Shown here piece after piece: positions 1-64,000 of a DNA stretch of 64,000 nucleotides. Below the pieces are notes generated by a model, which saw only the letters and a program-made list of their open reading frames with translations, was not told the DNA's origin and made no database searches. The stretch is from Nitrospirota bacterium (lineage in GTDB: Bacteria; Nitrospirota; Nitrospiria; Nitrospirales; UBA8639): positions 1-64,000 of the forward strand of contig RFGF01000088.1 of NCBI GenBank assembly GCA_003695915.1. The letters run 5' to 3'. The translations under genes and the position numbers were made by a program. Position 1 is the first letter of the stretch, and each line of letters starts with the position of its first letter.

Positions 1-690
1 CCGCAGAGTGGATGACCATCTATCACGAACACCGACCACCGAAAGCGCTACAGGGAGCTGCCCCCTGTAACTCTCACAAACCCAACCGGGAACCTCTATG
101 TTTAACCTGTCCGCTTGGCGGGGAAGCTTACACGCCCATCGGTCCGGACGCCCAGTGCGACCAACACCGGCGCGGTGACAACCTTTTGCGCCAGCCGCCC
201 CCGCAGGGCCATGGCATCAAGATCCAGAGGGACGCCCCCGATCCTCAGTCAGAGCCCACTGCCGCCACTGATCAAACAGGCTCTTCACCCAACCCACCAG
301 CCCGAGATACGCTCTTCAACATGGGCGCCCCACGCGAGCAACGGGCCAGCGCCCCGTTGATCCGCCGTGGGTCCGCTCCGGTAAGAGAGGCGCCCAGCCC
401 CGCCTCGTCCACGGCCCGTGCCCGGCGCTCATACCAGGGCAGCAAATGACTCGGCCATTCACCCCATCGACTGTTCTAACGCATCCGTCCACGCGGCGGC
501 TCTACCGTGGTCGCTCTCACCTCCATCGTGAGCGTCCGCAGCTCGCTGCCGTGCCGATCCCCGCGTGGCACGAGTGTCCGCTGAGAGGGTAGGGCCGCAA
601 GCGTCAGAGGCAGCTTGCCATCACCCAAGGTGACGATCACCTCCCGGATGCGCTCGCACTACGCCTGCGTCAAAGGATCTGGTCCAAAAC
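1..690 (-). pseudogene. decayed IS256/Mutator-type transposase, cut by the left edge
   Basis: Reading the minus strand through frameshifts and stops gives a transposase-like chain. The pieces are RHGSELRTLTMEV near 530, LPWYERRARAVDEA near 430, VKSLFDQWR near 285, then LDLDAMALRGRL and VVTAPVLVALGVRTDG near 215-145, and finally VIDGHP next to base 1. These match the order expected in Mutator/IS256-class transposases, where the conserved Asp lies in a D-x-D-x-x-x-L-R stretch before a VPVLVALGV strand. At least two frameshifts and an in-frame TAG are needed to join them, so the copy is dead. The C-terminal part lies outside the window. No terminal inverted repeat was identified. Confidence 0.7.
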
Positions 691-928
691 GGGCTTCTTC
701 TGTGCTCCAAACTGGAAGAACTGCGTTCCCATAGGCGCATGCCTCATGTGATTCTGGCCCTCCACAGGACCGGACATGGTGTCGACGGGAGGATACGCCT
801 GTTATTGTTCCATGAAAAGAGGGACATGACCTCTACAAAGGCATGTACAAAGGCATGCAAATCTAAGTACTCATATACGGAAATAGCATGAACAATCATG
901 TCGCACCTTTCATGCTATTGAGCCAGTC

Positions 929-1254
929 TCAAGCTCTCTGGGACGCAAAATTCCAATGGTTGGGCTTCAGGAAATTTGCCCATGCCCTTTTGAGTCCATC
1001 GGCATCAAGAACATTGAGATCCTGGTTCGTAAAAGACAAGCGTTCGATCAGGAGATCATACCGCTCGGAAAACGGCGCTCTGTCCTCGACAGTAAATAAC
1101 GCCTCGATAAGTTCGAGCAGGTCCCTATCGCTCGGAGCGTCAGACCTTCAGTTGGTCTCATTGAGATTTCTTGAATCCGATGGTACAGGTTCTGTGGCTC
1201 TTCTTCAGGATCCTTGAAATCTTGAAGCAGCTTACGAATTCGATCAGAATTCAT
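929..1254 (-). pseudogene. small hypothetical gene broken by one frameshift
   Basis: An ATG at 1254 follows a good Shine-Dalgarno (GGGGAG, 8 bases away). The first frame reads MNSDRIRKLLQDFKDPEEE and onward for about 38 residues. Protein-like sequence then continues in the neighbouring frame (DLLELIEALFTVEDR, then YDLLIERLSFTNQDLNVLD, ending WNFASQRA and a TGA at 929-931). The switch must fall between about 1145 and 1120. The joined product would be about 105 acidic, leucine-rich residues. I do not recognise the family. Its position between two dead transposases suggests a decaying accessory gene; a sequencing error is the alternative. Confidence 0.45.
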
Positions 1255-1395
1255 TTAGAATACTCCCCATTTGTCAAGACACGGTTTATGGTGATGCGAG
1301 TGAGTCTGAACGTGCCCCATTGCCGGACCCTTGGCAATGGGTATTGCTCCGCGCTGACTTCACCATGAAAACTCGACCAGTTGGCATTCGACATT

Positions 1396-2500
1396 CTACA
1401 CGGCTGAGATGCTCTTTGCTGCCGAGTTTCGTGTTAATTCCCTCGGTGTCCGATTGACCAACGATCCATGGGGCCGCTGTGCGATATCATCGATGCGCCA
1501 CCGCGCAATCTTCCTCCGTGCATCGTGTAAACGAGACGACTGCCTGCGCAGGTCACCATTCCTCTCGAACCCGACCGTTGCAACTCGCAATCCCCGCATT
1601 GTCCATGGGGTTCCCCGGTCGAATGAACTCCAGTGTGATGCGATGTGCCTCCGCCCACGCATCCAACGCCTTGGAGGTCCATTCCCTGCCATGAGCCACC
1701 GTGATCATTCGGGGTCTCCCCTTCGTGTGCTGACCCGCTCTCAGGCTTGGACGATCTTCGTGCCGGGAAGGGTGAATCGACCTCTATGATTTGACACTCC
1801 TGAGTACAGGTATCAATGACGGTCAGCGCCCGCATCCGTCGCCCAGCAAGGAGGGTATTCGCGACGAAATCCCTACGCCAGCGCTCCTATGGTCCCGTTG
1901 GCCTCGGCGGCAGAATCCGCAGCTGACTCGCCCGTTTCCGTCTCCGCTTCGTCCGCACCAGCACCCTTCGTCGCGCGAGAGGCGAGGCACTCGTTTCTTA
2001 TGCACCATCCAGCCTTCCCGTCGCAGCATGGGCTGCAATCGCCAAGATACCACCCGCGACCAGGCTTGCGCCCACTTCCGCAGCCGCATGCGCAAGGCCG
2101 TATCATCCCGTGGATGGGCGCGAGAGTACTGCGTGGAGTGTGGCAATGATACCAGCCGACCCGCTCGCCGTTCGTTTATCCCACATTTACCTTCCCACCA
2201 AGGGCGGCACGAGCGTGCGTTTGCGCGCCGGCGTTCCAGCTTTTTTCTGAGCACCTCTTGCAGGATCACTTTATCGCGGGGCATGTCGGCCGCGAGCTGG
2301 TTGAGTTTCCGGGTGTCTTCCTCCACCATTCGCAGTCGACGGATCGCTGCCACGACCATCTCGCCGTCGTGCGTCCGCTACAGGGCATCCGTTTGTTCAC
2401 GGACGCCCACTTGCCGGGTGACGTACGCTATGGCGCCGCCGCCTCCCCTTACCGCAACGCCGTCGCGATTTGTTCGTCCGAAATACATTGATTGCTTCAT
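1396..2500 (-). pseudogene. decayed IS3-family transposase (OrfA plus OrfB)
   Basis: From an ATG at 2500 the minus strand starts MKQS, shifts frame to SDEQIATALR, then gives VTRQVGVREQT, the usual OrfA helix-turn-helix. The region 2359-1823 continues with RRLRMVEEDTRKLNQLAAD and DKVILQEVLRKKL, the OrfA leucine-zipper end, then RRAGRLVSLPHST and RDDTALRMRLR of OrfB. RALTVIDTCTQE near 1830, then FDRGTPWTM, RLHDARRKIARWR and RPHGSLVNRTPRE (to 1410) are integrase-core and C-terminal OrfB hallmarks. Several frameshifts and stops break it. The TG...CA ends expected for IS3 elements were not located with confidence. Confidence 0.75.
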
Positions 2501-2679
2501 CCGTTCCCCCGTTCATGTGGCCCCCCAGCCTAGCAGATTTGTCTCATGTTGGCCGGTCCTGTTTTAAGGGAGCACGTCATGTAGAAGATTTGCTCACAAA
2601 GATTGGCCTACCTTTCGGAGAAGGGAACACGATCGAACGGCGGTCTTTTGGAGAATGCTGACGGAGATGTGTTAGGATT

Positions 2680-2702
2680 GCTTCTCGCGTCGATAGAGAA
2701 GC
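2680..2702. other. inverted repeat upstream of hemL
   Basis: GCTTCTC and GAGAAGC form a perfect 7-bp inverted repeat with a 9-base loop. There is no T-run on either side, so a terminator is unlikely. It lies about 95 bases before hemL, between the IS remnant and that gene, and could be a leader hairpin or chance. Confidence 0.25.
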
Positions 2703-2795
2703 ATAAGGGTAGATGCGTTCGGGTTTGGTCAGTGCGATAGGATGTTGAGCGAAAAAGCTTCGGCCTTGAACCCTTCATGATGGTTCGATTTATCC

Positions 2796-4100
2796 ATGAA
2801 AACTAATCGTATTTTTAAAACACCGAAATCAGCTCGCTTATTTGCCAAGGCTAAGGCAGTCATTCCTGGAGGAGTAAACAGTCCCGTCCGAGCCTTTCAG
2901 TCCGTGGGCGGAATCCCCCTGTTTATCGAAAAAGCTCTGGGGCCGTACCTCATGGATGCAGATGGACATCGGTTCATTGATTACGTGTTGTCCTGGGGAC
3001 CGATGATTGTCGGACATGCCCATCCGCAGGTGATCAAGGCGATCCAGATGGCAATCAAAAAGGGAACCAGTTACGGAGCTCCCTGCGAAGGAGAAATCGA
3101 GCTAGCGAAGACAATGGTTCAAATGGTGCCTTCGCTCGAACAAGTTCGTTTGGTCAATTCCGGCACGGAAGCCGTGATGAGCGCTGTGCGCGTCGCGCGC
3201 GCCTATACGCAACGTCCTCGTATTTTGAAGTTCGAGGGATGCTATCATGGACATGCTGATTATCTTTTGGTCAAGGCAGGTTCTGGCCTTGCCACGCTGG
3301 GCATCCCTGATTCTCCAGGTGTGCCAGAAGCCATTGCCAATTTGACGATCACCGCCCCCTACAACGATTTCAGAGTCACGCAGACGATGATCGAATCTCA
3401 TGCTGCGGATTTGGCTGCTGTGATTATCGAGCCTATTGCCGGCAACATGGGTGTGGTGCCGCCGCATCCTGAATTTTTGCCGTGGCTGCGCGAAATAACC
3501 GCTCGTCACGAGATTCTGCTGATCTTCGATGAGGTGATTACCGGATTTCGGGTGCATAAGGGCGGTGCCCAGGGGTTGTTTGGTATCCAGCCCGATCTCA
3601 CCTGTCTGGGAAAAATTATTGGGGGTGGATTTCCGATCGGAGCCTATGGGGGGCGAAAGGACGTTATGCAATTGGTTGCTCCTGCAGGACCTGTGTATCA
3701 AGCCGGAACGTTGTCCGGCAATCCTGTTGCTGTGGCTGCAGGATTGGAGACGCTGCGCCTACTGAAGAGACCCGGTTTTTATAATGATTTGGAAGCGAAA
3801 GCCAGGGAGCTTGCAGAGGGATTGGCAGACGCAGCGAAATCCGCTCGCGTTCCTTATTATCAAACGCGGATGGGATCAATGTTAACGGGATTTTTTACGC
3901 ACGAACCGGTTACCGATTATGCGAGTGCGAAAAAGGCGGATACAGGAAGATATGCGAAGTTCTTTCACGGGATGTTGAAACGCGGAAGCTATTTCGCGCC
4001 GTCACAGTTCGAGGCGACGTTTCTTTCCACCGCTCACAAGGATTCCCATATTCGACAAACGATTGCAGCGGCACGAGCGGTCTTTCAAACATTGGATTAA
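2796..4100 (+). CDS. hemL: glutamate-1-semialdehyde 2,1-aminomutase
   Basis: PLP enzyme that converts glutamate-1-semialdehyde to 5-aminolevulinate, the last step of the tRNA-Glu-dependent C5 route to tetrapyrroles. The 434 residues are normal length for the family. Visible signatures are GGVNSPVRAF near the start, NSGTEAVMSAVRVAR, the GCYHGHAD loop, FDEVITGFR, and the PLP lysine K273 in LGKIIGGGFPIGAYGG. The start is the ATG at 2796; no strong Shine-Dalgarno precedes it. It stands alone on the plus strand between the IS graveyard and a minus-strand small gene, so no operon partner is apparent. A tRNA-Glu gene, its indirect substrate source, lies far away at 56144. Confidence 0.97.
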   Translation: MKTNRIFKTPKSARLFAKAKAVIPGGVNSPVRAFQSVGGIPLFIEKALGPYLMDADGHRFIDYVLSWGPMIVGHAHPQVIKAIQMAIKKGTSYGAPCEGEIELAKTMVQMVPSLEQVRLVNSGTEAVMSAVRVARAYTQRPRILKFEGCYHGHADYLLVKAGSGLATLGIPDSPGVPEAIANLTITAPYNDFRVTQTMIESHAADLAAVIIEPIAGNMGVVPPHPEFLPWLREITARHEILLIFDEVITGFRVHKGGAQGLFGIQPDLTCLGKIIGGGFPIGAYGGRKDVMQLVAPAGPVYQAGTLSGNPVAVAAGLETLRLLKRPGFYNDLEAKARELAEGLADAAKSARVPYYQTRMGSMLTGFFTHEPVTDYASAKKADTGRYAKFFHGMLKRGSYFAPSQFEATFLSTAHKDSHIRQTIAAARAVFQTLD

Positions 4101-4113
4101 ATGGAGGGAGCAA

Positions 4114-4131
4114 GCGGCTCGGTCGAGCCGC
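4114..4131. other. GC-rich hairpin after hemL
   Basis: GCGGCTCG is followed after two bases by CGAGCCGC, a perfect 8-bp inverted repeat 13 bases past the hemL stop. No T-tract follows, so intrinsic termination is doubtful; it may protect the mRNA end. The rest of 4101-4399 shows no gene I can support. Confidence 0.35.
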
Positions 4132-4399
4132 GTGATCGGTTATGGAAATTTGCAATGTACGGGTGATGATGCTATTGGATGTCGGATGGCCTAAGACCAG
4201 GGCGGCTTATTGGGGAAAAGGTGAGGCACAAAGCAATGACACGAAGGATGCAAGCGAGGGCGACGTTGCTTCACAGAGTATGAGCAAAGGCGTTCAATGG
4301 TGCAACAACCAGTCTAACCCTTAATCTTTGTGCGCCTGGCCGCCATTGTTTCGTATCTTGCATAACCAGTGTGATTCCATAGCTCGCGCTAGACCATTG

Positions 4400-4633
4400 C
4401 TACTCATCGTCATCGTCATCTTCAGCCTCGAGAGCCGCCTGCCGTTGCTGTTCTTCCATCGCATTGTGAATCAACATGCGAATGAACATCGAGATGACCG
4501 ACCCTTTTTCAAGCGTTCCACCAGGCGGCACGGCAATTCTTCCCTCTTCCACCATTTTATCCAGCCATTGTTTCTGATCCGGTGTGACGTGAACCGGTAT
4601 TTCAACCAAGGGTACTTTTCCAAATAGATCCAT
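4400..4633 (-). CDS. small conserved-looking protein with acidic tail, unknown function
   Basis: A 77-residue protein beginning MDLFGKVPLVEIPVHV and ending in a run of Glu and Asp (EAEDDDDDE). I chose the ATG at 4633 because AAGGAGGAG lies about 6 bases upstream; a longer reading from 4717 lacks such a site. The middle contains DQKQWLDKMVEEGRIAVPPG and KGSVISMFIRMLIHNAMEE, which reads like one or two amphipathic helices. A ribbon-helix-helix-like fold is possible but not shown. It is monocistronic, with dapB ending 172 bases upstream on the same strand. I do not recognise the family. Confidence 0.7.
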   Translation of the reverse strand: MDLFGKVPLVEIPVHVTPDQKQWLDKMVEEGRIAVPPGGTLEKGSVISMFIRMLIHNAMEEQQRQAALEAEDDDDDE

Positions 4634-4805
4634 GAAAACTCCTCCTTCTTGGAAACCGCGATGTACGCGCGAGTCATGCTCATGTCGATGTAAGCATGGC
4701 GCAGTAATCTTTGTCAATTGCGGCCTTTTCCCAACATAAGACAGATGATGATCGAGATCTTGCGTGAGTGCTTAGCGGCGAGAACGAAAAGAATCCGGTA
4801 TTATC

Positions 4806-5615
4806 TTACCGTGTTATGAACCCGAGGACATGCGCCATAGTGTAAAGTCCCGGTGGGCGCGTCACCACCCATTCGGCAGCACGCAATGCACCTTGGGCAA
4901 AGGTGTCGCGTGTATGCGCTCGATGCGTCAATTCCAGCCGTTCGCCTGGTCCACCGAACAGCACAGTATGATCTCCAACAATGTCTCCAGCCCGAATTGT
5001 TTGGATCCCGATCTCATTAGGTCGGCGTTCGCCGATCATACCATGACGAGCATAGACGCCGACGTCGGAAAGCTTGTGGCCCGATGCCTGCGCCAAGGTC
5101 TGGGCTAACGACAGGGCCGTTCCGCTTGGCGCATCTTTTTTCTTATTATGGTGGGCTTCGATGACCTCCATGTCATAACGCCCATTCAAAGCGCGAACGA
5201 TTTGAGGAAGCAGATGCAGGAGCACATTGATGCCAACGCTCATGTTTGAATCAACGACACAAGGAATCGATGAAGCCAATTGTTCAAGGGTTTGGCGTTC
5301 GGATTCCGTCAATCCGGTTGTTCCGATCACCATGGCCAGTTGAGCCTCCACCGCCTGGCGCAGATGATCGAGCGTAGCCTTTGGAGATGTAAACTCAATG
5401 ATGACATCGGCATGATGAAGGCTGGGCTCCAGGCTGTCTTGGATTGGAATGCCCAAGTGACCGCATCCGGCCACTTCTCCTACATCGCGGCCTACTGCCG
5501 GATGGCCGGCTATCTCGATCGCTCCCGCTAATTGAAAACGCGTGTGCTCTTGAACGAGCGAAACGAGACGGGCTCCCATTCGTCCTGCGGCTCCTGTCAC
5601 AATGGTGCGGATCAT
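4806..5615 (-). CDS. dapB: 4-hydroxy-tetrahydrodipicolinate reductase
   Basis: NAD(P)H-dependent reductase of the diaminopimelate branch, acting on the product of DapA. The 269 residues show the N-terminal dinucleotide fold IVTGAAGRMGARL, the EFTSPKA and GTTGL strand ends, and the catalytic EAHHNKKKDAPSGTA segment with H155 and K159 matching the proton donor and catalytic Lys of the family. GDHTVLFGGPGERLEL and the closing AAEWV helix are typical. It is the last gene of the arginine/lysine operon, 14 bases after dapA. No clear terminator is visible downstream. Confidence 0.97.
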   Translation of the reverse strand: MIRTIVTGAAGRMGARLVSLVQEHTRFQLAGAIEIAGHPAVGRDVGEVAGCGHLGIPIQDSLEPSLHHADVIIEFTSPKATLDHLRQAVEAQLAMVIGTTGLTESERQTLEQLASSIPCVVDSNMSVGINVLLHLLPQIVRALNGRYDMEVIEAHHNKKKDAPSGTALSLAQTLAQASGHKLSDVGVYARHGMIGERRPNEIGIQTIRAGDIVGDHTVLFGGPGERLELTHRAHTRDTFAQGALRAAEWVVTRPPGLYTMAHVLGFITR

Positions 5616-5629
5616 GCGTGTGTCGTGAA

Positions 5630-6505
5630 TTAGATCAGCCCGTACGTTTGGAGCGCGTGAGCCAATTTTTCTTTCGAAGAGGAAGAGAGAGGGGTGAGCG
5701 GAAGCCTCACTTCGTCGGAAATCTTGCCCATCATAGCGAGCGCCGCTTTAACAGGAATGGGATTGGTTTCTAAAAACAACGCCGTAAAGATGGGAGCCAG
5801 TCGAAAATGCAATCGTCTGGCCTGTTCGAAATTTCCCGCCAACGCGGCAGCGACCAAGTCCGCCATGTCTTTAGGGGCGATGTTGGCAGTGACGGTAATC
5901 ACGCCTTTTGCGCCTAAGGCCATCATGGGTAACGTCAATGCGTCATCACCGGATAAGACGGTGATCCGATCGCCGCATAGCTGTAAAATCTCGGAGACTT
6001 GCTGTAGGGATCCGCTTCCTTCTTTGACTGCCACGATCGTGGGAATGGCAGAAAGCCGCTGAATGGTCGATGGCATCATGTTGACGCTGGTTCGCCCAGG
6101 AATGTTGTACAGCACCAGCGGAAGATCGACAGCTTTGGCCACTGCCCTATAATGCTGATACAAGCCTTCTTGAGTTGGTTTGTTGTAATATGGGGTGATC
6201 AGCAAAGCTCCATCGGCACCAGCCGAGTAGGCATGTTTCGTGAACAGAATCGCCTCGTCAGTGGAATTCGATCCTGTTCCGGCGATTACCGGAACACGGC
6301 GATTGACGACCTCGATCGTAAAAGCCACGACCCGCTCATGTTCTTGAGGCGATAAAGTCGCGGATTCACCGGTCGTTCCGCACGGGACGATACCGCTTGT
6401 CCCGTTGGCGATTTGAAATTCGATCAAATCTGCCAGGGTGGTCTCGTCGACTTTTCCATTCTTAAACGGCGTCACGATCGCGACAAGAGATCCAGAAAAC
6501 GTCAT
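5630..6505 (-). CDS. dapA: 4-hydroxy-tetrahydrodipicolinate synthase
   Basis: Class I aldolase condensing pyruvate with aspartate semialdehyde, first committed step to lysine and meso-diaminopimelate. The 291-residue length is standard. The Schiff-base lysine is K161 in IVAVKEGSGS, the catalytic tyrosine is Y133 in LVLYNIPGRTSVN, and GTTGESATLSPQEH (T45 region) supplies the substrate-binding threonines. The PYYNKPTQEGLYQHY loop is also present. It sits 53 bases after lysA and 14 bases before dapB in the same operon. Confidence 0.98.
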   Translation of the reverse strand: MTFSGSLVAIVTPFKNGKVDETTLADLIEFQIANGTSGIVPCGTTGESATLSPQEHERVVAFTIEVVNRRVPVIAGTGSNSTDEAILFTKHAYSAGADGALLITPYYNKPTQEGLYQHYRAVAKAVDLPLVLYNIPGRTSVNMMPSTIQRLSAIPTIVAVKEGSGSLQQVSEILQLCGDRITVLSGDDALTLPMMALGAKGVITVTANIAPKDMADLVAAALAGNFEQARRLHFRLAPIFTALFLETNPIPVKAALAMMGKISDEVRLPLTPLSSSSKEKLAHALQTYGLI

Positions 6506-6558
6506 CGTTCAGCTCGCCTCTTTGGAGGTTGGCATAGGAGCCATTTTTATGTGCTCTT

Positions 6559-7830
6559 TTAGGGTTCAAGTTTGGCTAAAAACTCTGGGATGACTTCTCC
6601 TCGAACCAGATCTTCATATTGTTCACGAGCGCGAATGACATACATTTCATTCCCGCGTACCAGGACCTCTGGCGCGCGAGGGCGAGAATTGTAATTCGAT
6701 GACATGGTGAATCCGTATGCTCCCGCGCTCATCACTGCGAGCAGGTCGCCTGGATGACTGTCGGGTAACGTCCGATCTTTGGCCAGGAAATCACCCGATT
6801 CGCAAATAGGACCCACTACATCCACGCGCCGAGTTTGGGTTTCCGCTCGGCGCTGTACGTGAAGAATTTCGTGATAGGCATCATACAAGCTAGGTCGAAG
6901 CAAATCGTTCATGGCGGCATCCACAATAACAAATCGCTTGCTTTCGGTGTCTTTGGTATAGAGAACTTGTGTCAACAAAATGCCAGCGTTTCCAGCGATG
7001 ACCCGCCCAGGTTCCAGGATCAGTCGGCATTTGAGTGAGCGGACCAATGGAGCGATCGCAGAGGCCAAATCTTGAGGGAGTGGAGGTTTTTCATCGGCGT
7101 AGGTGATGCCCAGCCCACCGCCGATATTGACATATTGAATGTCCAGCCCGCTTGCTCGGAGCTGCTCGATGAGTCCGAGAATTTTTTTCAGAGCTTCGAC
7201 GAAGGGTGATACATCAGTGAGTTGAGACCCGATATGTTTATGAACCCCGACTACTTCAATGTTTGGAAGCGAGGAGGCCAGCTTGAATTCATCCAACGCC
7301 CGATCGGCTCCGATACCGAATTTGCTTTTTTTCAATCCTGTGGAAATATAAGGATGGGTTTTCGGATCAATGTCGGGGTTCACGCGCAACGCCACACGGG
7401 CTCGCGTCCCCAAGGAGCCGGCTAGACGATCGATTTGTCGCAATTCACTCGACGATTCGACGTTGAACATCAAAATATCAGACTTTAAGGCGTATTCAAT
7501 TTCTGGGCGGGATTTTCCGACACCGGCAAACACGATTTTCTTGGGAGATATTCCGGCCCGGAGCGCTCGATACAGTTCACCGCCTGAGACGATATCGGCC
7601 CCGCTCCCCTCCAAGGCCAATAATCGGAGAATCGCAAGGTTCGAATTGGCTTTGACCGCAAACGCGACAAGATGAGGAATAGATTGGAATGCCTGATCGA
7701 CGGCACGGAAATGCCGAACGAGCGTCTGATAGCTGTAGACATAGCACGGGGTTCCTACGGTTTGGGCAATATGTTTGAGCGAAACGTCTTCGCAATAGAG
7801 TTCGTCGCCATGATAGTGGAAATGATGCAT
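6559..7830 (-). CDS. lysA: diaminopimelate decarboxylase
   Basis: PLP enzyme of the alanine-racemase-like fold that decarboxylates meso-diaminopimelate to L-lysine in the cytoplasm. 423 residues. K60 in AFAVKANSN is the PLP lysine; GADIVSGGELYRAL, HKHIGSQL, NIGGGLGITY (phosphate-binding Gly run), LEPGRVI and the GPICESGDFLA segment with the active-site Cys are all visible. It begins one base after the stop of the B12 radical SAM gene, so the two are probably coupled in translation. dapA and dapB follow. Confidence 0.97.
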   Translation of the reverse strand: MHHFHYHGDELYCEDVSLKHIAQTVGTPCYVYSYQTLVRHFRAVDQAFQSIPHLVAFAVKANSNLAILRLLALEGSGADIVSGGELYRALRAGISPKKIVFAGVGKSRPEIEYALKSDILMFNVESSSELRQIDRLAGSLGTRARVALRVNPDIDPKTHPYISTGLKKSKFGIGADRALDEFKLASSLPNIEVVGVHKHIGSQLTDVSPFVEALKKILGLIEQLRASGLDIQYVNIGGGLGITYADEKPPLPQDLASAIAPLVRSLKCRLILEPGRVIAGNAGILLTQVLYTKDTESKRFVIVDAAMNDLLRPSLYDAYHEILHVQRRAETQTRRVDVVGPICESGDFLAKDRTLPDSHPGDLLAVMSAGAYGFTMSSNYNSRPRAPEVLVRGNEMYVIRAREQYEDLVRGEVIPEFLAKLEP

Positions 7831-7831
7831 C

Positions 7832-9709
7832 TTACGGCCCCTCTTCGAGCAGGTCCTGGTCGGGAGGCACTACTTCTTGCCAGGCTGACAGAAAAGCTTC
7901 CTTGAGTTTTCGATACCGGAGTTTGGCATACGGGCGTATTCGCTGCACCATGTTCGTGTCCAATAACGTTTGAAGGGCACCGGGTGTTGCCTGCCGCAAG
8001 TGTTCAAAATTGACAATGATATCCATGTTGGCCTGTTTGGCGGCTTGACTGATCCTTCTCAAGAGTTCTTTGGCGTTCAGCTGGTCTAAAGTGCCTTCGA
8101 GCTCAATGAGCAAAGCAGTGAACATGTCATGTTGTCGTGCGCGGATGTTCAAAAACAACTCCTGTTGGCTTGACGGATGCACATTTTGCTTGATGGCCTG
8201 AAGTGCGTTGGGAATGAGCTGAGACGTTTCCACCGTGGGAAGTTTGCCATGTAAGTCTTTGAGAATCCGGGCGATAGGAGACAATCGGCCATGAGGGCAG
8301 GTTCGTTTGACCAACTTCCGAAATTCATAATTCATCTGCAATCGGGGAATGAATCGTCCTTTGGTATGTCTCAATCGAGACCAAATGGATGAGAGCGAGT
8401 AAAATTCGTGATTGGCCCAGTAGAATCCTTCTTGGAGTTGTTCGGGCGTCATTCTCTTGGGCTTGAAGACGACATGTTTTCCATCGTACTTTGCCCAATC
8501 ATAGTCGAAAATTCGACCTTCGCGTGTATAGCGTTCGAAAAGTGCCGTTCCAGGAAGCGGGGTCAAAATATTAAAATACGCCAATTCGACATGATTTCGG
8601 ATTAAAAAGTTCAATGTGGCTTCGAAGACGGATTCGTCGTCGTTATCGAAGCCAAACACGATACCGGGATTGACCATGATGCCGTGATCGTGAAACATTT
8701 TGATTTGGTCCTCGAACTTGCGCACTTGGTTGAATCCTTTGTTGGTTTCGTCGAGCGATTCTTCCAACAGCGATTCCATTCCCACAAACACGGAGACGCA
8801 TCCGCTGTCAGCCGCGAGTTTGACCATGTCTCGGTCATCTCCCAGAAAGAGTGTGGCTTGGCATCCCCATTTGATATTCAGGGATTTCAGTGCTTGCCAT
8901 AATTCCCGGCAATATGCACGGTGGCTATTGTGCAAATCGTCCACGAACGCCACGATGGACCCTTCCTCGATCCCGACCCAAATACGTAACGAGGTTGCCA
9001 GTGCATTCCACACTGAGCCCCGTGTCATCCGATCGATAATAGCTGAACGCAACCATTCTTTGGCGTGCTGAATTTCCGCGATAACTTCGGGAACAGGACG
9101 ACGGCGAGTGGTTTTGCCATTGAATGGGGACACGCTACAAAACTCGCAATCGAAATGACAACCCCGTGTAGTGAACGTGCACAGGCGAGTCATGTACGCA
9201 TCTGGGCTGAGCAAGTCGATGCGTGGGCGTTGGTAATTGCTTAACGAAGGAAAATCGCTCATCCGATAGATTGGTTTTAATGTACCAGCTTCCACATCAG
9301 CGATGACGTGAGGCCACAAATCTTCGGCTTCACCGCATACCACGGCGTCGCAGTGTCGAAGAGCTTCATCAGGGCAATATGTGGGATGGACACCTCCGAG
9401 GACCACAGGTTTCCCGCGGCGCCGAAACTCCGCGGCAATCTCATAAGCTCGGGGAGCGTAACAGGTCATGACCGAAAGGCCCACAAGATCGCATGGCTCA
9501 TCAAAATTGATCTCCTGCACCGCTTCATCGACAAGCTTGACGTCCCAGTCCGGCGGGGTGTGAGCCGCAATCACCGGAAGACTCAACTTTGGAAACCAAA
9601 TGGTCCGCCGTTCACTGGCCGTCATGCGATACGGGTGGTTCGGCGGATAGGGATCAAGCAGCAACAGCGTTCGGCGCTGAGTAGACGATTGATGTGTACT
9701 ATTCTTCAT
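7832..9709 (-). CDS. B12-binding radical SAM protein with STAS-like C-terminus
   Basis: About 625 residues. Residues 15-140 form a cobalamin-binding-like Rossmann domain ending VVLGGVHPTYCPDEAL and CGEAEDLWP. The radical SAM cluster motif is C184-x3-C188-x2-C191 (GCHFDCEFC), followed by IVAFVDDLHNSH, VGMESL, NPGIVFGFD and NILTPLPGTALF. Near residues 215-250, about 35 unusual residues (IIDRMTRGSVWNALATSLRI) come before the FVDD strand. The last 120 residues, with FTALLIELEGTLDQLNAKEL and IVNFEHLRQATPGALQTLLD, resemble a STAS domain. The start is the second ATG (9709), 9 bases after AGGAGG; the ATG at 9718 abuts that site. The substrate is unknown. It lies inside the arg/lys operon. Confidence 0.85.
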   Translation of the reverse strand: MKNSTHQSSTQRRTLLLLDPYPPNHPYRMTASERRTIWFPKLSLPVIAAHTPPDWDVKLVDEAVQEINFDEPCDLVGLSVMTCYAPRAYEIAAEFRRRGKPVVLGGVHPTYCPDEALRHCDAVVCGEAEDLWPHVIADVEAGTLKPIYRMSDFPSLSNYQRPRIDLLSPDAYMTRLCTFTTRGCHFDCEFCSVSPFNGKTTRRRPVPEVIAEIQHAKEWLRSAIIDRMTRGSVWNALATSLRIWVGIEEGSIVAFVDDLHNSHRAYCRELWQALKSLNIKWGCQATLFLGDDRDMVKLAADSGCVSVFVGMESLLEESLDETNKGFNQVRKFEDQIKMFHDHGIMVNPGIVFGFDNDDESVFEATLNFLIRNHVELAYFNILTPLPGTALFERYTREGRIFDYDWAKYDGKHVVFKPKRMTPEQLQEGFYWANHEFYSLSSIWSRLRHTKGRFIPRLQMNYEFRKLVKRTCPHGRLSPIARILKDLHGKLPTVETSQLIPNALQAIKQNVHPSSQQELFLNIRARQHDMFTALLIELEGTLDQLNAKELLRRISQAAKQANMDIIVNFEHLRQATPGALQTLLDTNMVQRIRPYAKLRYRKLKEAFLSAWQEVVPPDQDLLEEGP

Positions 9710-9811
9710 AGAGTGCATCCTCCTGACGTGACAAAAGAAACATTGCTCGACATGGGAAACGATGAACGTGTGCGATGTGCGGAACAGCCATGGCTTGAAC
9801 GGATGGAGAGC

Positions 9812-10048
9812 TCACCGTTCTCCCACCGGTCGTAGCGGTGGAAGCGAAACAGGTTCTGTTTCGAGATCAGTGGCCGTGTCAGATTCAGTGGTCTGGGCAG
9901 GTGTCGGATGTTGCGATGCTTGCTCGCGCATTTTGGCTTCGATCCCTACGTCTTCCGGGGGAATCGGTGGCCCAACGACTCCGCATCCTCCAGAACTCCA
10001 GAGGACACAAATGTATAAGATCAGCAAAATCTTCGTCAAATTATGCAC
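9812..10048 (-). CDS. small LptM-like outer-membrane lipoprotein
   Basis: 78 residues starting with GTG at 10048. Residues 1-21 form a lipoprotein signal peptide ending SSGG before C22, followed by GVVGPPIPPEDVG. A Cys-Gly-x-x-GP start with a Pro-rich continuation is the hallmark of the small LptM/YifL-type lipoproteins often found beside argH or lysA. The remainder is a low-complexity Pro/Thr/Glu tail. In E. coli LptM assists LptD/LptE assembly; that role here is inference, though lptE is also in this window. It begins 13 bases after the argH stop; 102 bases separate it from the radical SAM gene. Confidence 0.7.
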   Translation of the reverse strand: MHNLTKILLILYICVLWSSGGCGVVGPPIPPEDVGIEAKMREQASQHPTPAQTTESDTATDLETEPVSLPPLRPVGER

Positions 10049-10061
10049 CGGTAATCATCGG

Positions 10062-11555
10062 TTACGAAGAGAAGGCCTGACTAAGGCGTCGTTCCCAATC
10101 TCGAAGACGGCGTTCGACTTGTTTTCGCGCCGTCCCCCCGATTTGTGATTTCCGATCAATGGCTGAATCTATATTCAGCCATTGGAGCGCATCATGGTCG
10201 AAATGGGGCGAGACCGCTTGCAGCTCCTGTATGGTGAGCGTGGAAAAGTCCTTCTTCTGTTCGACGCAATACCGAACGAGTTGACCTACAATACCATGAG
10301 ATTCTCGAAAGGGCACGCCTTTTAGAACTAAATAATCGGCAAGCTCGGTCGCAAGCAGGAATCCGGACGAGGCGGCTCGTTGCATGATGGCTGCTCGAAC
10401 CTTGACGCGTTTGAGCAATGCTGTGGTAATGTCGATAGCAGCGTGGACCGTGTCGATGGCATCAAATAACGGCTCTTTGTCTTCTTGAAGATCGCGATTA
10501 TAGCTCAATGGAAGCCCTTTGAGCATCGTTAAGACGGCCAACAAATGCCCAAACACGCGACCGGTTTTCCCTCTGACTAGTTCCGGGACATCCGGGTTTT
10601 TTTTCTGGGGCATCATACTGCTACCCGTGCAAAAGGCGTCAGGCAACTCGATGAATTGGAACTCCTGGGAAGCCCATAACACCAGTTCTTCGCTCAATCG
10701 GGACAAATGCATCATCAGCAACGAGAAAGCGCTGAGTACTTCGATGACGAAATCGCGATCGGAGACGGCATCCAAACTGTTCGTGCTCACGGTCGGAAAA
10801 TTGAGCAACCGCGCTGTATATTTTCGATCGAGAGGATAATTGGTCCCAGCCAAAGCTCCCGACCCGAGTGGAAGAACATTCAGACGGTGGAGCGCATCGG
10901 TGAGCCGGCCTTTGTCGCGTTCGAGCATTTCGACGTACGCAAGAAGGTGATGAGACAACAAGATTGGTTGGGCTCGTTGAAGGTGAGTATAGCCAGGCAT
11001 CACAACGGGTAAATGCTTGCGAGCCTGTTTCAGCAACGCTCGCTGACAATCCCTCACTTTTTCATTGGTTTTTTGTAAGGTATCTCTAAGATAAAGACGA
11101 AGGTCCAGAGCGATTTGGTCGTTTCGGCTTCGTCCGGTGTGCAGTTTTCCTCCTACGGGTCCCACCAATTCGACCAATCGCCGTTCGATGCTCATGTGAA
11201 TATCTTCGTCCGCCGGCTGGAAGAGGAACTCACCGTTTCGGATCTCTTGCCGAATGCGCTGCAAGCCCCGAACGAGCATTGCACATTCTCGGCGGGACAA
11301 GATTTTGGCGCGATACAGCGCATAGCAATGTGCGATGCTCCCGCGAATGTCGTGCTCGTACAGACGCTGATCGAACCCAATCGAAGCGGTGAACGTTTCC
11401 ACGAGATGATGGGTCTGTTGTTGAAACCGCCCGCCCCATGGCTTTGATGAGGGGTGGCTGGGAGTAGGTTCGGGAGACCGTTCATTCGAGGCATGTAGTT
11501 TGACGGCATTCGATGTTTTCAGCACACGAGTTTTGCGGTTATGAGGATTTGTCAT
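10062..11555 (-). CDS. argH: argininosuccinate lyase
   Basis: Splits argininosuccinate to arginine and fumarate, the last step of arginine synthesis; a homotetramer of the fumarase/aspartase superfamily. About 497 residues from the ATG at 11555, with a poorly conserved 37-residue lead before KPWGGRF. Signatures are LHTGRSRNDQIALDLRLYLR, YTHLQRAQPILLSHHLLAY and the superfamily loop GSSMMPQKKNPD (S312/S313). The open frame extends upstream to 11687 from a TTG, but that would overlap argG by 100 bases, so the ATG 31 bases past argG was chosen. Shine-Dalgarno is weak. Confidence 0.95.
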   Translation of the reverse strand: MTNPHNRKTRVLKTSNAVKLHASNERSPEPTPSHPSSKPWGGRFQQQTHHLVETFTASIGFDQRLYEHDIRGSIAHCYALYRAKILSRRECAMLVRGLQRIRQEIRNGEFLFQPADEDIHMSIERRLVELVGPVGGKLHTGRSRNDQIALDLRLYLRDTLQKTNEKVRDCQRALLKQARKHLPVVMPGYTHLQRAQPILLSHHLLAYVEMLERDKGRLTDALHRLNVLPLGSGALAGTNYPLDRKYTARLLNFPTVSTNSLDAVSDRDFVIEVLSAFSLLMMHLSRLSEELVLWASQEFQFIELPDAFCTGSSMMPQKKNPDVPELVRGKTGRVFGHLLAVLTMLKGLPLSYNRDLQEDKEPLFDAIDTVHAAIDITTALLKRVKVRAAIMQRAASSGFLLATELADYLVLKGVPFRESHGIVGQLVRYCVEQKKDFSTLTIQELQAVSPHFDHDALQWLNIDSAIDRKSQIGGTARKQVERRLRDWERRLSQAFSS

Positions 11556-11586
11556 TGTTGGAATCTGCAAGGTTCCGGAGGGCCCG

Positions 11587-12807
11587 TCAACCGATTCGTT
11601 TCCGCGATTGTTGTATGGCAAGGCGTAAGGCATGCAGCCGAATGAATCCGCCGGCATCGCGTGGATCAAAACCTTCCCCTTCCTCAAACGTGGCGAGGCG
11701 CTGATCGTATAGCGAGCGGGAAGAGCGGCGCCCTGTTACGATACACGATCCTTTGTAGACCTTGATTCGAACGGTGCCGGTCACATCTTGTTGAATATGG
11801 TCAAACGCGATTTGGAGCATTTCTCGTTCCGGAGCGAACCAAAACCCATTGTAGACGAGTTCGGCATAGCGCGGTATCAAGCTCTCTCGCAGATGAAGAA
11901 CCTCTCGATCTAGCGTAATGGATTCTAATCCACGACGGGCGACGTGAAGGATGGTGCCTCCTGGCGTTTCATACACCCCCCGGGATTTGATGCCAATAAA
12001 TCGGTTTTCGACGATATCGAGCCTGCCCACCCCGTGTTTTCCCCCTATATGGTTGAGATGAGCGAGCAAGGTCGATGGACTCATGCGTTGACCGTTCACG
12101 GCAACGGGATCGCCCCGTTCGAAGCGAATCTCCAATGTTTGGGGTTTGTTGGGGGCCCGTTCCGGGTTCGTCGTGAGACGAAACAAATTGGCTGGCGGTT
12201 CGATCCAGGGGTCTTCCAGAACCCCTCCTTCATAACTCACATGGAAGAGATTGAGATCCATGCTGTACGGTTTGGCCTTGGTAACGGGAATGGGTATGCG
12301 GTGCTTTCGAGCATAGGCGACGAGATCCTGTCGGGACCGCAGCGACCATTCTCGCCAAGGAGCGATGACCCGGATGTTTGGCGCCAGTGCGGCATAGGTC
12401 AATTCGAATCGAACCTGATCGTTCCCTTTGCCTGTCGCGCCATGACTGACGGTATCGGCTCCTTCTTTTTGGGCAATCTCGATTTGCCGTTTGGCAATTA
12501 ACGGCCGGGCAATAGATGTACCGAGTAAGTATCCGTTTTCATAGACGGCGTTCGCCCGCAAGAGTGGAAAGACGTAGCGTTTCACAAACTCCTCGCGCAG
12601 ATCATCGACGTAGACCTTTGACGCACCGACAGCGAGGGCTTTGTGCTTGACAGCTTTGAGATCTTCTCCTTGGCCGAGATCGGCGCAAAAGGCAATGACT
12701 GGGCATTGGTATTCTTCTTTCAGCCACCGGAGGATCACGGAAGTGTCGAGCCCTCCAGAATACGCCAATACGATTTTTTGAGGAGCATGACGAGATGGGG
12801 TAGGCAT
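11587..12807 (-). CDS. argG: argininosuccinate synthase
   Basis: ATP-dependent ligase joining citrulline and aspartate. 406 residues, normal for the bacterial short form. The N-terminal PP-loop is [27 protein letters not shown], the [13 protein letters not shown] segment, [17 protein letters not shown] and the C-terminal [13 protein letters not shown] follow in the expected order. It lies 28 bases after argF and 31 bases before argH in one transcription unit. The start is the ATG at 12807. Confidence 0.98.
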
Positions 12808-12835
12808 CAGCGGAGCATATGTGATCGGCGCTTGG

Positions 12836-13852
12836 TTATTTCATCTTGAACGACGATCGTTTTGAGGGACAGAGGAAGTGGACAAGAATGGCCTTTTGCA
12901 TGTGAAGACGATTTTCTGCCTGATCTAGCACGACGGATTGAGGGCCGTCGAGAACTTCACCTGTAATTTCTTCCCCACGATGAGCAGGCAAACAATGCAT
13001 GACAATGGCCGCGGGAGAGGCGTGCTCGAGAAGATGACGATTGACTTGGTAAGGGGCTAAAGCGTTCAAACGCCGTGCTCGTTCTTTTTCTTGCCCCATG
13101 CTGATCCATACGTCGGTATACACGACATCAGCTTCTTTGGCGGCGACGAACGGATCATCGGTGATCTGGATCGTCGCCCCTGTTCGTGCAGCATCTTTCC
13201 GGGAACGTTCCAGAAATTCCGCATTCGGTTCATAGCCGGATGGACACGCGATCACGACATGCATGCCTACTTTGGCTCCGGCCTCGATCAAGGAATTCGC
13301 CATATTATTCCCATCGCCGACATACGCCAACTTCACGCCTTTGAGCCGGCCTTTCTTCTCCATGATCGTCAAGAGATCGGCTAAAGCCTGACAAGGATGG
13401 CAGAGATCCGTCAAGCCGTTGATGACAGGGATTGTGGCATTCCGTGCCCACTCTTCCACTATCTGTTGTTCATAAGTCCGAATGACGAGCGCATCAAGAT
13501 ATCGCGAAAGCACCTGTGCAGTATCGGCCAAGCTTTCTCCGCGGCTAAGTTGAATTTTTTCCGAAGGGAGAAATAACGCCTGACCGCCTAATTGATTCAT
13601 GCCGGCTTCGAAAGAGACACGAGTGCGTGTAGAGGGTTTCTCAAAAATCAATCCGATGGTTTTCCCGACGAGCGGCCGCAGTCTCCGCCCAGCTCGAGCC
13701 TGGGTTTTCAGACGAGAGGCCAGCCGAAGAAGATGCACAAGCTCCCGTGGAGAGCAATCGGCAAGCGAGAGGAGATCTTTCTTAGAGGTCGAGGCTGTGT
13801 ACGAGGAGGACGAATCTCCTTGTTTGGGGATCCCATTTCCCATCGGCGTCAT
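12836..13852 (-). CDS. argF: ornithine carbamoyltransferase
   Basis: Transfers the carbamoyl group from carbamoyl phosphate to ornithine, giving citrulline. 338 residues. The carbamoyl-phosphate site is S74-T-R-T-R78 in [21 protein letters not shown], the [16 protein letters not shown] segment, [11 protein letters not shown] and [12 protein letters not shown] (active-site Cys) complete the family pattern. About 25 Ser/Thr-rich residues precede the conserved start of the domain. Its ATG overlaps the argD stop as ATGA, so it is almost certainly translationally coupled to argD. Confidence 0.97.
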
Positions 13853-15051
13853 CGTGCAGAGACGTGTTTCGCAAGAATATCGGAGAGGACATTGAGCGCC
13901 CGATCGATCTCACTTAACGTGATGACAAAGGGCGGAGACAGGCGGAGCACATTGCCTTTCGTGCTGTGCACGATTATTCGGCGAGCGAGACAATCGGTAA
14001 CGATCGCCCGAGCGTCCATCAATACCTCGATCCCCTGAAGGAGCCCTATTCCCCGTCTTTCGGTGATCACGGCATATTGTTCCTTCAGGGAATCAAGGCC
14101 TTTGGTCAGATAGCGACCCTTGCTGAGGCTGGCTTCGAGTTCTTTTCCTTCGAATAACAGGCGGAAAACTTCGATAGCCGCCGCACAGGCCAACGGATTG
14201 CCGCCAAATGTCGAGGCATGCGTGCCTGGGCGAAAAACTTCAGCAACACGATCAATGGCCAAGCACGCTCCAATCGGGACGCCGCCACCAAGTCCTTTGG
14301 CCAGCGTCATAATGTCGGGAGCAACATCGAAATGTTCATAAGCAAAAAGCGTCCCTGTCCGCCCCATTCCGGTCTGAACTTCGTCGAAAATCAAAAGAAT
14401 GTCTCGCTGATCGCACAGCTGGCGTACTTGGTGGAGATACTGTTTCTCTGCCACGTACATTCCGCCCTCTGCCTGGATAGGCTCGATCATGACAGCGGCG
14501 GTTTGATCGGTGATGGCGGCTTCGAGTGCCGTGATATCGTTCAACGGAACCTGTCGAAAGCCCGGGAGAAGAGGGCCAAATCCTTCTTGAAGTTTCGGTT
14601 GTCCGGTTGCAGACAGCGTGGCCAATGTCCGTCCATGAAAGGAATTGTACATGGTCACGATTTCGAAGCGCGTCGGGCCATACCGCTCGTAGGCATAGCG
14701 GCGAGCAAGCTTGATTGCAGCTTCGTTGGCTTCGGCGCCGCTATTACAGAAGAAAACCTTATCCGCAAAAGAATGTTCGACCAACAATCGAGCAAGCTCA
14801 ACTTGGGGCTCTGTATAGAACAGGTTCGAAGTATGAATCAGAAGCCGAGCTTGCTGTTGAATCACATAGACAAGATCAGGATGACAATGTCCGAGCACGT
14901 TGACGGCAATGCCGCCGATACAATCTAAATATTCCCGGCCCTCTGCATCGTAGACGTGACAGCCCCGGCCTCGGATAATCGACAGAGGCAAACGGTCATA
15001 GGTATGCATCAAGTATTGGGAAGCTGCCTCTTGGAGTTCTTCGGTCAGCAT
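13849..15051 (-). CDS. argD: acetylornithine aminotransferase
   Basis: PLP class III aminotransferase making N-acetylornithine; many members also transaminate N-succinyl-diaminopimelate, which would suit the lysine genes in the same operon (inference). 400 residues. Seen are GREYLDCIGGIAVNVLGHCH, NSGAEANEAAIKLARRYA, YNSFHGRTLATLSATG, FDEVQTGMGRTG and the PLP lysine K252 in LAKGLGGGVPIGA. First gene of the arginine/lysine superoperon: a sigma70-like promoter lies at 15082-15111 and GAGGA precedes the ATG by about 10 bases. Confidence 0.96.
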   Translation of the reverse strand: MLTEELQEAASQYLMHTYDRLPLSIIRGRGCHVYDAEGREYLDCIGGIAVNVLGHCHPDLVYVIQQQARLLIHTSNLFYTEPQVELARLLVEHSFADKVFFCNSGAEANEAAIKLARRYAYERYGPTRFEIVTMYNSFHGRTLATLSATGQPKLQEGFGPLLPGFRQVPLNDITALEAAITDQTAAVMIEPIQAEGGMYVAEKQYLHQVRQLCDQRDILLIFDEVQTGMGRTGTLFAYEHFDVAPDIMTLAKGLGGGVPIGACLAIDRVAEVFRPGTHASTFGGNPLACAAAIEVFRLLFEGKELEASLSKGRYLTKGLDSLKEQYAVITERRGIGLLQGIEVLMDARAIVTDCLARRIIVHSTKGNVLRLSPPFVITLSEIDRALNVLSDILAKHVSAR

Positions 15052-15081
15052 TCGTCGTGGATCCTCGCATGAAATGAGGCG

Positions 15082-15111
15082 AATCTAGCATACGCTTTCT
15101 TGGTGGTGCAA
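15082..15111 (-). promoter_or_regulatory. sigma70-type promoter for the arg/lys superoperon
   Basis: On the minus strand, TTGCAC and TAGATT are separated by 18 bases. The expected start site falls about 20-25 bases before the argD ATG. It is the only well-spaced pair I see there; no arginine-repressor box was recognised. Confidence 0.5.
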
Positions 15112-15192
15112 CCGGAATGCGGAGCTGTTGCGTTTCTTTCGGCGAGACCGCTTGTCGTCAAGCGGATGCTTCGCTCGGGATGCGAGCGGAAA

Positions 15193-15222
15193 AGAGAAAA
15201 ATTGGACGGCGACGCGCCGTCC
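15193..15222 (-). terminator. intrinsic terminator of the desaturase gene
   Basis: On the minus strand GGACGGCG, a 3-base loop and CGCCGTCC make a perfect 8-bp stem followed by AATTTTTCTCTTTT. It lies 34 bases past the desaturase stop and separates that gene from the argD promoter. Confidence 0.75.
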
Positions 15223-15255
15223 CGATGTGCTGACATCCCAATGGTGAGAATGTGG

Positions 15256-16125
15256 TTATCTTGTTCGAAGTTCGTGTGGCGGGGACTGGCGACGAAGATC
15301 GTACGCCAATCCCACTTTGCTCAGACTCCAAATGAGCCATTTGGATGGATCGAAATTATACCAACGCGGTCCGTTTCGATAATCGCTTTGATACATGTGG
15401 TGATAATTGTGATATCCCTCCCCGAAGGTGAGAAAGGAGACCCACCAGCTATCTCGACTGGAGTTCTGGCTTCCATGAGGTTGATCGCCCCACAGGTGGC
15501 AAACCGAATTGATGCAAAACGTCGAGTTCAACACAAAAAACGTTCGGCCCAACCCCGCGAGCAAAAAGCAGCTGGCCCCTCCTGTCCATCCGTTATGGAA
15601 GTAACCGACGAGGAACGGAATCGCCAGTCCTGTCAGCACGATCGGGACATAATACTTATGTTGCCACAGCACGACAGGATCGTGTTTAAGCCGTGACGCA
15701 TATTTCTCGTCATGATAGGGATCTTTGATGAACAGCCAGCCACAGTGGCTGTACCAAAATCCTTTTGTCGCGTTATAGGGATCTTCTTCCTGGTCGCATC
15801 GCGCGTGATGCCGAATGTGAGCGGCCGCCCACTTGAGAGCAGAATTTTGCAGGGCCATTCCACCGGCGATGAGAAAAATGCGTTTGACCCAATCCGGGCA
15901 GTTGAAGCTCCTGTGCGCGATGAGTCGATGATAGCCTACTGTGATGCCGAGCCCTGTAAAAATGTAAAGGCCGACAAACATCGCCCAATCGATCCATGCA
16001 TAATCATAAAAATATGCAAACGTGGGTAACGCTATCGCCGTTGAGGCTGTGATCAGAGTGAATAATCCTAACGTCGGGTAATCAATTTTTTTTAAAAGAT
16101 GAACATTCGGAGTTGTAACGATCAT
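15256..16125 (-). CDS. membrane fatty-acid (acyl-CoA type) desaturase
   Basis: Di-iron membrane desaturase that inserts a double bond in fatty acyl chains, tuning membrane fluidity. About 289 residues from the ATG at 16125; an upstream in-frame TTG at 16137 is possible. The three histidine boxes are HRLIAHRSF (H-x4-H), HIRHHARCD (H-x2-HH) and HNYHHMYQSD (H-x2-HH), as in delta-9 acyl-CoA desaturases. Hydrophobic hairpins lie around residues 18-62 (FTLITASTAIALPTFAYFY) and 150-180. It has its own terminator downstream and a 570-base upstream gap, so it is probably monocistronic. Regiospecificity cannot be read from sequence. Confidence 0.92.
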   Translation of the reverse strand: MIVTTPNVHLLKKIDYPTLGLFTLITASTAIALPTFAYFYDYAWIDWAMFVGLYIFTGLGITVGYHRLIAHRSFNCPDWVKRIFLIAGGMALQNSALKWAAAHIRHHARCDQEEDPYNATKGFWYSHCGWLFIKDPYHDEKYASRLKHDPVVLWQHKYYVPIVLTGLAIPFLVGYFHNGWTGGASCFLLAGLGRTFFVLNSTFCINSVCHLWGDQPHGSQNSSRDSWWVSFLTFGEGYHNYHHMYQSDYRNGPRWYNFDPSKWLIWSLSKVGLAYDLRRQSPPHELRTR

Positions 16126-16137
16126 AGGCAACTTCAA

Positions 16138-16704
16138 TCCTTTGAAGAATCACAGGTGAAAATTTTGTTTTTGATAATTTCGTCCTGATCGCTCCAATTT
16201 CCACCTCTGGTCGACGTACTTCTTACCCGTAAGATCGAACACACACAGCCTGGAAATTAGGATGAGACAAGCGAGCGAGTTGTTATAGTATCCTCAGGTG
16301 AGGCGCCATAGAATACACTGACAACTATCGATTGTAAAGAGAAAAAAGATAGAAAATTCTTGCTGATTAAGCAAAGATATCTATGCCTTGTTTCGATAGT
16401 TGAGAGATCTTGTCCCATATATCGGAAAAGATCGGCGTTTATTGAGCCAATTTAACGCTTAACGATTGTGCAAGATGACAATGCGCGTCGAGAATAGGTT
16501 TTCTAGAAATGGTCATGGAAATGATGAGAGAAGAGTAAGTGAGGGACGTACGAATCGCCTTCGCAGAAAGCCCAGCGAAAAGTATGAGACTCTGGCCAGG
16601 TCGGAAAAAGTCTCGCGCCCCTGTGGCAGGGGCACGGCTATTTGACTTCGACGCAATGCTCATCATTCAATGACTGCCAATGACTGCGAAGTGGCTCATG
16701 GAGG
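16138..16704. other. intergenic region without a supported gene
   Basis: Separates the start of the desaturase gene from the end of ahcY. AT-rich around 16310-16440. A 17-base hairpin at 16617-16633 (GCCCCT, 5-base loop, AGGGGC), followed on the minus strand by a short CTTTTT, could be a weak ahcY terminator. An open frame at 16439-16666 (minus) has no recognisable protein features and no ribosome site. Confidence 0.4.
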
Positions 16705-17976
<1,272 letters not shown>

Positions 17977-18044
17977 TTACTGTAGTATTGATATTGATGA
18001 TATTGATAATGAAAGAAATTGAATTGATCTCGTGTTCGGGCCAG

Positions 18045-18073
18045 AAAAAAGGCGGACTCGGAATGTCCGCCTT
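18045..18073 (-). terminator. intrinsic terminator of metK
   Basis: AAGGCGGAC, a 7-base loop and GTCCGCCTT form a perfect 9-bp stem that on the minus strand runs straight into TTTTTT. It begins about 50 bases after the metK stop and uncouples metK from ahcY. Confidence 0.9.
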
Positions 18074-18121
18074 GGAGCGTACGGTGGCCGTCTATTCAGA
18101 AGCGTTGTAAGATTGTCAGGT

Positions 18122-19273
18122 TCAAAGGCCGGCTTCTCGTCGCAACGTGTTTGCCTTGTCGGTTTTTTCCCACGTAAATTCTGGCTCGTTACGTCCAAAG
18201 TGTCCATAGGCCGCGGTTTTTTGATAAATTGGTCGTCTGAGTTTTAAATGATCAATGATCCCTCGAGGCGTAAGCGGAAAATGCTTGCGGACCAACTTAT
18301 CAAGAATATCTATGGAGACCTTTTCGGTGCCTTTAGGATCAACCAATATAGAGACCGGCTCCGGAACGCCGATGGCATACGCTAGCTGCACTTCGCATTT
18401 GTCGACCAACTTAGCAGCTACAAGGTTTTTGGCGATGTATCGCGCCATGTACGAGGCCGAACGGTCCACTTTGCTCGGATCCTTTCCAGAGAACGCCCCG
18501 CCGCCGTGACTGCCGACACCGCCATAGGTGTCAACAATAATCTTCCGGCCCGTCAGTCCAGTGTCTCCCATGGGGCCTCCAGTGACGAATCGACCGGTGG
18601 GATTGATGTGATATTTGACCGTAACCGGATCGAAAATGCTTTTGGGCATCACCGGCTTGATCACTTTTTCAATCACATCCTGCTCGATCTTTTTCGAGGT
18701 TACATTTTCGCTGTGTTGAGTAGAGACAACAATTGTATCGACGCGCACCGGCTTCCCACGCCGATATTCGATGGTGACCTGAGCTTTGCCATCGGGGCGT
18801 ACCCACGGGAGAATCTGTTTTTTTCTGACTTCCGCCAGCCGCCGTGTTAGGCGATGAGCGAGGACAATAGGCATAGGCATCAATTCAGCCGTTTCGTTGC
18901 TGGCATATCCGAACATGAGGCCCTGATCTCCGGCGCCGCCGGTGTCAACGCCGATCGCGATATCTCCGGATTGCGCATGAATGGAGGTCAAGACCGAACA
19001 GGTGCGATAATCAAACCCCCATCTGGCGTCGGTGTACCCCACTTTGCGAATGGTTTCTCGAATAATCTCTGGTATCTCGACATAGGCTTTCGTGGAAATT
19101 TCTCCTGCGACGAAAGCTAACCCTGTGGTCAGAATGGTTTCGCAGGCCACGCGACAATTGCGATCTTTTGCAATGATCGCGTCGAGAATGCCATCGGATA
19201 TTTGATCGGCGATTTTGTCTGGATGGCCTTCTGTGACAGACTCTGAAGTAAAAAGAAAGTTGGATTGGGTCAT
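18122..19273 (-). CDS. metK: S-adenosylmethionine synthetase
   Basis: Makes S-adenosylmethionine from methionine and ATP. 383 residues, normal for the bacterial family. [20 protein letters not shown] (ATP site), [12 protein letters not shown], the [19 protein letters not shown] loop, [17 protein letters not shown] and [11 protein letters not shown] are all present. ATG at 19273 with AGGAG 8 bases upstream. It is followed by a strong terminator. The product supplies the methyltransferases and the two radical SAM proteins encoded nearby. Confidence 0.98.
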
Positions 19274-19770
19274 GTAACATCTCCTGAAAAAGGTTTTCTT
19301 GGGCCAAAAGACATGGCAAAACGAGCCACTTGTGATTGCCCATTATTATGCCACATTCGACAAATTCTGATGTCGCTTGAGATGGTCATTGCGTTTGGCG
19401 ACGTTCAATGTAATAAAATTCCTTTGAGGATTTCAATCAATCGTTTACAAATTTTTCTCGAAGGACATATGCAATGTTGACCACTAAATCCTACGGCATA
19501 CTGACACTAGGTCAGACGCTTTTAGTTTGAGAAGGAGAGAATAAGTGCGCATAGGCCCAAGGCATGCACCCGTTCCGCAAATTGGACGGTGCCGATGAAT
19601 GGAGGTGAACCGAACAGCTAAGCGATTTAATACGGGAACGAGAAGAGAAAGGCCCGCCATTTTTCAAGGTCTCAGTCTCGCCTTTCTTAATTTTGGAGCA
19701 CAAGTTCTGTTCCAGAACCTGATGATCCTTTGGTTTGTCATCTGGCCCGTTCATTATGGAGCCTCTTGAG
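19274..19770. other. long divergent intergenic region between metK and the UspA/PCP_red operon
   Basis: Nearly 500 bases without a supported gene. It contains a paired segment on the plus strand near 19650-19690 (AGAAAGGC, about 26 bases, GCCTTTCT, then TAATTTT). That could terminate transcription in one direction or be part of a structured RNA. I compared it by eye with SAM, SAH and 6S RNA consensus features and could not match any. The metK promoter must lie here. Confidence 0.35.
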
Positions 19771-19800
19771 TTGCAATAGTTAAAGAGCCGGTGTTATGAT
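19771..19800 (+). promoter_or_regulatory. sigma70-type promoter of the UspA/PCP_red operon
   Basis: TTGCAA and TATGAT are spaced by 18 bases. The predicted leader would be about 115 bases long; AAGGGAGG lies just before the first gene's ATG at 19923. Confidence 0.5.
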
Positions 19801-19922
19801 CCTCCCCGCATGAAGCCCGATGTGTGGCTTTTTGTGCAGGGATTGGACCGGTATTTGCGAAGAGACCGATTTTGATCGGATTTTGATCGATTGAAAAGTT
19901 TTCCAAGGGAGGCATCCTATCA

Positions 19923-22025
19923 ATGTATAAGACTATCTACATTCCGGTCGACAATTCCGACCATTCCAATATGGCAGTCGATCTGGGTGTAAAATTGGCG
20001 AAGACATTCGGTTCCAAAATTATCGGCAGCCATGTCTATGCTGCAAAAATGCACGATAAACGATTCAAGCAAATGGAAGCTGGCTTGCCAGAGGAATATC
20101 ATGATGAAAAAGAACTCGACCGCCAGCGGCAAATACATGATTCGCTCATTACTCGGGGATTGCAAATTATTACGGATTCCTACCTCGATTATGTGGATCG
20201 TAAATGTGCAGAGGCCAATATTCCGCTCGAACGACGTTCGTTGGAAGGACGGAATTGGAAGGTCCTGTCTGAAGATATTACCACAAACGGTTATGATTTG
20301 ACGATAATGGGGGCATTGGGGGTTGGAGCGGTCAAAGACTCCGTCATAGGAAGTAATACAGAGCGAGTTGTTCGACGGGTGCGAAATTCGGATATTCTGG
20401 TCATCAAAGACCTCAAGCCTCTTAACGGAGGGAAGATCGTTGTGGCTGTGGATGGCAGCCACTATTCATTTGGCGGGTTAAAAACCGCATTGGCATTGGG
20501 AAAAGCTCTCAATAAACCCGTCGAAGCGATTTCCGCTTTCGATCCATATTTTCATTATGCTGCCTTTCACAGTATTTCCGGGGTCTTGAGCGAAGAGGCT
20601 GGGAAGGTTTTTCGCTTTAAAGAGCAAGAAAAGCTTCATGAAGAAATCATCGACAGCGGATTGGCTAAGATTTATCAATCGCATTTGGATATTTCCCGCG
20701 AAGTGGCTCAAGAAGAAAACATGGATATTAAGACCACCTTATTGGATGGAAAAGCGTTCGAGAAGGTTTTGCAATATGTCAGAAAAGAACAGCCTTGGCT
20801 GCTCATTGTTGGGCGAATCGGAGTGCACAGTGACGATGATATGGATATCGGAAGCAATACCGAGAATCTTCTTCGAGCAGCTCCTTGCAATATTTTGATC
20901 TCCAATCGGAAATACGTTCCTCCTATCGATACTCAAGCGGAATATACCATCGCGTGGACCGAAGAAGCGTTGAAACGCATGGAGAAGGTCCCTGTTTTTG
21001 CGAGAGGTGTTGCCAAAACAGCCATTCACCGCTATGCGATTGAAAAAGGTCATACCATCATTAGTAATTCGGTCGTGGATGCTGCCGTCGGAGATATTTT
21101 GCCGAAAGGCGCAATGGAGGCAATGAAAGCTCTGGGGAGCACTTTGGATGAAGCTGGTATCGACCGCAATCGAATGCAGGCAGACGACGCCGTGGCAAGC
21201 GATCTGATGGGCTCCACTTTGAGCGGGATGATGACGCAAATCGTCGAAGAAAAAGAGCCCAGACAATCCCAGATCAAGCCGAGCGTGCAGTCGTATCTCG
21301 ACCGGATGGCTCAGACCTATTATGTGTGTGGAGGATGCGGATATATTGGGAAAGGCGATTCTCCTGTCAAATGTCCCGTGTGTGGGGCAGAAGGTAGTGA
21401 GTTCCGAGAAGTCGACAAGAGCATTTTTGATGCGGCTGCTCGTGCCGAAGGCGGTGTGGAGACGCACTTGGCGTATGACGATGTTCCGATGCAATGGACA
21501 AAAGATGCCAAAGAAGCGATCAGAGCGGTTCCTGCTGGGTTTCAACGGCGACGAGCTAAGGCTAAAATCGAGAAATCGGCTCGGAAATTGGGGATGACCA
21601 CCATTACGCTGGAGTTTGCCTCCCCCATGATTCGAGAAGCTGTCTCAGAAGAATGTACTTTAGGCCTTGCCAATAAGACCCCTTCAGCTGAGGCAGCCTT
21701 TGAACCGCAAAAAGCGGAAGCTTCCAATCAGGGTCACAGCGAACCTCAGGGTTCGAAGTATATTTGGGAGCCGGAAGCTTTGAAGCGCTTAGAGCGAGCA
21801 CCTGCCGGGTTTATGCGGGATTGCACCCGTGCGTTGATTGTCAAGCACGCAGAAAAGCTCGGCACCAATGTGATCACGTTGGAAGTCGCCAACGAAGGAA
21901 TTGAGCAGGCGAAACAGACAATGGAAGAAGCCATGAAAACTGGAAACGTCAAAGATATTATTGCTCGGTTGACTGGTTCAGGTACGCCTGCTGAGTTTCA
22001 AACCGAGGCTCGCCAACATGGGTAG
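19923..22025 (+). CDS. UspA-UspA-PCP_red-zinc ribbon-PCP_red-PCP_red protein
   Basis: 700 residues, cytoplasmic. Residues 1-165 and 170-330 are two UspA domains, both with a complete ATP-binding signature G-x2-G-x9-G-S (G130/G133/G143-S144 and G297/G300/G310-S311). Residues 343-388, 523-568 and 614-660 are PCP_red-type domains (pattern W-x-EAL-x2-L-x2-P-x-F then an ITLE strand), otherwise known from the C-terminus of light-independent protochlorophyllide reductase. A rubredoxin-type zinc ribbon, CGGC at 469-472 and CPVC at 484-487, sits between the first and second. The stop overlaps the next gene by 8 bases. I know no characterised protein with this order; a sensing or adaptor role for a tetrapyrrole-type radical SAM enzyme is inference. 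Confidence 0.85.
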   Translation: MYKTIYIPVDNSDHSNMAVDLGVKLAKTFGSKIIGSHVYAAKMHDKRFKQMEAGLPEEYHDEKELDRQRQIHDSLITRGLQIITDSYLDYVDRKCAEANIPLERRSLEGRNWKVLSEDITTNGYDLTIMGALGVGAVKDSVIGSNTERVVRRVRNSDILVIKDLKPLNGGKIVVAVDGSHYSFGGLKTALALGKALNKPVEAISAFDPYFHYAAFHSISGVLSEEAGKVFRFKEQEKLHEEIIDSGLAKIYQSHLDISREVAQEENMDIKTTLLDGKAFEKVLQYVRKEQPWLLIVGRIGVHSDDDMDIGSNTENLLRAAPCNILISNRKYVPPIDTQAEYTIAWTEEALKRMEKVPVFARGVAKTAIHRYAIEKGHTIISNSVVDAAVGDILPKGAMEAMKALGSTLDEAGIDRNRMQADDAVASDLMGSTLSGMMTQIVEEKEPRQSQIKPSVQSYLDRMAQTYYVCGGCGYIGKGDSPVKCPVCGAEGSEFREVDKSIFDAAARAEGGVETHLAYDDVPMQWTKDAKEAIRAVPAGFQRRRAKAKIEKSARKLGMTTITLEFASPMIREAVSEECTLGLANKTPSAEAAFEPQKAEASNQGHSEPQGSKYIWEPEALKRLERAPAGFMRDCTRALIVKHAEKLGTNVITLEVANEGIEQAKQTMEEAMKTGNVKDIIARLTGSGTPAEFQTEARQHG

Positions 22026-23388
22026 ATCGCTCCCTGTCCTCAATCCGGAGTACCATGGACTGGTTTCGATTGGGAACTCTCCAGCCCCTAATTCCTCTTC
22101 CGGCGCCCATCCGAACGATGGTCGGACCGTCGATGACTTTAAGCCGTATCTCATCGCGCTCAATCTGACCAAGCGATGTAATCTACGGTGTGCCCATTGT
22201 TATCTGGATGCTACGACTAAGTCGAGTGGCGGGTCAGACGAGCTTTCGACGGAAGACTGTTATCGTGTGATTGATCAGATTGCACAAGTCAACCCCGGCA
22301 CACTGCTCGTCATCACCGGTGGGGAGCCGTTGGTACGACCAGATATTTTAGCTATTGCACGATATGCTGTCGAGCGTGGATGTATGGTTGTGTTCGGGAC
22401 CAACGGCATGATGATTGACGATCGACTGGCCAGCGAATTAGTGCGCATCGGGGTGATGGGGGTCGGCATCAGCATCGATTCGCTGGATCCCCACAAACAT
22501 GATTCGTTTCGAGGTGTCCCTGGTGCATGGGAGCGCGCTGTAGCCGGCATCGAAGCGTGCAAGCGGAATGGGCTGCAGTTTCAGATCCATTTCAGTGCGC
22601 AACCTATGAATTATCAGGAATTACCAGAAGTGGTCGAATGGGCGCACAATTTAGGAGCAAAGGTGCTCAATGTGTTTTTCATGGTCTGTACAGGTCGGGG
22701 AGAAGAGCTGACGGATATTACGCCAAGCCAATATGAGGAAGTCCTGAGCTTTTTAGTCGACTGCCAAGATCGCTATAAAGATATGCTGGTCCGAGCTAGG
22801 TGTGCCCCCCATTTTAAGCGATTGGCCTACGAAAAGGATCCCCAGTCTCCGATCACGAAAGCTCAAGGCTATATGGGGGGCGGTTGTCTGGCGGGAACAA
22901 ATTACGCTCGAGTGACACCCAACGGTGATCTGACTCCCTGTCCGTATATGCCCTTGTCAGCCGGGAATATTCGCATGCAGAATTTTGTCGAGCTCTGGGA
23001 ACATTCGCCGGTCTTTCATTCGTTTCGATATCCGACGCTCAAGGGAAAATGCGGGGATTGCGAATACAGTGAAATTTGTGGAGGCTGTCGAGCGCGTCCG
23101 TATGTCGATCATGGCGATTGGATGGACGAAGATCAATGGTGTTTGTATACCCCCAAGGGTGGCGAAAAAGTAAAGGTGGCGTTCAATACTCCAGAAAGCA
23201 GAACCATTGAATGGGATGCGGCAGCTCAGGCGCGGTTGAGCCGCATTCCTTATTTTCTGCGGGCCATGGTAAAAAAGGGAGTTGAACGGCATGCGGCAGA
23301 GTCTGGCGTATCCATCATCACCGTCGAATTGATGGAGGAATTGCGGAAGAAGCGATTCGGAACAGAAAAACCCGTCTTTAAATTCTAA
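22018..23388 (+). CDS. SPASM radical SAM protein with C-terminal PCP_red domain
   Basis: 456 residues. The radical SAM cluster motif is C54-x3-C58-x2-C61 (RCNLRCAHCYLDA), followed by ITGGEPLVRPD and GISIDSLDPHKHD. A SPASM-type Cys-rich region lies at about 300-380 (GGCLAGTNYARVTPNGD, CPYMPLSAGN, CGDCEYSEICGGCRARPY). This outline matches the NirJ/AhbD group that modifies siroheme-derived tetrapyrroles, but peptide-modifying SPASM enzymes are not excluded. Residues 397-442 form a PCP_red domain, the same type found three times in the upstream protein. It overlaps the upstream gene by 8 bases and shares one base (TAATG) with the downstream gene, so all three are probably made together. Confidence 0.88.
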   Translation: MGRSLPVLNPEYHGLVSIGNSPAPNSSSGAHPNDGRTVDDFKPYLIALNLTKRCNLRCAHCYLDATTKSSGGSDELSTEDCYRVIDQIAQVNPGTLLVITGGEPLVRPDILAIARYAVERGCMVVFGTNGMMIDDRLASELVRIGVMGVGISIDSLDPHKHDSFRGVPGAWERAVAGIEACKRNGLQFQIHFSAQPMNYQELPEVVEWAHNLGAKVLNVFFMVCTGRGEELTDITPSQYEEVLSFLVDCQDRYKDMLVRARCAPHFKRLAYEKDPQSPITKAQGYMGGGCLAGTNYARVTPNGDLTPCPYMPLSAGNIRMQNFVELWEHSPVFHSFRYPTLKGKCGDCEYSEICGGCRARPYVDHGDWMDEDQWCLYTPKGGEKVKVAFNTPESRTIEWDAAAQARLSRIPYFLRAMVKKGVERHAAESGVSIITVELMEELRKKRFGTEKPVFKF

Positions 23389-23894
23389 TGGGCGCCCTTG
23401 ATCACGTTCTTCCCATCTTCGTTCATTGGCTCCACCTGCTTTCAGCAATCATTTGGATCGGAGGATTAGCCTTCCTGGTAATGGCTGTCACGCCGGGTCT
23501 TAAGACCTCGGTTCCCAAAGAATTCATCAAACCTATTACCGAAGCCTTCTACAACCAGTACAAACGTGTCGTCGGAGTGATTCTGGTTGTGATTTTGTTT
23601 ACAGGCGGAATTAATTTGCATTATGTGAGTCGAGCAATGGAGGCGCAGACTGGCATAGGAGTGGCTAGTCATCCCAAATATTTAACAGTGTTTTTCATTA
23701 AGTTGGGGCTCGTGTTGGGAGTATTAACGATTTACCTTTATACCATCATTTTCAAAAACGAGCCCACAGGAGAAGAGAGCGACGAAGAACGTGAGCAAAT
23801 GGTGCTCGAGCCCATTCCTTTTCAACGCGGCGCATTATGGATGGGTGTCTTTATCGTCCTCTGTGCTGCGGCTATGAAGCACATGCATTTTTAG
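23388..23894 (+). CDS. four-helix CopD/HemJ-like membrane protein
   Basis: 168 residues with membrane segments at about 8-30, 61-80, 100-122 and 147-163. The first helix carries HWLHLLSAIIWIGGLAFL, with H13 and H16, and the C-terminus ends in KHMHF with H165 and H167. The H-x2-H...W-x-GGL pattern resembles CopD-family and HemJ-type membrane proteins, which bind heme or copper. Its ATG shares a base with the stop of the radical SAM gene. In that context a heme-linked or protoporphyrinogen-oxidase-like job is attractive but unproven. A soluble acidic loop lies at 123-143. Confidence 0.75.
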   Translation: MGALDHVLPIFVHWLHLLSAIIWIGGLAFLVMAVTPGLKTSVPKEFIKPITEAFYNQYKRVVGVILVVILFTGGINLHYVSRAMEAQTGIGVASHPKYLTVFFIKLGLVLGVLTIYLYTIIFKNEPTGEESDEEREQMVLEPIPFQRGALWMGVFIVLCAAAMKHMHF

Positions 23895-24102
23895 AAATTT
23901 CCCTCCGTTTCGCACTTTTTCTCATCCTCATCGATTCCCTTTTCTCTTCTCGTCCGGCCGTTTGAAAATGGTGGTGGCATTGTTCAGGCAAAATATGTGT
24001 GCTAATTTTGATCAATGCACTGTAAGATCTAGCTCCTTTTTTGAGCCTGCCATACATCCCGAGAAGGCTAGGTCGCATTGGGGTCCAAAGATATAGTGCT
24101 GA

Positions 24103-25476
24103 ATGAACACGCAGATCCCCGTACATAGACACGCGGATTTCGAGTCTACGGTTGACTCGCTGCAGTCCGCTGCGCCGTTGGTCGCCATTATTGGGCGGCC
24201 CAATGTGGGGAAGTCTACCCTGTTCAACAAAATTCTCGGGCACAAAACCGCCATTGTCGACGATGTTCCGGGAGTGACCAGAGATCGGAATATTGGAGAA
24301 ACCGAATACCGAGGACGTGTCCTTAGGGTAATGGATACCGGAGGATTGGATCCCTCGGCAACGGAGGGTCTCTTGGCTCGCGTGAAACAGCAGACCGAGT
24401 TCGCCATCCTGGAAGCCGATATTCTGGTGATCGTGTTCGATGGCCGATCTGGGTTAACGCCATTGGATGAAGAAATTGTGAAGCTTGTGCGAGAGAGGGC
24501 CAAGCCGGTCTATGTGGCGGCGAATAAAATCGATACGGCACAGGCTGAGCCGCTTTTGGCCGATTTTTATCGGCTTGGATATTCGACGGTGTTCCCGATT
24601 TCGGCCGAACATGGCCTTGGCATCGATGAATTGCTGGAGGCCATGCTTTCCCATTTTCCGCTGAGCGAGGATGTCGTCGAGCCGACCGTTACTGCCAGGA
24701 TTGCCGTCGTTGGACGGCCGAATGTGGGAAAATCAACGTTGGTTAACACGATCCTCGGTCAGGAGCGACTTTTGGTCAGCGATGAACCAGGGACGACCAG
24801 GGATGCCGTGGATACGACGGTTACGCTTCACCATAAAACTTATATCTTAACGGATACTGCAGGCATTCGTCGGCGTGGTCGTATCAACCGGGGAGTCGAA
24901 GGCTATAGCGTTGTTCGCGCGATGAGGGCATTGGGGCGCTCAGATGTGGCCGTGTTGGTGCTCAATGGGCAAGAAGGTGTCACCGAGCAAGACACGAAAA
25001 TCGCTGGACTGATCCAAAAGCAGGGCCGGGCATGTGTGTTGCTGGTGAATAAATGGGATCTCCGTGCCCAAGATGAGCGAGCTAAAGACCAATTTGTCCA
25101 CGAGTTGTCTCGTCGGCTTCCATTCTTCCACTTCGTCCCTGTGCTGTTCGGCTCGGCGAAAGATCCGCGCATCATTCCACGGCTGTTTGCTCGCATCACC
25201 AAGGTGGTGGAAGAATTCTCCAAGCGCATTCCAACTTCGCACGTCAACCAGTTTCTTCAAAAAGCTCTCGACGAGAATCCGCTGCCGTTGCGCGCGGGCC
25301 ATCATGTTCGGTCAATTTTTATGACACAAGTTGCGACCAAACCACCGGTCTTTGTGTTGTTCGTTCGTCGTCCGGAAGATGTGTCCCCTGCCTATCTGCG
25401 ATATCTTGAAAACTCGTTGCGAAACCGCTTTGGTTTTGTCGGAACCCCTCTCCAAATCTTGGTACGAAGAAAATAA
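24103..25476 (+). CDS. der: ribosome-biogenesis GTPase Der (EngA)
   Basis: Double-GTPase that assists 50S subunit assembly. 457 residues: first G domain with GRPNVGKST at 31-39, MDTGGLDP and ANKID; second G domain with GRPNVGKST at 204-212, LTDTAGIRRRG and VNKWDL; and a C-terminal KH-like domain ending RFGFVGTPLQILVRRK. The G2 regions DDVPGVTRDR and DEPGTTRDA are intact. It stands after a 208-base gap from the membrane-protein gene, and a cytochrome gene follows closely. Confidence 0.98.
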   Translation: MNTQIPVHRHADFESTVDSLQSAAPLVAIIGRPNVGKSTLFNKILGHKTAIVDDVPGVTRDRNIGETEYRGRVLRVMDTGGLDPSATEGLLARVKQQTEFAILEADILVIVFDGRSGLTPLDEEIVKLVRERAKPVYVAANKIDTAQAEPLLADFYRLGYSTVFPISAEHGLGIDELLEAMLSHFPLSEDVVEPTVTARIAVVGRPNVGKSTLVNTILGQERLLVSDEPGTTRDAVDTTVTLHHKTYILTDTAGIRRRGRINRGVEGYSVVRAMRALGRSDVAVLVLNGQEGVTEQDTKIAGLIQKQGRACVLLVNKWDLRAQDERAKDQFVHELSRRLPFFHFVPVLFGSAKDPRIIPRLFARITKVVEEFSKRIPTSHVNQFLQKALDENPLPLRAGHHVRSIFMTQVATKPPVFVLFVRRPEDVSPAYLRYLENSLRNRFGFVGTPLQILVRRK

Positions 25477-25548
25477 CGAGATCAGGTGGACACGCTGGCC
25501 TCCGGCGAGCAGTGGGATATGGGTTTCATAATTCGGCTACAAGATGCG

Positions 25549-25974
25549 ATGATGTCGCCAGTTCGTGCGTGGTGGATCGTGCTCGTTTGCTATTTGGTTA
25601 CGCTGATGCCATGCTTCAGCCTGGCACGGGCGACAGAAGAAAGCGATGTTCGGAAAGGGGCAGCGATTTATGCTCGATATTGCGAAGAATGCCATGGTCC
25701 AGAGGGGCGGGGAAACGGCCCGAAGGCTCCCCTCCTTTCGCCGCGCCCCGGAAGCTTTGTGTCGGCCGCAACATCGGTAAAATCAGATGCGGAACTTTTG
25801 CAGATTATCGAAAATGGTGTTCCCCGCACGGCGATGAAAGGGTGGAAAGATATCCTGTCGAAAGAGGATCGCCTGAACGTGCTCGCCTATATCCGCTCGC
25901 TGGTCCATTTTCACCCGCCCTCATTGACTCCACCACCACCTGATCGCGAATTCACCGGTCCTCGTCACCCTTGA
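25549..25974 (+). CDS. exported monoheme c-type cytochrome
   Basis: About 141 residues from the paired ATGs at 25549/25552. The frame stays open upstream, and other starts at 25519 (ATG) or 25486 (GTG) are possible, but the chosen one begins an ordinary signal peptide (MMSPVRAWWIVLVCYLV, ending SLARA). The mature part has RKGAAIYARYCEECHGPEGRG with the CEECH heme site and GVPRTAMKGWKD supplying a likely Met ligand. A Pro-rich tail closes it. A small class I periplasmic electron carrier; its partner is not in the window. Confidence 0.88.
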   Translation: MMSPVRAWWIVLVCYLVTLMPCFSLARATEESDVRKGAAIYARYCEECHGPEGRGNGPKAPLLSPRPGSFVSAATSVKSDAELLQIIENGVPRTAMKGWKDILSKEDRLNVLAYIRSLVHFHPPSLTPPPPDREFTGPRHP

Positions 25975-25988
25975 TCCCGTTCTGTGTT

Positions 25989-27359
25989 CTAGTCGTCGTT
26001 GATCGTGGCGAGTTCTCGAAAATAGTGGACAAACGTCCGTATCCCGCCAGAGACCTGTCCCCAATCGAAATATTCGTTAGGAGCGTGGTAGCCATGTTCA
26101 GGGAGGCTCAATCCCATAAACACAATCGGGACTTTCCATGCCCGATGCATGACAGGAATGGCGCCAATGGACCCTCCTTCTCGAATCAAGACCGGGGGCT
26201 TGCCGAACCCCATCCGGGCTGCGCGGCGCAAGGCATCGATAAAAGGTCCGTCCACCAGCCCCCGAAACGGTTCGAGCGCGCCTTGTGGCTCGATGCGAAC
26301 GTCAGGGTTGATGCGCGCGATGAATTGGCGAAGCAGCCTTAGGATGTGTCGCGGGTGTTGATCGGGCACAAGCCGCATACTGGCCTTGAGTTGTCCCCAG
26401 GCTGGCACGATCGTTTTGACACCAGGACCGGTATATCCTCCCACCAAGCCATGAACTTCGAACGTCGGATCGGTCCAAATCCGTGTGAGAAGCTTGGCCC
26501 GATTCCTTGTGCGCAAGCTCCGAAGTTTGAAGGCGCGTTGAAAGCGCTGCACCTGGAATCCCGAGGCCAGGAAGTTCCGCATCTCTCGAGAGGTCGGCGG
26601 GACGACCGCGTCATAAAAACCGGGGATTTTCACTCGCCCGGTTCGAGCATCCACGCAGGCTGCAGCGATTGCGCACAGTTCGGTCAATGGGTTGCGTGCC
26701 CCACCACCGGTCAATCCTGAATGGACATCGGTTTCACCCGTTCGCAACCATAGGTTAACAGCCAACAGCCCACGCAATCCGCAGGAGATCGCAGGTCGAT
26801 CGCGTGAGACCCAAATGGTGTCGGAAACCAAGACGGAATCGGGCTTCGGAACATGCCGACGTATCGACAAGGCGTCTGAAAAATGCGGACTCCCTATTTC
26901 TTCCTCCAATTCCCACACAAAACGGATATTGAGCGGCACGCCCTCGTCTACAGCAAATTTGGCCGCAAAAAGAGCCGTCATGGCTGGTCCTTTATCGTCG
27001 GTGGTCCCTCGTCCGATATAGCGCAACCCATCTTTTCGAAAAGAAAACGGCGGATGACGCCACTCGGGTTCGTCGGCCGGTTGGACATCCAAGTGATTGT
27101 AGATCGTCACCGTAGGATAACGATGACTGATCGTCCATCCTCCGCTCACGACCGGCGCGCCTTTCGTCTCGACAAGGCAGGCCTCGGCTCCCCAAGCTCG
27201 CAAATACTCTGCAGCCAGCGTGGCCGTATGACGAAGGTCTTGGTGATGCGCAGGATCGGAGCTGATGGACGGCACTTCAACGAGCTGAGCCAGCATGTGC
27301 TCGAAACGCGATCGGGATGAGATGATATAGGAATGCAGGGCGCGGTCGGCTTGCGTCAT
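25989..27359 (-). CDS. M20-family metallopeptidase (dipeptidase-like)
   Basis: About 456 residues. Zinc ligands and catalytic residues are in YNHLDVQPADEPEWRHPPF, GRGTTDDKGPAMTAL, WELEEEIGSPHF and the late PEHGYHAPNEYFDW. The dimerisation lid contains SGLTGGGARNPLTEL. The pattern fits the CNDP/dipeptidase branch of M20 proteins, which cleave short peptides or deacylate amino acids. The ATG at 27359 is preferred because AAAGGAGA abuts the ATG at 27365. It converges with the cytochrome gene, leaving 14 bases between the stops. Confidence 0.9.
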   Translation of the reverse strand: MTQADRALHSYIISSRSRFEHMLAQLVEVPSISSDPAHHQDLRHTATLAAEYLRAWGAEACLVETKGAPVVSGGWTISHRYPTVTIYNHLDVQPADEPEWRHPPFSFRKDGLRYIGRGTTDDKGPAMTALFAAKFAVDEGVPLNIRFVWELEEEIGSPHFSDALSIRRHVPKPDSVLVSDTIWVSRDRPAISCGLRGLLAVNLWLRTGETDVHSGLTGGGARNPLTELCAIAAACVDARTGRVKIPGFYDAVVPPTSREMRNFLASGFQVQRFQRAFKLRSLRTRNRAKLLTRIWTDPTFEVHGLVGGYTGPGVKTIVPAWGQLKASMRLVPDQHPRHILRLLRQFIARINPDVRIEPQGALEPFRGLVDGPFIDALRRAARMGFGKPPVLIREGGSIGAIPVMHRAWKVPIVFMGLSLPEHGYHAPNEYFDWGQVSGGIRTFVHYFRELATINDD

Positions 27360-27446
27360 GACCATTCTCCTTTCCCATTCAGGGCGGATGCGATACCGCC
27401 TGTCAACGCCATCCTGCGAAGCGGAAGCGCAATCACGAGAAGAAGT

Positions 27447-28496
27447 TCATCCATAGAAAAAAGGCACTGGAGCAAACGTCACGATAAAAATGATCAAAGC
27501 ACACCACGCCACCCATAGACGACCTCGTCCGAGAACGGTGCCGGGGTCGCTCACCGGGGGATGCGAAATACCGACGAGACTGGCCAAGCCTGCCCAGAGC
27601 AACCATCCCGGCCATCCCGTCAGGCCAAGGAGTATCAATACGGGCAAAACAGCGAGCGCTAATGTGCGTTGACGCGGTCCGAACAGGGCATACGCCACAT
27701 GCCCGCCGTCTAACTGTCCGATAGGGATTAAGTTCAACGCCGTGACGAACAGTCCGAACCATGCGGCGAATCCGACGGGATGAAGCACGACGTCATGTGT
27801 GGGTGGGATGGGACCTAGGATGAGCCAGGCCAAAAACTGCAGAATAAGGGGTTCGCCAAGTTGTAATCCAAAGACGTGATCACGAGGAAGGACTTCGGAG
27901 AGCGAAAGGCCGATGACCAGTGCTATGACGGCCATGACAAATCCTGCGATGGGACCGGCGACACCGATGTCGAACAAGGCTCTCCGTCCCATGATCGGCG
28001 AACGCAGACGAATGATAGCGCCGAAAGTTCCAATAAAATATGGCGGTCCGGGAATGAACAATGGCAGGGAGACGGGGACACGGTGAAAACGAGAGAGCGC
28101 ATAATGGCCGAATTCATGGGTGACGAGAATGCCCAATAAGGTCGCAGCAAACGGCACGCCGTCGATCAACGATCCCGGGGAGGTGACGAGAAACTCCCAG
28201 GCGCCGATGGGCTTGGTGTTCAATTGATACGCTCCGGCCCATAACGTGGTGAAAGCCGTCAAGACGAACAGGCCGAGCGGGAGCCAGGTGGACGAAAAAG
28301 CGCTCGGTCGCTGTCTTGACGGCAACCGGTCGTCGAATTCTGTCATCATCGGACTCTCGGAACCGTGTCGAGACAACAGCCATGATTCCGGCTCGGGGGG
28401 GCTGGATTCGGTGTCTGTGCGATCAAACGGGTCAGAACGGCTGAGCCGCTGTGGCGTCGACCGGTGTTGTTCGTCATCTGGGCGGTGGTTGACCAT
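27447..28496 (-). CDS. M50 site-2-type intramembrane metalloprotease
   Basis: 349 residues. A hydrophilic Ser/Arg/Pro-rich N-terminus of about 75 residues is followed by membrane segments. LVTHEFGHYALSRFH carries the HExxH zinc site, and ALNLIPIGQLDGGHVAYAL the second zinc ligand segment, as in site-2 proteases of the EGY/short-loop type. GVAGPIAGFVMAVIALVIGL forms a core helix. Likely cuts membrane-bound regulators or cleans up signal-peptide remnants; the substrate is unknown. It is 81 bases upstream of the M20 gene on the same strand, so co-transcription is possible. Confidence 0.92.
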   Translation of the reverse strand: MVNHRPDDEQHRSTPQRLSRSDPFDRTDTESSPPEPESWLLSRHGSESPMMTEFDDRLPSRQRPSAFSSTWLPLGLFVLTAFTTLWAGAYQLNTKPIGAWEFLVTSPGSLIDGVPFAATLLGILVTHEFGHYALSRFHRVPVSLPLFIPGPPYFIGTFGAIIRLRSPIMGRRALFDIGVAGPIAGFVMAVIALVIGLSLSEVLPRDHVFGLQLGEPLILQFLAWLILGPIPPTHDVVLHPVGFAAWFGLFVTALNLIPIGQLDGGHVAYALFGPRQRTLALAVLPVLILLGLTGWPGWLLWAGLASLVGISHPPVSDPGTVLGRGRLWVAWCALIIFIVTFAPVPFFYG

Positions 28497-28536
28497 CTCG
28501 CGTGTTGGTCAAAACAAAGTTGATCGGAGCGCTATC

Positions 28537-29382
28537 CTAGGCAAACGGATTATGTTTACGTTCTTCTTCAACGGTGCTCGCAGGGCCATGGCCGGGAAGC
28601 AGAATTGTGGTGTTCGGCAATCGCAGGACAATGTTCTTCAGCGAAGCGAGATGGGTAGGATACAAAGACAAAGGATTGGACCGCCCTACCGATCCCGCAA
28701 AGACGGTATCTCCCACAAAACACAGGTGGTGCTCATGATGGGCCACCCAATAGCAAAATCCTCCAGGAGTGTGGCCCGGCGTCGCTAAACAGTGGACAGA
28801 GAGAGAGCCTGTAGAAAGTGTTTGACGGTCTTGAAGATCGACGAGCTGCTCCTGCGGAGGCTGCCATGGCAATAAGTGGCGATCCGCTGCACCAAGATAG
28901 ACCGGGACCGACCAGTCCTTCACAATTCGATCCAGACCTCCGGCATGGTCGGCATGACCATGTGTCAAACAAATGGCAATGAGCCGGAGATTGTGCTCTC
29001 GGAGCATCCTGCCCATCTGTTCCGGGTTATAGGCTGTATCGATCATGAGCGCTTCGCGCGCAGCATAATCGAAGAGAAGATATCCTTTGACCGCGTATCC
29101 GCCGATATCCCCGAGAATGGTAATGACGTATTGATGCACCCAGGCCGGTGGAGAGGGCGGAGCCCAGTTCTGCCGTGCGATATCCAATAATGGACCGGGT
29201 CGGAGACCCAGAATCTCGCCCAAGGCGTAAACGTCTTCCGATGTCGGAAGGCGCTGCCCTCGTTCCAAGCTTTGCAGATCGTGTGCTGAAAGGCCAGCTT
29301 GTTGTGCCACCAATTCGAGGGAAAGTCCTTGGCCGAAACGCGCTTTTTTGATTATGTCACAAAATTCGTCTTCGAGGAGCAT
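28537..29382 (-). CDS. HTH plus metallo-beta-lactamase-fold hydrolase fusion
   Basis: 281 residues from the ATG at 29382, which has AAGGAAGG immediately upstream; a TTG-type extension to 29457 is less likely. Residues 8-65 are an XRE-like helix-turn-helix (LSLELVAQQAGLSAHDLQSLERGQ). From about residue 80 a metallo-beta-lactamase domain follows, with THGHADHAGGLD, ATPGHTPGGFC, GDTVFAGSVGR and the closing LLPGHGPASTV, like glyoxalase-II-type thioesterases. The combination suggests a regulator that senses or turns over a metabolite. The M50 gene lies 40 bases downstream. Confidence 0.85.
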   Translation of the reverse strand: MLLEDEFCDIIKKARFGQGLSLELVAQQAGLSAHDLQSLERGQRLPTSEDVYALGEILGLRPGPLLDIARQNWAPPSPPAWVHQYVITILGDIGGYAVKGYLLFDYAAREALMIDTAYNPEQMGRMLREHNLRLIAICLTHGHADHAGGLDRIVKDWSVPVYLGAADRHLLPWQPPQEQLVDLQDRQTLSTGSLSVHCLATPGHTPGGFCYWVAHHEHHLCFVGDTVFAGSVGRSNPLSLYPTHLASLKNIVLRLPNTTILLPGHGPASTVEEERKHNPFA

Positions 29383-29471
29383 GCCTTCCTTACGCAGGGA
29401 GATTATTAAAATTATTTTTATATATCGCCGATGAACAGGCTGAATGAGCGGTTGCACATGCAGCTCATTTT

Positions 29472-30017
29472 TCAGGCGTCACGGACGAGCTGCTCTCGCC
29501 AAGCCTGGACCATTGCCGGGTCGATATCTACCAATATGACTCTCCGTAAGGAGCGAGGCTGAAAGGAACGGATCTCTCGCATCATATGCTGGGCGGCCTC
29601 TTCAGGAGAGACTCCTCCTACGCCCGTTCCCATTCCTGGCAAGGCTATCGACGTGAGCCCAGCTTCGTCGGCACATTTCAAGGCGGCTTTGGTTGCCAGC
29701 CCTACGTTGATCGCCGGAATGCGCATAGCCGGCTCGGGCATCGTGGGCGCATGGACGATGAAACGAAATCGGGTGTTTCCTCCTGATGTGAGGATGGCGT
29801 GTCCAACGGGAATCGGGGCTTGCTTCCTGGCCTCGCGCTCCACTTGGGGTCCTGCTACACGCCGAATGACACCTGCGACCCCGCCGCCCATCGTACCGTG
29901 GCTGTTCGCAGCATTGACGATTGCCTCAGTCTCGACATCCAATATACTGCCGTGGACGATTTCAATCTGTATGGGAGAAGCGTGACTGGTCATCTCAGAT
30001 TGAAATATGCTGGTCAT
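29472..30017 (-). CDS. macrodomain protein (ADP-ribose binding or hydrolysing)
   Basis: 181 residues, a single macrodomain. The ADP-ribose loop elements are HGSILDVETEAIVNAAN and GTMGGGVAGVIRRVAG, then GHAILTSGGN, FIVHAPT and the phosphate loop LPGMGTGVGGVSPEEAA. The class resembles MacroD-type or O-acetyl-ADP-ribose deacetylase-like proteins, acting on ADP-ribosylated targets or free ADP-ribose derivatives. The gene is read from 30017 with a weak upstream GAG. It lies 89 bases upstream of the HTH-MBL gene on the same strand and is divergent from the isoprenoid operon. Confidence 0.9.
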   Translation of the reverse strand: MTSIFQSEMTSHASPIQIEIVHGSILDVETEAIVNAANSHGTMGGGVAGVIRRVAGPQVEREARKQAPIPVGHAILTSGGNTRFRFIVHAPTMPEPAMRIPAINVGLATKAALKCADEAGLTSIALPGMGTGVGGVSPEEAAQHMMREIRSFQPRSLRRVILVDIDPAMVQAWREQLVRDA

Positions 30018-30194
30018 CGTTCTCAGAGTGTATCATAGGATAGCCTTGTCTGCGAACGCTCCGTCGCGAGCGGATCCCCCCTGAAAAACATGATGCTGTT
30101 TGTGGGATGGAGTATGGATTCAATAGATGAGCCGGTACGACAGTCAGCGCCTCATGGGAGGCGCGAGCATCTGCACATCCGTGAATGGTCCGGT

Positions 30195-30223
30195 TTGACA
30201 CCCTTCCCCTTGTTCGTTACACT
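30195..30223 (+). promoter_or_regulatory. strong sigma70-type promoter of the isoprenoid-lipid operon
   Basis: TTGACA and TACACT are separated by 17 bases. The start codon of the polyprenyl synthase follows at 30280, giving a leader of about 50 bases. A GC-rich hairpin (GCGCCTC, 4-base loop, GAGGCGC) sits just upstream at 30147-30164. Confidence 0.65.
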
Positions 30224-30279
30224 GCTCCCCCGTTTGGACCTTCCTGGCTTTGATCCTCCGTCAATGTCCGCATCCATCA

Positions 30280-31170
30280 ATGGATATTCAACCCTATCTT
30301 GAACAGCAGCGCCAAAAGATCGACCGCTTCCTGGCCACGCTTCTTTCCGATGAGCAGGCGGCGCCCAAGGCGTTGTATGACTCCATGCGATACAGTTTGC
30401 TCGGGGGCGGAAAACGCATTCGGCCAATTTTAACGTTGGCGGCCGCCGAAAGCGTGGGATACGCCGGAGAGGCAGTGCTCCCGTATGCTGCGTCACTGGA
30501 GCTCATTCATACGTATTCGTTGATTCATGATGACCTTCCAGCCATGGACAACGATGATTACCGACGGGGGCGTTTAACTAACCACAAGGTGTTTGGCGAA
30601 GGATTGGCGGTCTTGGCGGGAGATGCGTTGTTGACGATGGCGTTTGAGCTGTGCAGCCGACCCGTCACCGATCATCCCTTCGATCCGGCTCGGCGAGTAC
30701 AGGTCATTCATGAACTGGCGCTCGGCGCCGGCCATAGGGGGATGGTCGGCGGACAGGTTCTGGATATCCAAGCGGAAAATCAGGACATCTCGGTGGAGAC
30801 CTTGCAGACCATTCATCGGTATAAAACGGGGAAACTCATTCGAGCCGCTGTGCGAATCGGCGGGATTTTGGGCGGCGCATCGCCGAGCCAGCTCGAATCC
30901 CTGACTGCGTATGCAGAGGCGATTGGCTTGGCATTTCAGATTGCCGACGACGTGTTGAATCTCACTGGCAGTCGGGAAGAGCTCGGCAAAGATGCAGGAA
31001 CGGATGCCAAACGCGGAAAAAAAACCTATCCAGCGTTTTATGGTATCGAGGGCGCTCGGCGACGTGCTGACGAGTGTGTGGCCCGAGCCATTGAGTATTT
31101 GCACGAGTTCGACGAGCGCGCTGCCCCGCTTCGTGGATTAGCAACCTACATCGTTAACCGCCGGCACTGA
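30280..31170 (+). CDS. ispA: trans-polyprenyl diphosphate synthase (FPP/GGPP type)
   Basis: 296 residues. Condenses isopentenyl diphosphate with allylic diphosphates to make C15 or C20 chains. The first Asp-rich motif is DDLPAMDND (DDx4D, the bacterial form) within HDDLPAMDNDDYRRG; the second is IADDVLN. GGKRIRPILTLAA and GGQVLDI are also typical. The chain-length residue cannot be assigned safely, so FPP versus GGPP synthase is open. The ATG at 30280 begins MDIQPYLEQQ; an upstream TTG is less likely. First gene of an operon with hpnA and a CruF-like gene. Confidence 0.93.
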   Translation: MDIQPYLEQQRQKIDRFLATLLSDEQAAPKALYDSMRYSLLGGGKRIRPILTLAAAESVGYAGEAVLPYAASLELIHTYSLIHDDLPAMDNDDYRRGRLTNHKVFGEGLAVLAGDALLTMAFELCSRPVTDHPFDPARRVQVIHELALGAGHRGMVGGQVLDIQAENQDISVETLQTIHRYKTGKLIRAAVRIGGILGGASPSQLESLTAYAEAIGLAFQIADDVLNLTGSREELGKDAGTDAKRGKKTYPAFYGIEGARRRADECVARAIEYLHEFDERAAPLRGLATYIVNRRH

Positions 31171-31359
31171 GCGACCGCGCGGTGTCGCAATTGCGTGTCT
31201 GTGCCATCGAGACGGATTCATCGCCAAGCGCGGCGGAGGATACGGTACGTTCATACCAGCTGGGTGCGTTCCGTAAATTCGATTTCTGCACCTCAATGAC
31301 TGCCCCAGTCTTGTGATTGCCCTGAGCCCATGACAGCATAGATTCTTTCGCTCGATGAT

Positions 31360-32346
31360 ATGAAAGTTCTGGTAACCGGCGCCACGGGATTTATCGGGGC
31401 TGCAGTCGTGCAGGCCTTGCTGCAGGCTGGCATGGAGGTTCGTGCCCTCGTCCGTCCGACCAGCCCAAGGGACAATCTGGAAGGACTGCCTGTAGAGTGT
31501 GTGGAGGGAGATCTGCTCGATTTCACTAGTCTTCGCCGTGCACTCGCCGGGTGTCGACAACTCTATCATATTGCCGCACACTATGCCCTGTGGGATCGCA
31601 ATCCTGCGCAGTTTTATCGAGTCAATGTGGAAGGGACTCGCTGGGTGTTGATGGCGGCGCGAGACGTTGGTGTCGAACGGATCGTCTATACCAGCACGAT
31701 TGGAGCCATTGGGTTGCCGGAAGGGGGTGGCCTCGGAACGGAAACCACGCCGGTGACGTGTGCGCAGTTGGCTGGAGATTACAAGCGGTCGAAGTATCTG
31801 GCAGAGCAAGAAGTCCAACGGTTTCTTGCAGAAGGGCTTCCTGTCGTGATCGTGAATCCAACAGCACCGGTGGGTGAGCGGGACATCAAACCCACGCCGA
31901 CTGGGCAAATGATTCTCGATTTTCTGCGCGGGCGCATGTGGGCGTACATCGAAACGGGCATGAACCTCATCGACGTCGACGATGTGGCCGTGGGCCATCT
32001 CTTAGCAATGGAACGTGGTCGAATCGGAGAGCGCTATATTCTCGGGTGCCGCAATTTGATGCTGCGCGATATCTTTGCGATGTTGAGTGAGCTGACCCAT
32101 ATCAAGGCTCCAACGCTCAAGTTGCCATGGCGGCTCGTTCTTCCGTTAGCGTATGCCAGCACATGGTGGTCGAATGTGGTCACGCATCGTCCTCCTCGTA
32201 TTCCGCTCGAAGGTGTGCGGATGGCGAAATATCGAATGCATTATGATTGTTCAAAGGCTATTCGGGAACTCGGGCTTCCCCAGACACCGGTCGAAGTGGC
32301 ACTGGAAAAGGCCGTGACGTGGTTTCGACGGCACGGGTATGTCTGA
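31360..32346 (+). CDS. hpnA: hopanoid-associated NAD-dependent sugar epimerase
   Basis: 328 residues, extended short-chain dehydrogenase fold. The nucleotide site is VLVTGATGFIGAAVVQALL, the catalytic pair lies in YKRSKYLAEQEV, and SSTIG is replaced by TSTIGAIGLP. YHIAAHYALWDRNPAQFYRVN and the NPTAPVGERDIKPTPTG stretch are diagnostic of HpnA, found in hopanoid loci and thought to act on the ribosyl/sugar side chain. Neighbours are a polyprenyl synthase upstream and a CruF-like gene 3 bases downstream. No squalene-hopene cyclase is in the window. Confidence 0.93.
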   Translation: MKVLVTGATGFIGAAVVQALLQAGMEVRALVRPTSPRDNLEGLPVECVEGDLLDFTSLRRALAGCRQLYHIAAHYALWDRNPAQFYRVNVEGTRWVLMAARDVGVERIVYTSTIGAIGLPEGGGLGTETTPVTCAQLAGDYKRSKYLAEQEVQRFLAEGLPVVIVNPTAPVGERDIKPTPTGQMILDFLRGRMWAYIETGMNLIDVDDVAVGHLLAMERGRIGERYILGCRNLMLRDIFAMLSELTHIKAPTLKLPWRLVLPLAYASTWWSNVVTHRPPRIPLEGVRMAKYRMHYDCSKAIRELGLPQTPVEVALEKAVTWFRRHGYV

Positions 32347-32349
32347 TGC

Positions 32350-33195
32350 GTGCCGCGGTCTTACGATGAGCGTTTTTCGGCAAAGGCGATGGAATTGATG
32401 ACGCTCGCCATTCAAACCGTTCTGTTGCGACCATATGTGTTTTTCTTCCTCGCCGTGTCGTGTTATTCCGCCAGCCGGCTATTGGGCTGGTCGCGAACCG
32501 CTGCGCTGTTTGGCATCACCTGGCTCACTGCATTCCTGAGCGAACTGGCGTCCACGCGCATCGGCATTCCTTTTGGGCACTATTTCTATACCGAAAGCAC
32601 GAAGGGGCAGGAATTGTACCTGGCTAACGTCCCGTTTATGGATTCCTTGTCGTTTACGTTTTTGCTCTATGCCAGTTATACGATGGCCCTCGCCTTTGTC
32701 CTGCCGATGGCCAGGGATTCTGGCCAGCCATCGTGGGTGATGTTGCCGGCACTATGGACGCATTGGACCGTGATCGGGCTGGCCTCCGTGTTTTTTATGT
32801 TGATCGACGTCGTGATTGATCCTGTCGCGCTCCGGGGCGATCGTTGGTTCTTGGGGCAGATTTATGGATATGCCGATGACGGTGTGTATTTTGGTGTGCC
32901 GCTCTCCAATTTTGTTGGATGGGCGATAGTAGGAGGACTGTCTTTGACGGGATTCCGTGTGCTCGACCGATATGTGCATAGAACAGGTTCGGTACGCCGC
33001 GAACGTGTCCGTGGGGCATTGTTGAGCGGGATCGGCCTCTATTATCTCGTGCTGGCGTTCAACTTGGCCGTCACATTTTGGATCGGCGAGTTGTTGATCG
33101 GAACGGTGGGCTGTTTCATTTATTTACCCCTTACGGCTCTGGTCCTCTTGCGAATAGCTGGACGATTGCCGGCTTTGCAGGAGCAGGCGCTTTGA
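32350..33195 (+). CDS. CruF-like carotenoid biosynthesis membrane protein
   Basis: 281 residues if the GTG at 32350 is used; ATGs at 32389 or 32398 are alternatives. Seven or so membrane segments. LASTRIGIPFGHYFYTE, VPFMDSLSFTFLLYASY and the segment DVVIDPVALRGDRWFLGQIY with GVPLSNFVGW match the carotenoid 1,2-hydratase/CruF-type family. It follows hpnA by 3 bases, so it is in the isoprenoid operon. Whether the substrate is a carotenoid or a hopanoid-related chain is not settled by sequence; no carotenoid desaturase is in view. Confidence 0.8.
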   Translation: MPRSYDERFSAKAMELMTLAIQTVLLRPYVFFFLAVSCYSASRLLGWSRTAALFGITWLTAFLSELASTRIGIPFGHYFYTESTKGQELYLANVPFMDSLSFTFLLYASYTMALAFVLPMARDSGQPSWVMLPALWTHWTVIGLASVFFMLIDVVIDPVALRGDRWFLGQIYGYADDGVYFGVPLSNFVGWAIVGGLSLTGFRVLDRYVHRTGSVRRERVRGALLSGIGLYYLVLAFNLAVTFWIGELLIGTVGCFIYLPLTALVLLRIAGRLPALQEQAL

Positions 33196-33381
33196 CCTTC
33201 ATGATCGATTTCTCATGTCATTATAGAAATGATCTGCGTGAAGCACGAGAAAGAGTGGCACGGCCAGGGGAAAAGATTTCTGGCTTGTGAGTGACCGAGA
33301 ATGGTCGCTAAGATGAGTATGACCCGTTATGCGGCTCAGGCACAAGCCGAATGCGGAATCGATGAGTGGAAAGACGATCAG

Positions 33382-33780
33382 ATGCGAGGCTTTCTCGTTC
33401 GCTGTGGTGTGACAGGTATTGCGGTTCTGACCGCCAGTGTTGTGCTCCCTGGCATTGAAATCCGTACGCTGACTGCGGGAATCGTGACAGCGGTTCTCCT
33501 TGCGCTGCTCAATGCCATGGTCCGTCCAATCCTCTATATCTTATCCGCTCCGTTGATCGTTCTGACATTTGGGTTGTTTATCGTCTGCATCAATGCGTTG
33601 CTTCTTCATCTCGTGTCGGTGATGGTCGAGGGATTTCTTGTCGACGGCTTTTGGCCAGCTATAGGAGGCGCAATCGTTATCAGTGTAGTGAGCACCATCC
33701 TCAATTTGTGGATTTCTGATCGAGGACAGATGGAAATCGTGATTGCGCATCGCCCGCGAAGGATTCGTCATATTAATTAA
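33382..33780 (+). CDS. phage-holin-4_2-type small membrane protein
   Basis: About 132 residues from the ATG at 33382, where the conserved start MRGFLVRCGVTGIAVL begins; the open frame goes back to 33301. Four hydrophobic segments: GVTGIAVLTASVVL, AGIVTAVLLALLNAMVRPIL, VLTFGLFIVCINALLLHLV and GGAIVISVVSTILNLW. The ALLNAMVRPIL and TFGLFIVCINALLLHLV stretches are typical of the YvlD/phage-holin-4_2 family, chromosomal proteins of unclear function. It lies 186 bases after the CruF-like gene and 38 bases before a sensor kinase gene. Confidence 0.82.
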   Translation: MRGFLVRCGVTGIAVLTASVVLPGIEIRTLTAGIVTAVLLALLNAMVRPILYILSAPLIVLTFGLFIVCINALLLHLVSVMVEGFLVDGFWPAIGGAIVISVVSTILNLWISDRGQMEIVIAHRPRRIRHIN

Positions 33781-33818
33781 TTGATGGAGCGATCTTCTCG
33801 GATGCAAGTGGAGAGAGG

Positions 33819-35624
33819 ATGACTGCGACAATGCGCGATCCGGCCTTTCGAGCCCAACAAAGCACGCTTCAACGGATTTTAACGTCGGCAATCAATGAGT
33901 TGAGTGCCGAGGCCATTCTCGTGGCTATTGTGAACTACGAAGGCGTGCCGCCTCAACCGCAAGTGGCGCGTGGGTTCACGGAGCGAGAAATTCGGGCCAT
34001 TTTGCGTGTATTGGAAATGATGGACTACTCCCATAAGGTCGATGGGCAAGGGCAGGATCGCAATCAATGCGGTGCTCAACGGCTTCGGCTGGTCGCTCCG
34101 GGGAGCAAAGCGCTCTGGGTGTTTCCTCTCAAACAAAACGGCAAAATCTACGGGATGTTGATTATTGGAAAAAAAGAAAATACTTCCTTTTCCAAGCGCG
34201 AGAGCCTAGCATGTGAGCGAGCATGCCATCAGATTACAGAAGAGATCAAAAAAGCAGGGTTGTTTGGGTCATCGCTCATCCTGGGGCGTCCTCTCGTATC
34301 AGCTGAACCTTTGCCGCATGATGGCGAATATGTCTTGGCCGACCGGCCTCGATCGTATACAACTCCCGAGCTCCAAGAGCGAGTGGCGCAACTATTGAAG
34401 GAATGTCAGGATCTGGTGCCGTTTGATCGCGCCTGGGTGACCATTTACGACCCGATTGCCGCTTCTTTAGAAGTGTTAGGCGGAGTCGGCGTGCACAGGC
34501 GCGATCTTGCTCCAGGCCAGCGGCTGCCTCTCGATCAATCGGCGTCAGGCTGGGCTGTGCGGCATCGAAAGCCCCGGTGTGACCACAATCTCGCATCGAC
34601 GCAAGGTCGATTCCACGATTATCGACAGTTATATAAAGATCGATTTTCTTCGACCCTCGTATTGCCGTTTTTTGTCCGGGGTCGGGTCGCCGGCACGGTG
34701 ACGTTTGCGTCCAAGGCCCCCTTGCCGTTCGGAGCGAATGGTGTGGACCTGGCCCAGTTTGAGCCTATTACGAAAAAACTCGTGGACTTGTTTTTGGATC
34801 CCTCCACGAATCTGGCAGGGTTGACGGGTTTGGCATCCTCAACGCGTTCCTCCACCGATGTGGTGGCACCAGCTGGTTCGGAACCCGAGATTCGTCGAGA
34901 AGAGCGTCGAGCCGCCTTGCTGGAAGTCGGGTCCTTTTTGGCGACGGAAATTCGGGAGCCGATGGGTTTTATTCGGGCGCAATTGGAGGAATTGATGTCC
35001 GAGTCACAACTGGATTTCGATTCCCAGACCCGCGTCGAGAGCGCCATGCGGGATTTAAAGCGGATCGAAAGTCTGCTGCATGAAGTATTGGATTTTGCCA
35101 AACCGCTTGAACTCGATCGTCGATTGTGTTGCATCCCGGGTATCATCGATCAAGCGCTGTCGCTGATTTCCACGGACTTACGGATCAATCGGATCGAGGT
35201 CAGCAAGAACTATCCGCCCAGGCTGCCACAAGTCCGTTGGGATGAAGGAAAAATGCAACATGCGTTTCTGTGCATTTTCAAAAATGCCTTGGAAGCCATG
35301 TCGCCCGGCGGACATCTTTCGATTTCAGTCAGCTTGCGCCGAGGGCGAAGACAGGATGTCACCATCGTGATCGAAAACGACGGTGTTCCTATTCCTCCTG
35401 AACATGTGGACAAGGTCTTCGAGCCGTATTTCACGACCAAGCGATCGGGTACGGGCCTCGGACTCGCTATGGTGAAAAAAATTGTCGAAGAACATCATGG
35501 CCAAATCACGATCGCCAGTGGCTCTGAAAAAGGGACACGGGTGACCCTGACGATGCCGGCAGTTCGGTCTCGTGTGCCCTACCGCGGCCGGCGAAGCCAT
35601 CAGCGCGCGAAACGGAGCGAGTGA
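33819..35624 (+). CDS. GAF-domain histidine-kinase-like protein lacking the H-box histidine
   Basis: 601 residues, no membrane segment. GAF-like domains at about 15-145 and 165-330 (FDRAWVTIYDP, SASGWAVRHRKPRCDHN, VLPFFVRGRVAGTVTF). Residues 365-435 form the dimerisation helices, but the phospho-acceptor position is Thr: LATEIREPMGF with T376 where kinases have HEIRxP. The ATPase domain (445-590) is intact with FKNALEAMSPGG (N box), VFEPYFTTKRSGTGLGLAM (F and G boxes) and GTRVTLTMP. It may bind ATP without autophosphorylating, or act as a heterodimer partner. No response regulator is adjacent. Confidence 0.9.
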   Translation: MTATMRDPAFRAQQSTLQRILTSAINELSAEAILVAIVNYEGVPPQPQVARGFTEREIRAILRVLEMMDYSHKVDGQGQDRNQCGAQRLRLVAPGSKALWVFPLKQNGKIYGMLIIGKKENTSFSKRESLACERACHQITEEIKKAGLFGSSLILGRPLVSAEPLPHDGEYVLADRPRSYTTPELQERVAQLLKECQDLVPFDRAWVTIYDPIAASLEVLGGVGVHRRDLAPGQRLPLDQSASGWAVRHRKPRCDHNLASTQGRFHDYRQLYKDRFSSTLVLPFFVRGRVAGTVTFASKAPLPFGANGVDLAQFEPITKKLVDLFLDPSTNLAGLTGLASSTRSSTDVVAPAGSEPEIRREERRAALLEVGSFLATEIREPMGFIRAQLEELMSESQLDFDSQTRVESAMRDLKRIESLLHEVLDFAKPLELDRRLCCIPGIIDQALSLISTDLRINRIEVSKNYPPRLPQVRWDEGKMQHAFLCIFKNALEAMSPGGHLSISVSLRRGRRQDVTIVIENDGVPIPPEHVDKVFEPYFTTKRSGTGLGLAMVKKIVEEHHGQITIASGSEKGTRVTLTMPAVRSRVPYRGRRSHQRAKRSE

Positions 35625-35660
35625 CATCCTGGTCCCCTCGGCTTGCGCACCGCATTGTAC

Positions 35661-35690
35661 TTGACACGTTCTTGACAATCGGCATAAGAT
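35661..35690 (+). promoter_or_regulatory. sigma70-type promoter of the small secreted protein gene
   Basis: TTGACA and TAAGAT are spaced by 18 bases. The leader of about 90 bases contains CCCCTTTTCAAAGGGG, a short perfect repeat, before AAAGGAG and the ATG at 35786. Confidence 0.65.
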
Positions 35691-35785
35691 CAAGTCCCCC
35701 TTTTCAAAGGGGAGGTACAGCAGAGAGGAAATGTGCCGAAAGAGTTCATACTTTTGTTAACCCCTTTCAACCAAAGGAGCGCGTT

Positions 35786-36136
35786 ATGAAAGGATTGGGA
35801 ATTCTTTGCGGAACGGTTGGGGCTAGCGTACTCGCAATTTCCCTCGCGTTTGCCAATCCGGCTTTATTGCCCAAGCATCCTGGCTATCCTGCAAAAGGGA
35901 AGTCCCCAGTGACGGGTCAACCTGTGGCGAATGACCCGGGTCAGACGAATGCTGCTGGGACAGACACCCTGGTTAATGCCGCGACCAGCTTGGATAAGGC
36001 CGCGATAAACAATGTTCACGATCCGAATCGTTTGCGAATTAAACAGTCCCGAGGGGCTGGTCGACTGCCGGTTGTCGACAAGGTCAATGATGTCAAACCC
36101 AATCCAGCTGGGGTGAGCTCGATTAAGGTTCAGTAA
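35786..36136 (+). CDS. small secreted protein, unknown function
   Basis: 116 residues. The ATG at 35786 follows AAAGGAG by 6-7 bases and opens a clean signal peptide (MKGLGILCGTVGASVL, then LAFA cleaved before NPALLPKHPGY). The mature part is Pro/Asn/Lys-rich with LPKHPGYPAKGKSPVTGQ, NAATSLDKAAINNVHDPN and RLPVVDKVNDVKPNP, and has no cysteine. It has its own well-formed promoter and terminator, a mark of a separately and perhaps strongly expressed product. I do not recognise the family. Confidence 0.85.
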   Translation: MKGLGILCGTVGASVLAISLAFANPALLPKHPGYPAKGKSPVTGQPVANDPGQTNAAGTDTLVNAATSLDKAAINNVHDPNRLRIKQSRGAGRLPVVDKVNDVKPNPAGVSSIKVQ

Positions 36137-36180
36137 GACGCGTCGATTCGTCCAATCGAAAGATTGTCATGTCGGCTTGA

Positions 36181-36217
36181 GAGGCCGCCTCGCGTGGAGG
36201 CGGCCTCTTTCTTTTTT
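36181..36217 (+). terminator. intrinsic terminator of the secreted protein gene
   Basis: GAGGCCGCCTC, loop GCGTG, GAGGCGGCCTC: a perfect 11-bp stem followed by TTTCTTTTTT. It starts 44 bases past the stop. Confidence 0.93.
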
Positions 36218-36281
36218 GTTCTCGTGGCGGAGTCTCGTTCTGTTTCCCAGCCGACAAGCTCAAGGGCTAGGATTGTTCGAT

Positions 36282-37355
36282 ATGAAAAGAGGAGAGACAC
36301 GGCTCGCTCAACGTCTCAAGGCAAAGATCGGACATGAAGGTCCCATGACTTTTCGGGATTTTATGGCTGCCGCGCTCTACGACACGGATGAGGGCTTCTA
36401 TGCAAAGGGTTCCCTCATTGGAAATTCGGAAGGCGCGTATCTCACCAATGCGCAGTATCCGGCTTTTGGCTTTGCATTGGCCCGGGCGGCTCTACATGCC
36501 GAGGCATTGGTGGGAGAACCATTGCGAATCGTAGAGTTTGGAGGCGGTACGGGGATGTTAGCTGCCGCGATGCAAAGATGGCTGCAAGCCCCTCGGGAGT
36601 ATATTATCGTCGAACCGAGTTCGGGGCTTCGGGCTATTCAACGAGCACGAGGACTCTCTACCGTGTCCTCGCCTTGGGAACTTAAGCCGGCACCGACTGT
36701 CGTGTTCGCAAACGAAGTCTTGGATTCTTTGCCTGTTCATCGCTTGATGGGAATGAACGATGCCCAGGTCTGTGAAGTCTATGTTGGACTGAATGACCGC
36801 CAAGAATTTACGGATTGGCCGGATCGTCCGTCGACATCTTTGTTGCTGGATCGTCTCAAAGAGGAGGGGATCGTGTTAGGACGAGGGCAACTTGCCGAAG
36901 TCTGTTTGGATATTGAGCCATTTTTGGCGGGGGTGAAACACGTGATGAGCAAGGGCTATGCAATTTTTATCGACTATGGGGACGAAGCTAAAAACTTGTA
37001 CAGTCCTACTCGCCGAAATGGTACGCTGTGTGCGTATTGGAATCAACAAAAACATTATGAGTGGTACCTTCGGGTGGGAGATCAAGATCTGACAGCCGAT
37101 GTGGATTATACTGCTCTCAGGACTCTAGCTTGTCGAGCGGGATTGCTTCCTGCCGGACAAATTCGTCAAGGACAATGGCTCCAAAATCTGGGTATTCATG
37201 ATTATATCGATGGCAGCGTGTCTGGTATCTCAGACGTTCATGAAAGGAATCTCGAAATCATCCAACTTACTCATCCAGCCAAATTAGGCAGCGCTTTCGA
37301 TGTTCTTATTTTCAAAACTCCGGAACTCCCTGATGGCCCTGGCCTACACTTGTGA
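36282..37355 (+). CDS. MidA/NDUFAF7-type SAM-dependent methyltransferase
   Basis: 357 residues from the ATG at 36282. PMTFRDFMAAALYDTDEGFY is the family's conserved opening. EFGGGTGMLAAAMQRW is the SAM-binding motif I, PTVVFANEVLDSLPVHR the product motif, and IFIDYGDEA a later signature. The mitochondrial homologue methylates an arginine of a complex I subunit during assembly, and bacterial members are presumed protein arginine methyltransferases; complex I genes are not in this window. It is monocistronic, read through after the upstream terminator, so it needs its own promoter. Confidence 0.9.
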   Translation: MKRGETRLAQRLKAKIGHEGPMTFRDFMAAALYDTDEGFYAKGSLIGNSEGAYLTNAQYPAFGFALARAALHAEALVGEPLRIVEFGGGTGMLAAAMQRWLQAPREYIIVEPSSGLRAIQRARGLSTVSSPWELKPAPTVVFANEVLDSLPVHRLMGMNDAQVCEVYVGLNDRQEFTDWPDRPSTSLLLDRLKEEGIVLGRGQLAEVCLDIEPFLAGVKHVMSKGYAIFIDYGDEAKNLYSPTRRNGTLCAYWNQQKHYEWYLRVGDQDLTADVDYTALRTLACRAGLLPAGQIRQGQWLQNLGIHDYIDGSVSGISDVHERNLEIIQLTHPAKLGSAFDVLIFKTPELPDGPGLHL

Positions 37356-37436
37356 CAAGCATAGCGTCAATTTTTTCAACAGCGTGCCAAAAATTCTACA
37401 TACATATCCGACCAAAAGGTATTACTTGGGGCTAAG

Positions 37437-37452
37437 TTTGACAATTGTCAAA
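37437..37452. promoter_or_regulatory. perfect 16-bp palindrome, operator-like
   Basis: TTTGACAATTGTCAAA is its own reverse complement and contains a -35-like TTGACA on each strand. It lies 82 bases past the methyltransferase gene and about 310 bases before a zinc-ribbon gene, in a gap (37356-37759) with no supported gene. A dimeric repressor site is plausible. Confidence 0.45.
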
Positions 37453-37759
37453 AGCTCCTTCTTCCCCGGTTTTAAAATACCCTATTTATCGGAATCGCCA
37501 GTCCCAACTGCAAAGTTGCGACTCAATACAGCTAAGTAATTGAGATATGGCGTTATTTTTATGGCTGCTTGGAACGGCCACTATGTGGTTTTTTCGCATC
37601 ATAGTCGAGCGCCCAAAGCATTGGTGATGGTCGAGAATGCTGGCATTGGCAAATCGGTTATATACCAGAATCGCATTGGTACATTTTCGGCATGATAAAT
37701 GCAGGATGCTGTCATTTAGAGAACGTTAGGAGTTGAAAGTCTTGACCAGGAGGGGGAAT

Positions 37760-37984
37760 ATGAGGTGTACACGATGTAATGGACTGATGGTCGTGGAGGA
37801 CTGCTTGGACATCAAAGGTGGCCCTGGAGAGCTCTGGATTAAAGCGTTTCGGTGTGTATCATGTGGTAACCTTGTTGACCCTCTCATTCATCGACATCAT
37901 GCCGGTTTTCGTGCAGAAGTATTGACCTTTCGAAAACGGTTCCGACGTGCGCCCAGGCCGCCTGTGGCTCGTTTGACGGCCTGA
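37760..37984 (+). CDS. small zinc-ribbon protein, paralogue of the gene at 43398
   Basis: 74 residues from the ATG at 37760, preceded by AGGAGGGGGA. Two CxxC pairs form a zinc ribbon: MRCTRCNGLMVVEDCLD and RCVSCGNLVDPLIHRHH, separated by GGPGELWIKAF. A basic Arg/Pro-rich tail follows. It has no recognised function. The layout MRC-x-RC-x-G-x-MV...LD...GELW...RC-x2-CG-x2-VD-x-LI is shared with the minus-strand gene at 43398-43655, so the two are paralogues. Possible RNA- or DNA-binding adaptor (inference). Confidence 0.8.
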   Translation: MRCTRCNGLMVVEDCLDIKGGPGELWIKAFRCVSCGNLVDPLIHRHHAGFRAEVLTFRKRFRRAPRPPVARLTA

Positions 37985-38016
37985 GTTTGTCAGTGAATAG
38001 AGGAGCCAGCTCGAGA

Positions 38017-38058
38017 AGAGCGGATTGTCTGCATCATGGAGTCCATCCGCTCTTTCTC
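38017..38058 (+). terminator. probable terminator of the zinc-ribbon gene
   Basis: AGAGCGGAT pairs with ATCCGCTCT across a 19-base loop, followed by TTCTC. The stem is good but the U-tract is short. Confidence 0.5.
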
Positions 38059-38285
38059 GTCGAATGCTCGATGATTGCCTAATGCTCTGAGCACGGTCTT
38101 GCAGAACGGAAGCCGTATCCATAACCGCTCTGCCTGTTCGTCGCCTGAGCGGCGAGCGTTGCTCTACAATTCTTTCAGTTTTCCTCACAATGCACAACTC
38201 GATAGGCTTCGTTGTCGAACAGGGCGGTCGACGGTTGGAAATCGGTGTCAAGGCTATGTCTGAAAGTTGTGGTCAAAGCGATATG

Positions 38286-38327
38286 CTCACGGATGATTTG
38301 ACCGTGAGAAAGACAGTGTGATATGTA
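38286..38327 (+). promoter_or_regulatory. rpsT promoter with overlapping inverted repeat
   Basis: TTGACC (38298-38303) and TATGTA (38322-38327) are spaced by 18 bases. CTCACGG and CCGTGAG at 38286-38308 form a perfect 7-bp inverted repeat that overlaps the -35 hexamer, so a regulator or hairpin could act here. The rest of 38059-38285 holds nothing I can support. Confidence 0.5.
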
Positions 38328-38365
38328 GAAAGCTCGATTCGATAGGCATCTAGCGAGAGGGTACA

Positions 38366-38632
38366 ATGGCGTTACGACATAAGTCAGCAATCAAACGGGC
38401 TCGGCAATCTCTCAAGCGTCGGGAACGGAACCGGATGCGATTGCACCGTGTCAAAACAGCGATAAAGAAAGTCAAAGTGGCCGCGGAACAGCGTCGAGTC
38501 GAAGAAGCACAGGCAGCCCTCCGTCATGCCACTTCGGAACTGCATCGAGCAGTGACCAAAGGAGCATTGCATCGCAATACCGCGTCCCGGTTGATCTCTC
38601 GTTTAGCTTTTCGAGTGAATCACCTCGCCTAG
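38366..38632 (+). CDS. rpsT: 30S ribosomal protein S20
   Basis: 88 residues, strongly basic and helical, as expected for S20, which binds 16S rRNA early in small-subunit assembly. HKSAIKRARQSLKRRERNR is the characteristic opening, KTAIKKVK the second segment, and GALHRNTASRLISRLA the close. GAGAGGG lies about 4 bases before the ATG. It converges with holA; stops are 10 bases apart. Confidence 0.97.
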   Translation: MALRHKSAIKRARQSLKRRERNRMRLHRVKTAIKKVKVAAEQRRVEEAQAALRHATSELHRAVTKGALHRNTASRLISRLAFRVNHLA

Positions 38633-38642
38633 TTCATCTCGG

Positions 38643-39782
38643 TCACCGATCCTTACTTTTCTTTTCCTCCATGTACCTGCCCTTGCGTTGTGCTTCGGCA
38701 GTTCGAAACGATCCGCTCGCGGGTTGCTGAGAAGGCTGACGGGAGATCCTGCATAGGGCAAGGATCATGCGATCGAGTATGGGGCGTGGGGCAAATGAGC
38801 CCCATCCTTTGAGGGCGGAATCAGTTTGCCAAATCAATTCGTGGGCAAGCCGTAATTGGGTTTCGGTCCATCCAGAGACGTGGGTGAAAAATTCTTTCAT
38901 TCGAAATGGTGGAATGCCAAGAAATCGGCTCACCTCGCTTTCCGTTTTCCCCATGGCCAGCATGCTCTTCGCCTTCCAGATTCGCCGGACCTGCCAGAGC
39001 AATGCGCCAAGCAATCGTAACGGGGCCTCTCCTCCTTCGAGATTGGTGGCGATGATCCGCAGAGCACAGGCTTGGTCCCTTTGCGCGATCGCGCCGGCTA
39101 ATTCGAATACCGAGGTTTCAGGTTCTCGTCCTCGGACTGTTTCAACGTCTTGCGTACTCGCCGATGCTCCAGCCGGCATATACACAGCGAGTTTTTGCAG
39201 TTCGTTCCAAATCGTGTACAAGCCGTCGCTGCTGGACTCTTGCAAGAGATCGAGGGCATGAGGGTGCAATCGGACTCCGGCACGTTGGGCCTGTTGACGG
39301 ATCCAAGGGGCCTGGTGAGCGTCATACAGCAGCGGGCATTCTACGACGACGGCTTTGGCTTTTAATGCCTGAACCCACTTCATCCTTCCATCGAGCTTGT
39401 TCCCGACGAACACGAGCGTGGTCGAGTCGTTAGGTGAGAGAAAGTACGGTATCAAGGCTTCTCCCACGTGCGTCGGCAATTTCTCTGCCCATTTGACGAT
39501 CGTCAACCGCTTGGAAGAAAACAACGACATTTCTTGAGCGGAGAGCACAATCTCGTCGGCGGTCGTCTCGTCTCCATATAAGACCTCACAGTGGAAGGAA
39601 GCTTCGAGCGGATCGTCAGCAGGTTCCTTGTCCCTGGCGCCGGGAGTCGAATTCGTTCGGAGAGCCCACGCGTGGATCAGTCGGACGGCTTCGTCACGAA
39701 GATACGCTTCTTCGCCCGTGATCAGGTACAACGGAGCTAGCCCCTGTCGTTGAAGCATCGATTTGAGCTCGTGGATCTTCAT
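38643..39782 (-). CDS. holA: DNA polymerase III delta subunit
   Basis: 379 residues. The delta subunit opens the sliding clamp in the clamp-loader complex. LAPLYLITGEEAYLRDEAVRLI is the conserved start (without a working Walker A), followed by EIVLSAQEMSLFSSKRL and VKWAEKLP of the AAA+-like fold, LLQESSSDGLYTIWNELQKL, and the C-terminal helical collar segment AQRDQACALRIIATNLEGGE. A Lys/Arg-rich tail extends it. Order leuS-lptE-holA is the same as in enterobacteria. Confidence 0.92.
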   Translation of the reverse strand: MKIHELKSMLQRQGLAPLYLITGEEAYLRDEAVRLIHAWALRTNSTPGARDKEPADDPLEASFHCEVLYGDETTADEIVLSAQEMSLFSSKRLTIVKWAEKLPTHVGEALIPYFLSPNDSTTLVFVGNKLDGRMKWVQALKAKAVVVECPLLYDAHQAPWIRQQAQRAGVRLHPHALDLLQESSSDGLYTIWNELQKLAVYMPAGASASTQDVETVRGREPETSVFELAGAIAQRDQACALRIIATNLEGGEAPLRLLGALLWQVRRIWKAKSMLAMGKTESEVSRFLGIPPFRMKEFFTHVSGWTETQLRLAHELIWQTDSALKGWGSFAPRPILDRMILALCRISRQPSQQPASGSFRTAEAQRKGRYMEEKKSKDR

Positions 39783-39915
39783 GGTGTCTCGGTCTGGAAG
39801 CCTCGTCCACTATCTGGACATCAGTAAACTTGATGTTCCGCTCGGGGGAATCGGGAACCGCGAATCACGGGCGATCGATCATGGCCTTCCGAGATGGCAG
39901 CTTGACCACATGGGA

Positions 39916-40542
39916 TTATGAGGCTCGCGCGGCAGGTCCAGGCGCTGATGACGAAAAGACTCCTTGTTCGCGGGCCAAGAGTAAGCGATCGGAGAGATCT
40001 TCCGCAATTAATTGCCCGGCTTGTTCGAGAGCTCGATCTTGCAGGACCCGATTGAATTGGAGACCGGACGCTGCACCTCCTCCCTGCGGAGCAGCTCCGA
40101 CAAAAAAATCCGCTGAGCTTTGGAGCGTCTGGGTCCAGCGAATCGTTCCTGTTTCACGATCTTTCACCTGCACTTTGACGGATACGGTGACTCGGCTTTC
40201 TCGAGTTTGATCCGGCGTAAAGGTCAGGGAAGGGAGTGATACGGACTCAATCGCTCCTGTCAGAATGAAATCTGCCTCCCGCTCATCTTGGACGATCTTG
40301 GCTGCTCCGCTTGCCTGCAACTCTTTTTTGAGGTAATCCGTGTACTTGAGTTCCAGATTGGATTCGAATGTCCGGTTATCGAGGGTATGGATAGCTAAAC
40401 GAAGCGGCGGGCCTTCGGGTCGAACGGCTGCTGGGCGACCGAGAAAAGGTCCCGGACCTTCGACCATGAATCGGTACCCGCATCCTGCTAGGCCGAATAA
40501 AACGATGCAGAGGCTCAGGCTCAAATGTCGCAATGTGCTCAC
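39916..40542 (-). CDS. lptE: LPS-assembly lipoprotein LptE-like
   Basis: 208 residues from a GTG at 40542, 18 bases after leuS. Lipoprotein signal with a perfect lipobox L18-A19-G20-C21 followed by GYRF, the LptE hallmark. RLAIHTLDNRTFESNLELKYTDYL, EADFILTGAIESV and the RVTVSVKVQVKDRETG strand fit the LptE fold, which plugs the LptD barrel in the outer membrane. An extra Gly/Ala/Ser-rich segment and tail (VGAAPQGGGAASGLQ and SSSAPGPAARAS) are less conserved. The leuS and holA neighbours strongly support the call. Confidence 0.9.
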   Translation of the reverse strand: MSTLRHLSLSLCIVLFGLAGCGYRFMVEGPGPFLGRPAAVRPEGPPLRLAIHTLDNRTFESNLELKYTDYLKKELQASGAAKIVQDEREADFILTGAIESVSLPSLTFTPDQTRESRVTVSVKVQVKDRETGTIRWTQTLQSSADFFVGAAPQGGGAASGLQFNRVLQDRALEQAGQLIAEDLSDRLLLAREQGVFSSSAPGPAARAS

Positions 40543-40560
40543 GTTCCCGACGGGTTGATT

Positions 40561-43203
40561 TCAAACAACAAAGTTCACCAGTTTTGTTTCGATATATATG
40601 ATCTTGCGTGGTTCCCGACCTTGTAGCCATTCCGCGATCTTGCTGTCTTGCCGGGCTCGTGCGATGATTTCTTCTCGGCTCGAGCCAGCAGGCACGATGA
40701 GCTTGCTTCGCAATTTCCCGTTTACTTGGATGGGAATGATCCATTCTTCGCTTGTAGCTAATTGGGGATCGAACGAGGGCCAGCATTGTCCAGCCACTGA
40801 GGGTGATTGTCCTGCTCGTGCCCAGAGTTCTTCTGCCAGGTGTGGCGCGAATGGTGCGAGCATCAAAATCAGGCTATGAATGGCCTGCCGGGCGGCTTCA
40901 GCCTCTTCCGGGGAGGAGAGCGCCTTGTCTTCGCCCAGAATTTTATACAACTCATTGACGAATTCCATCAGTGCAGCTACCGCGGTGTTGAACTGACACT
41001 CATGTTCCAGGTCGTTCGTGACCTTTTTGATGGTTCGGTGTGTCGCCCGTTGAAGCGCCCGAACGCGGGCTGTGGAGTTCGCGGAAGGGGTGGTTGAGGA
41101 CCGATCGGGAGAGCTATGCGGTACGGAGCACTGAGGGACCATATCCATGACGAGCCGCCAGATACGATTCAAAAAACGGTAGCACCCTTCCACACCGGAA
41201 TCGCTCCATTCGAGGTCTTTTTCCGGCGGTGCGGCGAATAAGGAAAAGAGTCGGGCTGTGTCAGCCCCGTATCGGTCGCTCAATTCTTCAGGAGACGCAA
41301 TATTTTTTTTGGATTTCGACATCTTTTCAGTTCGCCCGACGGTGATAAGACGCTGGCAATGTCGACAGCGCAGTTTGCCGTTGGTTTTGACCACTTCCGA
41401 AGGGTGCATCCATCGATGCTCGTCACACCAATACGTTTCCTTTGTGACCATGCCCTGGGTGAGGAGATTCACGAACGGCTCATCGACTGTGGTGAGGCCA
41501 AGGTCCCGCATGACCTTCGTCAAAAACCGAGCATACAACAAGTGCAGAACGGCGTGCTCGATCCCTCCGACATACTGATCGACGGGCATCCAATAGCTCG
41601 CTGCTTTTTCGTCAACCGGCGCGTGCGTCGCCTGCGGCGAGCAATACCGCAGGAAATACCATGAGGAATCAACGAAGGTGTCCATGGTGTCGGTTTCTCG
41701 TCGAGCTGGCGATCCACATCGAGGGCAGGTCGTCTGGACGAACTCCGTCACATCTTGGAGTGGCGAGCCGCCCCGGCCGGTAAAGGGGACATGCTCGGGC
41801 AGTCGGACCGGAAGATCCTGCTCGGAGACCGGCACAATCCCGCAAACTTCGCAGTAAATAATGGGTATCGGTGTGCCCCAATAGCGTTGCCGCGAAATGC
41901 CCCAATCGCGTAAACGATAATTCACGGTTCGCCGGCCCCATCCTTGTTGTTCGACATAGTGGCCGATGGCTTCTTGTGCGGCTTGTACCGTGAGCCCGGA
42001 AAACTGCTGTGAGTTGATCAGGATCCCCTCTTCCGCTTCGTAGGCCGCGTTGAGGGTGGCTTCCGAGAGTGTCCCTTCTGGATTTTGAATAACGAGCCGG
42101 ATGGGAATGCCGTACTTGGTCGCGAATTCAAAGTCTCGCTGGTCATGGGCGGGCACGGCCATAATGGCGCCGGTTCCATATTCATACAAGACAAAGTTGG
42201 CGACCCAAATAGGAATGCGCTCTTGCGTAAATGGGTTAACCGCATAGGCGCCGGTGAAGACACCTTCTTTTTCGCGATCAGCTGCGAGTCGGGCGGCCTT
42301 GTCCAGGCGTGAGGTCCGCGCGACAAAAGCGCGTACCGCTTCCGCTTCCGGACGCCCTTGGATCAGGGCTTCCACAAGCGGCGATTCAGGGGCGAGGCTC
42401 ATGAAGGTAGCGCCGTAAATCGTGTCGGGTCTCGTCGTGAAAATGCGGATGGCTCGATACTCGCCCACCGGTTCTGCAAGAGGAAAATCAATCTCCACGC
42501 CATGACTTTTCCCGATCCAATGCCGTTGCATGGCGAGTACGCGCGCGGGCCACTTCGTCAGCCGATCACAGCCGTCCAGCAGTTGATCGGCATAGGCTGT
42601 GATGCGAAAGAACCATTGTTCCAACTCGCGTTGGACGACGACGGTGCCGCATCGCCAGCAGACACCGGCCCCGTCCCCCTCGTGAGTCAGGACCTGCTCG
42701 TTCGCCAAAACGGTCTCACACGATGGACACCAGTTGACCGCCGACCGTTTTCGATAAGCCAACCCCCGTTCGTACATTTTGAGAAACAACCATTGGTTCC
42801 ATCGATAGTAGTCAGGATGGGATGTGTTGATCTCCCGACTCCAATCATACGACAGCCCCATGCGCTTGAGCTGGCCTTTCATGTACGCGACATTTTCTTG
42901 CGTCCATGTGCTCGGATGCACGCCCTTTTCAATTGCCGCATTTTCTGCAGGGAGTCCGAAGGCATCCCATCCCATAGGATGCAAGACATTGTACCCACGC
43001 ATTTTTTTATACCGAGCCATGACATCACCGATGGCATAGACGCGGACATGCCCCATATGAATGCGTCCTGACGGATAGGGAAACATCTCTAGACAATAGT
43101 ATTTGGGGCGGGAGGGGTCTTCGGTCACATGGAATATTCCATGTTGCTCCCAATAGGCTTGCCACTTGGCCTCAATCGTTCGGTGATCGTAGAAGGCGCT
43201 CAT
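40561..43203 (-). CDS. leuS: leucyl-tRNA synthetase
   Basis: 880 residues, full class Ia enzyme. The HIGH-type motif is in [18 protein letters not shown], the KMSKS loop in [17 protein letters not shown]. The CP1 editing domain has the ARTSRLDKA and [12 protein letters not shown] stretches that hydrolyse mischarged tRNA. Two CxxC pairs ([12 protein letters not shown] and CWRCG) and later CEVCG and CPRCG suggest zinc-binding inserts. The C-terminal anticodon-binding domain ends near residue 820, followed by [19 protein letters not shown]. It heads the leuS-lptE-holA unit. No T-box or other leader was recognised upstream. Confidence 0.98.
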
Positions 43204-43397
43204 ACACGTTCTGCGGCGTTCGATTTACAGCGGTTTGGGCATCGACAGTGGGCAGGACGATCAAAAACAGAAGAGAATCTAACACAGCTATCTTAAGGCG
43301 ACAAGCGGGGCATCATACCTGTCTTCAGAGTGAGAGCAGCGCAAAAGATTGGCGGGAAAGTCGGGAAAAACGAACGGGGCTTGTAAGAAGCTGGACG

Positions 43398-43655
43398 TTA
43401 AGGACGTTTCGGCTTGCGAATTTTTCCGGATCCGGGTACGACAGCTTGGGGGTTTGCGCGTCGAGGAGTCGATCGTCTGGCCTTCTTCCGAGACGAGGCA
43501 GGGGCTTGTTGAAGACGACGGTGATTCAAAATCAAAAAATCGACTACCTCTCCGCAGATCAGGCAACGCCACCCGCGCATCCAGAGCTCGCCGCCGCTGT
43601 CCAAATCGAGAAAATAATCGAGGACCATGGTCCCCTGGCATCGATGACATCGCAT
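43398..43655 (-). CDS. small zinc-ribbon protein, paralogue of the gene at 37760
   Basis: 85 residues. CHRCQGTMVLDYFLDLD and RCLICGEVVDFLILNHRR supply two CxxC pairs with GGELWMRGW between them, the same layout as the plus-strand gene at 37760. The last 35 residues are a Lys/Arg/Pro/Ser-rich basic tail (KKARRSTPRRANPQA), longer than in the paralogue. The ATG at 43655 follows AAAGGA by 7 bases. It sits between uvrC and leuS on the same strand. Unknown function; the basic tail hints at nucleic-acid contact. Confidence 0.8.
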   Translation of the reverse strand: MRCHRCQGTMVLDYFLDLDSGGELWMRGWRCLICGEVVDFLILNHRRLQQAPASSRKKARRSTPRRANPQAVVPGSGKIRKPKRP

Positions 43656-43785
43656 GCGACGATCCTTTCTGCCCTTGGCCTATTAGCCCCTCCATCGGTT
43701 GTGGAGACCGGATGCTTGAGGACCCCGTTCGTGTGAGCGAAACGCCGATTTCTCGGCGAGCGAAGCTCGAGGACACTTGAAGATG

Positions 43786-45522
43786 TTAGGAACGCTGAGC
43801 ACGTGCTCTGGCGGAACGGAGAGGTATCAACGCGTTCCCGCGGAGCCGGCGATGGTAGCGTAGCGCAAAACGGTGCGCTTCGTCTCGGATCAATTGGATG
43901 ACATGGGTCGCTGGCGAATGAGCAGGTAAGACAAGGGGGGCTTCTTGCCCCGGAACGATGATTCGCTCATCGGTTTGTTGGCCTCGAGCTTTGGCAATGC
44001 CGAAGACCGCCACGCGGGTGAGGCCGAGTTGGTTTATGGATTCAATGGCGGCATGGACTTGGCCGAGCCCTCCGTCGATCAAAATCACATCAGGGTAGGG
44101 AAGCCCTTTTTTCTCTCCGGGGGAAAGCGAGCCACCGTATCGCCGTCGGACCACTTCCCTCATGCTCGCAAAATCGTTCGAGCCTTCGACGGTCTGGATT
44201 TTAAATTGGCGATATTCGGATCGTTTCATGCGTCCGTCTTCCCACACGACCATCGACGCCACGGAATGGCTACCCATGGTATTGGAAATATCAAAGCCCT
44301 CGATTCGACGTGGAATGTGCGAGAGGTGTAGCCATTGTCGTAACGCGTCCATCGCTTGCTCTCCCTGCTGTTGGCTTCGATGGTGATTGGCCAAGGCCGC
44401 CGCTGCATTGTCTCGGGCCATCTGAAGCAAGCGGCGTTTGGCGCCTCGTTCAGGGACGAGCAGGCGCACGCGTTCGCCTTTTTTTTCGGTGAGCCAGGCT
44501 GAGATCAGCGTGCTATCGGACACGGCCGCCGGAACGAGAATCTCTTTCGGCGGCACTACAGCCTTGTTATAAAACTGCTCGATGGTGCAACGGATCAATT
44601 CCTCATCGGAAACCTCTTGAGCATTGGACCAGAAAAAGTCCTGGCGTCCGATCAATAACCCGCCTCGCACAAAGAGAAGCTGGACATCAGCGGCCGCCCC
44701 CGATCGGGCTACGCCCACAACATCTTGGTCGATAGGACCGATTTGTGCCACACGTTGGGTTTCCAGTGTCTTTTCGATGCTGGCGATGCGGTCGCGCAGC
44801 CGGGCCGCCTCTTCGAAGCGTTCTTGATCGGCGGCGATGTGCATGTCTCGACGAAGATGCTCCAGCAGCTCTTGATCGCGTCCTTCTAGGAAAAGTCGGA
44901 CTTGTTGCACGATTTGATGGTAGGCGGCTTTGGACTGTTGGCCCGTGCACGGAGCCAGACATCGGTGAATTTCGAATTCCAGGCATGCCCGATCGGCTTT
45001 CCCATCGATGTCGATCGTACAGGTCGCCAGCGGAAACGCTTTGCGAATGATTTTGAGCGTTTCCCGCATAGCGCCCACCGGCACGTACGGTCCAAAATAT
45101 AAGGCGTTGTCCGGCTTGACCCTTCGGACAATGGAGAGTCGCGGAAACTCGTCATGGATAGGAAGACGCAGGTAAGGATAATGCTTATCGTCGCGCAATA
45201 CCACGTTAAATCGAGGTTGGTGCCGCTTGATCAGATTGCTTTCGAGAATCAACGCCTCTAATTCAGATTGGGTGACGAGGACCTCGATGTCGGAGACCAA
45301 TGCAGTGAGCGATCGGATTTTTGGGGAAGCGTCGGCGTGTTTTTGAAAGTAGGAACGGACTCTATCGGCCAACACGGCTGCCTTGCCAATATACAAGATC
45401 TCCCCCTCGCGATCCTTGAGGAGATAGACGCCGGGAGTGCGCGGAAGACCGCTGAGCTTGGTCTCCAATTGCGAGGGCATCGATGGTTGGTCTTGTAAGG
45501 CGGAAGACATCGAAGGATGCAT
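43786..45522 (-). CDS. uvrC: UvrABC excinuclease subunit C, short C-terminus
   Basis: 578 residues. Makes both incisions around bulky DNA lesions with UvrB. The GIY-YIG domain is TPGVYLLKDREGEILYIGKA; the UvrB-binding UVR motif is ERFEEAARLRDRIASIEKTL; the RNase H-like 5' nuclease has EGFDISNTMGSHSVASMVVW, PDVILIDGGLGQVHA and AKARGQQTDERI. After RDEAHRFALRYHRRLRG the protein ends within about 20 Arg/Ala-rich residues, so the usual C-terminal helix-hairpin-helix pair (GIG hairpins) is missing. I found no in-frame or shifted continuation. Confidence 0.95.
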   Translation of the reverse strand: MHPSMSSALQDQPSMPSQLETKLSGLPRTPGVYLLKDREGEILYIGKAAVLADRVRSYFQKHADASPKIRSLTALVSDIEVLVTQSELEALILESNLIKRHQPRFNVVLRDDKHYPYLRLPIHDEFPRLSIVRRVKPDNALYFGPYVPVGAMRETLKIIRKAFPLATCTIDIDGKADRACLEFEIHRCLAPCTGQQSKAAYHQIVQQVRLFLEGRDQELLEHLRRDMHIAADQERFEEAARLRDRIASIEKTLETQRVAQIGPIDQDVVGVARSGAAADVQLLFVRGGLLIGRQDFFWSNAQEVSDEELIRCTIEQFYNKAVVPPKEILVPAAVSDSTLISAWLTEKKGERVRLLVPERGAKRRLLQMARDNAAAALANHHRSQQQGEQAMDALRQWLHLSHIPRRIEGFDISNTMGSHSVASMVVWEDGRMKRSEYRQFKIQTVEGSNDFASMREVVRRRYGGSLSPGEKKGLPYPDVILIDGGLGQVHAAIESINQLGLTRVAVFGIAKARGQQTDERIIVPGQEAPLVLPAHSPATHVIQLIRDEAHRFALRYHRRLRGNALIPLRSARARAQRS

Positions 45523-45542
45523 GACGCTGAGCGAAACAATGC

Positions 45543-45947
45543 TTAGGCGGTGGTCACTCCGGGGGGACGCTCGATCAATTCGATTTCGTAGCCATCGGGA
45601 GCGTCGATGAAAATGAATCGACTGCCCGAGGAGGTCCGTGTTGGCCCATCAGTGATAGGGATGTGTCGGCGTTCGAGTTCCTGGATCGTGTCATCCAAGT
45701 TTTCGACCTCGAATGCAAGGTGGATCAAATCTTCTGGGACATGGACGGGTCCGCTAGCTGGGAAGCTGCACAATTCAATGAGTTCTTCGCTGTGAGGAAC
45801 GGCCAAAAACGCAAGATGTGAACCGCGAGGCGAGACTTTTTGTTCCACCACCTCCAATCCGAGCAGGTCACGATAAAACGCCAACGTGCGCTCCATGTCG
45901 TTGACACGCATACGGGTATGTAAGAGCTTTTTGACTGTTATCATCAT
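45543..45947 (-). CDS. VOC-family glyoxalase-like protein
   Basis: 134 residues. HTRMRVNDMERTLAFYRDLL is the characteristic glyoxalase I/VOC opening. The expected four metal ligands can be placed at the His of KLLHTRMRV, Glu of ELIELCSF, His of LIHLAFEV and Glu of GYEIELIE. It is therefore a likely metal-dependent lyase or isomerase such as lactoylglutathione lyase, though glutathione use is not shown. The gene overlaps nothing; the uvrC start follows 20 bases after its stop, so they are probably co-transcribed. Confidence 0.85.
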   Translation of the reverse strand: MMITVKKLLHTRMRVNDMERTLAFYRDLLGLEVVEQKVSPRGSHLAFLAVPHSEELIELCSFPASGPVHVPEDLIHLAFEVENLDDTIQELERRHIPITDGPTRTSSGSRFIFIDAPDGYEIELIERPPGVTTA

Positions 45948-46113
45948 CAGTTCCCCATCGTTGAGTTAATGAGTATTATTTCATGTTAGGGGTCGCTGGT
46001 CCACTCGCTCTGCAATATTGCGAAACGGGGGTCTTTCACGTACACTTCGGTCGCCTCATCGCTAGGGAGCACACATTCTCATTGTATCTCTGCTCGATAT
46101 CCGGAGAGAACCT

Positions 46114-47475
46114 ATGATCGTCACCCTCCCGTTTCAATCGATGCGCATCAGCTTGTTCGTCATTGCCACCTTGCTTGTTTGGACGACGACCGGCTTCGCC
46201 GAGGCGTTTCGCATTCTCGATCAGAGTGCCGCGGCAACGGGGCAAGCGGCTGCGTTCGCTGCGCAAGCCGATGACCCCTCCGCCATTCATTATAACCCAG
46301 CGGCCATGCCGCAGCTCCGCGGGATACAATTTTCCATCGGAACCAATGTGATAGGTGGCCAGGTCGATTTTACCAGTTCGTCAGGAACTTCAGTGGAAGG
46401 GGATTTTGGGGGATCCATTTTGAATCCGCCGCCTAGCCAAGTGTATCTCACGATGAATCTCGGGGATCTCGGCATTGCGAGCTTGGAGAATTGGGTCATC
46501 GGTCTCGGTGTGACATCTCCCTATGGCATTAATGTCGAGTACCCCGACTCCAGTCCCTTTGCCGATACGATTACCGGAGCCACCTTGCCCCTGATCGATA
46601 TCAAACCGACGGTTGCGGCTCGGATCAATCCTTACCTTTCCGTGGGGGCCGGTCTCGATCTCTATACGTTTGCCAGTTTTTTAGGGGATGGACAGGCAGA
46701 AATTCGATGCACGGGCTGTTTTGGGTTTCCTGCGGGAGCCAAGGTGGAGGCGAATGGAACGGACACGGCCTTGGGATTCAACGTGAGCCTCTTGTTGACG
46801 CCCTTCCGTACGGCCGAGGGTAAGCCGCTCATGAATCTCGCCTTTGTCTATCGGAGTCGAGCCGATTTGGACTTCCACGGGGATATCCTGGTCAACGGGT
46901 CGTTATTTTCCACGGCCACGAGCACGCTTGAGTTGCCGCAGGTCTTCACGGGTGGGCTGGCAATTTGGCCTATTCGTACGGCGATCCATGAATGGAAAAT
47001 CGAGGTGGATCTTGATTATGCCGATTGGAACGAGTTTCAAAACTTGAATCTGACGCTTCCCAGCGGGAGTGTAGTTCCTGTTCCGCGCAACTATGGCGAT
47101 TCATTTGTGGTCATGGTGGGAACGGAGCATCGATGGCTGGCGTTAGCTTCGCTGCCTCACTGGGAACTTGCGGTGCGCGGGGGTTATCTGCGTTCGGAAA
47201 CACCGATTCCAAGCCGATTTTTCGAACCGGGTGTGCCCGATGCCGATTATCATGCGCTGTCACTCGGGTTCGGGGCCTTGTGCAAAGACCACGGTCGGTT
47301 TCTCGGTCTCATCCCTTGCCACGGGGTAGGGAGTACGGCACTGGGTCTCGACCTTGCCTATCAGGTCCTGTTGTATCAGACTCGGGGCATCACCAATAAC
47401 GTCAATACCGGTGTGAATGGCGAATGGGATACGACGATTCATGTCGGAGCCATCACGCTTCGGGTCAATTTTTAA
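46114..47475 (+). CDS. FadL/OmpP1-type outer-membrane hydrophobic-substrate channel
   Basis: 453 residues. Signal peptide MRISLFVIATLLVWTTTGFA preceded by nine residues; the ATG at 46114 has GGAGAG upstream. The mature start EAFRILDQSAAATGQAAAFA and the ADDPSAIHYNPAAMPQL segment are the FadL hatch signature. Alternating beta strands follow and the chain ends in a strand with terminal Phe (ITLRVNF), as outer-membrane barrels do. The family carries fatty acids or hydrocarbons across the outer membrane. A histidine kinase gene follows on the same strand after about 175 bases. Confidence 0.92.
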   Translation: MIVTLPFQSMRISLFVIATLLVWTTTGFAEAFRILDQSAAATGQAAAFAAQADDPSAIHYNPAAMPQLRGIQFSIGTNVIGGQVDFTSSSGTSVEGDFGGSILNPPPSQVYLTMNLGDLGIASLENWVIGLGVTSPYGINVEYPDSSPFADTITGATLPLIDIKPTVAARINPYLSVGAGLDLYTFASFLGDGQAEIRCTGCFGFPAGAKVEANGTDTALGFNVSLLLTPFRTAEGKPLMNLAFVYRSRADLDFHGDILVNGSLFSTATSTLELPQVFTGGLAIWPIRTAIHEWKIEVDLDYADWNEFQNLNLTLPSGSVVPVPRNYGDSFVVMVGTEHRWLALASLPHWELAVRGGYLRSETPIPSRFFEPGVPDADYHALSLGFGALCKDHGRFLGLIPCHGVGSTALGLDLAYQVLLYQTRGITNNVNTGVNGEWDTTIHVGAITLRVNF

Positions 47476-47649
47476 GTCCGCTGAGCGAAGAGCCTTGTGC
47501 CGGCTCCCTTTCCATTGCGTTTTGTTAGATTCGACTAGACAGGATGCCCGTCGCCGCTTAGGATGAATGGACAATTCTGAGACCGAATCCGTCGGTTGCT
47601 TGCGGAGCAAGGTCCCCACACGTCTCGGAGCGTCTCGGGTCTCGAATCT

Positions 47650-49974
47650 ATGACCGCTCTTCTTCCCAAAGACCGCCGAATTTTGGAAAAGGGACGCCTC
47701 GAATTCAGGCCGTTCGGGCGTGAGCGCAACGGTGACATGATCCGCGATGTCAGCGGGGTGTCGGTGTTGGCTCATTTGGAGTATCTTCAGGAAACGGTCG
47801 GCCGTGCTCAAGGTCCTGAAGCCGGAGAGAAAGCAGTGGAGACGGTGGTGGAGTTACTGAATGAACGAATCGCCGATCCCGCTTACCACGTGACACCTGA
47901 ATTTCTTCGGAATCCATGGAACAGTTATTCAAACGAATTCGTGGCGTTTTTGGCCGAATTTTGCGCGCAATTATCTGGCGATCCGCAATTTCCGTTCAAT
48001 ATGGGAAAAGAAAAATTTTTGTCGCCGATCGTGCGCACACTGGGCCGTCCGTTCACCGTGGGGCAGATTTATAAAATGATTCCCCATTTCGGTCAGAAAT
48101 TCGCACGCGATTCCATTTCTTTTGAGGCGGGACGGGTGACTCGACGGTCGGCCGTGTTGCGGATGTTTTTCGGGCAACGGGCCTGTCAGCAATATGGCTC
48201 GTATCTCCGGGGTTGTGCAGAGCGTGTATGTCAAGCTGCAAAAGGCACCATTGCCGCCGTGCCGCAAAAAGTTCATGGCGGGCACCTGGCCACGATCCGT
48301 GATCGCCGTTGCGTGGCCAACGGCGACGATTGCTGCGAATGGGAGGTCCAATGGGACCCGCGAGCGTATCATCCATTCGTGTGGCTGGGAGGAGGACTCG
48401 GATTGAGTCTGCTCACGTGGGTAGGCGGAACGAGCCTGTATCCGCATCTGTCGTCGGTCGAGCACGGTGTGATCGCTCTCCTTCCGTTTGTCATTGTCTG
48501 GCTCGGGGTGACTTTGTGGGCGGACCGCCAAGAAATTCGAGAACGCGAACGCATCATCCACGAACAATTGGAAGCGGCCGAATCTCGCCATGAGGAGCTC
48601 CGTGAAGCGTATCTGGCGCAAGAGCATATCTTAGTGGAGTTGCGCCGACGCATTAACGAGCTGACGACGCTCCATCAGACGGGCTTTCTCCTGGGATCGA
48701 CGCTGAATCGCGAAGTATTGGTGACGCTCGGCTTGCAAGCATTGTGCGAAGGCTTGCAGTATGATCATGCCGTTCTCGTCTTCTACGATATGACTCGTGG
48801 AATCATGTACGATGCCCGTGTGTGGGGAGGAACGGAAGATTTGACAGGCATGCTCCGTTCCTCGGACTCTGTCATGGTCGAGGAGGAAAGCATGGAATCG
48901 ACGGTCCTGCGTTACGGTAAACCGGTGTTGGTGAATGAGTTTTCCTCGTCTCCCGCTCGTCTCCATCCTTTGTATCATGACCTGCTCGTCAACTTGACCG
49001 CTCACGCGTTCATTGCCGTGCCGCTCAAGGTGCAGAATCGTATCCTTGGCATGGTCATCGCCGTTCGCACAGCCCCGGATACGTTAAATCTTGACGACGT
49101 GAACGTGTTGGTGACCGTCGCCAATCAGATGGCGATGGCTCTGGACCATGCCCGTGCGTACGCAGAAATTGAGCAGCTCAATATCGGCTTGGAGCAGAAA
49201 GTCCAGGAACGCACGGCGGCATTGCAACACCTCAACAAGGAATTGGAAGCCGCCAATCGTCGGCTGAAGGAATTGGACACGATGAAGTCGCAATTTTTGT
49301 CGCATTGCTCGCATGAGTTGCGCACGCCGCTGACATCCATCAAGGGATTCACGGAAAATCTCTTGCACGGCATTGTCGGCCCGCTTTCGGGACGGCCGCA
49401 CTTGTATCTGTCCCGGATCAAAGCGAACGTCGATCGCCTGACTCGCATGATCGCGGACTTGCTCGATTTGTCTCGCATCGAAAGCGGGACGTTGCGATTG
49501 GTGTGGGGCACGGTGTCCGTGCCCAATCTTCTTCGCGATGTCGTCGGGCAATTATTCGTTCAGGCCCAAGAAAAACATCAGCAGCTTTCCTTGTCATGTT
49601 CCGATGACACGCTTGTTGTTGCAGGCGATGCGGATCGCTTGCACCAAGTCTTTACCAACCTCGTTTATAATGCGATCAAATTCACTCCGTCGGGCGGAAC
49701 TATACAGGTGGTGGCTCGTCGTGCCGCGCCCGCGTTCGTCGAAATCCTCGTGAGCGATAATGGGCCGGGTATCTCTCCTGAAGCCCAGGCGACGTTGTTC
49801 GAGCCCTTTATTCAGGCTCATCTTGATCCCGAGCTCAGTACGAAAGGGCTGGGATTGGGGCTGGCCATTGTGAAACATCTGGTCGACCAACATCACGGCC
49901 ACATCGCGATCGAAAGCGAAGCGGGCAAAGGAGCGACGTTTCGTGTGTCTCTGCCGGCTCACGAACGAGCGTAG
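47650..49974 (+). CDS. membrane histidine kinase with V4R-like input and GAF domain
   Basis: About 774 residues from the ATG at 47650 (an earlier TTG at 47596 is possible). Residues 20-235 form an input region ending HGGHLATIRDRRCVANGDDC and CEWEVQW, the Cys-rich finish seen in V4R-like/heme-NO-associated domains. Two membrane segments follow (VWLGGGLGLSLLTWVGG and VIALLPFVIVWLGVTLW), then a coiled coil, a GAF domain (about 350-520), a second coil, HisKA with H555 in HCSHELRTPLTSIKG, and an ATPase domain (NLVYNAIKFTPSGG, DNGPGISPEAQ, KGLGLGLAIVKHL). A complete kinase; no response regulator is adjacent. Confidence 0.9.
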   Translation: MTALLPKDRRILEKGRLEFRPFGRERNGDMIRDVSGVSVLAHLEYLQETVGRAQGPEAGEKAVETVVELLNERIADPAYHVTPEFLRNPWNSYSNEFVAFLAEFCAQLSGDPQFPFNMGKEKFLSPIVRTLGRPFTVGQIYKMIPHFGQKFARDSISFEAGRVTRRSAVLRMFFGQRACQQYGSYLRGCAERVCQAAKGTIAAVPQKVHGGHLATIRDRRCVANGDDCCEWEVQWDPRAYHPFVWLGGGLGLSLLTWVGGTSLYPHLSSVEHGVIALLPFVIVWLGVTLWADRQEIRERERIIHEQLEAAESRHEELREAYLAQEHILVELRRRINELTTLHQTGFLLGSTLNREVLVTLGLQALCEGLQYDHAVLVFYDMTRGIMYDARVWGGTEDLTGMLRSSDSVMVEEESMESTVLRYGKPVLVNEFSSSPARLHPLYHDLLVNLTAHAFIAVPLKVQNRILGMVIAVRTAPDTLNLDDVNVLVTVANQMAMALDHARAYAEIEQLNIGLEQKVQERTAALQHLNKELEAANRRLKELDTMKSQFLSHCSHELRTPLTSIKGFTENLLHGIVGPLSGRPHLYLSRIKANVDRLTRMIADLLDLSRIESGTLRLVWGTVSVPNLLRDVVGQLFVQAQEKHQQLSLSCSDDTLVVAGDADRLHQVFTNLVYNAIKFTPSGGTIQVVARRAAPAFVEILVSDNGPGISPEAQATLFEPFIQAHLDPELSTKGLGLGLAIVKHLVDQHHGHIAIESEAGKGATFRVSLPAHERA

Positions 49975-50087
49975 TGCCGGTCTGCGCTGCCCGGTCCTCA
50001 CATCGGCCGTGCTCGAACTTCCCTAAAATCCACTCCGCCGGAGGCCTGCAACTCTTCCACACCGAGGAATTTGCGTTAAGTAGTCTG

Positions 50088-50100
50088 TCGGATGATCCGA
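50088..50100. promoter_or_regulatory. 13-bp palindrome upstream of a short Lys-rich gene
   Basis: TCGGATGATCCGA is a perfect palindrome around one central base, 39 bases before the short gene's ATG. It could be an operator; no convincing -35/-10 pair was seen next to it. Confidence 0.3.
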
Positions 50101-50139
50101 TAACCTGGGCAATACGGCGTGGTGAAAGGAGGTGAGAGC

Positions 50140-50226
50140 ATGGGCAAGCCCGTCAAGAAAAAATCCACTAAAAAGTCTACCGTCCGGTCGAAGAAAACCT
50201 CCCCCTGCAAAAAAACTTCTCGATAA
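50140..50226 (+). CDS. 28-residue lysine-rich small protein
   Basis: An ATG at 50140 follows the near-perfect ribosome site AAAGGAGGTGA by 5-6 bases and opens MGKPVKKKSTKKSTVRSKKT, then SPCKKTSR and TAA. Nearly half the residues are Lys or Arg, with Ser/Thr between them and one Cys. Composition resembles histone-H1-like or ribosome-associated tails, so nucleic-acid binding is a reasonable guess. A 9-bp hairpin follows at 50251. It stands alone between a histidine kinase gene and aroE. I know no named family. Confidence 0.6.
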   Translation: MGKPVKKKSTKKSTVRSKKTSPCKKTSR

Positions 50227-50250
50227 CGCTCGAGACCGCTCTGTACTGGC

Positions 50251-50281
50251 AACCGGGAAGCGGGTACGCCGTTTCCCGGTT
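50251..50281 (+). terminator. hairpin after the Lys-rich gene
   Basis: AACCGGGAA and TTCCCGGTT form a perfect 9-bp stem with a 13-base loop, 24 bases past the stop. There is no T-run after it, so termination is uncertain. Confidence 0.35.
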
Positions 50282-50458
50282 CGTCGGCGAGCCTGGCTCA
50301 CGCCTCATCTTCTGCACCTAGACCACAGGCACTTGATAGTCGTGGCAAGTTGAGTTTCTCCTCCCGGGTATGCCATAAAAATCCCATGACGGAAAAACTG
50401 AACACGTCGAAGGGCTTGGTCGTCGCTTTGCCAATGTTATGATGAAGGCCATTCCAGC

Positions 50459-51313
50459 ATGACACCGAATACGAAAACCCAACTCTGCGGCCTCCTCGGC
50501 TACCCGGTCGAGCATTCGCTTTCGCCAGCCATTCATAATGCCGCCTTTCACCATCTGGGAGTGAATGCTGTCTATCTTGCGTTTCCCGTCGAAGATCTTG
50601 AAGGCGCGATGCGGGGTGTCCGTGCTCTCGGAAATGTGCGCGGATTCAGTGTCACGATTCCTCATAAAGTCGCAGTGATTCCTTATCTCGACGATATCGA
50701 ATCCACGGCACGGCATATCGGATCGGTGAATACCATAGTCAAGGAAGAGGGTCGGCTGATCGGCTACAATACCGACGCCTCAGGCGCCTTGGCAGCATTG
50801 CAGCAGGCCGGGATCGCGTTGGAAGGACGACGGATCGTGTTGGTCGGGACGGGTGGTGCAGCGCGGGCCATCGCGTTTGGACTGGCTATGCGAGCGGGCA
50901 TCGCGAGATTGGCTCTCGTGGGTATCGATGCCGACGAGCGCGCGCGATTGGCTCATCATCTTCGCGAGCGAACCGCCGTCGAGGTAGACGAGTATTCGTT
51001 GACTGAAGCTGCTTTGGCTCGCGCGTTCGATGCTGCCGATGTCCTCGTCCATTGTACGCCGGTGGGAATGTCACCCAAGAACACGGAAAGCTGCATTCCC
51101 AAGCATCTGCTATCATCGAAGTTGGTCGTCATGGACATTGTATATAATCCGCTGGACACGCAACTGATTCGCGACGCCATGGACGTTGGCTGTCGGACAA
51201 TCAAGGGTTTGGAAATGTTTCTGCATCAGGCCGTAGAGCAATTCGAGCTGTGGACCGGTCAACCGGCTCCAGTCGATGTAATGCGAGCCGTGCTGGAGGC
51301 GCATTTTCAATGA
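50459..51313 (+). CDS. aroE: shikimate dehydrogenase
   Basis: 284 residues. NADPH-dependent reduction of 3-dehydroshikimate to shikimate in the aromatic pathway. GYPVEHSLSPAIHNAAF, GFSVTIPHKVAVIPYLD (catalytic Lys), GSVNTIVKEEGRLIGYNTDA and the NADP loop VLVGTGGAARAIAFG are textbook positions; HCTPVGMSPKNTESC and MFLHQAVEQFELWTG close the fold. The ATG at 50459 is preceded by no strong site. Its stop overlaps the aroK start as ATGA. Confidence 0.97.
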   Translation: MTPNTKTQLCGLLGYPVEHSLSPAIHNAAFHHLGVNAVYLAFPVEDLEGAMRGVRALGNVRGFSVTIPHKVAVIPYLDDIESTARHIGSVNTIVKEEGRLIGYNTDASGALAALQQAGIALEGRRIVLVGTGGAARAIAFGLAMRAGIARLALVGIDADERARLAHHLRERTAVEVDEYSLTEAALARAFDAADVLVHCTPVGMSPKNTESCIPKHLLSSKLVVMDIVYNPLDTQLIRDAMDVGCRTIKGLEMFLHQAVEQFELWTGQPAPVDVMRAVLEAHFQ

Positions 51314-51825
51314 ACATCGTCTTGATCGGGTATCGGGGGACGGGAAAAAGCACCGTGGCGGCTGTGCTGGCCGAACGGTTGAAAAGGGACGTCTTCTCCA
51401 CGGATGCAGAAATCATCAAACGGACAGGTCTTGCGATTCCGGATTTCGTGGCTCAATACGGATGGGACCGTTTCCGAACGCTCGAGGCTGCAATCTGCCA
51501 GGAACTTCGTGATCGAGACAATCTCATCATCGATACCGGCGGTGGGATCGTACTGAACCAGGACAATATCCAAGCCCTCAAGGCTCGAGGGCGCGTATTT
51601 TGGCTCACGGCGACGGTGCCGACGATCGCCGCGCGAATCGGTTCCGATACCCAACGTCCTTCGTTAACCGGAACCAAGAGTTTTCTCGACGAAATTGAAG
51701 AGGTGCTCGCTCAACGACAGTCGTTCTATCGCGCAGCGGCTGATCGTGTGATTCCCACCGATGAGCTTTCTCCCGAACGAGTGGCGGATATCATCGTGGC
51801 GCAATTGTCTTCCTGCGATGATTGA
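51310..51825 (+). CDS. aroK: shikimate kinase
   Basis: 171 residues from the ATG at 51310, which overlaps the aroE stop by 4 bases. Walker A is GYRGTGKST at residues 7-15. FSTDAEIIKRTGLAIPDFV holds the shikimate-binding Asp, the DTGGGIVLNQDN segment the substrate Gly run, and RIGSDTQRPSLTG the lid Arg. Phosphorylates shikimate at the 3-hydroxyl, the step after AroE. The next gene starts 8 bases before its stop. Confidence 0.96.
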   Translation: MNIVLIGYRGTGKSTVAAVLAERLKRDVFSTDAEIIKRTGLAIPDFVAQYGWDRFRTLEAAICQELRDRDNLIIDTGGGIVLNQDNIQALKARGRVFWLTATVPTIAARIGSDTQRPSLTGTKSFLDEIEEVLAQRQSFYRAAADRVIPTDELSPERVADIIVAQLSSCDD

Positions 51826-52357
51826 AACGGCGCTGAAGATTGGATCGGTGGATCGAAGAGCGAAAACGGCCATGGTGCCTAGAATCTGCGAACGCAAGAT
51901 CTGGGAGGCGGAGTCCATCGTTTCTTGGACACAATGGCTCTTGAACAGTTTTCGTTTTTGGACAGGCCGCGAGTTGATTGTGCGCGAGGGAAGCCTCCGT
52001 GATCAGGCCAAATGCCTATTCGAATGCCCTATGGTCGTCGTGTCTCACGGGATCGAAGCCGATCCATTGTTGAATTACGGCAACCGTGCGGCATTGGATC
52101 TCTGGGAATCGAGTTGGGCTGAATTCATCGGGATGCCGTCACGCCTGACGGCCGAGCCGCAGAATCAGGCGGAACGGGCTCGAATGCTTCAACGTGTCGA
52201 GCAAAACGGGTTTGTGGATGATTATCGAGGTGTTCGCATCTCCAAACGCGGACGACGGTTTTTGGTAGATCGGGCGTTCGTGTGGAATGTCGTCGATCTC
52301 CAAGGACAACGGCGTGGTCAAGCGGCAGCGTTTTCAAATTGGCTTTTTTTGGATTGA
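51818..52357 (+). CDS. MEKHLA-domain protein
   Basis: 179 residues from an ATG at 51818 that overlaps the aroK stop by 8 bases; an ATG at 51872 is an alternative. HGIEADPLLNYGNRAALDLWE, the LTAEPQNQAERARMLQRVEQ stretch and the closing VDLQGQRRGQAAAFSNW match MEKHLA-type domains, PAS-like modules also found at the end of plant HD-ZIP III proteins. No ligand or output domain is evident. Overlap with aroK suggests translational coupling, although no functional link to aromatic synthesis is known to me. Confidence 0.85.
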   Translation: MIETALKIGSVDRRAKTAMVPRICERKIWEAESIVSWTQWLLNSFRFWTGRELIVREGSLRDQAKCLFECPMVVVSHGIEADPLLNYGNRAALDLWESSWAEFIGMPSRLTAEPQNQAERARMLQRVEQNGFVDDYRGVRISKRGRRFLVDRAFVWNVVDLQGQRRGQAAAFSNWLFLD

Positions 52358-52519
52358 TCGTCTTTTGTGCCGCTTGGCTCGCGCTGTGATCGAGGTGTGC
52401 TGTTCTTGCGTTCGGAGCAGACATTGGGTATGGTCCTGAACACGTTGACCACTGATTGCCCCTTACGAGGTGTATGAGGTGACAATGTGTCTACGAGAAG
52501 AATCGTGTGAGAGAGCATT

Positions 52520-53629
52520 ATGATCGTAGCCGGCGATATCGGAGGAACCAAAACACTTCTGGCATTGTTCGATTGGAGAGATGCACGGGTCGAACCGGTA
52601 TGGGAAGAACGTTATTGGAGTGCCGATTATGCGTCGTTCGAAGATGTGTTGAATGAATTTCTCGAGGAGTATGCCCGAGAGGCTTCAGGCCAACAGGAAC
52701 AAGACGAGCATGAAGACACCGCCGGCGTGGAACGAGAGTCAGGACATTCGGCGATCAAAGGCGAAGCCGATGCAGAGAAACCCGACGTTACACGGCTTCC
52801 TCCGATTACGGCAGCGTGTTTCGGTGTGGCCGGACCGATTATCGACAATGTCTGTCGCACGACCAATCTTCCTTGGGTCATCGAAGGCGATCGGTTGGCT
52901 TCACGGTTTCAGATTCCCCGAGTGCGTCTGCTGAACGATCTGGAAGCGACGGCTCACGGGCTCTTGTTATTGAGGGATGATGAACTCGAGGCGATCAACC
53001 CCGCGGCATCTGTCCCGCGTCCGGGTACACGGGCGCTGGTAGCGGCGGGAACAGGATTGGGAGAGGCGATTTTGTTTTGGGATGGGGAGCGACACCTGAT
53101 TTGTCCATCCGAAGGCGGGCATACGGATTTTGCGCCCAATAGCGACGATGAAATCGAATTGCTCCGTTACCTGCGAGCCAGCTATCTCCATGTCAGCTAT
53201 GAACGCGTGTTGTCAGGGCCTGGGCTCTACTCCATTTATCAATTCTTGCGCGATACCAAAAAAAACGAACCGACGTGGTTCGCCGAAAAACTGCCGACCG
53301 GCGATCCAGCGGTCTTGATCACCGAAGCCGCGTTGTCGGGAAAGCCGGACATTTGCGTGCAGGCCATGTCGCTGTTCGTGTCCATTTATGGTGCGGAAGC
53401 TGGCAATCTGGCGCTCAAAACCTTAGCGCGTGGCGGGGTGTATTTGGGAGGAGGTATTGCTCCCAAGATTCTTCCGCTTCTCAAAGACGGCGCGTTTCTT
53501 CGGGCTTTTACTGCAAAGGGACGGTACAAACGCCTGCTCAATGCCATCCCCGTTCATGTCATTCTGAATCCGAAGACCGCCCTACTCGGAGCCGCCGCTG
53601 TGGCTGCCCAATTGTGTCAAACAGAATAA
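52520..53629 (+). CDS. glk: glucokinase with an acidic insertion
   Basis: 369 residues. ATP-dependent phosphorylation of glucose. The phosphate-1 loop is VAGDIGGTKTLLALFD; ACFGVAGPIIDN, NLPWVIEGD, LLNDLEATAHG (catalytic Asp), AAGTGLGEAILF and GGVYLGGGIAPKILP follow in the Glk order. Between about residues 56 and 92 there is a hydrophilic acidic insertion (QEQDEHEDTAGVERESGH and onward) absent from the E. coli type. It follows the MEKHLA gene by 162 bases and precedes rpiA by 21. Confidence 0.93.
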   Translation: MIVAGDIGGTKTLLALFDWRDARVEPVWEERYWSADYASFEDVLNEFLEEYAREASGQQEQDEHEDTAGVERESGHSAIKGEADAEKPDVTRLPPITAACFGVAGPIIDNVCRTTNLPWVIEGDRLASRFQIPRVRLLNDLEATAHGLLLLRDDELEAINPAASVPRPGTRALVAAGTGLGEAILFWDGERHLICPSEGGHTDFAPNSDDEIELLRYLRASYLHVSYERVLSGPGLYSIYQFLRDTKKNEPTWFAEKLPTGDPAVLITEAALSGKPDICVQAMSLFVSIYGAEAGNLALKTLARGGVYLGGGIAPKILPLLKDGAFLRAFTAKGRYKRLLNAIPVHVILNPKTALLGAAAVAAQLCQTE

Positions 53630-53650
53630 GCCGGATGCAGGCAGGTGTAG

Positions 53651-54382
53651 ATGACGGCGAGCGATCCCTCCGTGGACCGGCAAAAACGTGCCGCCGCTGA
53701 AGCGGCGATAGAGCGGGTTCGCGATGGGCAAATTATCGGACTGGGAACGGGATCGACGGTGCGATTTTTTCTTGAGGGATTGGCTCAGCGGATTAAAGCT
53801 GGGCTGCGGATTCAAGGAGTCCCGACGTCGAAACAGACTGCCCGCCTCGCGCACGAACTCGGTATCCCTCTCCTTCCCGACGAGGCCGAATGGTCTCTAG
53901 ATGTGGCCGTTGACGGCGCCGATCTTGTCGATGTGCATATGAATTTGATCAAAGGGGGCGGTGGGGCATTGACGCGCGAAAAAATTGTGGCGTGGGCGGC
54001 CAAACAATACATTGTTATTGTGGACGAAGGAAAATGTGCCGATGCGCTCGGAGCGCCTGTGCCTGTTCCGGTCGAGGTGCTGCCGTTTGGATGGCCGGCG
54101 ACGGCTCGGCATCTTCAACGATTCGCCCCATCGTTGACGCTTCGCCAAAGCGGTGGTCGTCCGTTTATCACCGATAATGGACACTATATTGTGGATTTGA
54201 TGATCGAGCGCGTTGCGCATCCCTTGGACCTCGATGGTCGGCTCAATCGTGTGCCCGGTGTGGTCGAGACTGGTTTGTTTGTCGATTGCACGACGCTGCT
54301 CATTGTCGGAACCGATCGCGGCGTCAAGTTTGTTCACCCGCTACGCGGCGAGGTGCAGCCATACGGGGATACGACCGGATAA
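53651..54382 (+). CDS. rpiA: ribose-5-phosphate isomerase A
   Basis: 243 residues. Interconverts ribulose-5-phosphate and ribose-5-phosphate in the pentose phosphate and Calvin-type pathways. GLGTGSTVRFFLEGLA is the phosphate loop, VAVDGADLVD the catalytic Asp region, LIKGGGGALTREKIVAWAA the catalytic Glu/Lys segment, and FITDNGHYIVDL the later signature. It begins 21 bases after glk, so the two sugar-phosphate genes are probably co-transcribed. Confidence 0.97.
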   Translation: MTASDPSVDRQKRAAAEAAIERVRDGQIIGLGTGSTVRFFLEGLAQRIKAGLRIQGVPTSKQTARLAHELGIPLLPDEAEWSLDVAVDGADLVDVHMNLIKGGGGALTREKIVAWAAKQYIVIVDEGKCADALGAPVPVPVEVLPFGWPATARHLQRFAPSLTLRQSGGRPFITDNGHYIVDLMIERVAHPLDLDGRLNRVPGVVETGLFVDCTTLLIVGTDRGVKFVHPLRGEVQPYGDTTG

Positions 54383-54479
54383 CCAGCGAGCGACGAGACG
54401 AGCTTAGGTTAAGAGGGAACGAAGCAGAGATGTCGCGAACGATCGTGATCATTGGGAAGCATCAAAGGATATGTGAGAT

Positions 54480-56000
54480 ATGGATCGGTGGGAGCAAAGC
54501 AGAACCTCCGGCTTAGCCAGGCTGATGCCTGTGCTGGCCTTGGCCGTCTTGCTGGGACCATTGGTGCATTGCTCCCAAGCGCCTGAAGACCCGCTCCCCT
54601 TGACACGAGCGAATCTTTCGAGTCCCGCCATGTCGTCTGGACCTGATGAACAAGCGCGGTCATCTCCGCCTCGTGCTGTGTCGGCTTCCGTGCTCCTGGC
54701 CAATGAGACCTTTATTCGGGTGTCGAAGCAGGCGAAGGCGTCGGTCGTCAATATCTCCTCTACTCGTCGGTCGCAGTCGACGCCGCTATTCGATGCCCCG
54801 TTTTTTCGGCGTTTTTTTGGGGAGGAGTTCGAACCGCAGTTTCGCGTTCCCAAAAAACGGCGAGAGCAAGGGCTCGGGTCTGGTGTGATCGTTACGTCAG
54901 ATGGGTATATCGTCACCAATCATCATGTCGTGGAACAGGCTGAACGCTTGACGGTGCTTTTGAACGATAAACGACAATTTACGGCAGAATTGATCGGAAC
55001 CGATCCCCAAACGGATCTGGCGGTCATCAAAATTCCCGCGACCGATCTGCCCACGCTTTCGTGGGGAGATTCTGCGTCGCTCCAGGTGGGAGAATTGGTT
55101 TTGGCGGTGGGCAATCCATTTGGATTGAATCAAACCGTGACGATGGGGATCGTCAGCGCCGTGGGGCGGGCCAATGTCGGCATTGTGGATTATGAAAATT
55201 TTATTCAGACAGATGCTGCGATCAATCCGGGGAATTCTGGCGGGGCTCTCGTGAATCTTCACGGAGAACTGATCGGGATCAATACCGCGATCTTTTCTCG
55301 AACGGGAGGATACATGGGGATCGGATTTGCCATCCCCAGCCAAATGGTTCAACAGGTGATGCACGGTTTGATTGGCCAAGGGCAGGTCATTCGCGGATGG
55401 CTGGGCGTCTCCATTCAGGAACTGACTCCTGAGCTCGCGGAACAGTTTGCGGCACCGGATACGACGGGGGTTTTGGTCGGAGGCGTGTTTGATCGAAGCC
55501 CTGCCGCGCGCGGCGGGATTCAGCGAGGAGATATTATCCGGACCTATAATGGGATCCAGATCAACGATCCGCATCATCTTCGGACCCTCGTAGCTGAAAC
55601 AGCCCCCGAGACATCGGTGACGATTATTGTATGGCGCAATGGAACCGAACGAGCGCTTCCCGTCACCATCGCACAACTGCCTCGCGATGTGGCTTCGTTG
55701 ACTCAGAAAGAGGCAGGTGAGCCACCGAACCACCCGCTTGCAGGACTGACGGTGGCGCCGACCTCTCACGAGTCAGGAGATGGACAAGAAGGGGTGGTCC
55801 TTACGGATGTCGAACCTGGCAGCCCAGCGGATCGAGCCGGTCTTCGGCCAGGAGATAGGCTCCTGGAAATCAATCGCAAGCCTCTTGCGACGATCTCGGA
55901 CTATCGACGGCTCACGCAGCAACTGGATCCTCAACAATCTGTATTGGTGCTTCTTCGACGTGGAACGGGCACTATTTTTCTCTCTATCAAGCCGGAATAA
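54480..56000 (+). CDS. HtrA/DegP-type serine protease, probable lipoprotein
   Basis: 506 residues. An N-terminal hydrophobic segment ends LGPLVHC, so C31 may be lipidated and tether the enzyme to a membrane facing the periplasm. Trypsin-like domain with H149 (VTNHHVV), D179 (QTDLAVIKI) and S253 ([12 protein letters not shown]). PDZ1 follows from about 285 ([29 protein letters not shown]), PDZ2 from about 415 ([19 protein letters not shown]). A degradase and chaperone for misfolded envelope proteins is the usual role. A tRNA gene lies downstream. Confidence 0.95.
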
Positions 56001-56060
56001 GCCGAGGATCATGTCGCGCGAAGACAGCAGCGAGAAAAAGAGCGAACGGGTTCGAGCAAA

Positions 56061-56089
56061 TTGCACCGCTTGCTTCCGTATGATAAAGT
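56061..56089 (+). promoter_or_regulatory. possible promoter of tRNA-Glu
   Basis: TTGCAC and TAAAGT are spaced by 17 bases; the mature tRNA begins 54 bases after. An overlapping TATGAT offers another -10, so the assignment is loose. Confidence 0.35.
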
Positions 56090-56143
56090 TCGCTCGGGCG
56101 AAGACAACGCTAGATAGTGGCTTGGACTGTGAGCCGACAAGCT

Positions 56144-56221
56144 GGTCCCATCGTCTAGTCTGGCCTAGGACGGCACCCTCTCAAGGTGCAGACACGGGTT
56201 CAAATCCCGTTGGGACCACCA
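56144..56221 (+). tRNA. tRNA-Glu (anticodon CTC)
   Basis: GGTCCCA and TGGGACC form the 7-bp acceptor stem with A as discriminator and an encoded CCA end. The anticodon arm is GCACC-CTCTCAA-GGTGC, giving anticodon CTC, which reads GAG. The T arm CGGG-TTCAAAT-CCCG is canonical. The D-arm start ATCGTCTAGTCTGGCCTAGGA is typical of bacterial tRNA-Glu. Glutamyl-tRNA also feeds 5-aminolevulinate synthesis through HemA and HemL, although the elongator TTC isoacceptor may be the main donor. Confidence 0.96.
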
Positions 56222-56324
56222 CCTATCTCCCGATCAGAGAAGGTTCCGCCGACAATCTACATCTCTCCCGGTTATGGGTTTGACCCGACTTCATGGCCTG
56301 CTCCGGCCAAGAGGATAGCAGCCA

Positions 56325-57452
56325 ATGCCCGCACGACATTTTCATGACGGAGCGCAGGACGGACTTGAGCCGTTGGAAGCGCTGGATCCTTATGCAGTTC
56401 GTTCCTTTTCCGATCTGCTGACGGCTATGAAACGGACGGCATTCGGTGGCCGTCGATTGGGTGAAGCCTTTGAGGTTCTGGAAGAAATGATCGGCGATCC
56501 CGAGTGTCGGGTCGTACTGACATTGTCTGGAGCTATGACCATTGCCAAGATGGGAAAGCTTATCAGTACGATGATCGACACCGGCATGGTGCACATCGTC
56601 GTCTCGACCGGGGCCTTGATTGCCCATGGGATGAGCGAAGCGGTCGGCAAAACGCATTACAAATATCGACCCTCGATGAACGATGTGGAATTGTATGAAA
56701 AAGGCTACAATCGGGTCTATGACACCTTGGAAATGGAACTGAATCTCAACCACGTAGAAGAGGTCGTCGCTGCGACGCTCAAGCGTCTTGATCCGAACCG
56801 ATCCCTTTCATCGGAATTGTTGACGCGTGAGCTTGGACGGACGTTGAAGGAGACCTGTCCAGGGCCGGCGATTTTGAAGAGCGCCTTTGAAAAAGGTGTG
56901 CCGGTCTTCATTCCGGCGTTCACGGATTCTGAATTGGGGCTGGATGTGTCCATTTGGGCGATGAGTCAACATGGGTCCCTGGAAGGGATACGGTCGGCAA
57001 CCTCTGACGTGGAGTGCTGGCGATTCTTGCGCCAACATATTCCGTCATTCAATCCGTTTCTGGACTTGAACAGCTATACAGAACATCTGTTAGCGGCCAA
57101 GCGATTGGGAATTTTTACCATCGGAGGAGGCGTGCCGCGGAATTGGGCTCAACAAACGCCCCCATATATCGAGATTTTGAATTTGCGATTGGGCACGACG
57201 TTGACGCCGCCACGATTTCGCTATGGTGTGCGGATTTGCCCGGAGCCTGATTATTGGGGTGGACTGAGCGGATGCACGTATCAAGAAGGTGTGTCATGGG
57301 GCAAATTCGTTCCGGTCAGCGAAGGAGGCCGATATGCCGAAGTGCTCAGCGATGCGACAGTGGTATGGCCGCTGCTCATGATGGGCCTCTTGGAACGGTT
57401 TGGCCATCTCAAGAATCAAGGAAACGAGCGTCGCTCGACAGATAATGGATAG
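56325..57452 (+). CDS. deoxyhypusine-synthase-like enzyme (probable polyamine aminobutyltransferase)
   Basis: 375 residues, longer than none of the usual homologues. Conserved elements are VLTLSGAMTIAKMGKLI, STGALIAHGMSEA, THYKY, FIPAFTDSELGLDVS and the active-site lysine K327 in QEGVSWGKFVP, which forms the imine with the aminobutyl group in deoxyhypusine synthase. Bacteria lack the eIF5A substrate, and several such proteins are thought to make homospermidine or related polyamines from spermidine or agmatine-derived substrates; here that is inference. A pyruvoyl arginine decarboxylase gene lies 2.9 kb downstream on the same strand. A good start: ATG at 56325 with AGAGGA upstream. Confidence 0.87.
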   Translation: MPARHFHDGAQDGLEPLEALDPYAVRSFSDLLTAMKRTAFGGRRLGEAFEVLEEMIGDPECRVVLTLSGAMTIAKMGKLISTMIDTGMVHIVVSTGALIAHGMSEAVGKTHYKYRPSMNDVELYEKGYNRVYDTLEMELNLNHVEEVVAATLKRLDPNRSLSSELLTRELGRTLKETCPGPAILKSAFEKGVPVFIPAFTDSELGLDVSIWAMSQHGSLEGIRSATSDVECWRFLRQHIPSFNPFLDLNSYTEHLLAAKRLGIFTIGGGVPRNWAQQTPPYIEILNLRLGTTLTPPRFRYGVRICPEPDYWGGLSGCTYQEGVSWGKFVPVSEGGRYAEVLSDATVVWPLLMMGLLERFGHLKNQGNERRSTDNG

Positions 57453-57546
57453 CTAAATAAATAAAAGAATAAAGGAGAGTGTCGCTCGACAACGGGACCG
57501 TCTCGTGACACAATATCCTCATATATCTTCAGCAAAACGTCACAGA

Positions 57547-58263
57547 ATGACCATGGTGACTCTTGCACGTCCTTTTCGTTTGACGATCAAGCACAAAGCA
57601 TTCCTTGTTAGCCTGGGATGGGTTCTGGGTCTTAGCCTGTCTTGCCTGACATCGGCTTCGACCGCGGAGAATCCAACCGATATATTGCGCCGATCGACAG
57701 ATATGGTCCGGGGTAATCCCGAGGCGCCTGTGACGTTGCTGGAATATTCCGATTTTACCTGCGGATTCTGCAAAAAATTTTTCCTGGAGACGTGGCCCAG
57801 GCTGTTGGCGCGTTACGTGGAAAGCGGCCATGTACGGTTCGTCTATCGAGATTTTCCCCGGTCTCCCAATGGTCCCGCTTTGAAGGCTGCGCAGGCCGCG
57901 CGATGTGCCGGTGATCAGCAGGCCTATTGGCAAATGCACGATCGCTTGTTCAGCAGCGATTTACGTTTTGATTCGACCGCGCTGCAAGATCATGCTCGCG
58001 CCATTGGTCTCGATCTTCAGCAGTTCGTTCAGTGTCTGAACAGTGAGCAGCACATCGTTGCCATTTATCGTGATCGCTTGGAGGGTGGGAACCTGGGCAT
58101 TCGCGGAACGCCGGCATTCCTTTTGTTCTTGACCGCTGATCCCAGAGCCAGCACGATTGTTCACATTCCGGGTGCGTTGCCGTTTGACGTGTTCGAGCAG
58201 GAGATCGACAAGCTCTTATCCGCGGCCTCCCGGACATCGGTTCCCCCGGACGAAGGAACGTAG
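57547..58263 (+). CDS. exported DsbA-like thiol oxidoreductase
   Basis: About 238 residues from the ATG at 57547 (a GTG at 57505 is possible). A signal segment (KAFLVSLGWVLGLSLSCL, cleaved near TSASTAEN) is followed by GNPEAPVTLLEYSDFTCGFC, where CGFC is the active-site pair, then FVYRDFPRSPNGPALKAAQA and the cis-Pro loop IRGTPAFLLF. This fits the DsbA/BdbD/NhaA-fused group (DSBA-type thioredoxin_4) that oxidises or handles thiols in the periplasm. It lies 94 bases after the DHS-like gene and 45 before a zinc-ribbon gene. Confidence 0.9.
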   Translation: MTMVTLARPFRLTIKHKAFLVSLGWVLGLSLSCLTSASTAENPTDILRRSTDMVRGNPEAPVTLLEYSDFTCGFCKKFFLETWPRLLARYVESGHVRFVYRDFPRSPNGPALKAAQAARCAGDQQAYWQMHDRLFSSDLRFDSTALQDHARAIGLDLQQFVQCLNSEQHIVAIYRDRLEGGNLGIRGTPAFLLFLTADPRASTIVHIPGALPFDVFEQEIDKLLSAASRTSVPPDEGT

Positions 58264-58308
58264 ATCGATATCGAAAAAGTAAAAGACGCATGGGGCAAAG
58301 GACAATCC

Positions 58309-58590
58309 ATGACCGAGTCTCGAGCTTTCTGGTCGGTTGAACATGAACAGGGTCAACCCGATTTGTTTGTCTGCATGAAGTGTCTCAGCGAGGTCTTCCG
58401 CTCGCAATTGCCGGCAGAGGGATGTCCCACGTGTGGCTCCTTTTCTTCGTATGAGGCCTTTACGTTGGAAGATATCCAACAGTGGGGAACAGAGGAGCTC
58501 ATTCACAAAGCCCAGCGGTTATCGGTGACCTGTTCGCGCTCAGAGAACGAGACTTCTCCGTCTTCCGAAATCGAAGAATCCCCTTCATAG
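58309..58590 (+). CDS. small zinc-ribbon-like protein
   Basis: 93 residues. CMKC and CPTC pairs (FVCMKCLSEVF, EGCPTCGSFSSYE) are spaced to form a zinc ribbon. The C-terminus is Ser/Glu-rich. The ATG at 58309 follows AAAGGA by 6 bases, and ALDH starts 13 bases after the stop. No family is recognised. Its layout differs from the two GELW-type ribbons elsewhere in the window. Confidence 0.78.
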   Translation: MTESRAFWSVEHEQGQPDLFVCMKCLSEVFRSQLPAEGCPTCGSFSSYEAFTLEDIQQWGTEELIHKAQRLSVTCSRSENETSPSSEIEESPS

Positions 58591-58603
58591 GTTAGCGTGT
58601 GGT

Positions 58604-60028
58604 ATGTCCGATCCGCGTCCGCTCTTAATCGGGAACAAATGGGTTCAGACGGCGGAAACTCAGCCCGTAGTGAATCCGTACGATCAGTCGGTCATCGGAC
58701 ACGTCTGCCAAGCCGGTCCTTCGGAGGTCCATGAAGCAATCGAGCAAGCGTGGTCAGCATTCGCCCAGCTCAAAACGATGCCCACATACGTCAAGGCGCA
58801 AGCCCTTGAGCGGATCAGCTGCACGATCGCGGCTCGTCGGGAAGAATTTGCTGGGACGATTGTGCGGGAAGCCGGAAAACCGATTACGGATGCCAGGCGG
58901 GAAGTCGATCGGGCAATTCACACATTTCGTATTGCTGCGGAAGAAAGTAAACGGATTCCTGGCGAAGTCATCTCGCTTGATGTCGTTCCTGGAGCAGAGC
59001 GTCACTCCGGGGTGGTCAAACGATTCCCGATCGGACCCATTCTTGGCATTACGCCGTTTAATTTTCCGCTCAATCTCGTCGCGCACAAAGTCGCTCCCGC
59101 TTTGGCAGCCGGAAATCCCATTCTTGTCAAACCCGCTCCGCAAACGCCCCTGACGGCCTTGCTGTTGGGTGAAGTTATCATCAATACGGATCTGCCGTCC
59201 GGAGCCGTCAGCATTCTTCCCTGTTCCAATGCCGTCGCTGAAACGCTGGTCCAAGATTCGCGCCTGAAGGCCCTGAGTTTTACAGGAAGCGCCCAGGTCG
59301 GTTGGATGCTCAAACAGCTGTGCGGTAAGAAGCGCGTGGTCCTCGAACTCGGAGGAAATGCCGGCGTGCTGGTTGAGCCAGACTGTGCGCTAGATTATGT
59401 CGTCCAGCGCTGTGTAGCTGGCGGGTTCGGATATTCGGGGCAGACATGCATTTCGGTCCAGCGAATCTTTGTCCACGAATCGATTTGCGCGGAATTTCTC
59501 TCCATGCTCGTGGATCGAGTACGCCGTCTTCCAGTCGGAGATCCTTTCAAGGAGGAAACGGTAGTGGGTCCGCTGATCAATGAGGCCGCTGCAGAACGCG
59601 TGGAAAAGTGGATTCACGAAGCGGTCGAGCAAGGAGCGCATATTGCCGCCGGGGGAACGCGTCGTGGCGCCTTTGTCGATCCTACAGTGTTGACGTATGT
59701 ATCCCGCGAGATGAAAGTCTCATGTTGCGAGGTGTTCGGTCCTGTGGTGACCGTCTCTTCCTACCAGCGCTTCGACGAGGCTCTTGAGGCGTTGAATGAT
59801 TCTGATTACGGCTTACAGGCAGGGATCTTTACCAACGATCTCCGAAAGGCTTTTCAGGCCTTCGATGAGTTGGAGACTGGAGCGGTGCTCATCAACCAAA
59901 TTCCCACGTTTCGGGCCGATCATATGCCATACGGCGGAGTCAAAGACTCGGGGTTGGGACGCGAAGGCGTCAAATACGCGATCCAAGAGTTGACCGAGCC
60001 GAAGCTTTTGATCCTGCATCTCCCCTAG
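58604..60028 (+). CDS. NAD(P)-dependent aldehyde dehydrogenase
   Basis: 474 residues. Complete ALDH: N153 in TPFNFPLN, E248 in LELGGNAG, catalytic C282 in GYSGQTCISVQRIFV, and EVFGPVVTVSSY plus YGLQAGIFTND near the end. FRADHMPYGGVKDSGLGREG is the closing dimer element. The YGGVKDSG and SGQTCISVQR features resemble the branch that includes non-phosphorylating glyceraldehyde-3-phosphate dehydrogenase and lactaldehyde dehydrogenase; substrate is not fixed by sequence. Lying between the DHS-like and arginine decarboxylase genes, an amino-aldehyde role is an option. Confidence 0.93.
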   Translation: MSDPRPLLIGNKWVQTAETQPVVNPYDQSVIGHVCQAGPSEVHEAIEQAWSAFAQLKTMPTYVKAQALERISCTIAARREEFAGTIVREAGKPITDARREVDRAIHTFRIAAEESKRIPGEVISLDVVPGAERHSGVVKRFPIGPILGITPFNFPLNLVAHKVAPALAAGNPILVKPAPQTPLTALLLGEVIINTDLPSGAVSILPCSNAVAETLVQDSRLKALSFTGSAQVGWMLKQLCGKKRVVLELGGNAGVLVEPDCALDYVVQRCVAGGFGYSGQTCISVQRIFVHESICAEFLSMLVDRVRRLPVGDPFKEETVVGPLINEAAAERVEKWIHEAVEQGAHIAAGGTRRGAFVDPTVLTYVSREMKVSCCEVFGPVVTVSSYQRFDEALEALNDSDYGLQAGIFTNDLRKAFQAFDELETGAVLINQIPTFRADHMPYGGVKDSGLGREGVKYAIQELTEPKLLILHLP

Positions 60029-60318
60029 GCGTGCGTTCCCTGAAAAGCGGCTATCGGTTCGCTTTTCCTGGTCTCGTTTGTCTTTCGATTCTCCTTCATA
60101 AAAATTTTGATATCTTTCTTGAAGAAGACGGCCAGCTCTTGGTAAAAACACGCTTCGCGTCGCAGGCCGCCCATTCATCGGTCCATTCACCACATTCCCC
60201 GGCAATCATGGAGCTCGTCGGTTGAGAATGACGGGGTGTGTGTCGGAATGGAGGGGAGGTGTCGACGCTCGTTGCCGTCATCATCGTTTGTGGTGTTGCA
60301 ACCTTTCGAGGGGCGGGT

Positions 60319-60927
60319 ATGGTTCCAACGCACATGTTTTTGACCAGAGGGGTCGGCGTCCACCGAGAAAAGCTCGCGTCATTTGAGCAAGCGTTGCGAA
60401 GCGCGGGAATTGCTGCGTGCAATCTCGTCAGTGTGTCATCGATTTTTCCTCCTGATTGTAAAATCCTTCCGCGGAGTCGCGGTGTTCGGTTGCTCAATCC
60501 TGGCGAGATTACCTTCTGCGTAATGGCGCGGTGTGAAACCAATGAACGGAATCGACTGATTTCGGCCTCCATCGGGTTGGCCGTCCCGTCGGGACGAAAG
60601 TATCGCTACGGATATCTCTCCGAACATCATGCCTATGGCGAAACGGATGAGGAAGCTGGTGAGTACACGGAAGATCTGGCCGCTCAGATGCTTGCGACGA
60701 CCTTGGGTATCGAGTTCGATCCCAATGTCGCGTGGAAGGAACGGGAACAAGTGTTTAAAATGGGTGGCGAGATCGTGCGAACCCAAAATATCACACAATC
60801 CGCCATTGGCAAAGCCAATATGTGGACCACCGTCGTGGCCTGTGCCGTGTTTATTCCTCCGGAAAACATCAAGAAACACACGCTCCGTCAATCCTCGCCG
60901 CAATCATCGCCTATAAGAAAAAAATAG
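60319..60927 (+). CDS. pdaD: pyruvoyl-dependent arginine decarboxylase
   Basis: About 202 residues from the ATG at 60319 (open frame from 60238). Decarboxylates arginine to agmatine. [17 protein letters not shown] opens the domain. The self-processing site is [11 protein letters not shown]: cleavage between S40 and S41 would leave the pyruvoyl group on the alpha chain. [23 protein letters not shown] and [20 protein letters not shown] are conserved. The C-terminal [13 protein letters not shown] completes it. No agmatinase or agmatine deiminase is in view, so the next step from agmatine is missing here. Confidence 0.93.
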
Positions 60928-61004
60928 CCTCGTGCGCGTCGACGATCACCATCAAGCAGTGGCGGTCCTCGATCTCAGAACCCAAGGATAAAGAGAACGG
61001 GCTA

Positions 61005-61814
61005 TCAGAGATGGAATTCGGCCCACACGATCGTATGATCTGAAGGCGAGGGGGCTAGACGAGGTTCCAGATCGACTTCCGCACGCCGACATCGATTGGC
61101 CAACGAGGGCGTGGCCAAGATATGGTCGAATCGCCATCCTCGATTGGCTTGCACGGCATAGGGTTGCCGATAATCCCAAAAGGTAAACTGTTGCCGTCTT
61201 GGATGCTGCAGACGATAGACGTCCACGAATCCCCATGCCATCGTTGTGTGATAGGCCTGTCTGACCTCTTCGTGAAAGCACACATGCTTGAGATGTCGTT
61301 CAGGATGATGGACGTCGATAGGAGCGGGCGCGACATTGAGATCGCCGCATAGCAGCGCTGGTTGATCCGCCGATAGATGCCGCGCGAAATAGCGTCGCAA
61401 ACGGCGAAACCAGTGCAGCTTGTAAGCATATTTGGGGGAATCGATGGAAAAGCCTTGGGGCGCATAGACATTGATGACAGGAAGATCGTCGATAAGGACA
61501 TGGATCAATCGTGAAGGCTCATCCGGATCTTCTCCGTCTTCGAAGCCGGTTCTTACGACTGTGATGGGATGACGACCGAGTACGGCCACCCCGTTATAGC
61601 CTTTCGTTCCGGACATGACGACATGATATCCGGCTGCCATGAGCGGCTGCGTTGGAAAAGCATGGTCTTCCACTTTTGTTTCCTGAAGGCAGAGGACGTC
61701 CGGCCGATGCTGCTTTACCCACGTCAAAACATGTGGGAGCCTTTTGCGAACGGAATTGACATTGAACGTGGCGAGTTTGAAAGGCTGCGAACGGTGAGCC
61801 AACCTGTCACCCAT
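61005..61814 (-). CDS. xth: exodeoxyribonuclease III
   Basis: 269 residues. AP endonuclease and 3'-5' exonuclease of the base-excision pathway. LATFNVNSVRKRLPHVLTW, CLQETKVED (metal Glu), SGTKGYNGVAVL, NVYAPQGF (Tyr), LLCGDLNVAPAPIDVHHP (Asp, Asn), GFVDVYRLQHP and the closing SDHTIVWAEF (Asp-His pair) are all in place. Family length is normal. The ATG at 61814 is divergent from the neighbouring plus-strand gene at 61891. Confidence 0.95.
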   Translation of the reverse strand: MGDRLAHRSQPFKLATFNVNSVRKRLPHVLTWVKQHRPDVLCLQETKVEDHAFPTQPLMAAGYHVVMSGTKGYNGVAVLGRHPITVVRTGFEDGEDPDEPSRLIHVLIDDLPVINVYAPQGFSIDSPKYAYKLHWFRRLRRYFARHLSADQPALLCGDLNVAPAPIDVHHPERHLKHVCFHEEVRQAYHTTMAWGFVDVYRLQHPRRQQFTFWDYRQPYAVQANRGWRFDHILATPSLANRCRRAEVDLEPRLAPSPSDHTIVWAEFHL

Positions 61815-61890
61815 CCTTGACTTGCCATGTCCGACACGTAAAGATGATCTGTCCTTGCGATCGTATGAAAGCAGTCATTTCTCCAGGACC

Positions 61891-62511
61891 ATGAATCACC
61901 CTCCTTTGTTCACGCGTGAAGAGTTGGCTCTCATTGCCGACACGACATTTTTCCCAGCGAAGACGATCATCACCCGCAAAGTCAAACAGATGCTCGAACG
62001 GTTGCATGCCGTGCTTTCCGCTGAGCTGGCTGATCGAACCTTGATTGTGCCCCCGGGATTCGATGCTGATTCTGTCCAGTTCGTCAAAGGCGAGCACCTG
62101 GAAGATTTTCCGTATCAATATCTCGATTTTCCGCGGTTCTTTTCTCGGGAGAACACGTTTGCCTTTCGTTCGTTGTTTTGGTGGGGCCATCATGTCGTCT
62201 TTGCGTTGATGTTGGCAGGCATCAATCTGCGACGGTATAAAGAAAATTTGTTCAATCGCTATGCCGACGTTGCTGATCGCCGGTTGGTCTTGTGCCTCAG
62301 TCCCTCATTCTGGGAGTGGAAAGAAGGACCCGGATTGACTCTCGACCTCACCAGGGCAAACAAATCTCAAGTCGCCGCAGTCCTTGCGAATCGTCCCTCG
62401 ATCAAAGTCGCGCGGTTCGTGTCTCTGACCGATCCCATCGTGCAGTCGGGACAATGGATTGATGTGGGGCTTGCGGCATTCCGCGGGATGTTGCCGATTG
62501 TCACGGAATAG
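61891..62511 (+). CDS. hypothetical protein, unknown function
   Basis: 206 residues from the ATG at 61891; the open frame goes back to 61822. It opens MNHPPLFTREELALIADTTF, has an internal PAKTIITRKVKQMLERLHAVL helix, and the hydrophobic/aromatic LFWWGHHVVFALMLAG near residue 96. No signal peptide is evident. KVARFVSLTDPIVQSG and AAFRGMLPIVTE close it. I do not recognise the family. It is divergent from xth and converges on the DUF2726-like gene. Confidence 0.65.
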   Translation: MNHPPLFTREELALIADTTFFPAKTIITRKVKQMLERLHAVLSAELADRTLIVPPGFDADSVQFVKGEHLEDFPYQYLDFPRFFSRENTFAFRSLFWWGHHVVFALMLAGINLRRYKENLFNRYADVADRRLVLCLSPSFWEWKEGPGLTLDLTRANKSQVAAVLANRPSIKVARFVSLTDPIVQSGQWIDVGLAAFRGMLPIVTE

Positions 62512-62586
62512 CTCGCCCCATGTGCCTTCTGTAGCTGTCTTATTCCAGAGATCCCGATCCAGACGAGCAGCAGGTTGGGGCTTCAT

Positions 62587-63135
62587 TTATTCTTCCTCTT
62601 GGAGCCCGAGCGCCTCGACAAGTTGTGGCATCGTCCATGCGCGTGTCGGCGCGAGTACGACTCGCTCGATGTCGGCGGCCTTCAACACGGCCTCGACCAG
62701 TCGGTCTTGCTCCGTGAATCGGGAATGCTCATTCGAAGCGAAGAAGATCACCTTTGCGGGCAACAGTGTACCGGGGTTGACCAAAACGATATCGGCACGC
62801 ACAGGTCGAATCGTGCGCACGATGGTTTGCCGACTCATTTCATCTGGGCCCGTGATGTTCACTAAAGAAAGGAGGGGAAGCCTTCCAAATACTAAATACG
62901 TATCGCGCACGACCAATTGGATCAGGTTATACAGGTGCGCCTCCTCTTTCGTGAAAATGGGGCGGGGCACCACCATCGTGTGTTCGGCGAGGGATGAAGA
63001 GGGCAGGGTGAGCGAAGAATTCGATCGGCGCTGCCAGATGAGCCAGAGGATCATCGTCAGCGTAGCGAGCAAGACAATCAGGAGAATCGGGAAAAAGACG
63101 GTAGAGAATAGGGTAAAAATCGAGTGGACCTCCAT
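62587..63135 (-). CDS. membrane-anchored DUF2726-like protein
   Basis: About 182 residues from the ATG at 63135 (63174, overlapping anmK by 10 bases, is possible). One N-terminal membrane segment (FFPILLIVLLATLTMILWLI) is followed by a soluble domain: FTKEEAHLYNLIQLVVRDTY, VFGRLPLLSLV, ADIVLVNPGTLLPAKVIFFA and RLVEAVLKAADIERVVL. This matches the order of DUF2726, a restriction-endonuclease-fold-like domain of unknown function, but the expected catalytic Glu/Asp-rich strand reads IFFASNEHSRF and looks changed. It lies just after anmK on the same strand. Confidence 0.7.
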   Translation of the reverse strand: MEVHSIFTLFSTVFFPILLIVLLATLTMILWLIWQRRSNSSLTLPSSSLAEHTMVVPRPIFTKEEAHLYNLIQLVVRDTYLVFGRLPLLSLVNITGPDEMSRQTIVRTIRPVRADIVLVNPGTLLPAKVIFFASNEHSRFTEQDRLVEAVLKAADIERVVLAPTRAWTMPQLVEALGLQEEE

Positions 63136-63164
63136 GGAGATCCATCGCCTGACTAGAGACGCGC

Positions 63165-64000
63165 TCAGGAGCATACCGACCGTCCTCCACGTCCAGGCAC
63201 GATATTTCCCAGAAGCACAGGATGACGAGCACCGGTCACTGCCGGGATATTGGCACACACGCCGTGCCAAGTTTGATACGCCAAGACCGCAAAGGCGAAG
63301 GCTTCAAATGCCTTGCAGGGGATCCCGTGCTGATCCATGGGTTGAACAGGTAAAGGATGCAAGGCCTGCGTTAATTCAGCCACCAGCGTTCCATTGAACA
63401 CCCCGCCGCCTCCGAGAATGACTTCGTGGATATCCGACGGGATCCAGCGGCGGGCTTCGGCAATGGAAATGGCGATAAACCGGCAGCAGGTGGCCAGAAG
63501 ATCGGCATCGGTGAGCGATCGTCGTCTGGCGCGACGAAGAATGGTTTGGATAAACGCCTGCCCAAATTGCTCGCGTCCTGTCGATTTAGGAGGCGATTGG
63601 GCAAAGAATGGGTGTGCAAGGAGATGTGCGAGTAATTTGGGATGCACCCGACCGCGTTGTGCGAGCCGTCCTCCTCGATCCATGTGCTGTGTGCCGTTCG
63701 ACAAGGCGGTCATCAGGCCGTCCAGCAGCATGTTGCACGGACCGGTGTCGAATGCCTGAATTTTGTCGAGCGATCTCGCGGCAGGAAGATACGTGAGATT
63801 CGCGATCCCGCCCAGGTTGACAACCATCCGGGCTCGAAAACGATGACGAAACTGGATCCAATGAACATAAGGCGTCAACGGGGCTCCCTCGCCGCCTGCT
63901 GCGAGATCGCGCGAGCGGAAATCGGAAATGGTCGTGATTCCTGTGCGTTCGGCGATGACGGCGGCATTGCCGAGTTGGAGCGTTGAACGAATTTTACCAA
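63165..64000 (-). CDS. anmK: anhydro-N-acetylmuramic acid kinase, C-terminal part
   Basis: Recycles cell-wall 1,6-anhydroMurNAc to MurNAc-6-phosphate. The reading frame runs off the right edge, so the N-terminus is missing. From the edge it reads LQLGNAAVIAERTGITTISD, RDLAAGGEGAPLTPYVHW, MVVNLGGIANLTYLPA, FDTGPCNMLLDGLM and later the GGGVFNGTLVAEL loop. The order and the LGGIANLT and DTGPCN motifs are specific to AnmK. The end GNIVPGRGG is conserved. Confidence 0.93.
   Translation of the reverse strand, partial: GKIRSTLQLGNAAVIAERTGITTISDFRSRDLAAGGEGAPLTPYVHWIQFRHRFRARMVVNLGGIANLTYLPAARSLDKIQAFDTGPCNMLLDGLMTALSNGTQHMDRGGRLAQRGRVHPKLLAHLLAHPFFAQSPPKSTGREQFGQAFIQTILRRARRRSLTDADLLATCCRFIAISIAEARRWIPSDIHEVILGGGGVFNGTLVAELTQALHPLPVQPMDQHGIPCKAFEAFAFAVLAYQTWHGVCANIPAVTGARHPVLLGNIVPGRGGRSVCS

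Follow-up and report, generated by a model that had tools for sequence, protein, structure and literature searches.

What might a domain known from chlorophyll synthesis, PCP_red, be doing in a short operon together with a radical SAM enzyme and a small membrane protein in a member of the Nitrospirales? The question is raised by positions 19,771 to 23,894 of the window, by which we mean the whole stretch of 64,000 nucleotides analysed here. An earlier note on this DNA had proposed an ATP-gated, stress-linked system modifying tetrapyrrole or heme. The features on which the discussion turns are as follows.

19923..22025, + strand: UspA/PCP_red gene, encoding a Usp-Usp-PCP_red-Zn ribbon-PCP_red-PCP_red protein of 700 aa (ORF and Pfam)
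20310..20354, + strand: ATP-binding motif of Usp domain 1, GALGVGAVKDSVIGS (GxxG-9x-GS, residue 130; motif search)
20811..20855, + strand: ATP-binding motif of Usp domain 2, GRIGVHSDDDMDIGS (GxxG-9x-GS, residue 297; motif search)
20955..21086, + strand: PCP_red domain 1 (54.4 bits, profile search)
21321..21404, + strand: rubredoxin-like Zn ribbon, CxxC...CxxC (score of 25.4 bits, slightly under the cut-off of 26.5)
21495..21617, + strand: PCP_red domain 2 (43 bits, profile search)
21765..21890, + strand: PCP_red domain 3 (31.2 bits, alone just below the cut-off)
22018..23388, + strand: radical SAM/SPASM gene of AhbD/NirJ2 type with a PCP_red tail, 456 aa (ORF, Pfam, NCBIfam, tree)
22177..22200, + strand: radical SAM motif CNLRCAHC (C54, C58, C61; alignment)
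22801..23142, + strand: full AhbD-type SPASM motif C262-X27-C290-X17-C308-X36-C345-X2-C348-X5-C354-X2-C357-X17-C375 (compared with the motif in PMC10452713)
23212..23346, + strand: PCP_red tail of the radical SAM protein (57.8-60.2 bits, profile search)
23388..23894, + strand: gene for a four-helix CopD/HemJ-like membrane protein, 168 aa (ORF, homologue alignment, model)

The operon and its domains

The three genes, their overlaps and their domains are borne out by the ORF coordinates and by Pfam. The first two genes overlap by 8 bases and the second and third meet at TAATG; the 8-base overlap is frequent among relatives and not universal, a gap of up to ~200 nt being found in Nitrospira sensu stricto. 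Gene order is identical in all 67 Nitrospirales loci with three complete genes, which answers the call for a check on co-occurrence, and median identity to the window proteins across these loci is 79.6% for the Usp protein, 78.6% for the radical SAM enzyme and 64.0% for the membrane protein; for comparison, the neighbouring GTPase Der has 61.5% and MetK 85.8%. Of 41 relatives, 37 have the radical SAM gene by a genome search, and scanning genome contigs yielded 80 loci, with few exceptions labelled Nitrospira, Nitrospirales or Nitrospirota/Nitrospirae. The operon is a genuine, conserved gene set, spread across nitrite oxidisers of the Nitrospira type and related bacteria, and it has never been described before. 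The sigma70-type promoter formerly placed at 19771-19800 was rejected as a real feature; it matches at 9 of 12 positions, and the region has eight such sites where shuffled sequence gives 6.0 +/- 2.5, a number that does not rise above chance. Upstream of the operon and divergent from it, on the other strand, lie sahH (16705-17961) and metK (18122-19273), whose roles are SAM recycling and synthesis, a placement also seen in several, not all, Nitrospirales.

Protein 1 has both the Usp domain (PF00582, 105.8 bits over two stretches) and the GxxG-9x-G(S/T) ATP motif by which UspA is recognised, and it is solely from this domain name and motif that the labels "stress-linked" and "ATP-gated" would follow. 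The PCP_red calls pass a Pfam profile search, with 107.3 bits in total over the three stretches of protein 1 against a cut-off of 32.5 (PF08369), as does the tail of protein 2. Thus the two Usp and three PCP_red domains of protein 1 stand, but its zinc ribbon falls just short of the cut-off. PCP_red is the same 45-residue domain that occurs in the dark protochlorophyllide reductase BchB/ChlB, as both the profile and the PDB matches (2xdq, 2kru, 2l09 and 3aek) indicate; the proteins considered here differ in having no nitrogenase-like domain and in carrying the domain as a repeated module of 1 to 5 copies. Its copy number ranges from 0 to 5 in Usp proteins and reaches 4 in a stand-alone protein, which makes it a mobile repeat module in this setting, so that alone it is no proof of a tetrapyrrole. 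A literature search on PCP_red outside chlorophyll synthesis found nothing, and we know of no demonstrated tetrapyrrole-binding role for it outside BchB. These genes show wide reuse of PCP_red as a module, on proteins with no other features of chlorophyll synthesis.

The third protein was previously likened to CopD and HemJ. Its four long helices (predicted structure, pLDDT 80.7) and its histidines H13, H16, H78 and H167, invariant in 47 homologues, agree with this, the conserved N-terminal His being one point of likeness to these small membrane proteins, and a relative in family f7 (L310) passes CopD at 33.0 bits against 32.1, while failing HemJ at 19.9 against 34.2. The window protein itself, however, passes no Pfam family cut-off, scoring 15.9 against 32.1 for CopD (PF05425) and giving no match to HemJ (PF03653, cut-off 34.2). 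A function based on structure was dropped, as the model, in spite of its pLDDT, matched nothing in the PDB with E < 0.001; the protein has no weighty relative there by fold or sequence.

Kinship of the radical SAM enzyme

Protein 2 exceeds the Pfam cut-offs for Radical_SAM (90.9 bits), SPASM (39.7 bits) and PCP_red (57.8 bits). Enzymes of the AhbD type have two auxiliary [4Fe-4S] clusters and the full SPASM motif CX20-33CX17CX36-37CX2CX5CX2CX17-35C (PMC10452713). The eight cysteines of the window enzyme fit this motif, with spacings of X27, X17, X36, X2, X5, X2 and X17, and are invariant with AhbD spacing in 29 of 29 radical SAM enzymes bearing PCP_red; the region can accordingly be read as two predicted auxiliary [4Fe-4S] sites. 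C262 is common to the PCP_red-bearing enzymes, AhbD and NirJ2, and absent from NirJ, PqqE and MftC. The best NCBIfam scores of the window enzyme were with NirJ2 (TIGR04055, 321.9 bits) and AhbD (TIGR04545, 309.9 bits), both under the cut-off of 500, and it reached none of the NCBIfam equivalog cut-offs.

In an IQ-TREE phylogeny of 53 proteins, in which NirJ2 is a single sequence and some branches are long, the 29 PCP_red-bearing enzymes are monophyletic (support 95/92) and sister to NirJ2 (95/88), followed by AhbD-like proteins with TIGR04053 (90/96); NirJ, MftC and PqqE fall outside this group. When the PCP_red-bearing enzymes were forced together with PqqE and MftC the best such tree was 15 log units worse (AU p 0.032). 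The kinship to tetrapyrrole rather than peptide SPASM enzymes that had been proposed is upheld by these results. The earlier note named as grounds for abandoning its proposal a failure of the PCP_red calls, or a grouping with peptide-modifying enzymes in genes that do not co-occur; neither was seen, because PCP_red passes its profiles, the genes co-occur and the enzyme groups with NirJ2 and AhbD.

Both of these relatives also differ from the operon enzyme. NirJ2, a putative radical SAM enzyme of heme d1 or heme biosynthesis in Firmicutes, is its closest branch and best NCBIfam match and shares with it, besides C262, residues Y296, G127, G148 and S155, but it has no PCP_red and its plasmid copy adjoins NirJ1 and an AsnC-type gene. 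The heme synthase AhbD of Methanosarcina barkeri and sulfate reducers, on the next-nearest branch, has the same eight-cysteine spacing, whereas the operon enzyme has in addition a PCP_red tail and a Usp partner, has no hem-operon setting, and shares genomes with separate AhbD-like proteins. The predicted structure of the operon enzyme (pLDDT 59.7, from an alignment of close relatives) is unreliable in SPASM and usable only for the radical SAM barrel.

Genomic coupling to a cytochrome bd-like complex

The OR-N CydA complex of nitrite oxidisers is believed to act together with nitrite oxidoreductase. Our search of 396 Nitrospirota genomes, in which PCP_red-tailed forms of the radical SAM enzyme were told apart from shorter AhbD-like ones, found that the pair of Usp and PCP_red-tailed radical SAM genes recurs across the phylum; a tandem-Usp gene usually adjoins the latter where the sequence sufficed, even where the Usp protein has no PCP_red. 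In distant families the recurrent neighbours of this pair are a cytochrome bd-like subunit I, cytochromes c and a heme subunit of the ethylbenzene-dehydrogenase type (EB_dh), and several of these clusters also hold NxrA/NxrB-like subunits and a chaperone of the nitrate-reductase-delta type. PMC6606698 and PMC3578206 describe a conserved cluster of the bd-like gene, an alternative NxrC and two cytochromes c that Nitrospira shares with Nitrospina and anammox bacteria, with a role given as unknown; PMC10839748 names the bd-like family OR-N CydA and regards it as probably oxidising cytochrome c. It is with this complex that the Usp and radical SAM genes both co-occur and cluster.

A model of the bd-like protein, run over the same 396 genomes, finds it in all 164 Nitrospiria, 155 of which have a match to the PCP_red-bearing enzyme; eight or nine have bd-like genes and no such match, some of them in genomes ~99% complete (G029, G255), and one counted among those without a match, G030, carries a fragment of the gene (L201). 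Outside the class Nitrospiria both are found in 27 genomes, the radical SAM enzyme alone in 4, the bd-like protein alone in 4 and neither in 197 (Fisher 6.5e-27, a descriptive value only, which overstates independence because the genomes are related by descent). The pattern is also found inside families, where genomes with both and with neither number 8 and 5 in f29, 4 and 17 in f34 and 2 and 10 in f31, and in f29 it holds for genomes in which the loci lie far apart (G115, 0.95 Mb and 0.43 Mb). One genome, G286, has two Usp-radical SAM pairs and two bd-like genes. Physical linkage and joint transfer account for some of the co-occurrence. In the host genome the operon is not adjacent to the bd-like genes, and copy numbers in Nitrospirales differ, with one operon and three or more bd-like genes. 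The operon is probably linked to a respiratory complex of the bd-like/NXR type, and this genome-wide link, which the earlier note did not foresee, is the strongest clue to its function.

Further PCP_red proteins appear in some families. In f7 and f10 a gene with four PCP_red domains directly follows the radical SAM gene, and in f7 the membrane protein gene comes next, giving the order Usp, radical SAM, 4xPCP_red, membrane protein; in f21 two or three further PCP_red domains are fused to the radical SAM enzyme (profile). Through these arrangements the stand-alone PCP_red genes of the host genome are connected with the same system. There are three such genes, on other contigs than the window's: one with a Zn ribbon and two PCP_red domains adjoins an Fe-S ATPase of the Mrp/NUBPL type (L009:5886-6638), one has four PCP_red domains alone (L010:9087-10073), and one, again with a Zn ribbon and two PCP_red domains (L011:8438-8953), lies within the bd-like oxidase cluster, which also holds two sulfatase-modifying-factor-like (SUMF) genes and DUF420 genes.

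Two other neighbourhoods may be mentioned. In family f4 (L198, L199, L200) the PCP_red-tailed radical SAM gene stands alone; divergent from it are genes for a cupredoxin-like protein with HNPH...CDQHEYM and for a giant protein resembling multicopper oxidases, as long as ~1600 aa. A conserved protein of 217-250 aa, "c1", for which a family search gave only a sub-threshold PNPOx-like match (24.5 against 28.1 bits), is encoded near the Usp-radical SAM pair in ~10 loci, including L281:7172-7825, L283:2188-2841, L286:5234-5968 and L350:412-1074.

Candidate functions of the operon

A gene set whose enzyme is akin to heme-modifying enzymes, and which travels with the bd-like protein, may well supply this complex with a special heme, by making it or by installing it. 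As a full explanation we tentatively favour, at slightly less than even likelihood, a dedicated heme-modifying or heme-delivery maturation module for the bd-like (OR-N CydA) complex, and it is about equally possible that the radical SAM enzyme carries out heme chemistry, with a substrate and reaction that we can only infer. The radical SAM enzyme would direct SAM radical chemistry at a side chain on the periphery of an iron tetrapyrrole that is bound for the bd-like/NXR-type complex; in the simplest case it would, like AhbD, oxidatively decarboxylate a propionate of heme or Fe-coproporphyrin. The PCP_red repeats could hold or hand over the substrate, or dock the partners to one another. The tandem Usp protein might bind ATP and serve as a scaffold or gate, and the His-rich membrane protein might be a conduit for heme (or copper or another metal) into the membrane complex. 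A bolder form, in which this enzyme makes a heme so far unknown and the complex carries it, with PCP_red domains as iron-tetrapyrrole carriers and Usp as an ATP-dependent gate, is somewhat unlikely.

The maturation module is argued for by the conserved core of Usp and PCP_red-bearing radical SAM enzyme, the position of the latter in the tree, the AhbD motif and the genomic coupling; against it are the eight or nine Nitrospiria lacking a match to the enzyme and the four genomes outside Nitrospiria that have the enzyme and no bd-like match. How the bd-like proteins work in nitrite oxidisers of the Nitrospira type, and what hemes and assembly factors they have, is a standing question in extracts from PMC6606698, PMC3578206 and PMC10839748, and a maturation system of this kind is not named in those or in extracts from PMC12342949. 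Nearly universal, strongly conserved genes that track the complex through the phylum would be its first candidate maturation system, and the operon gives a concrete, testable prediction of heme chemistry.

The client of such a module may not be the bd-like protein itself. It could be an NxrA/NxrB-like molybdenum enzyme or the cytochromes c, the bd-like protein being a passenger of the same respiratory cluster, and genes resembling NxrA and/or NxrB do lie in the cluster at L281, L292, L293, L297 and L350; extracts from PMC6606698 and PMC3578206 tie nitrite oxidation to the bd-like protein, alternative NxrC and cytochromes c. However, at L286, L289-L291 and L305 the stretch seen holds the bd-like protein and/or cytochromes c but no NxrA/B. 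Tying the enzyme strictly to nitrite oxidation by way of the Nxr beta subunit was also rejected, TIGR03478 matches being below cut-off, patchy in metagenome-assembled genomes and not tracking the radical SAM enzyme. We regard this as rather unlikely; a different client inside the same complex is compatible with heme chemistry, and the alternatives partly overlap the reading we favour.

SPASM enzymes are mostly peptide maturases, and the operon enzyme might likewise modify a peptide or protein, for example a bd-like subunit or a cytochrome, with PCP_red and Usp recruiting the protein substrate. Protein modification at the bd-like cluster is plausible because of the two SUMF-like genes there in the host genome, and the fold neighbours of the enzyme's model include SuiB, anSME and SkfB, as far as that model may be used. 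Yet the tree and cysteine pattern lie with AhbD and NirJ2 rather than PqqE and MftC, Pfam found no PqqD/RRE domain in the three operon proteins, and no conserved short precursor appears among the recurrent neighbours, a comparison that covered ORFs of 60 aa and over. We take peptide modification to be distinctly unlikely. Usp proteins are classical stress regulators, and a regulatory or stress module of Usp and PCP_red, tuning respiration or SAM use beside a radical SAM enzyme that makes a minor metabolite unrelated to heme, would suit the ATP motifs kept in both Usp domains and the closeness of metK and sahH in the window and several relatives. But the Usp-radical SAM pair persists in families whose Usp has no PCP_red and at loci with no metK match nearby, and neither the neighbourhoods nor the literature points to a stress regulon, so that we hold such a module to be very improbable.

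A different kind of heme chemistry would be a second, oxygen-independent synthesis of heme b, the enzyme being an AhbD isozyme that converts Fe-coproporphyrin III to heme b when HemQ cannot work. Its close kinship to AhbD and complete AhbD cluster motif fit this, as does the use of HemE-HemY-HemQ by Nitrospirales, in which matches to the AhbD model are mostly the operon enzyme. The score of 309.9 bits is nevertheless far under the AhbD cut-off, and the distribution of the operon tracks the bd-like oxidase. In distant families a separate AhbD-like protein has hemE as its neighbour at most of the loci inspected, and frequently hemH and hemY as well. Many genomes have both enzymes, the PCP_red-bearing one elsewhere; no hem genes were seen beside the latter at most loci examined, the exception being a HemY-like gene (c7) after it in f21 (L303, L305). 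An isozyme of AhbD is therefore improbable.

We rejected the idea that the enzyme stands in for ferrochelatase or AhbD in making heme b, which had been suggested by the lack of any PF00762 ferrochelatase in 25 of 25 genomes of the window's family (search over 41 genomes). HemE and a HemY-like oxidase are present in Nitrospirales and HemQ-type PF06778 in 40 of 41 genomes, so heme b can be made there without need for AhbD, and the same radical SAM enzyme is found in families that have retained ferrochelatase. The enzyme is not a housekeeping enzyme of heme synthesis; since HemQ is present and a separate AhbD occurs in other genomes, it is unlikely to serve the general supply of heme. The heme-modifying system first proposed is to this extent narrowed: its grouping with NirJ2 and AhbD and its full AhbD cysteine motif favour it, but not as a general supply of heme. 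In the hemE region itself, hemH lies between hemE and hemY in other families and is cleanly missing in the window's family (L152-L160 against L162-L169). The clusters of AhbD-like radical SAM gene, hemE, hemH and hemY at L312, L315, L317 and L318 suggest that in some Nitrospirota the coproporphyrin pathway ends in an AhbD-like enzyme instead of HemQ.
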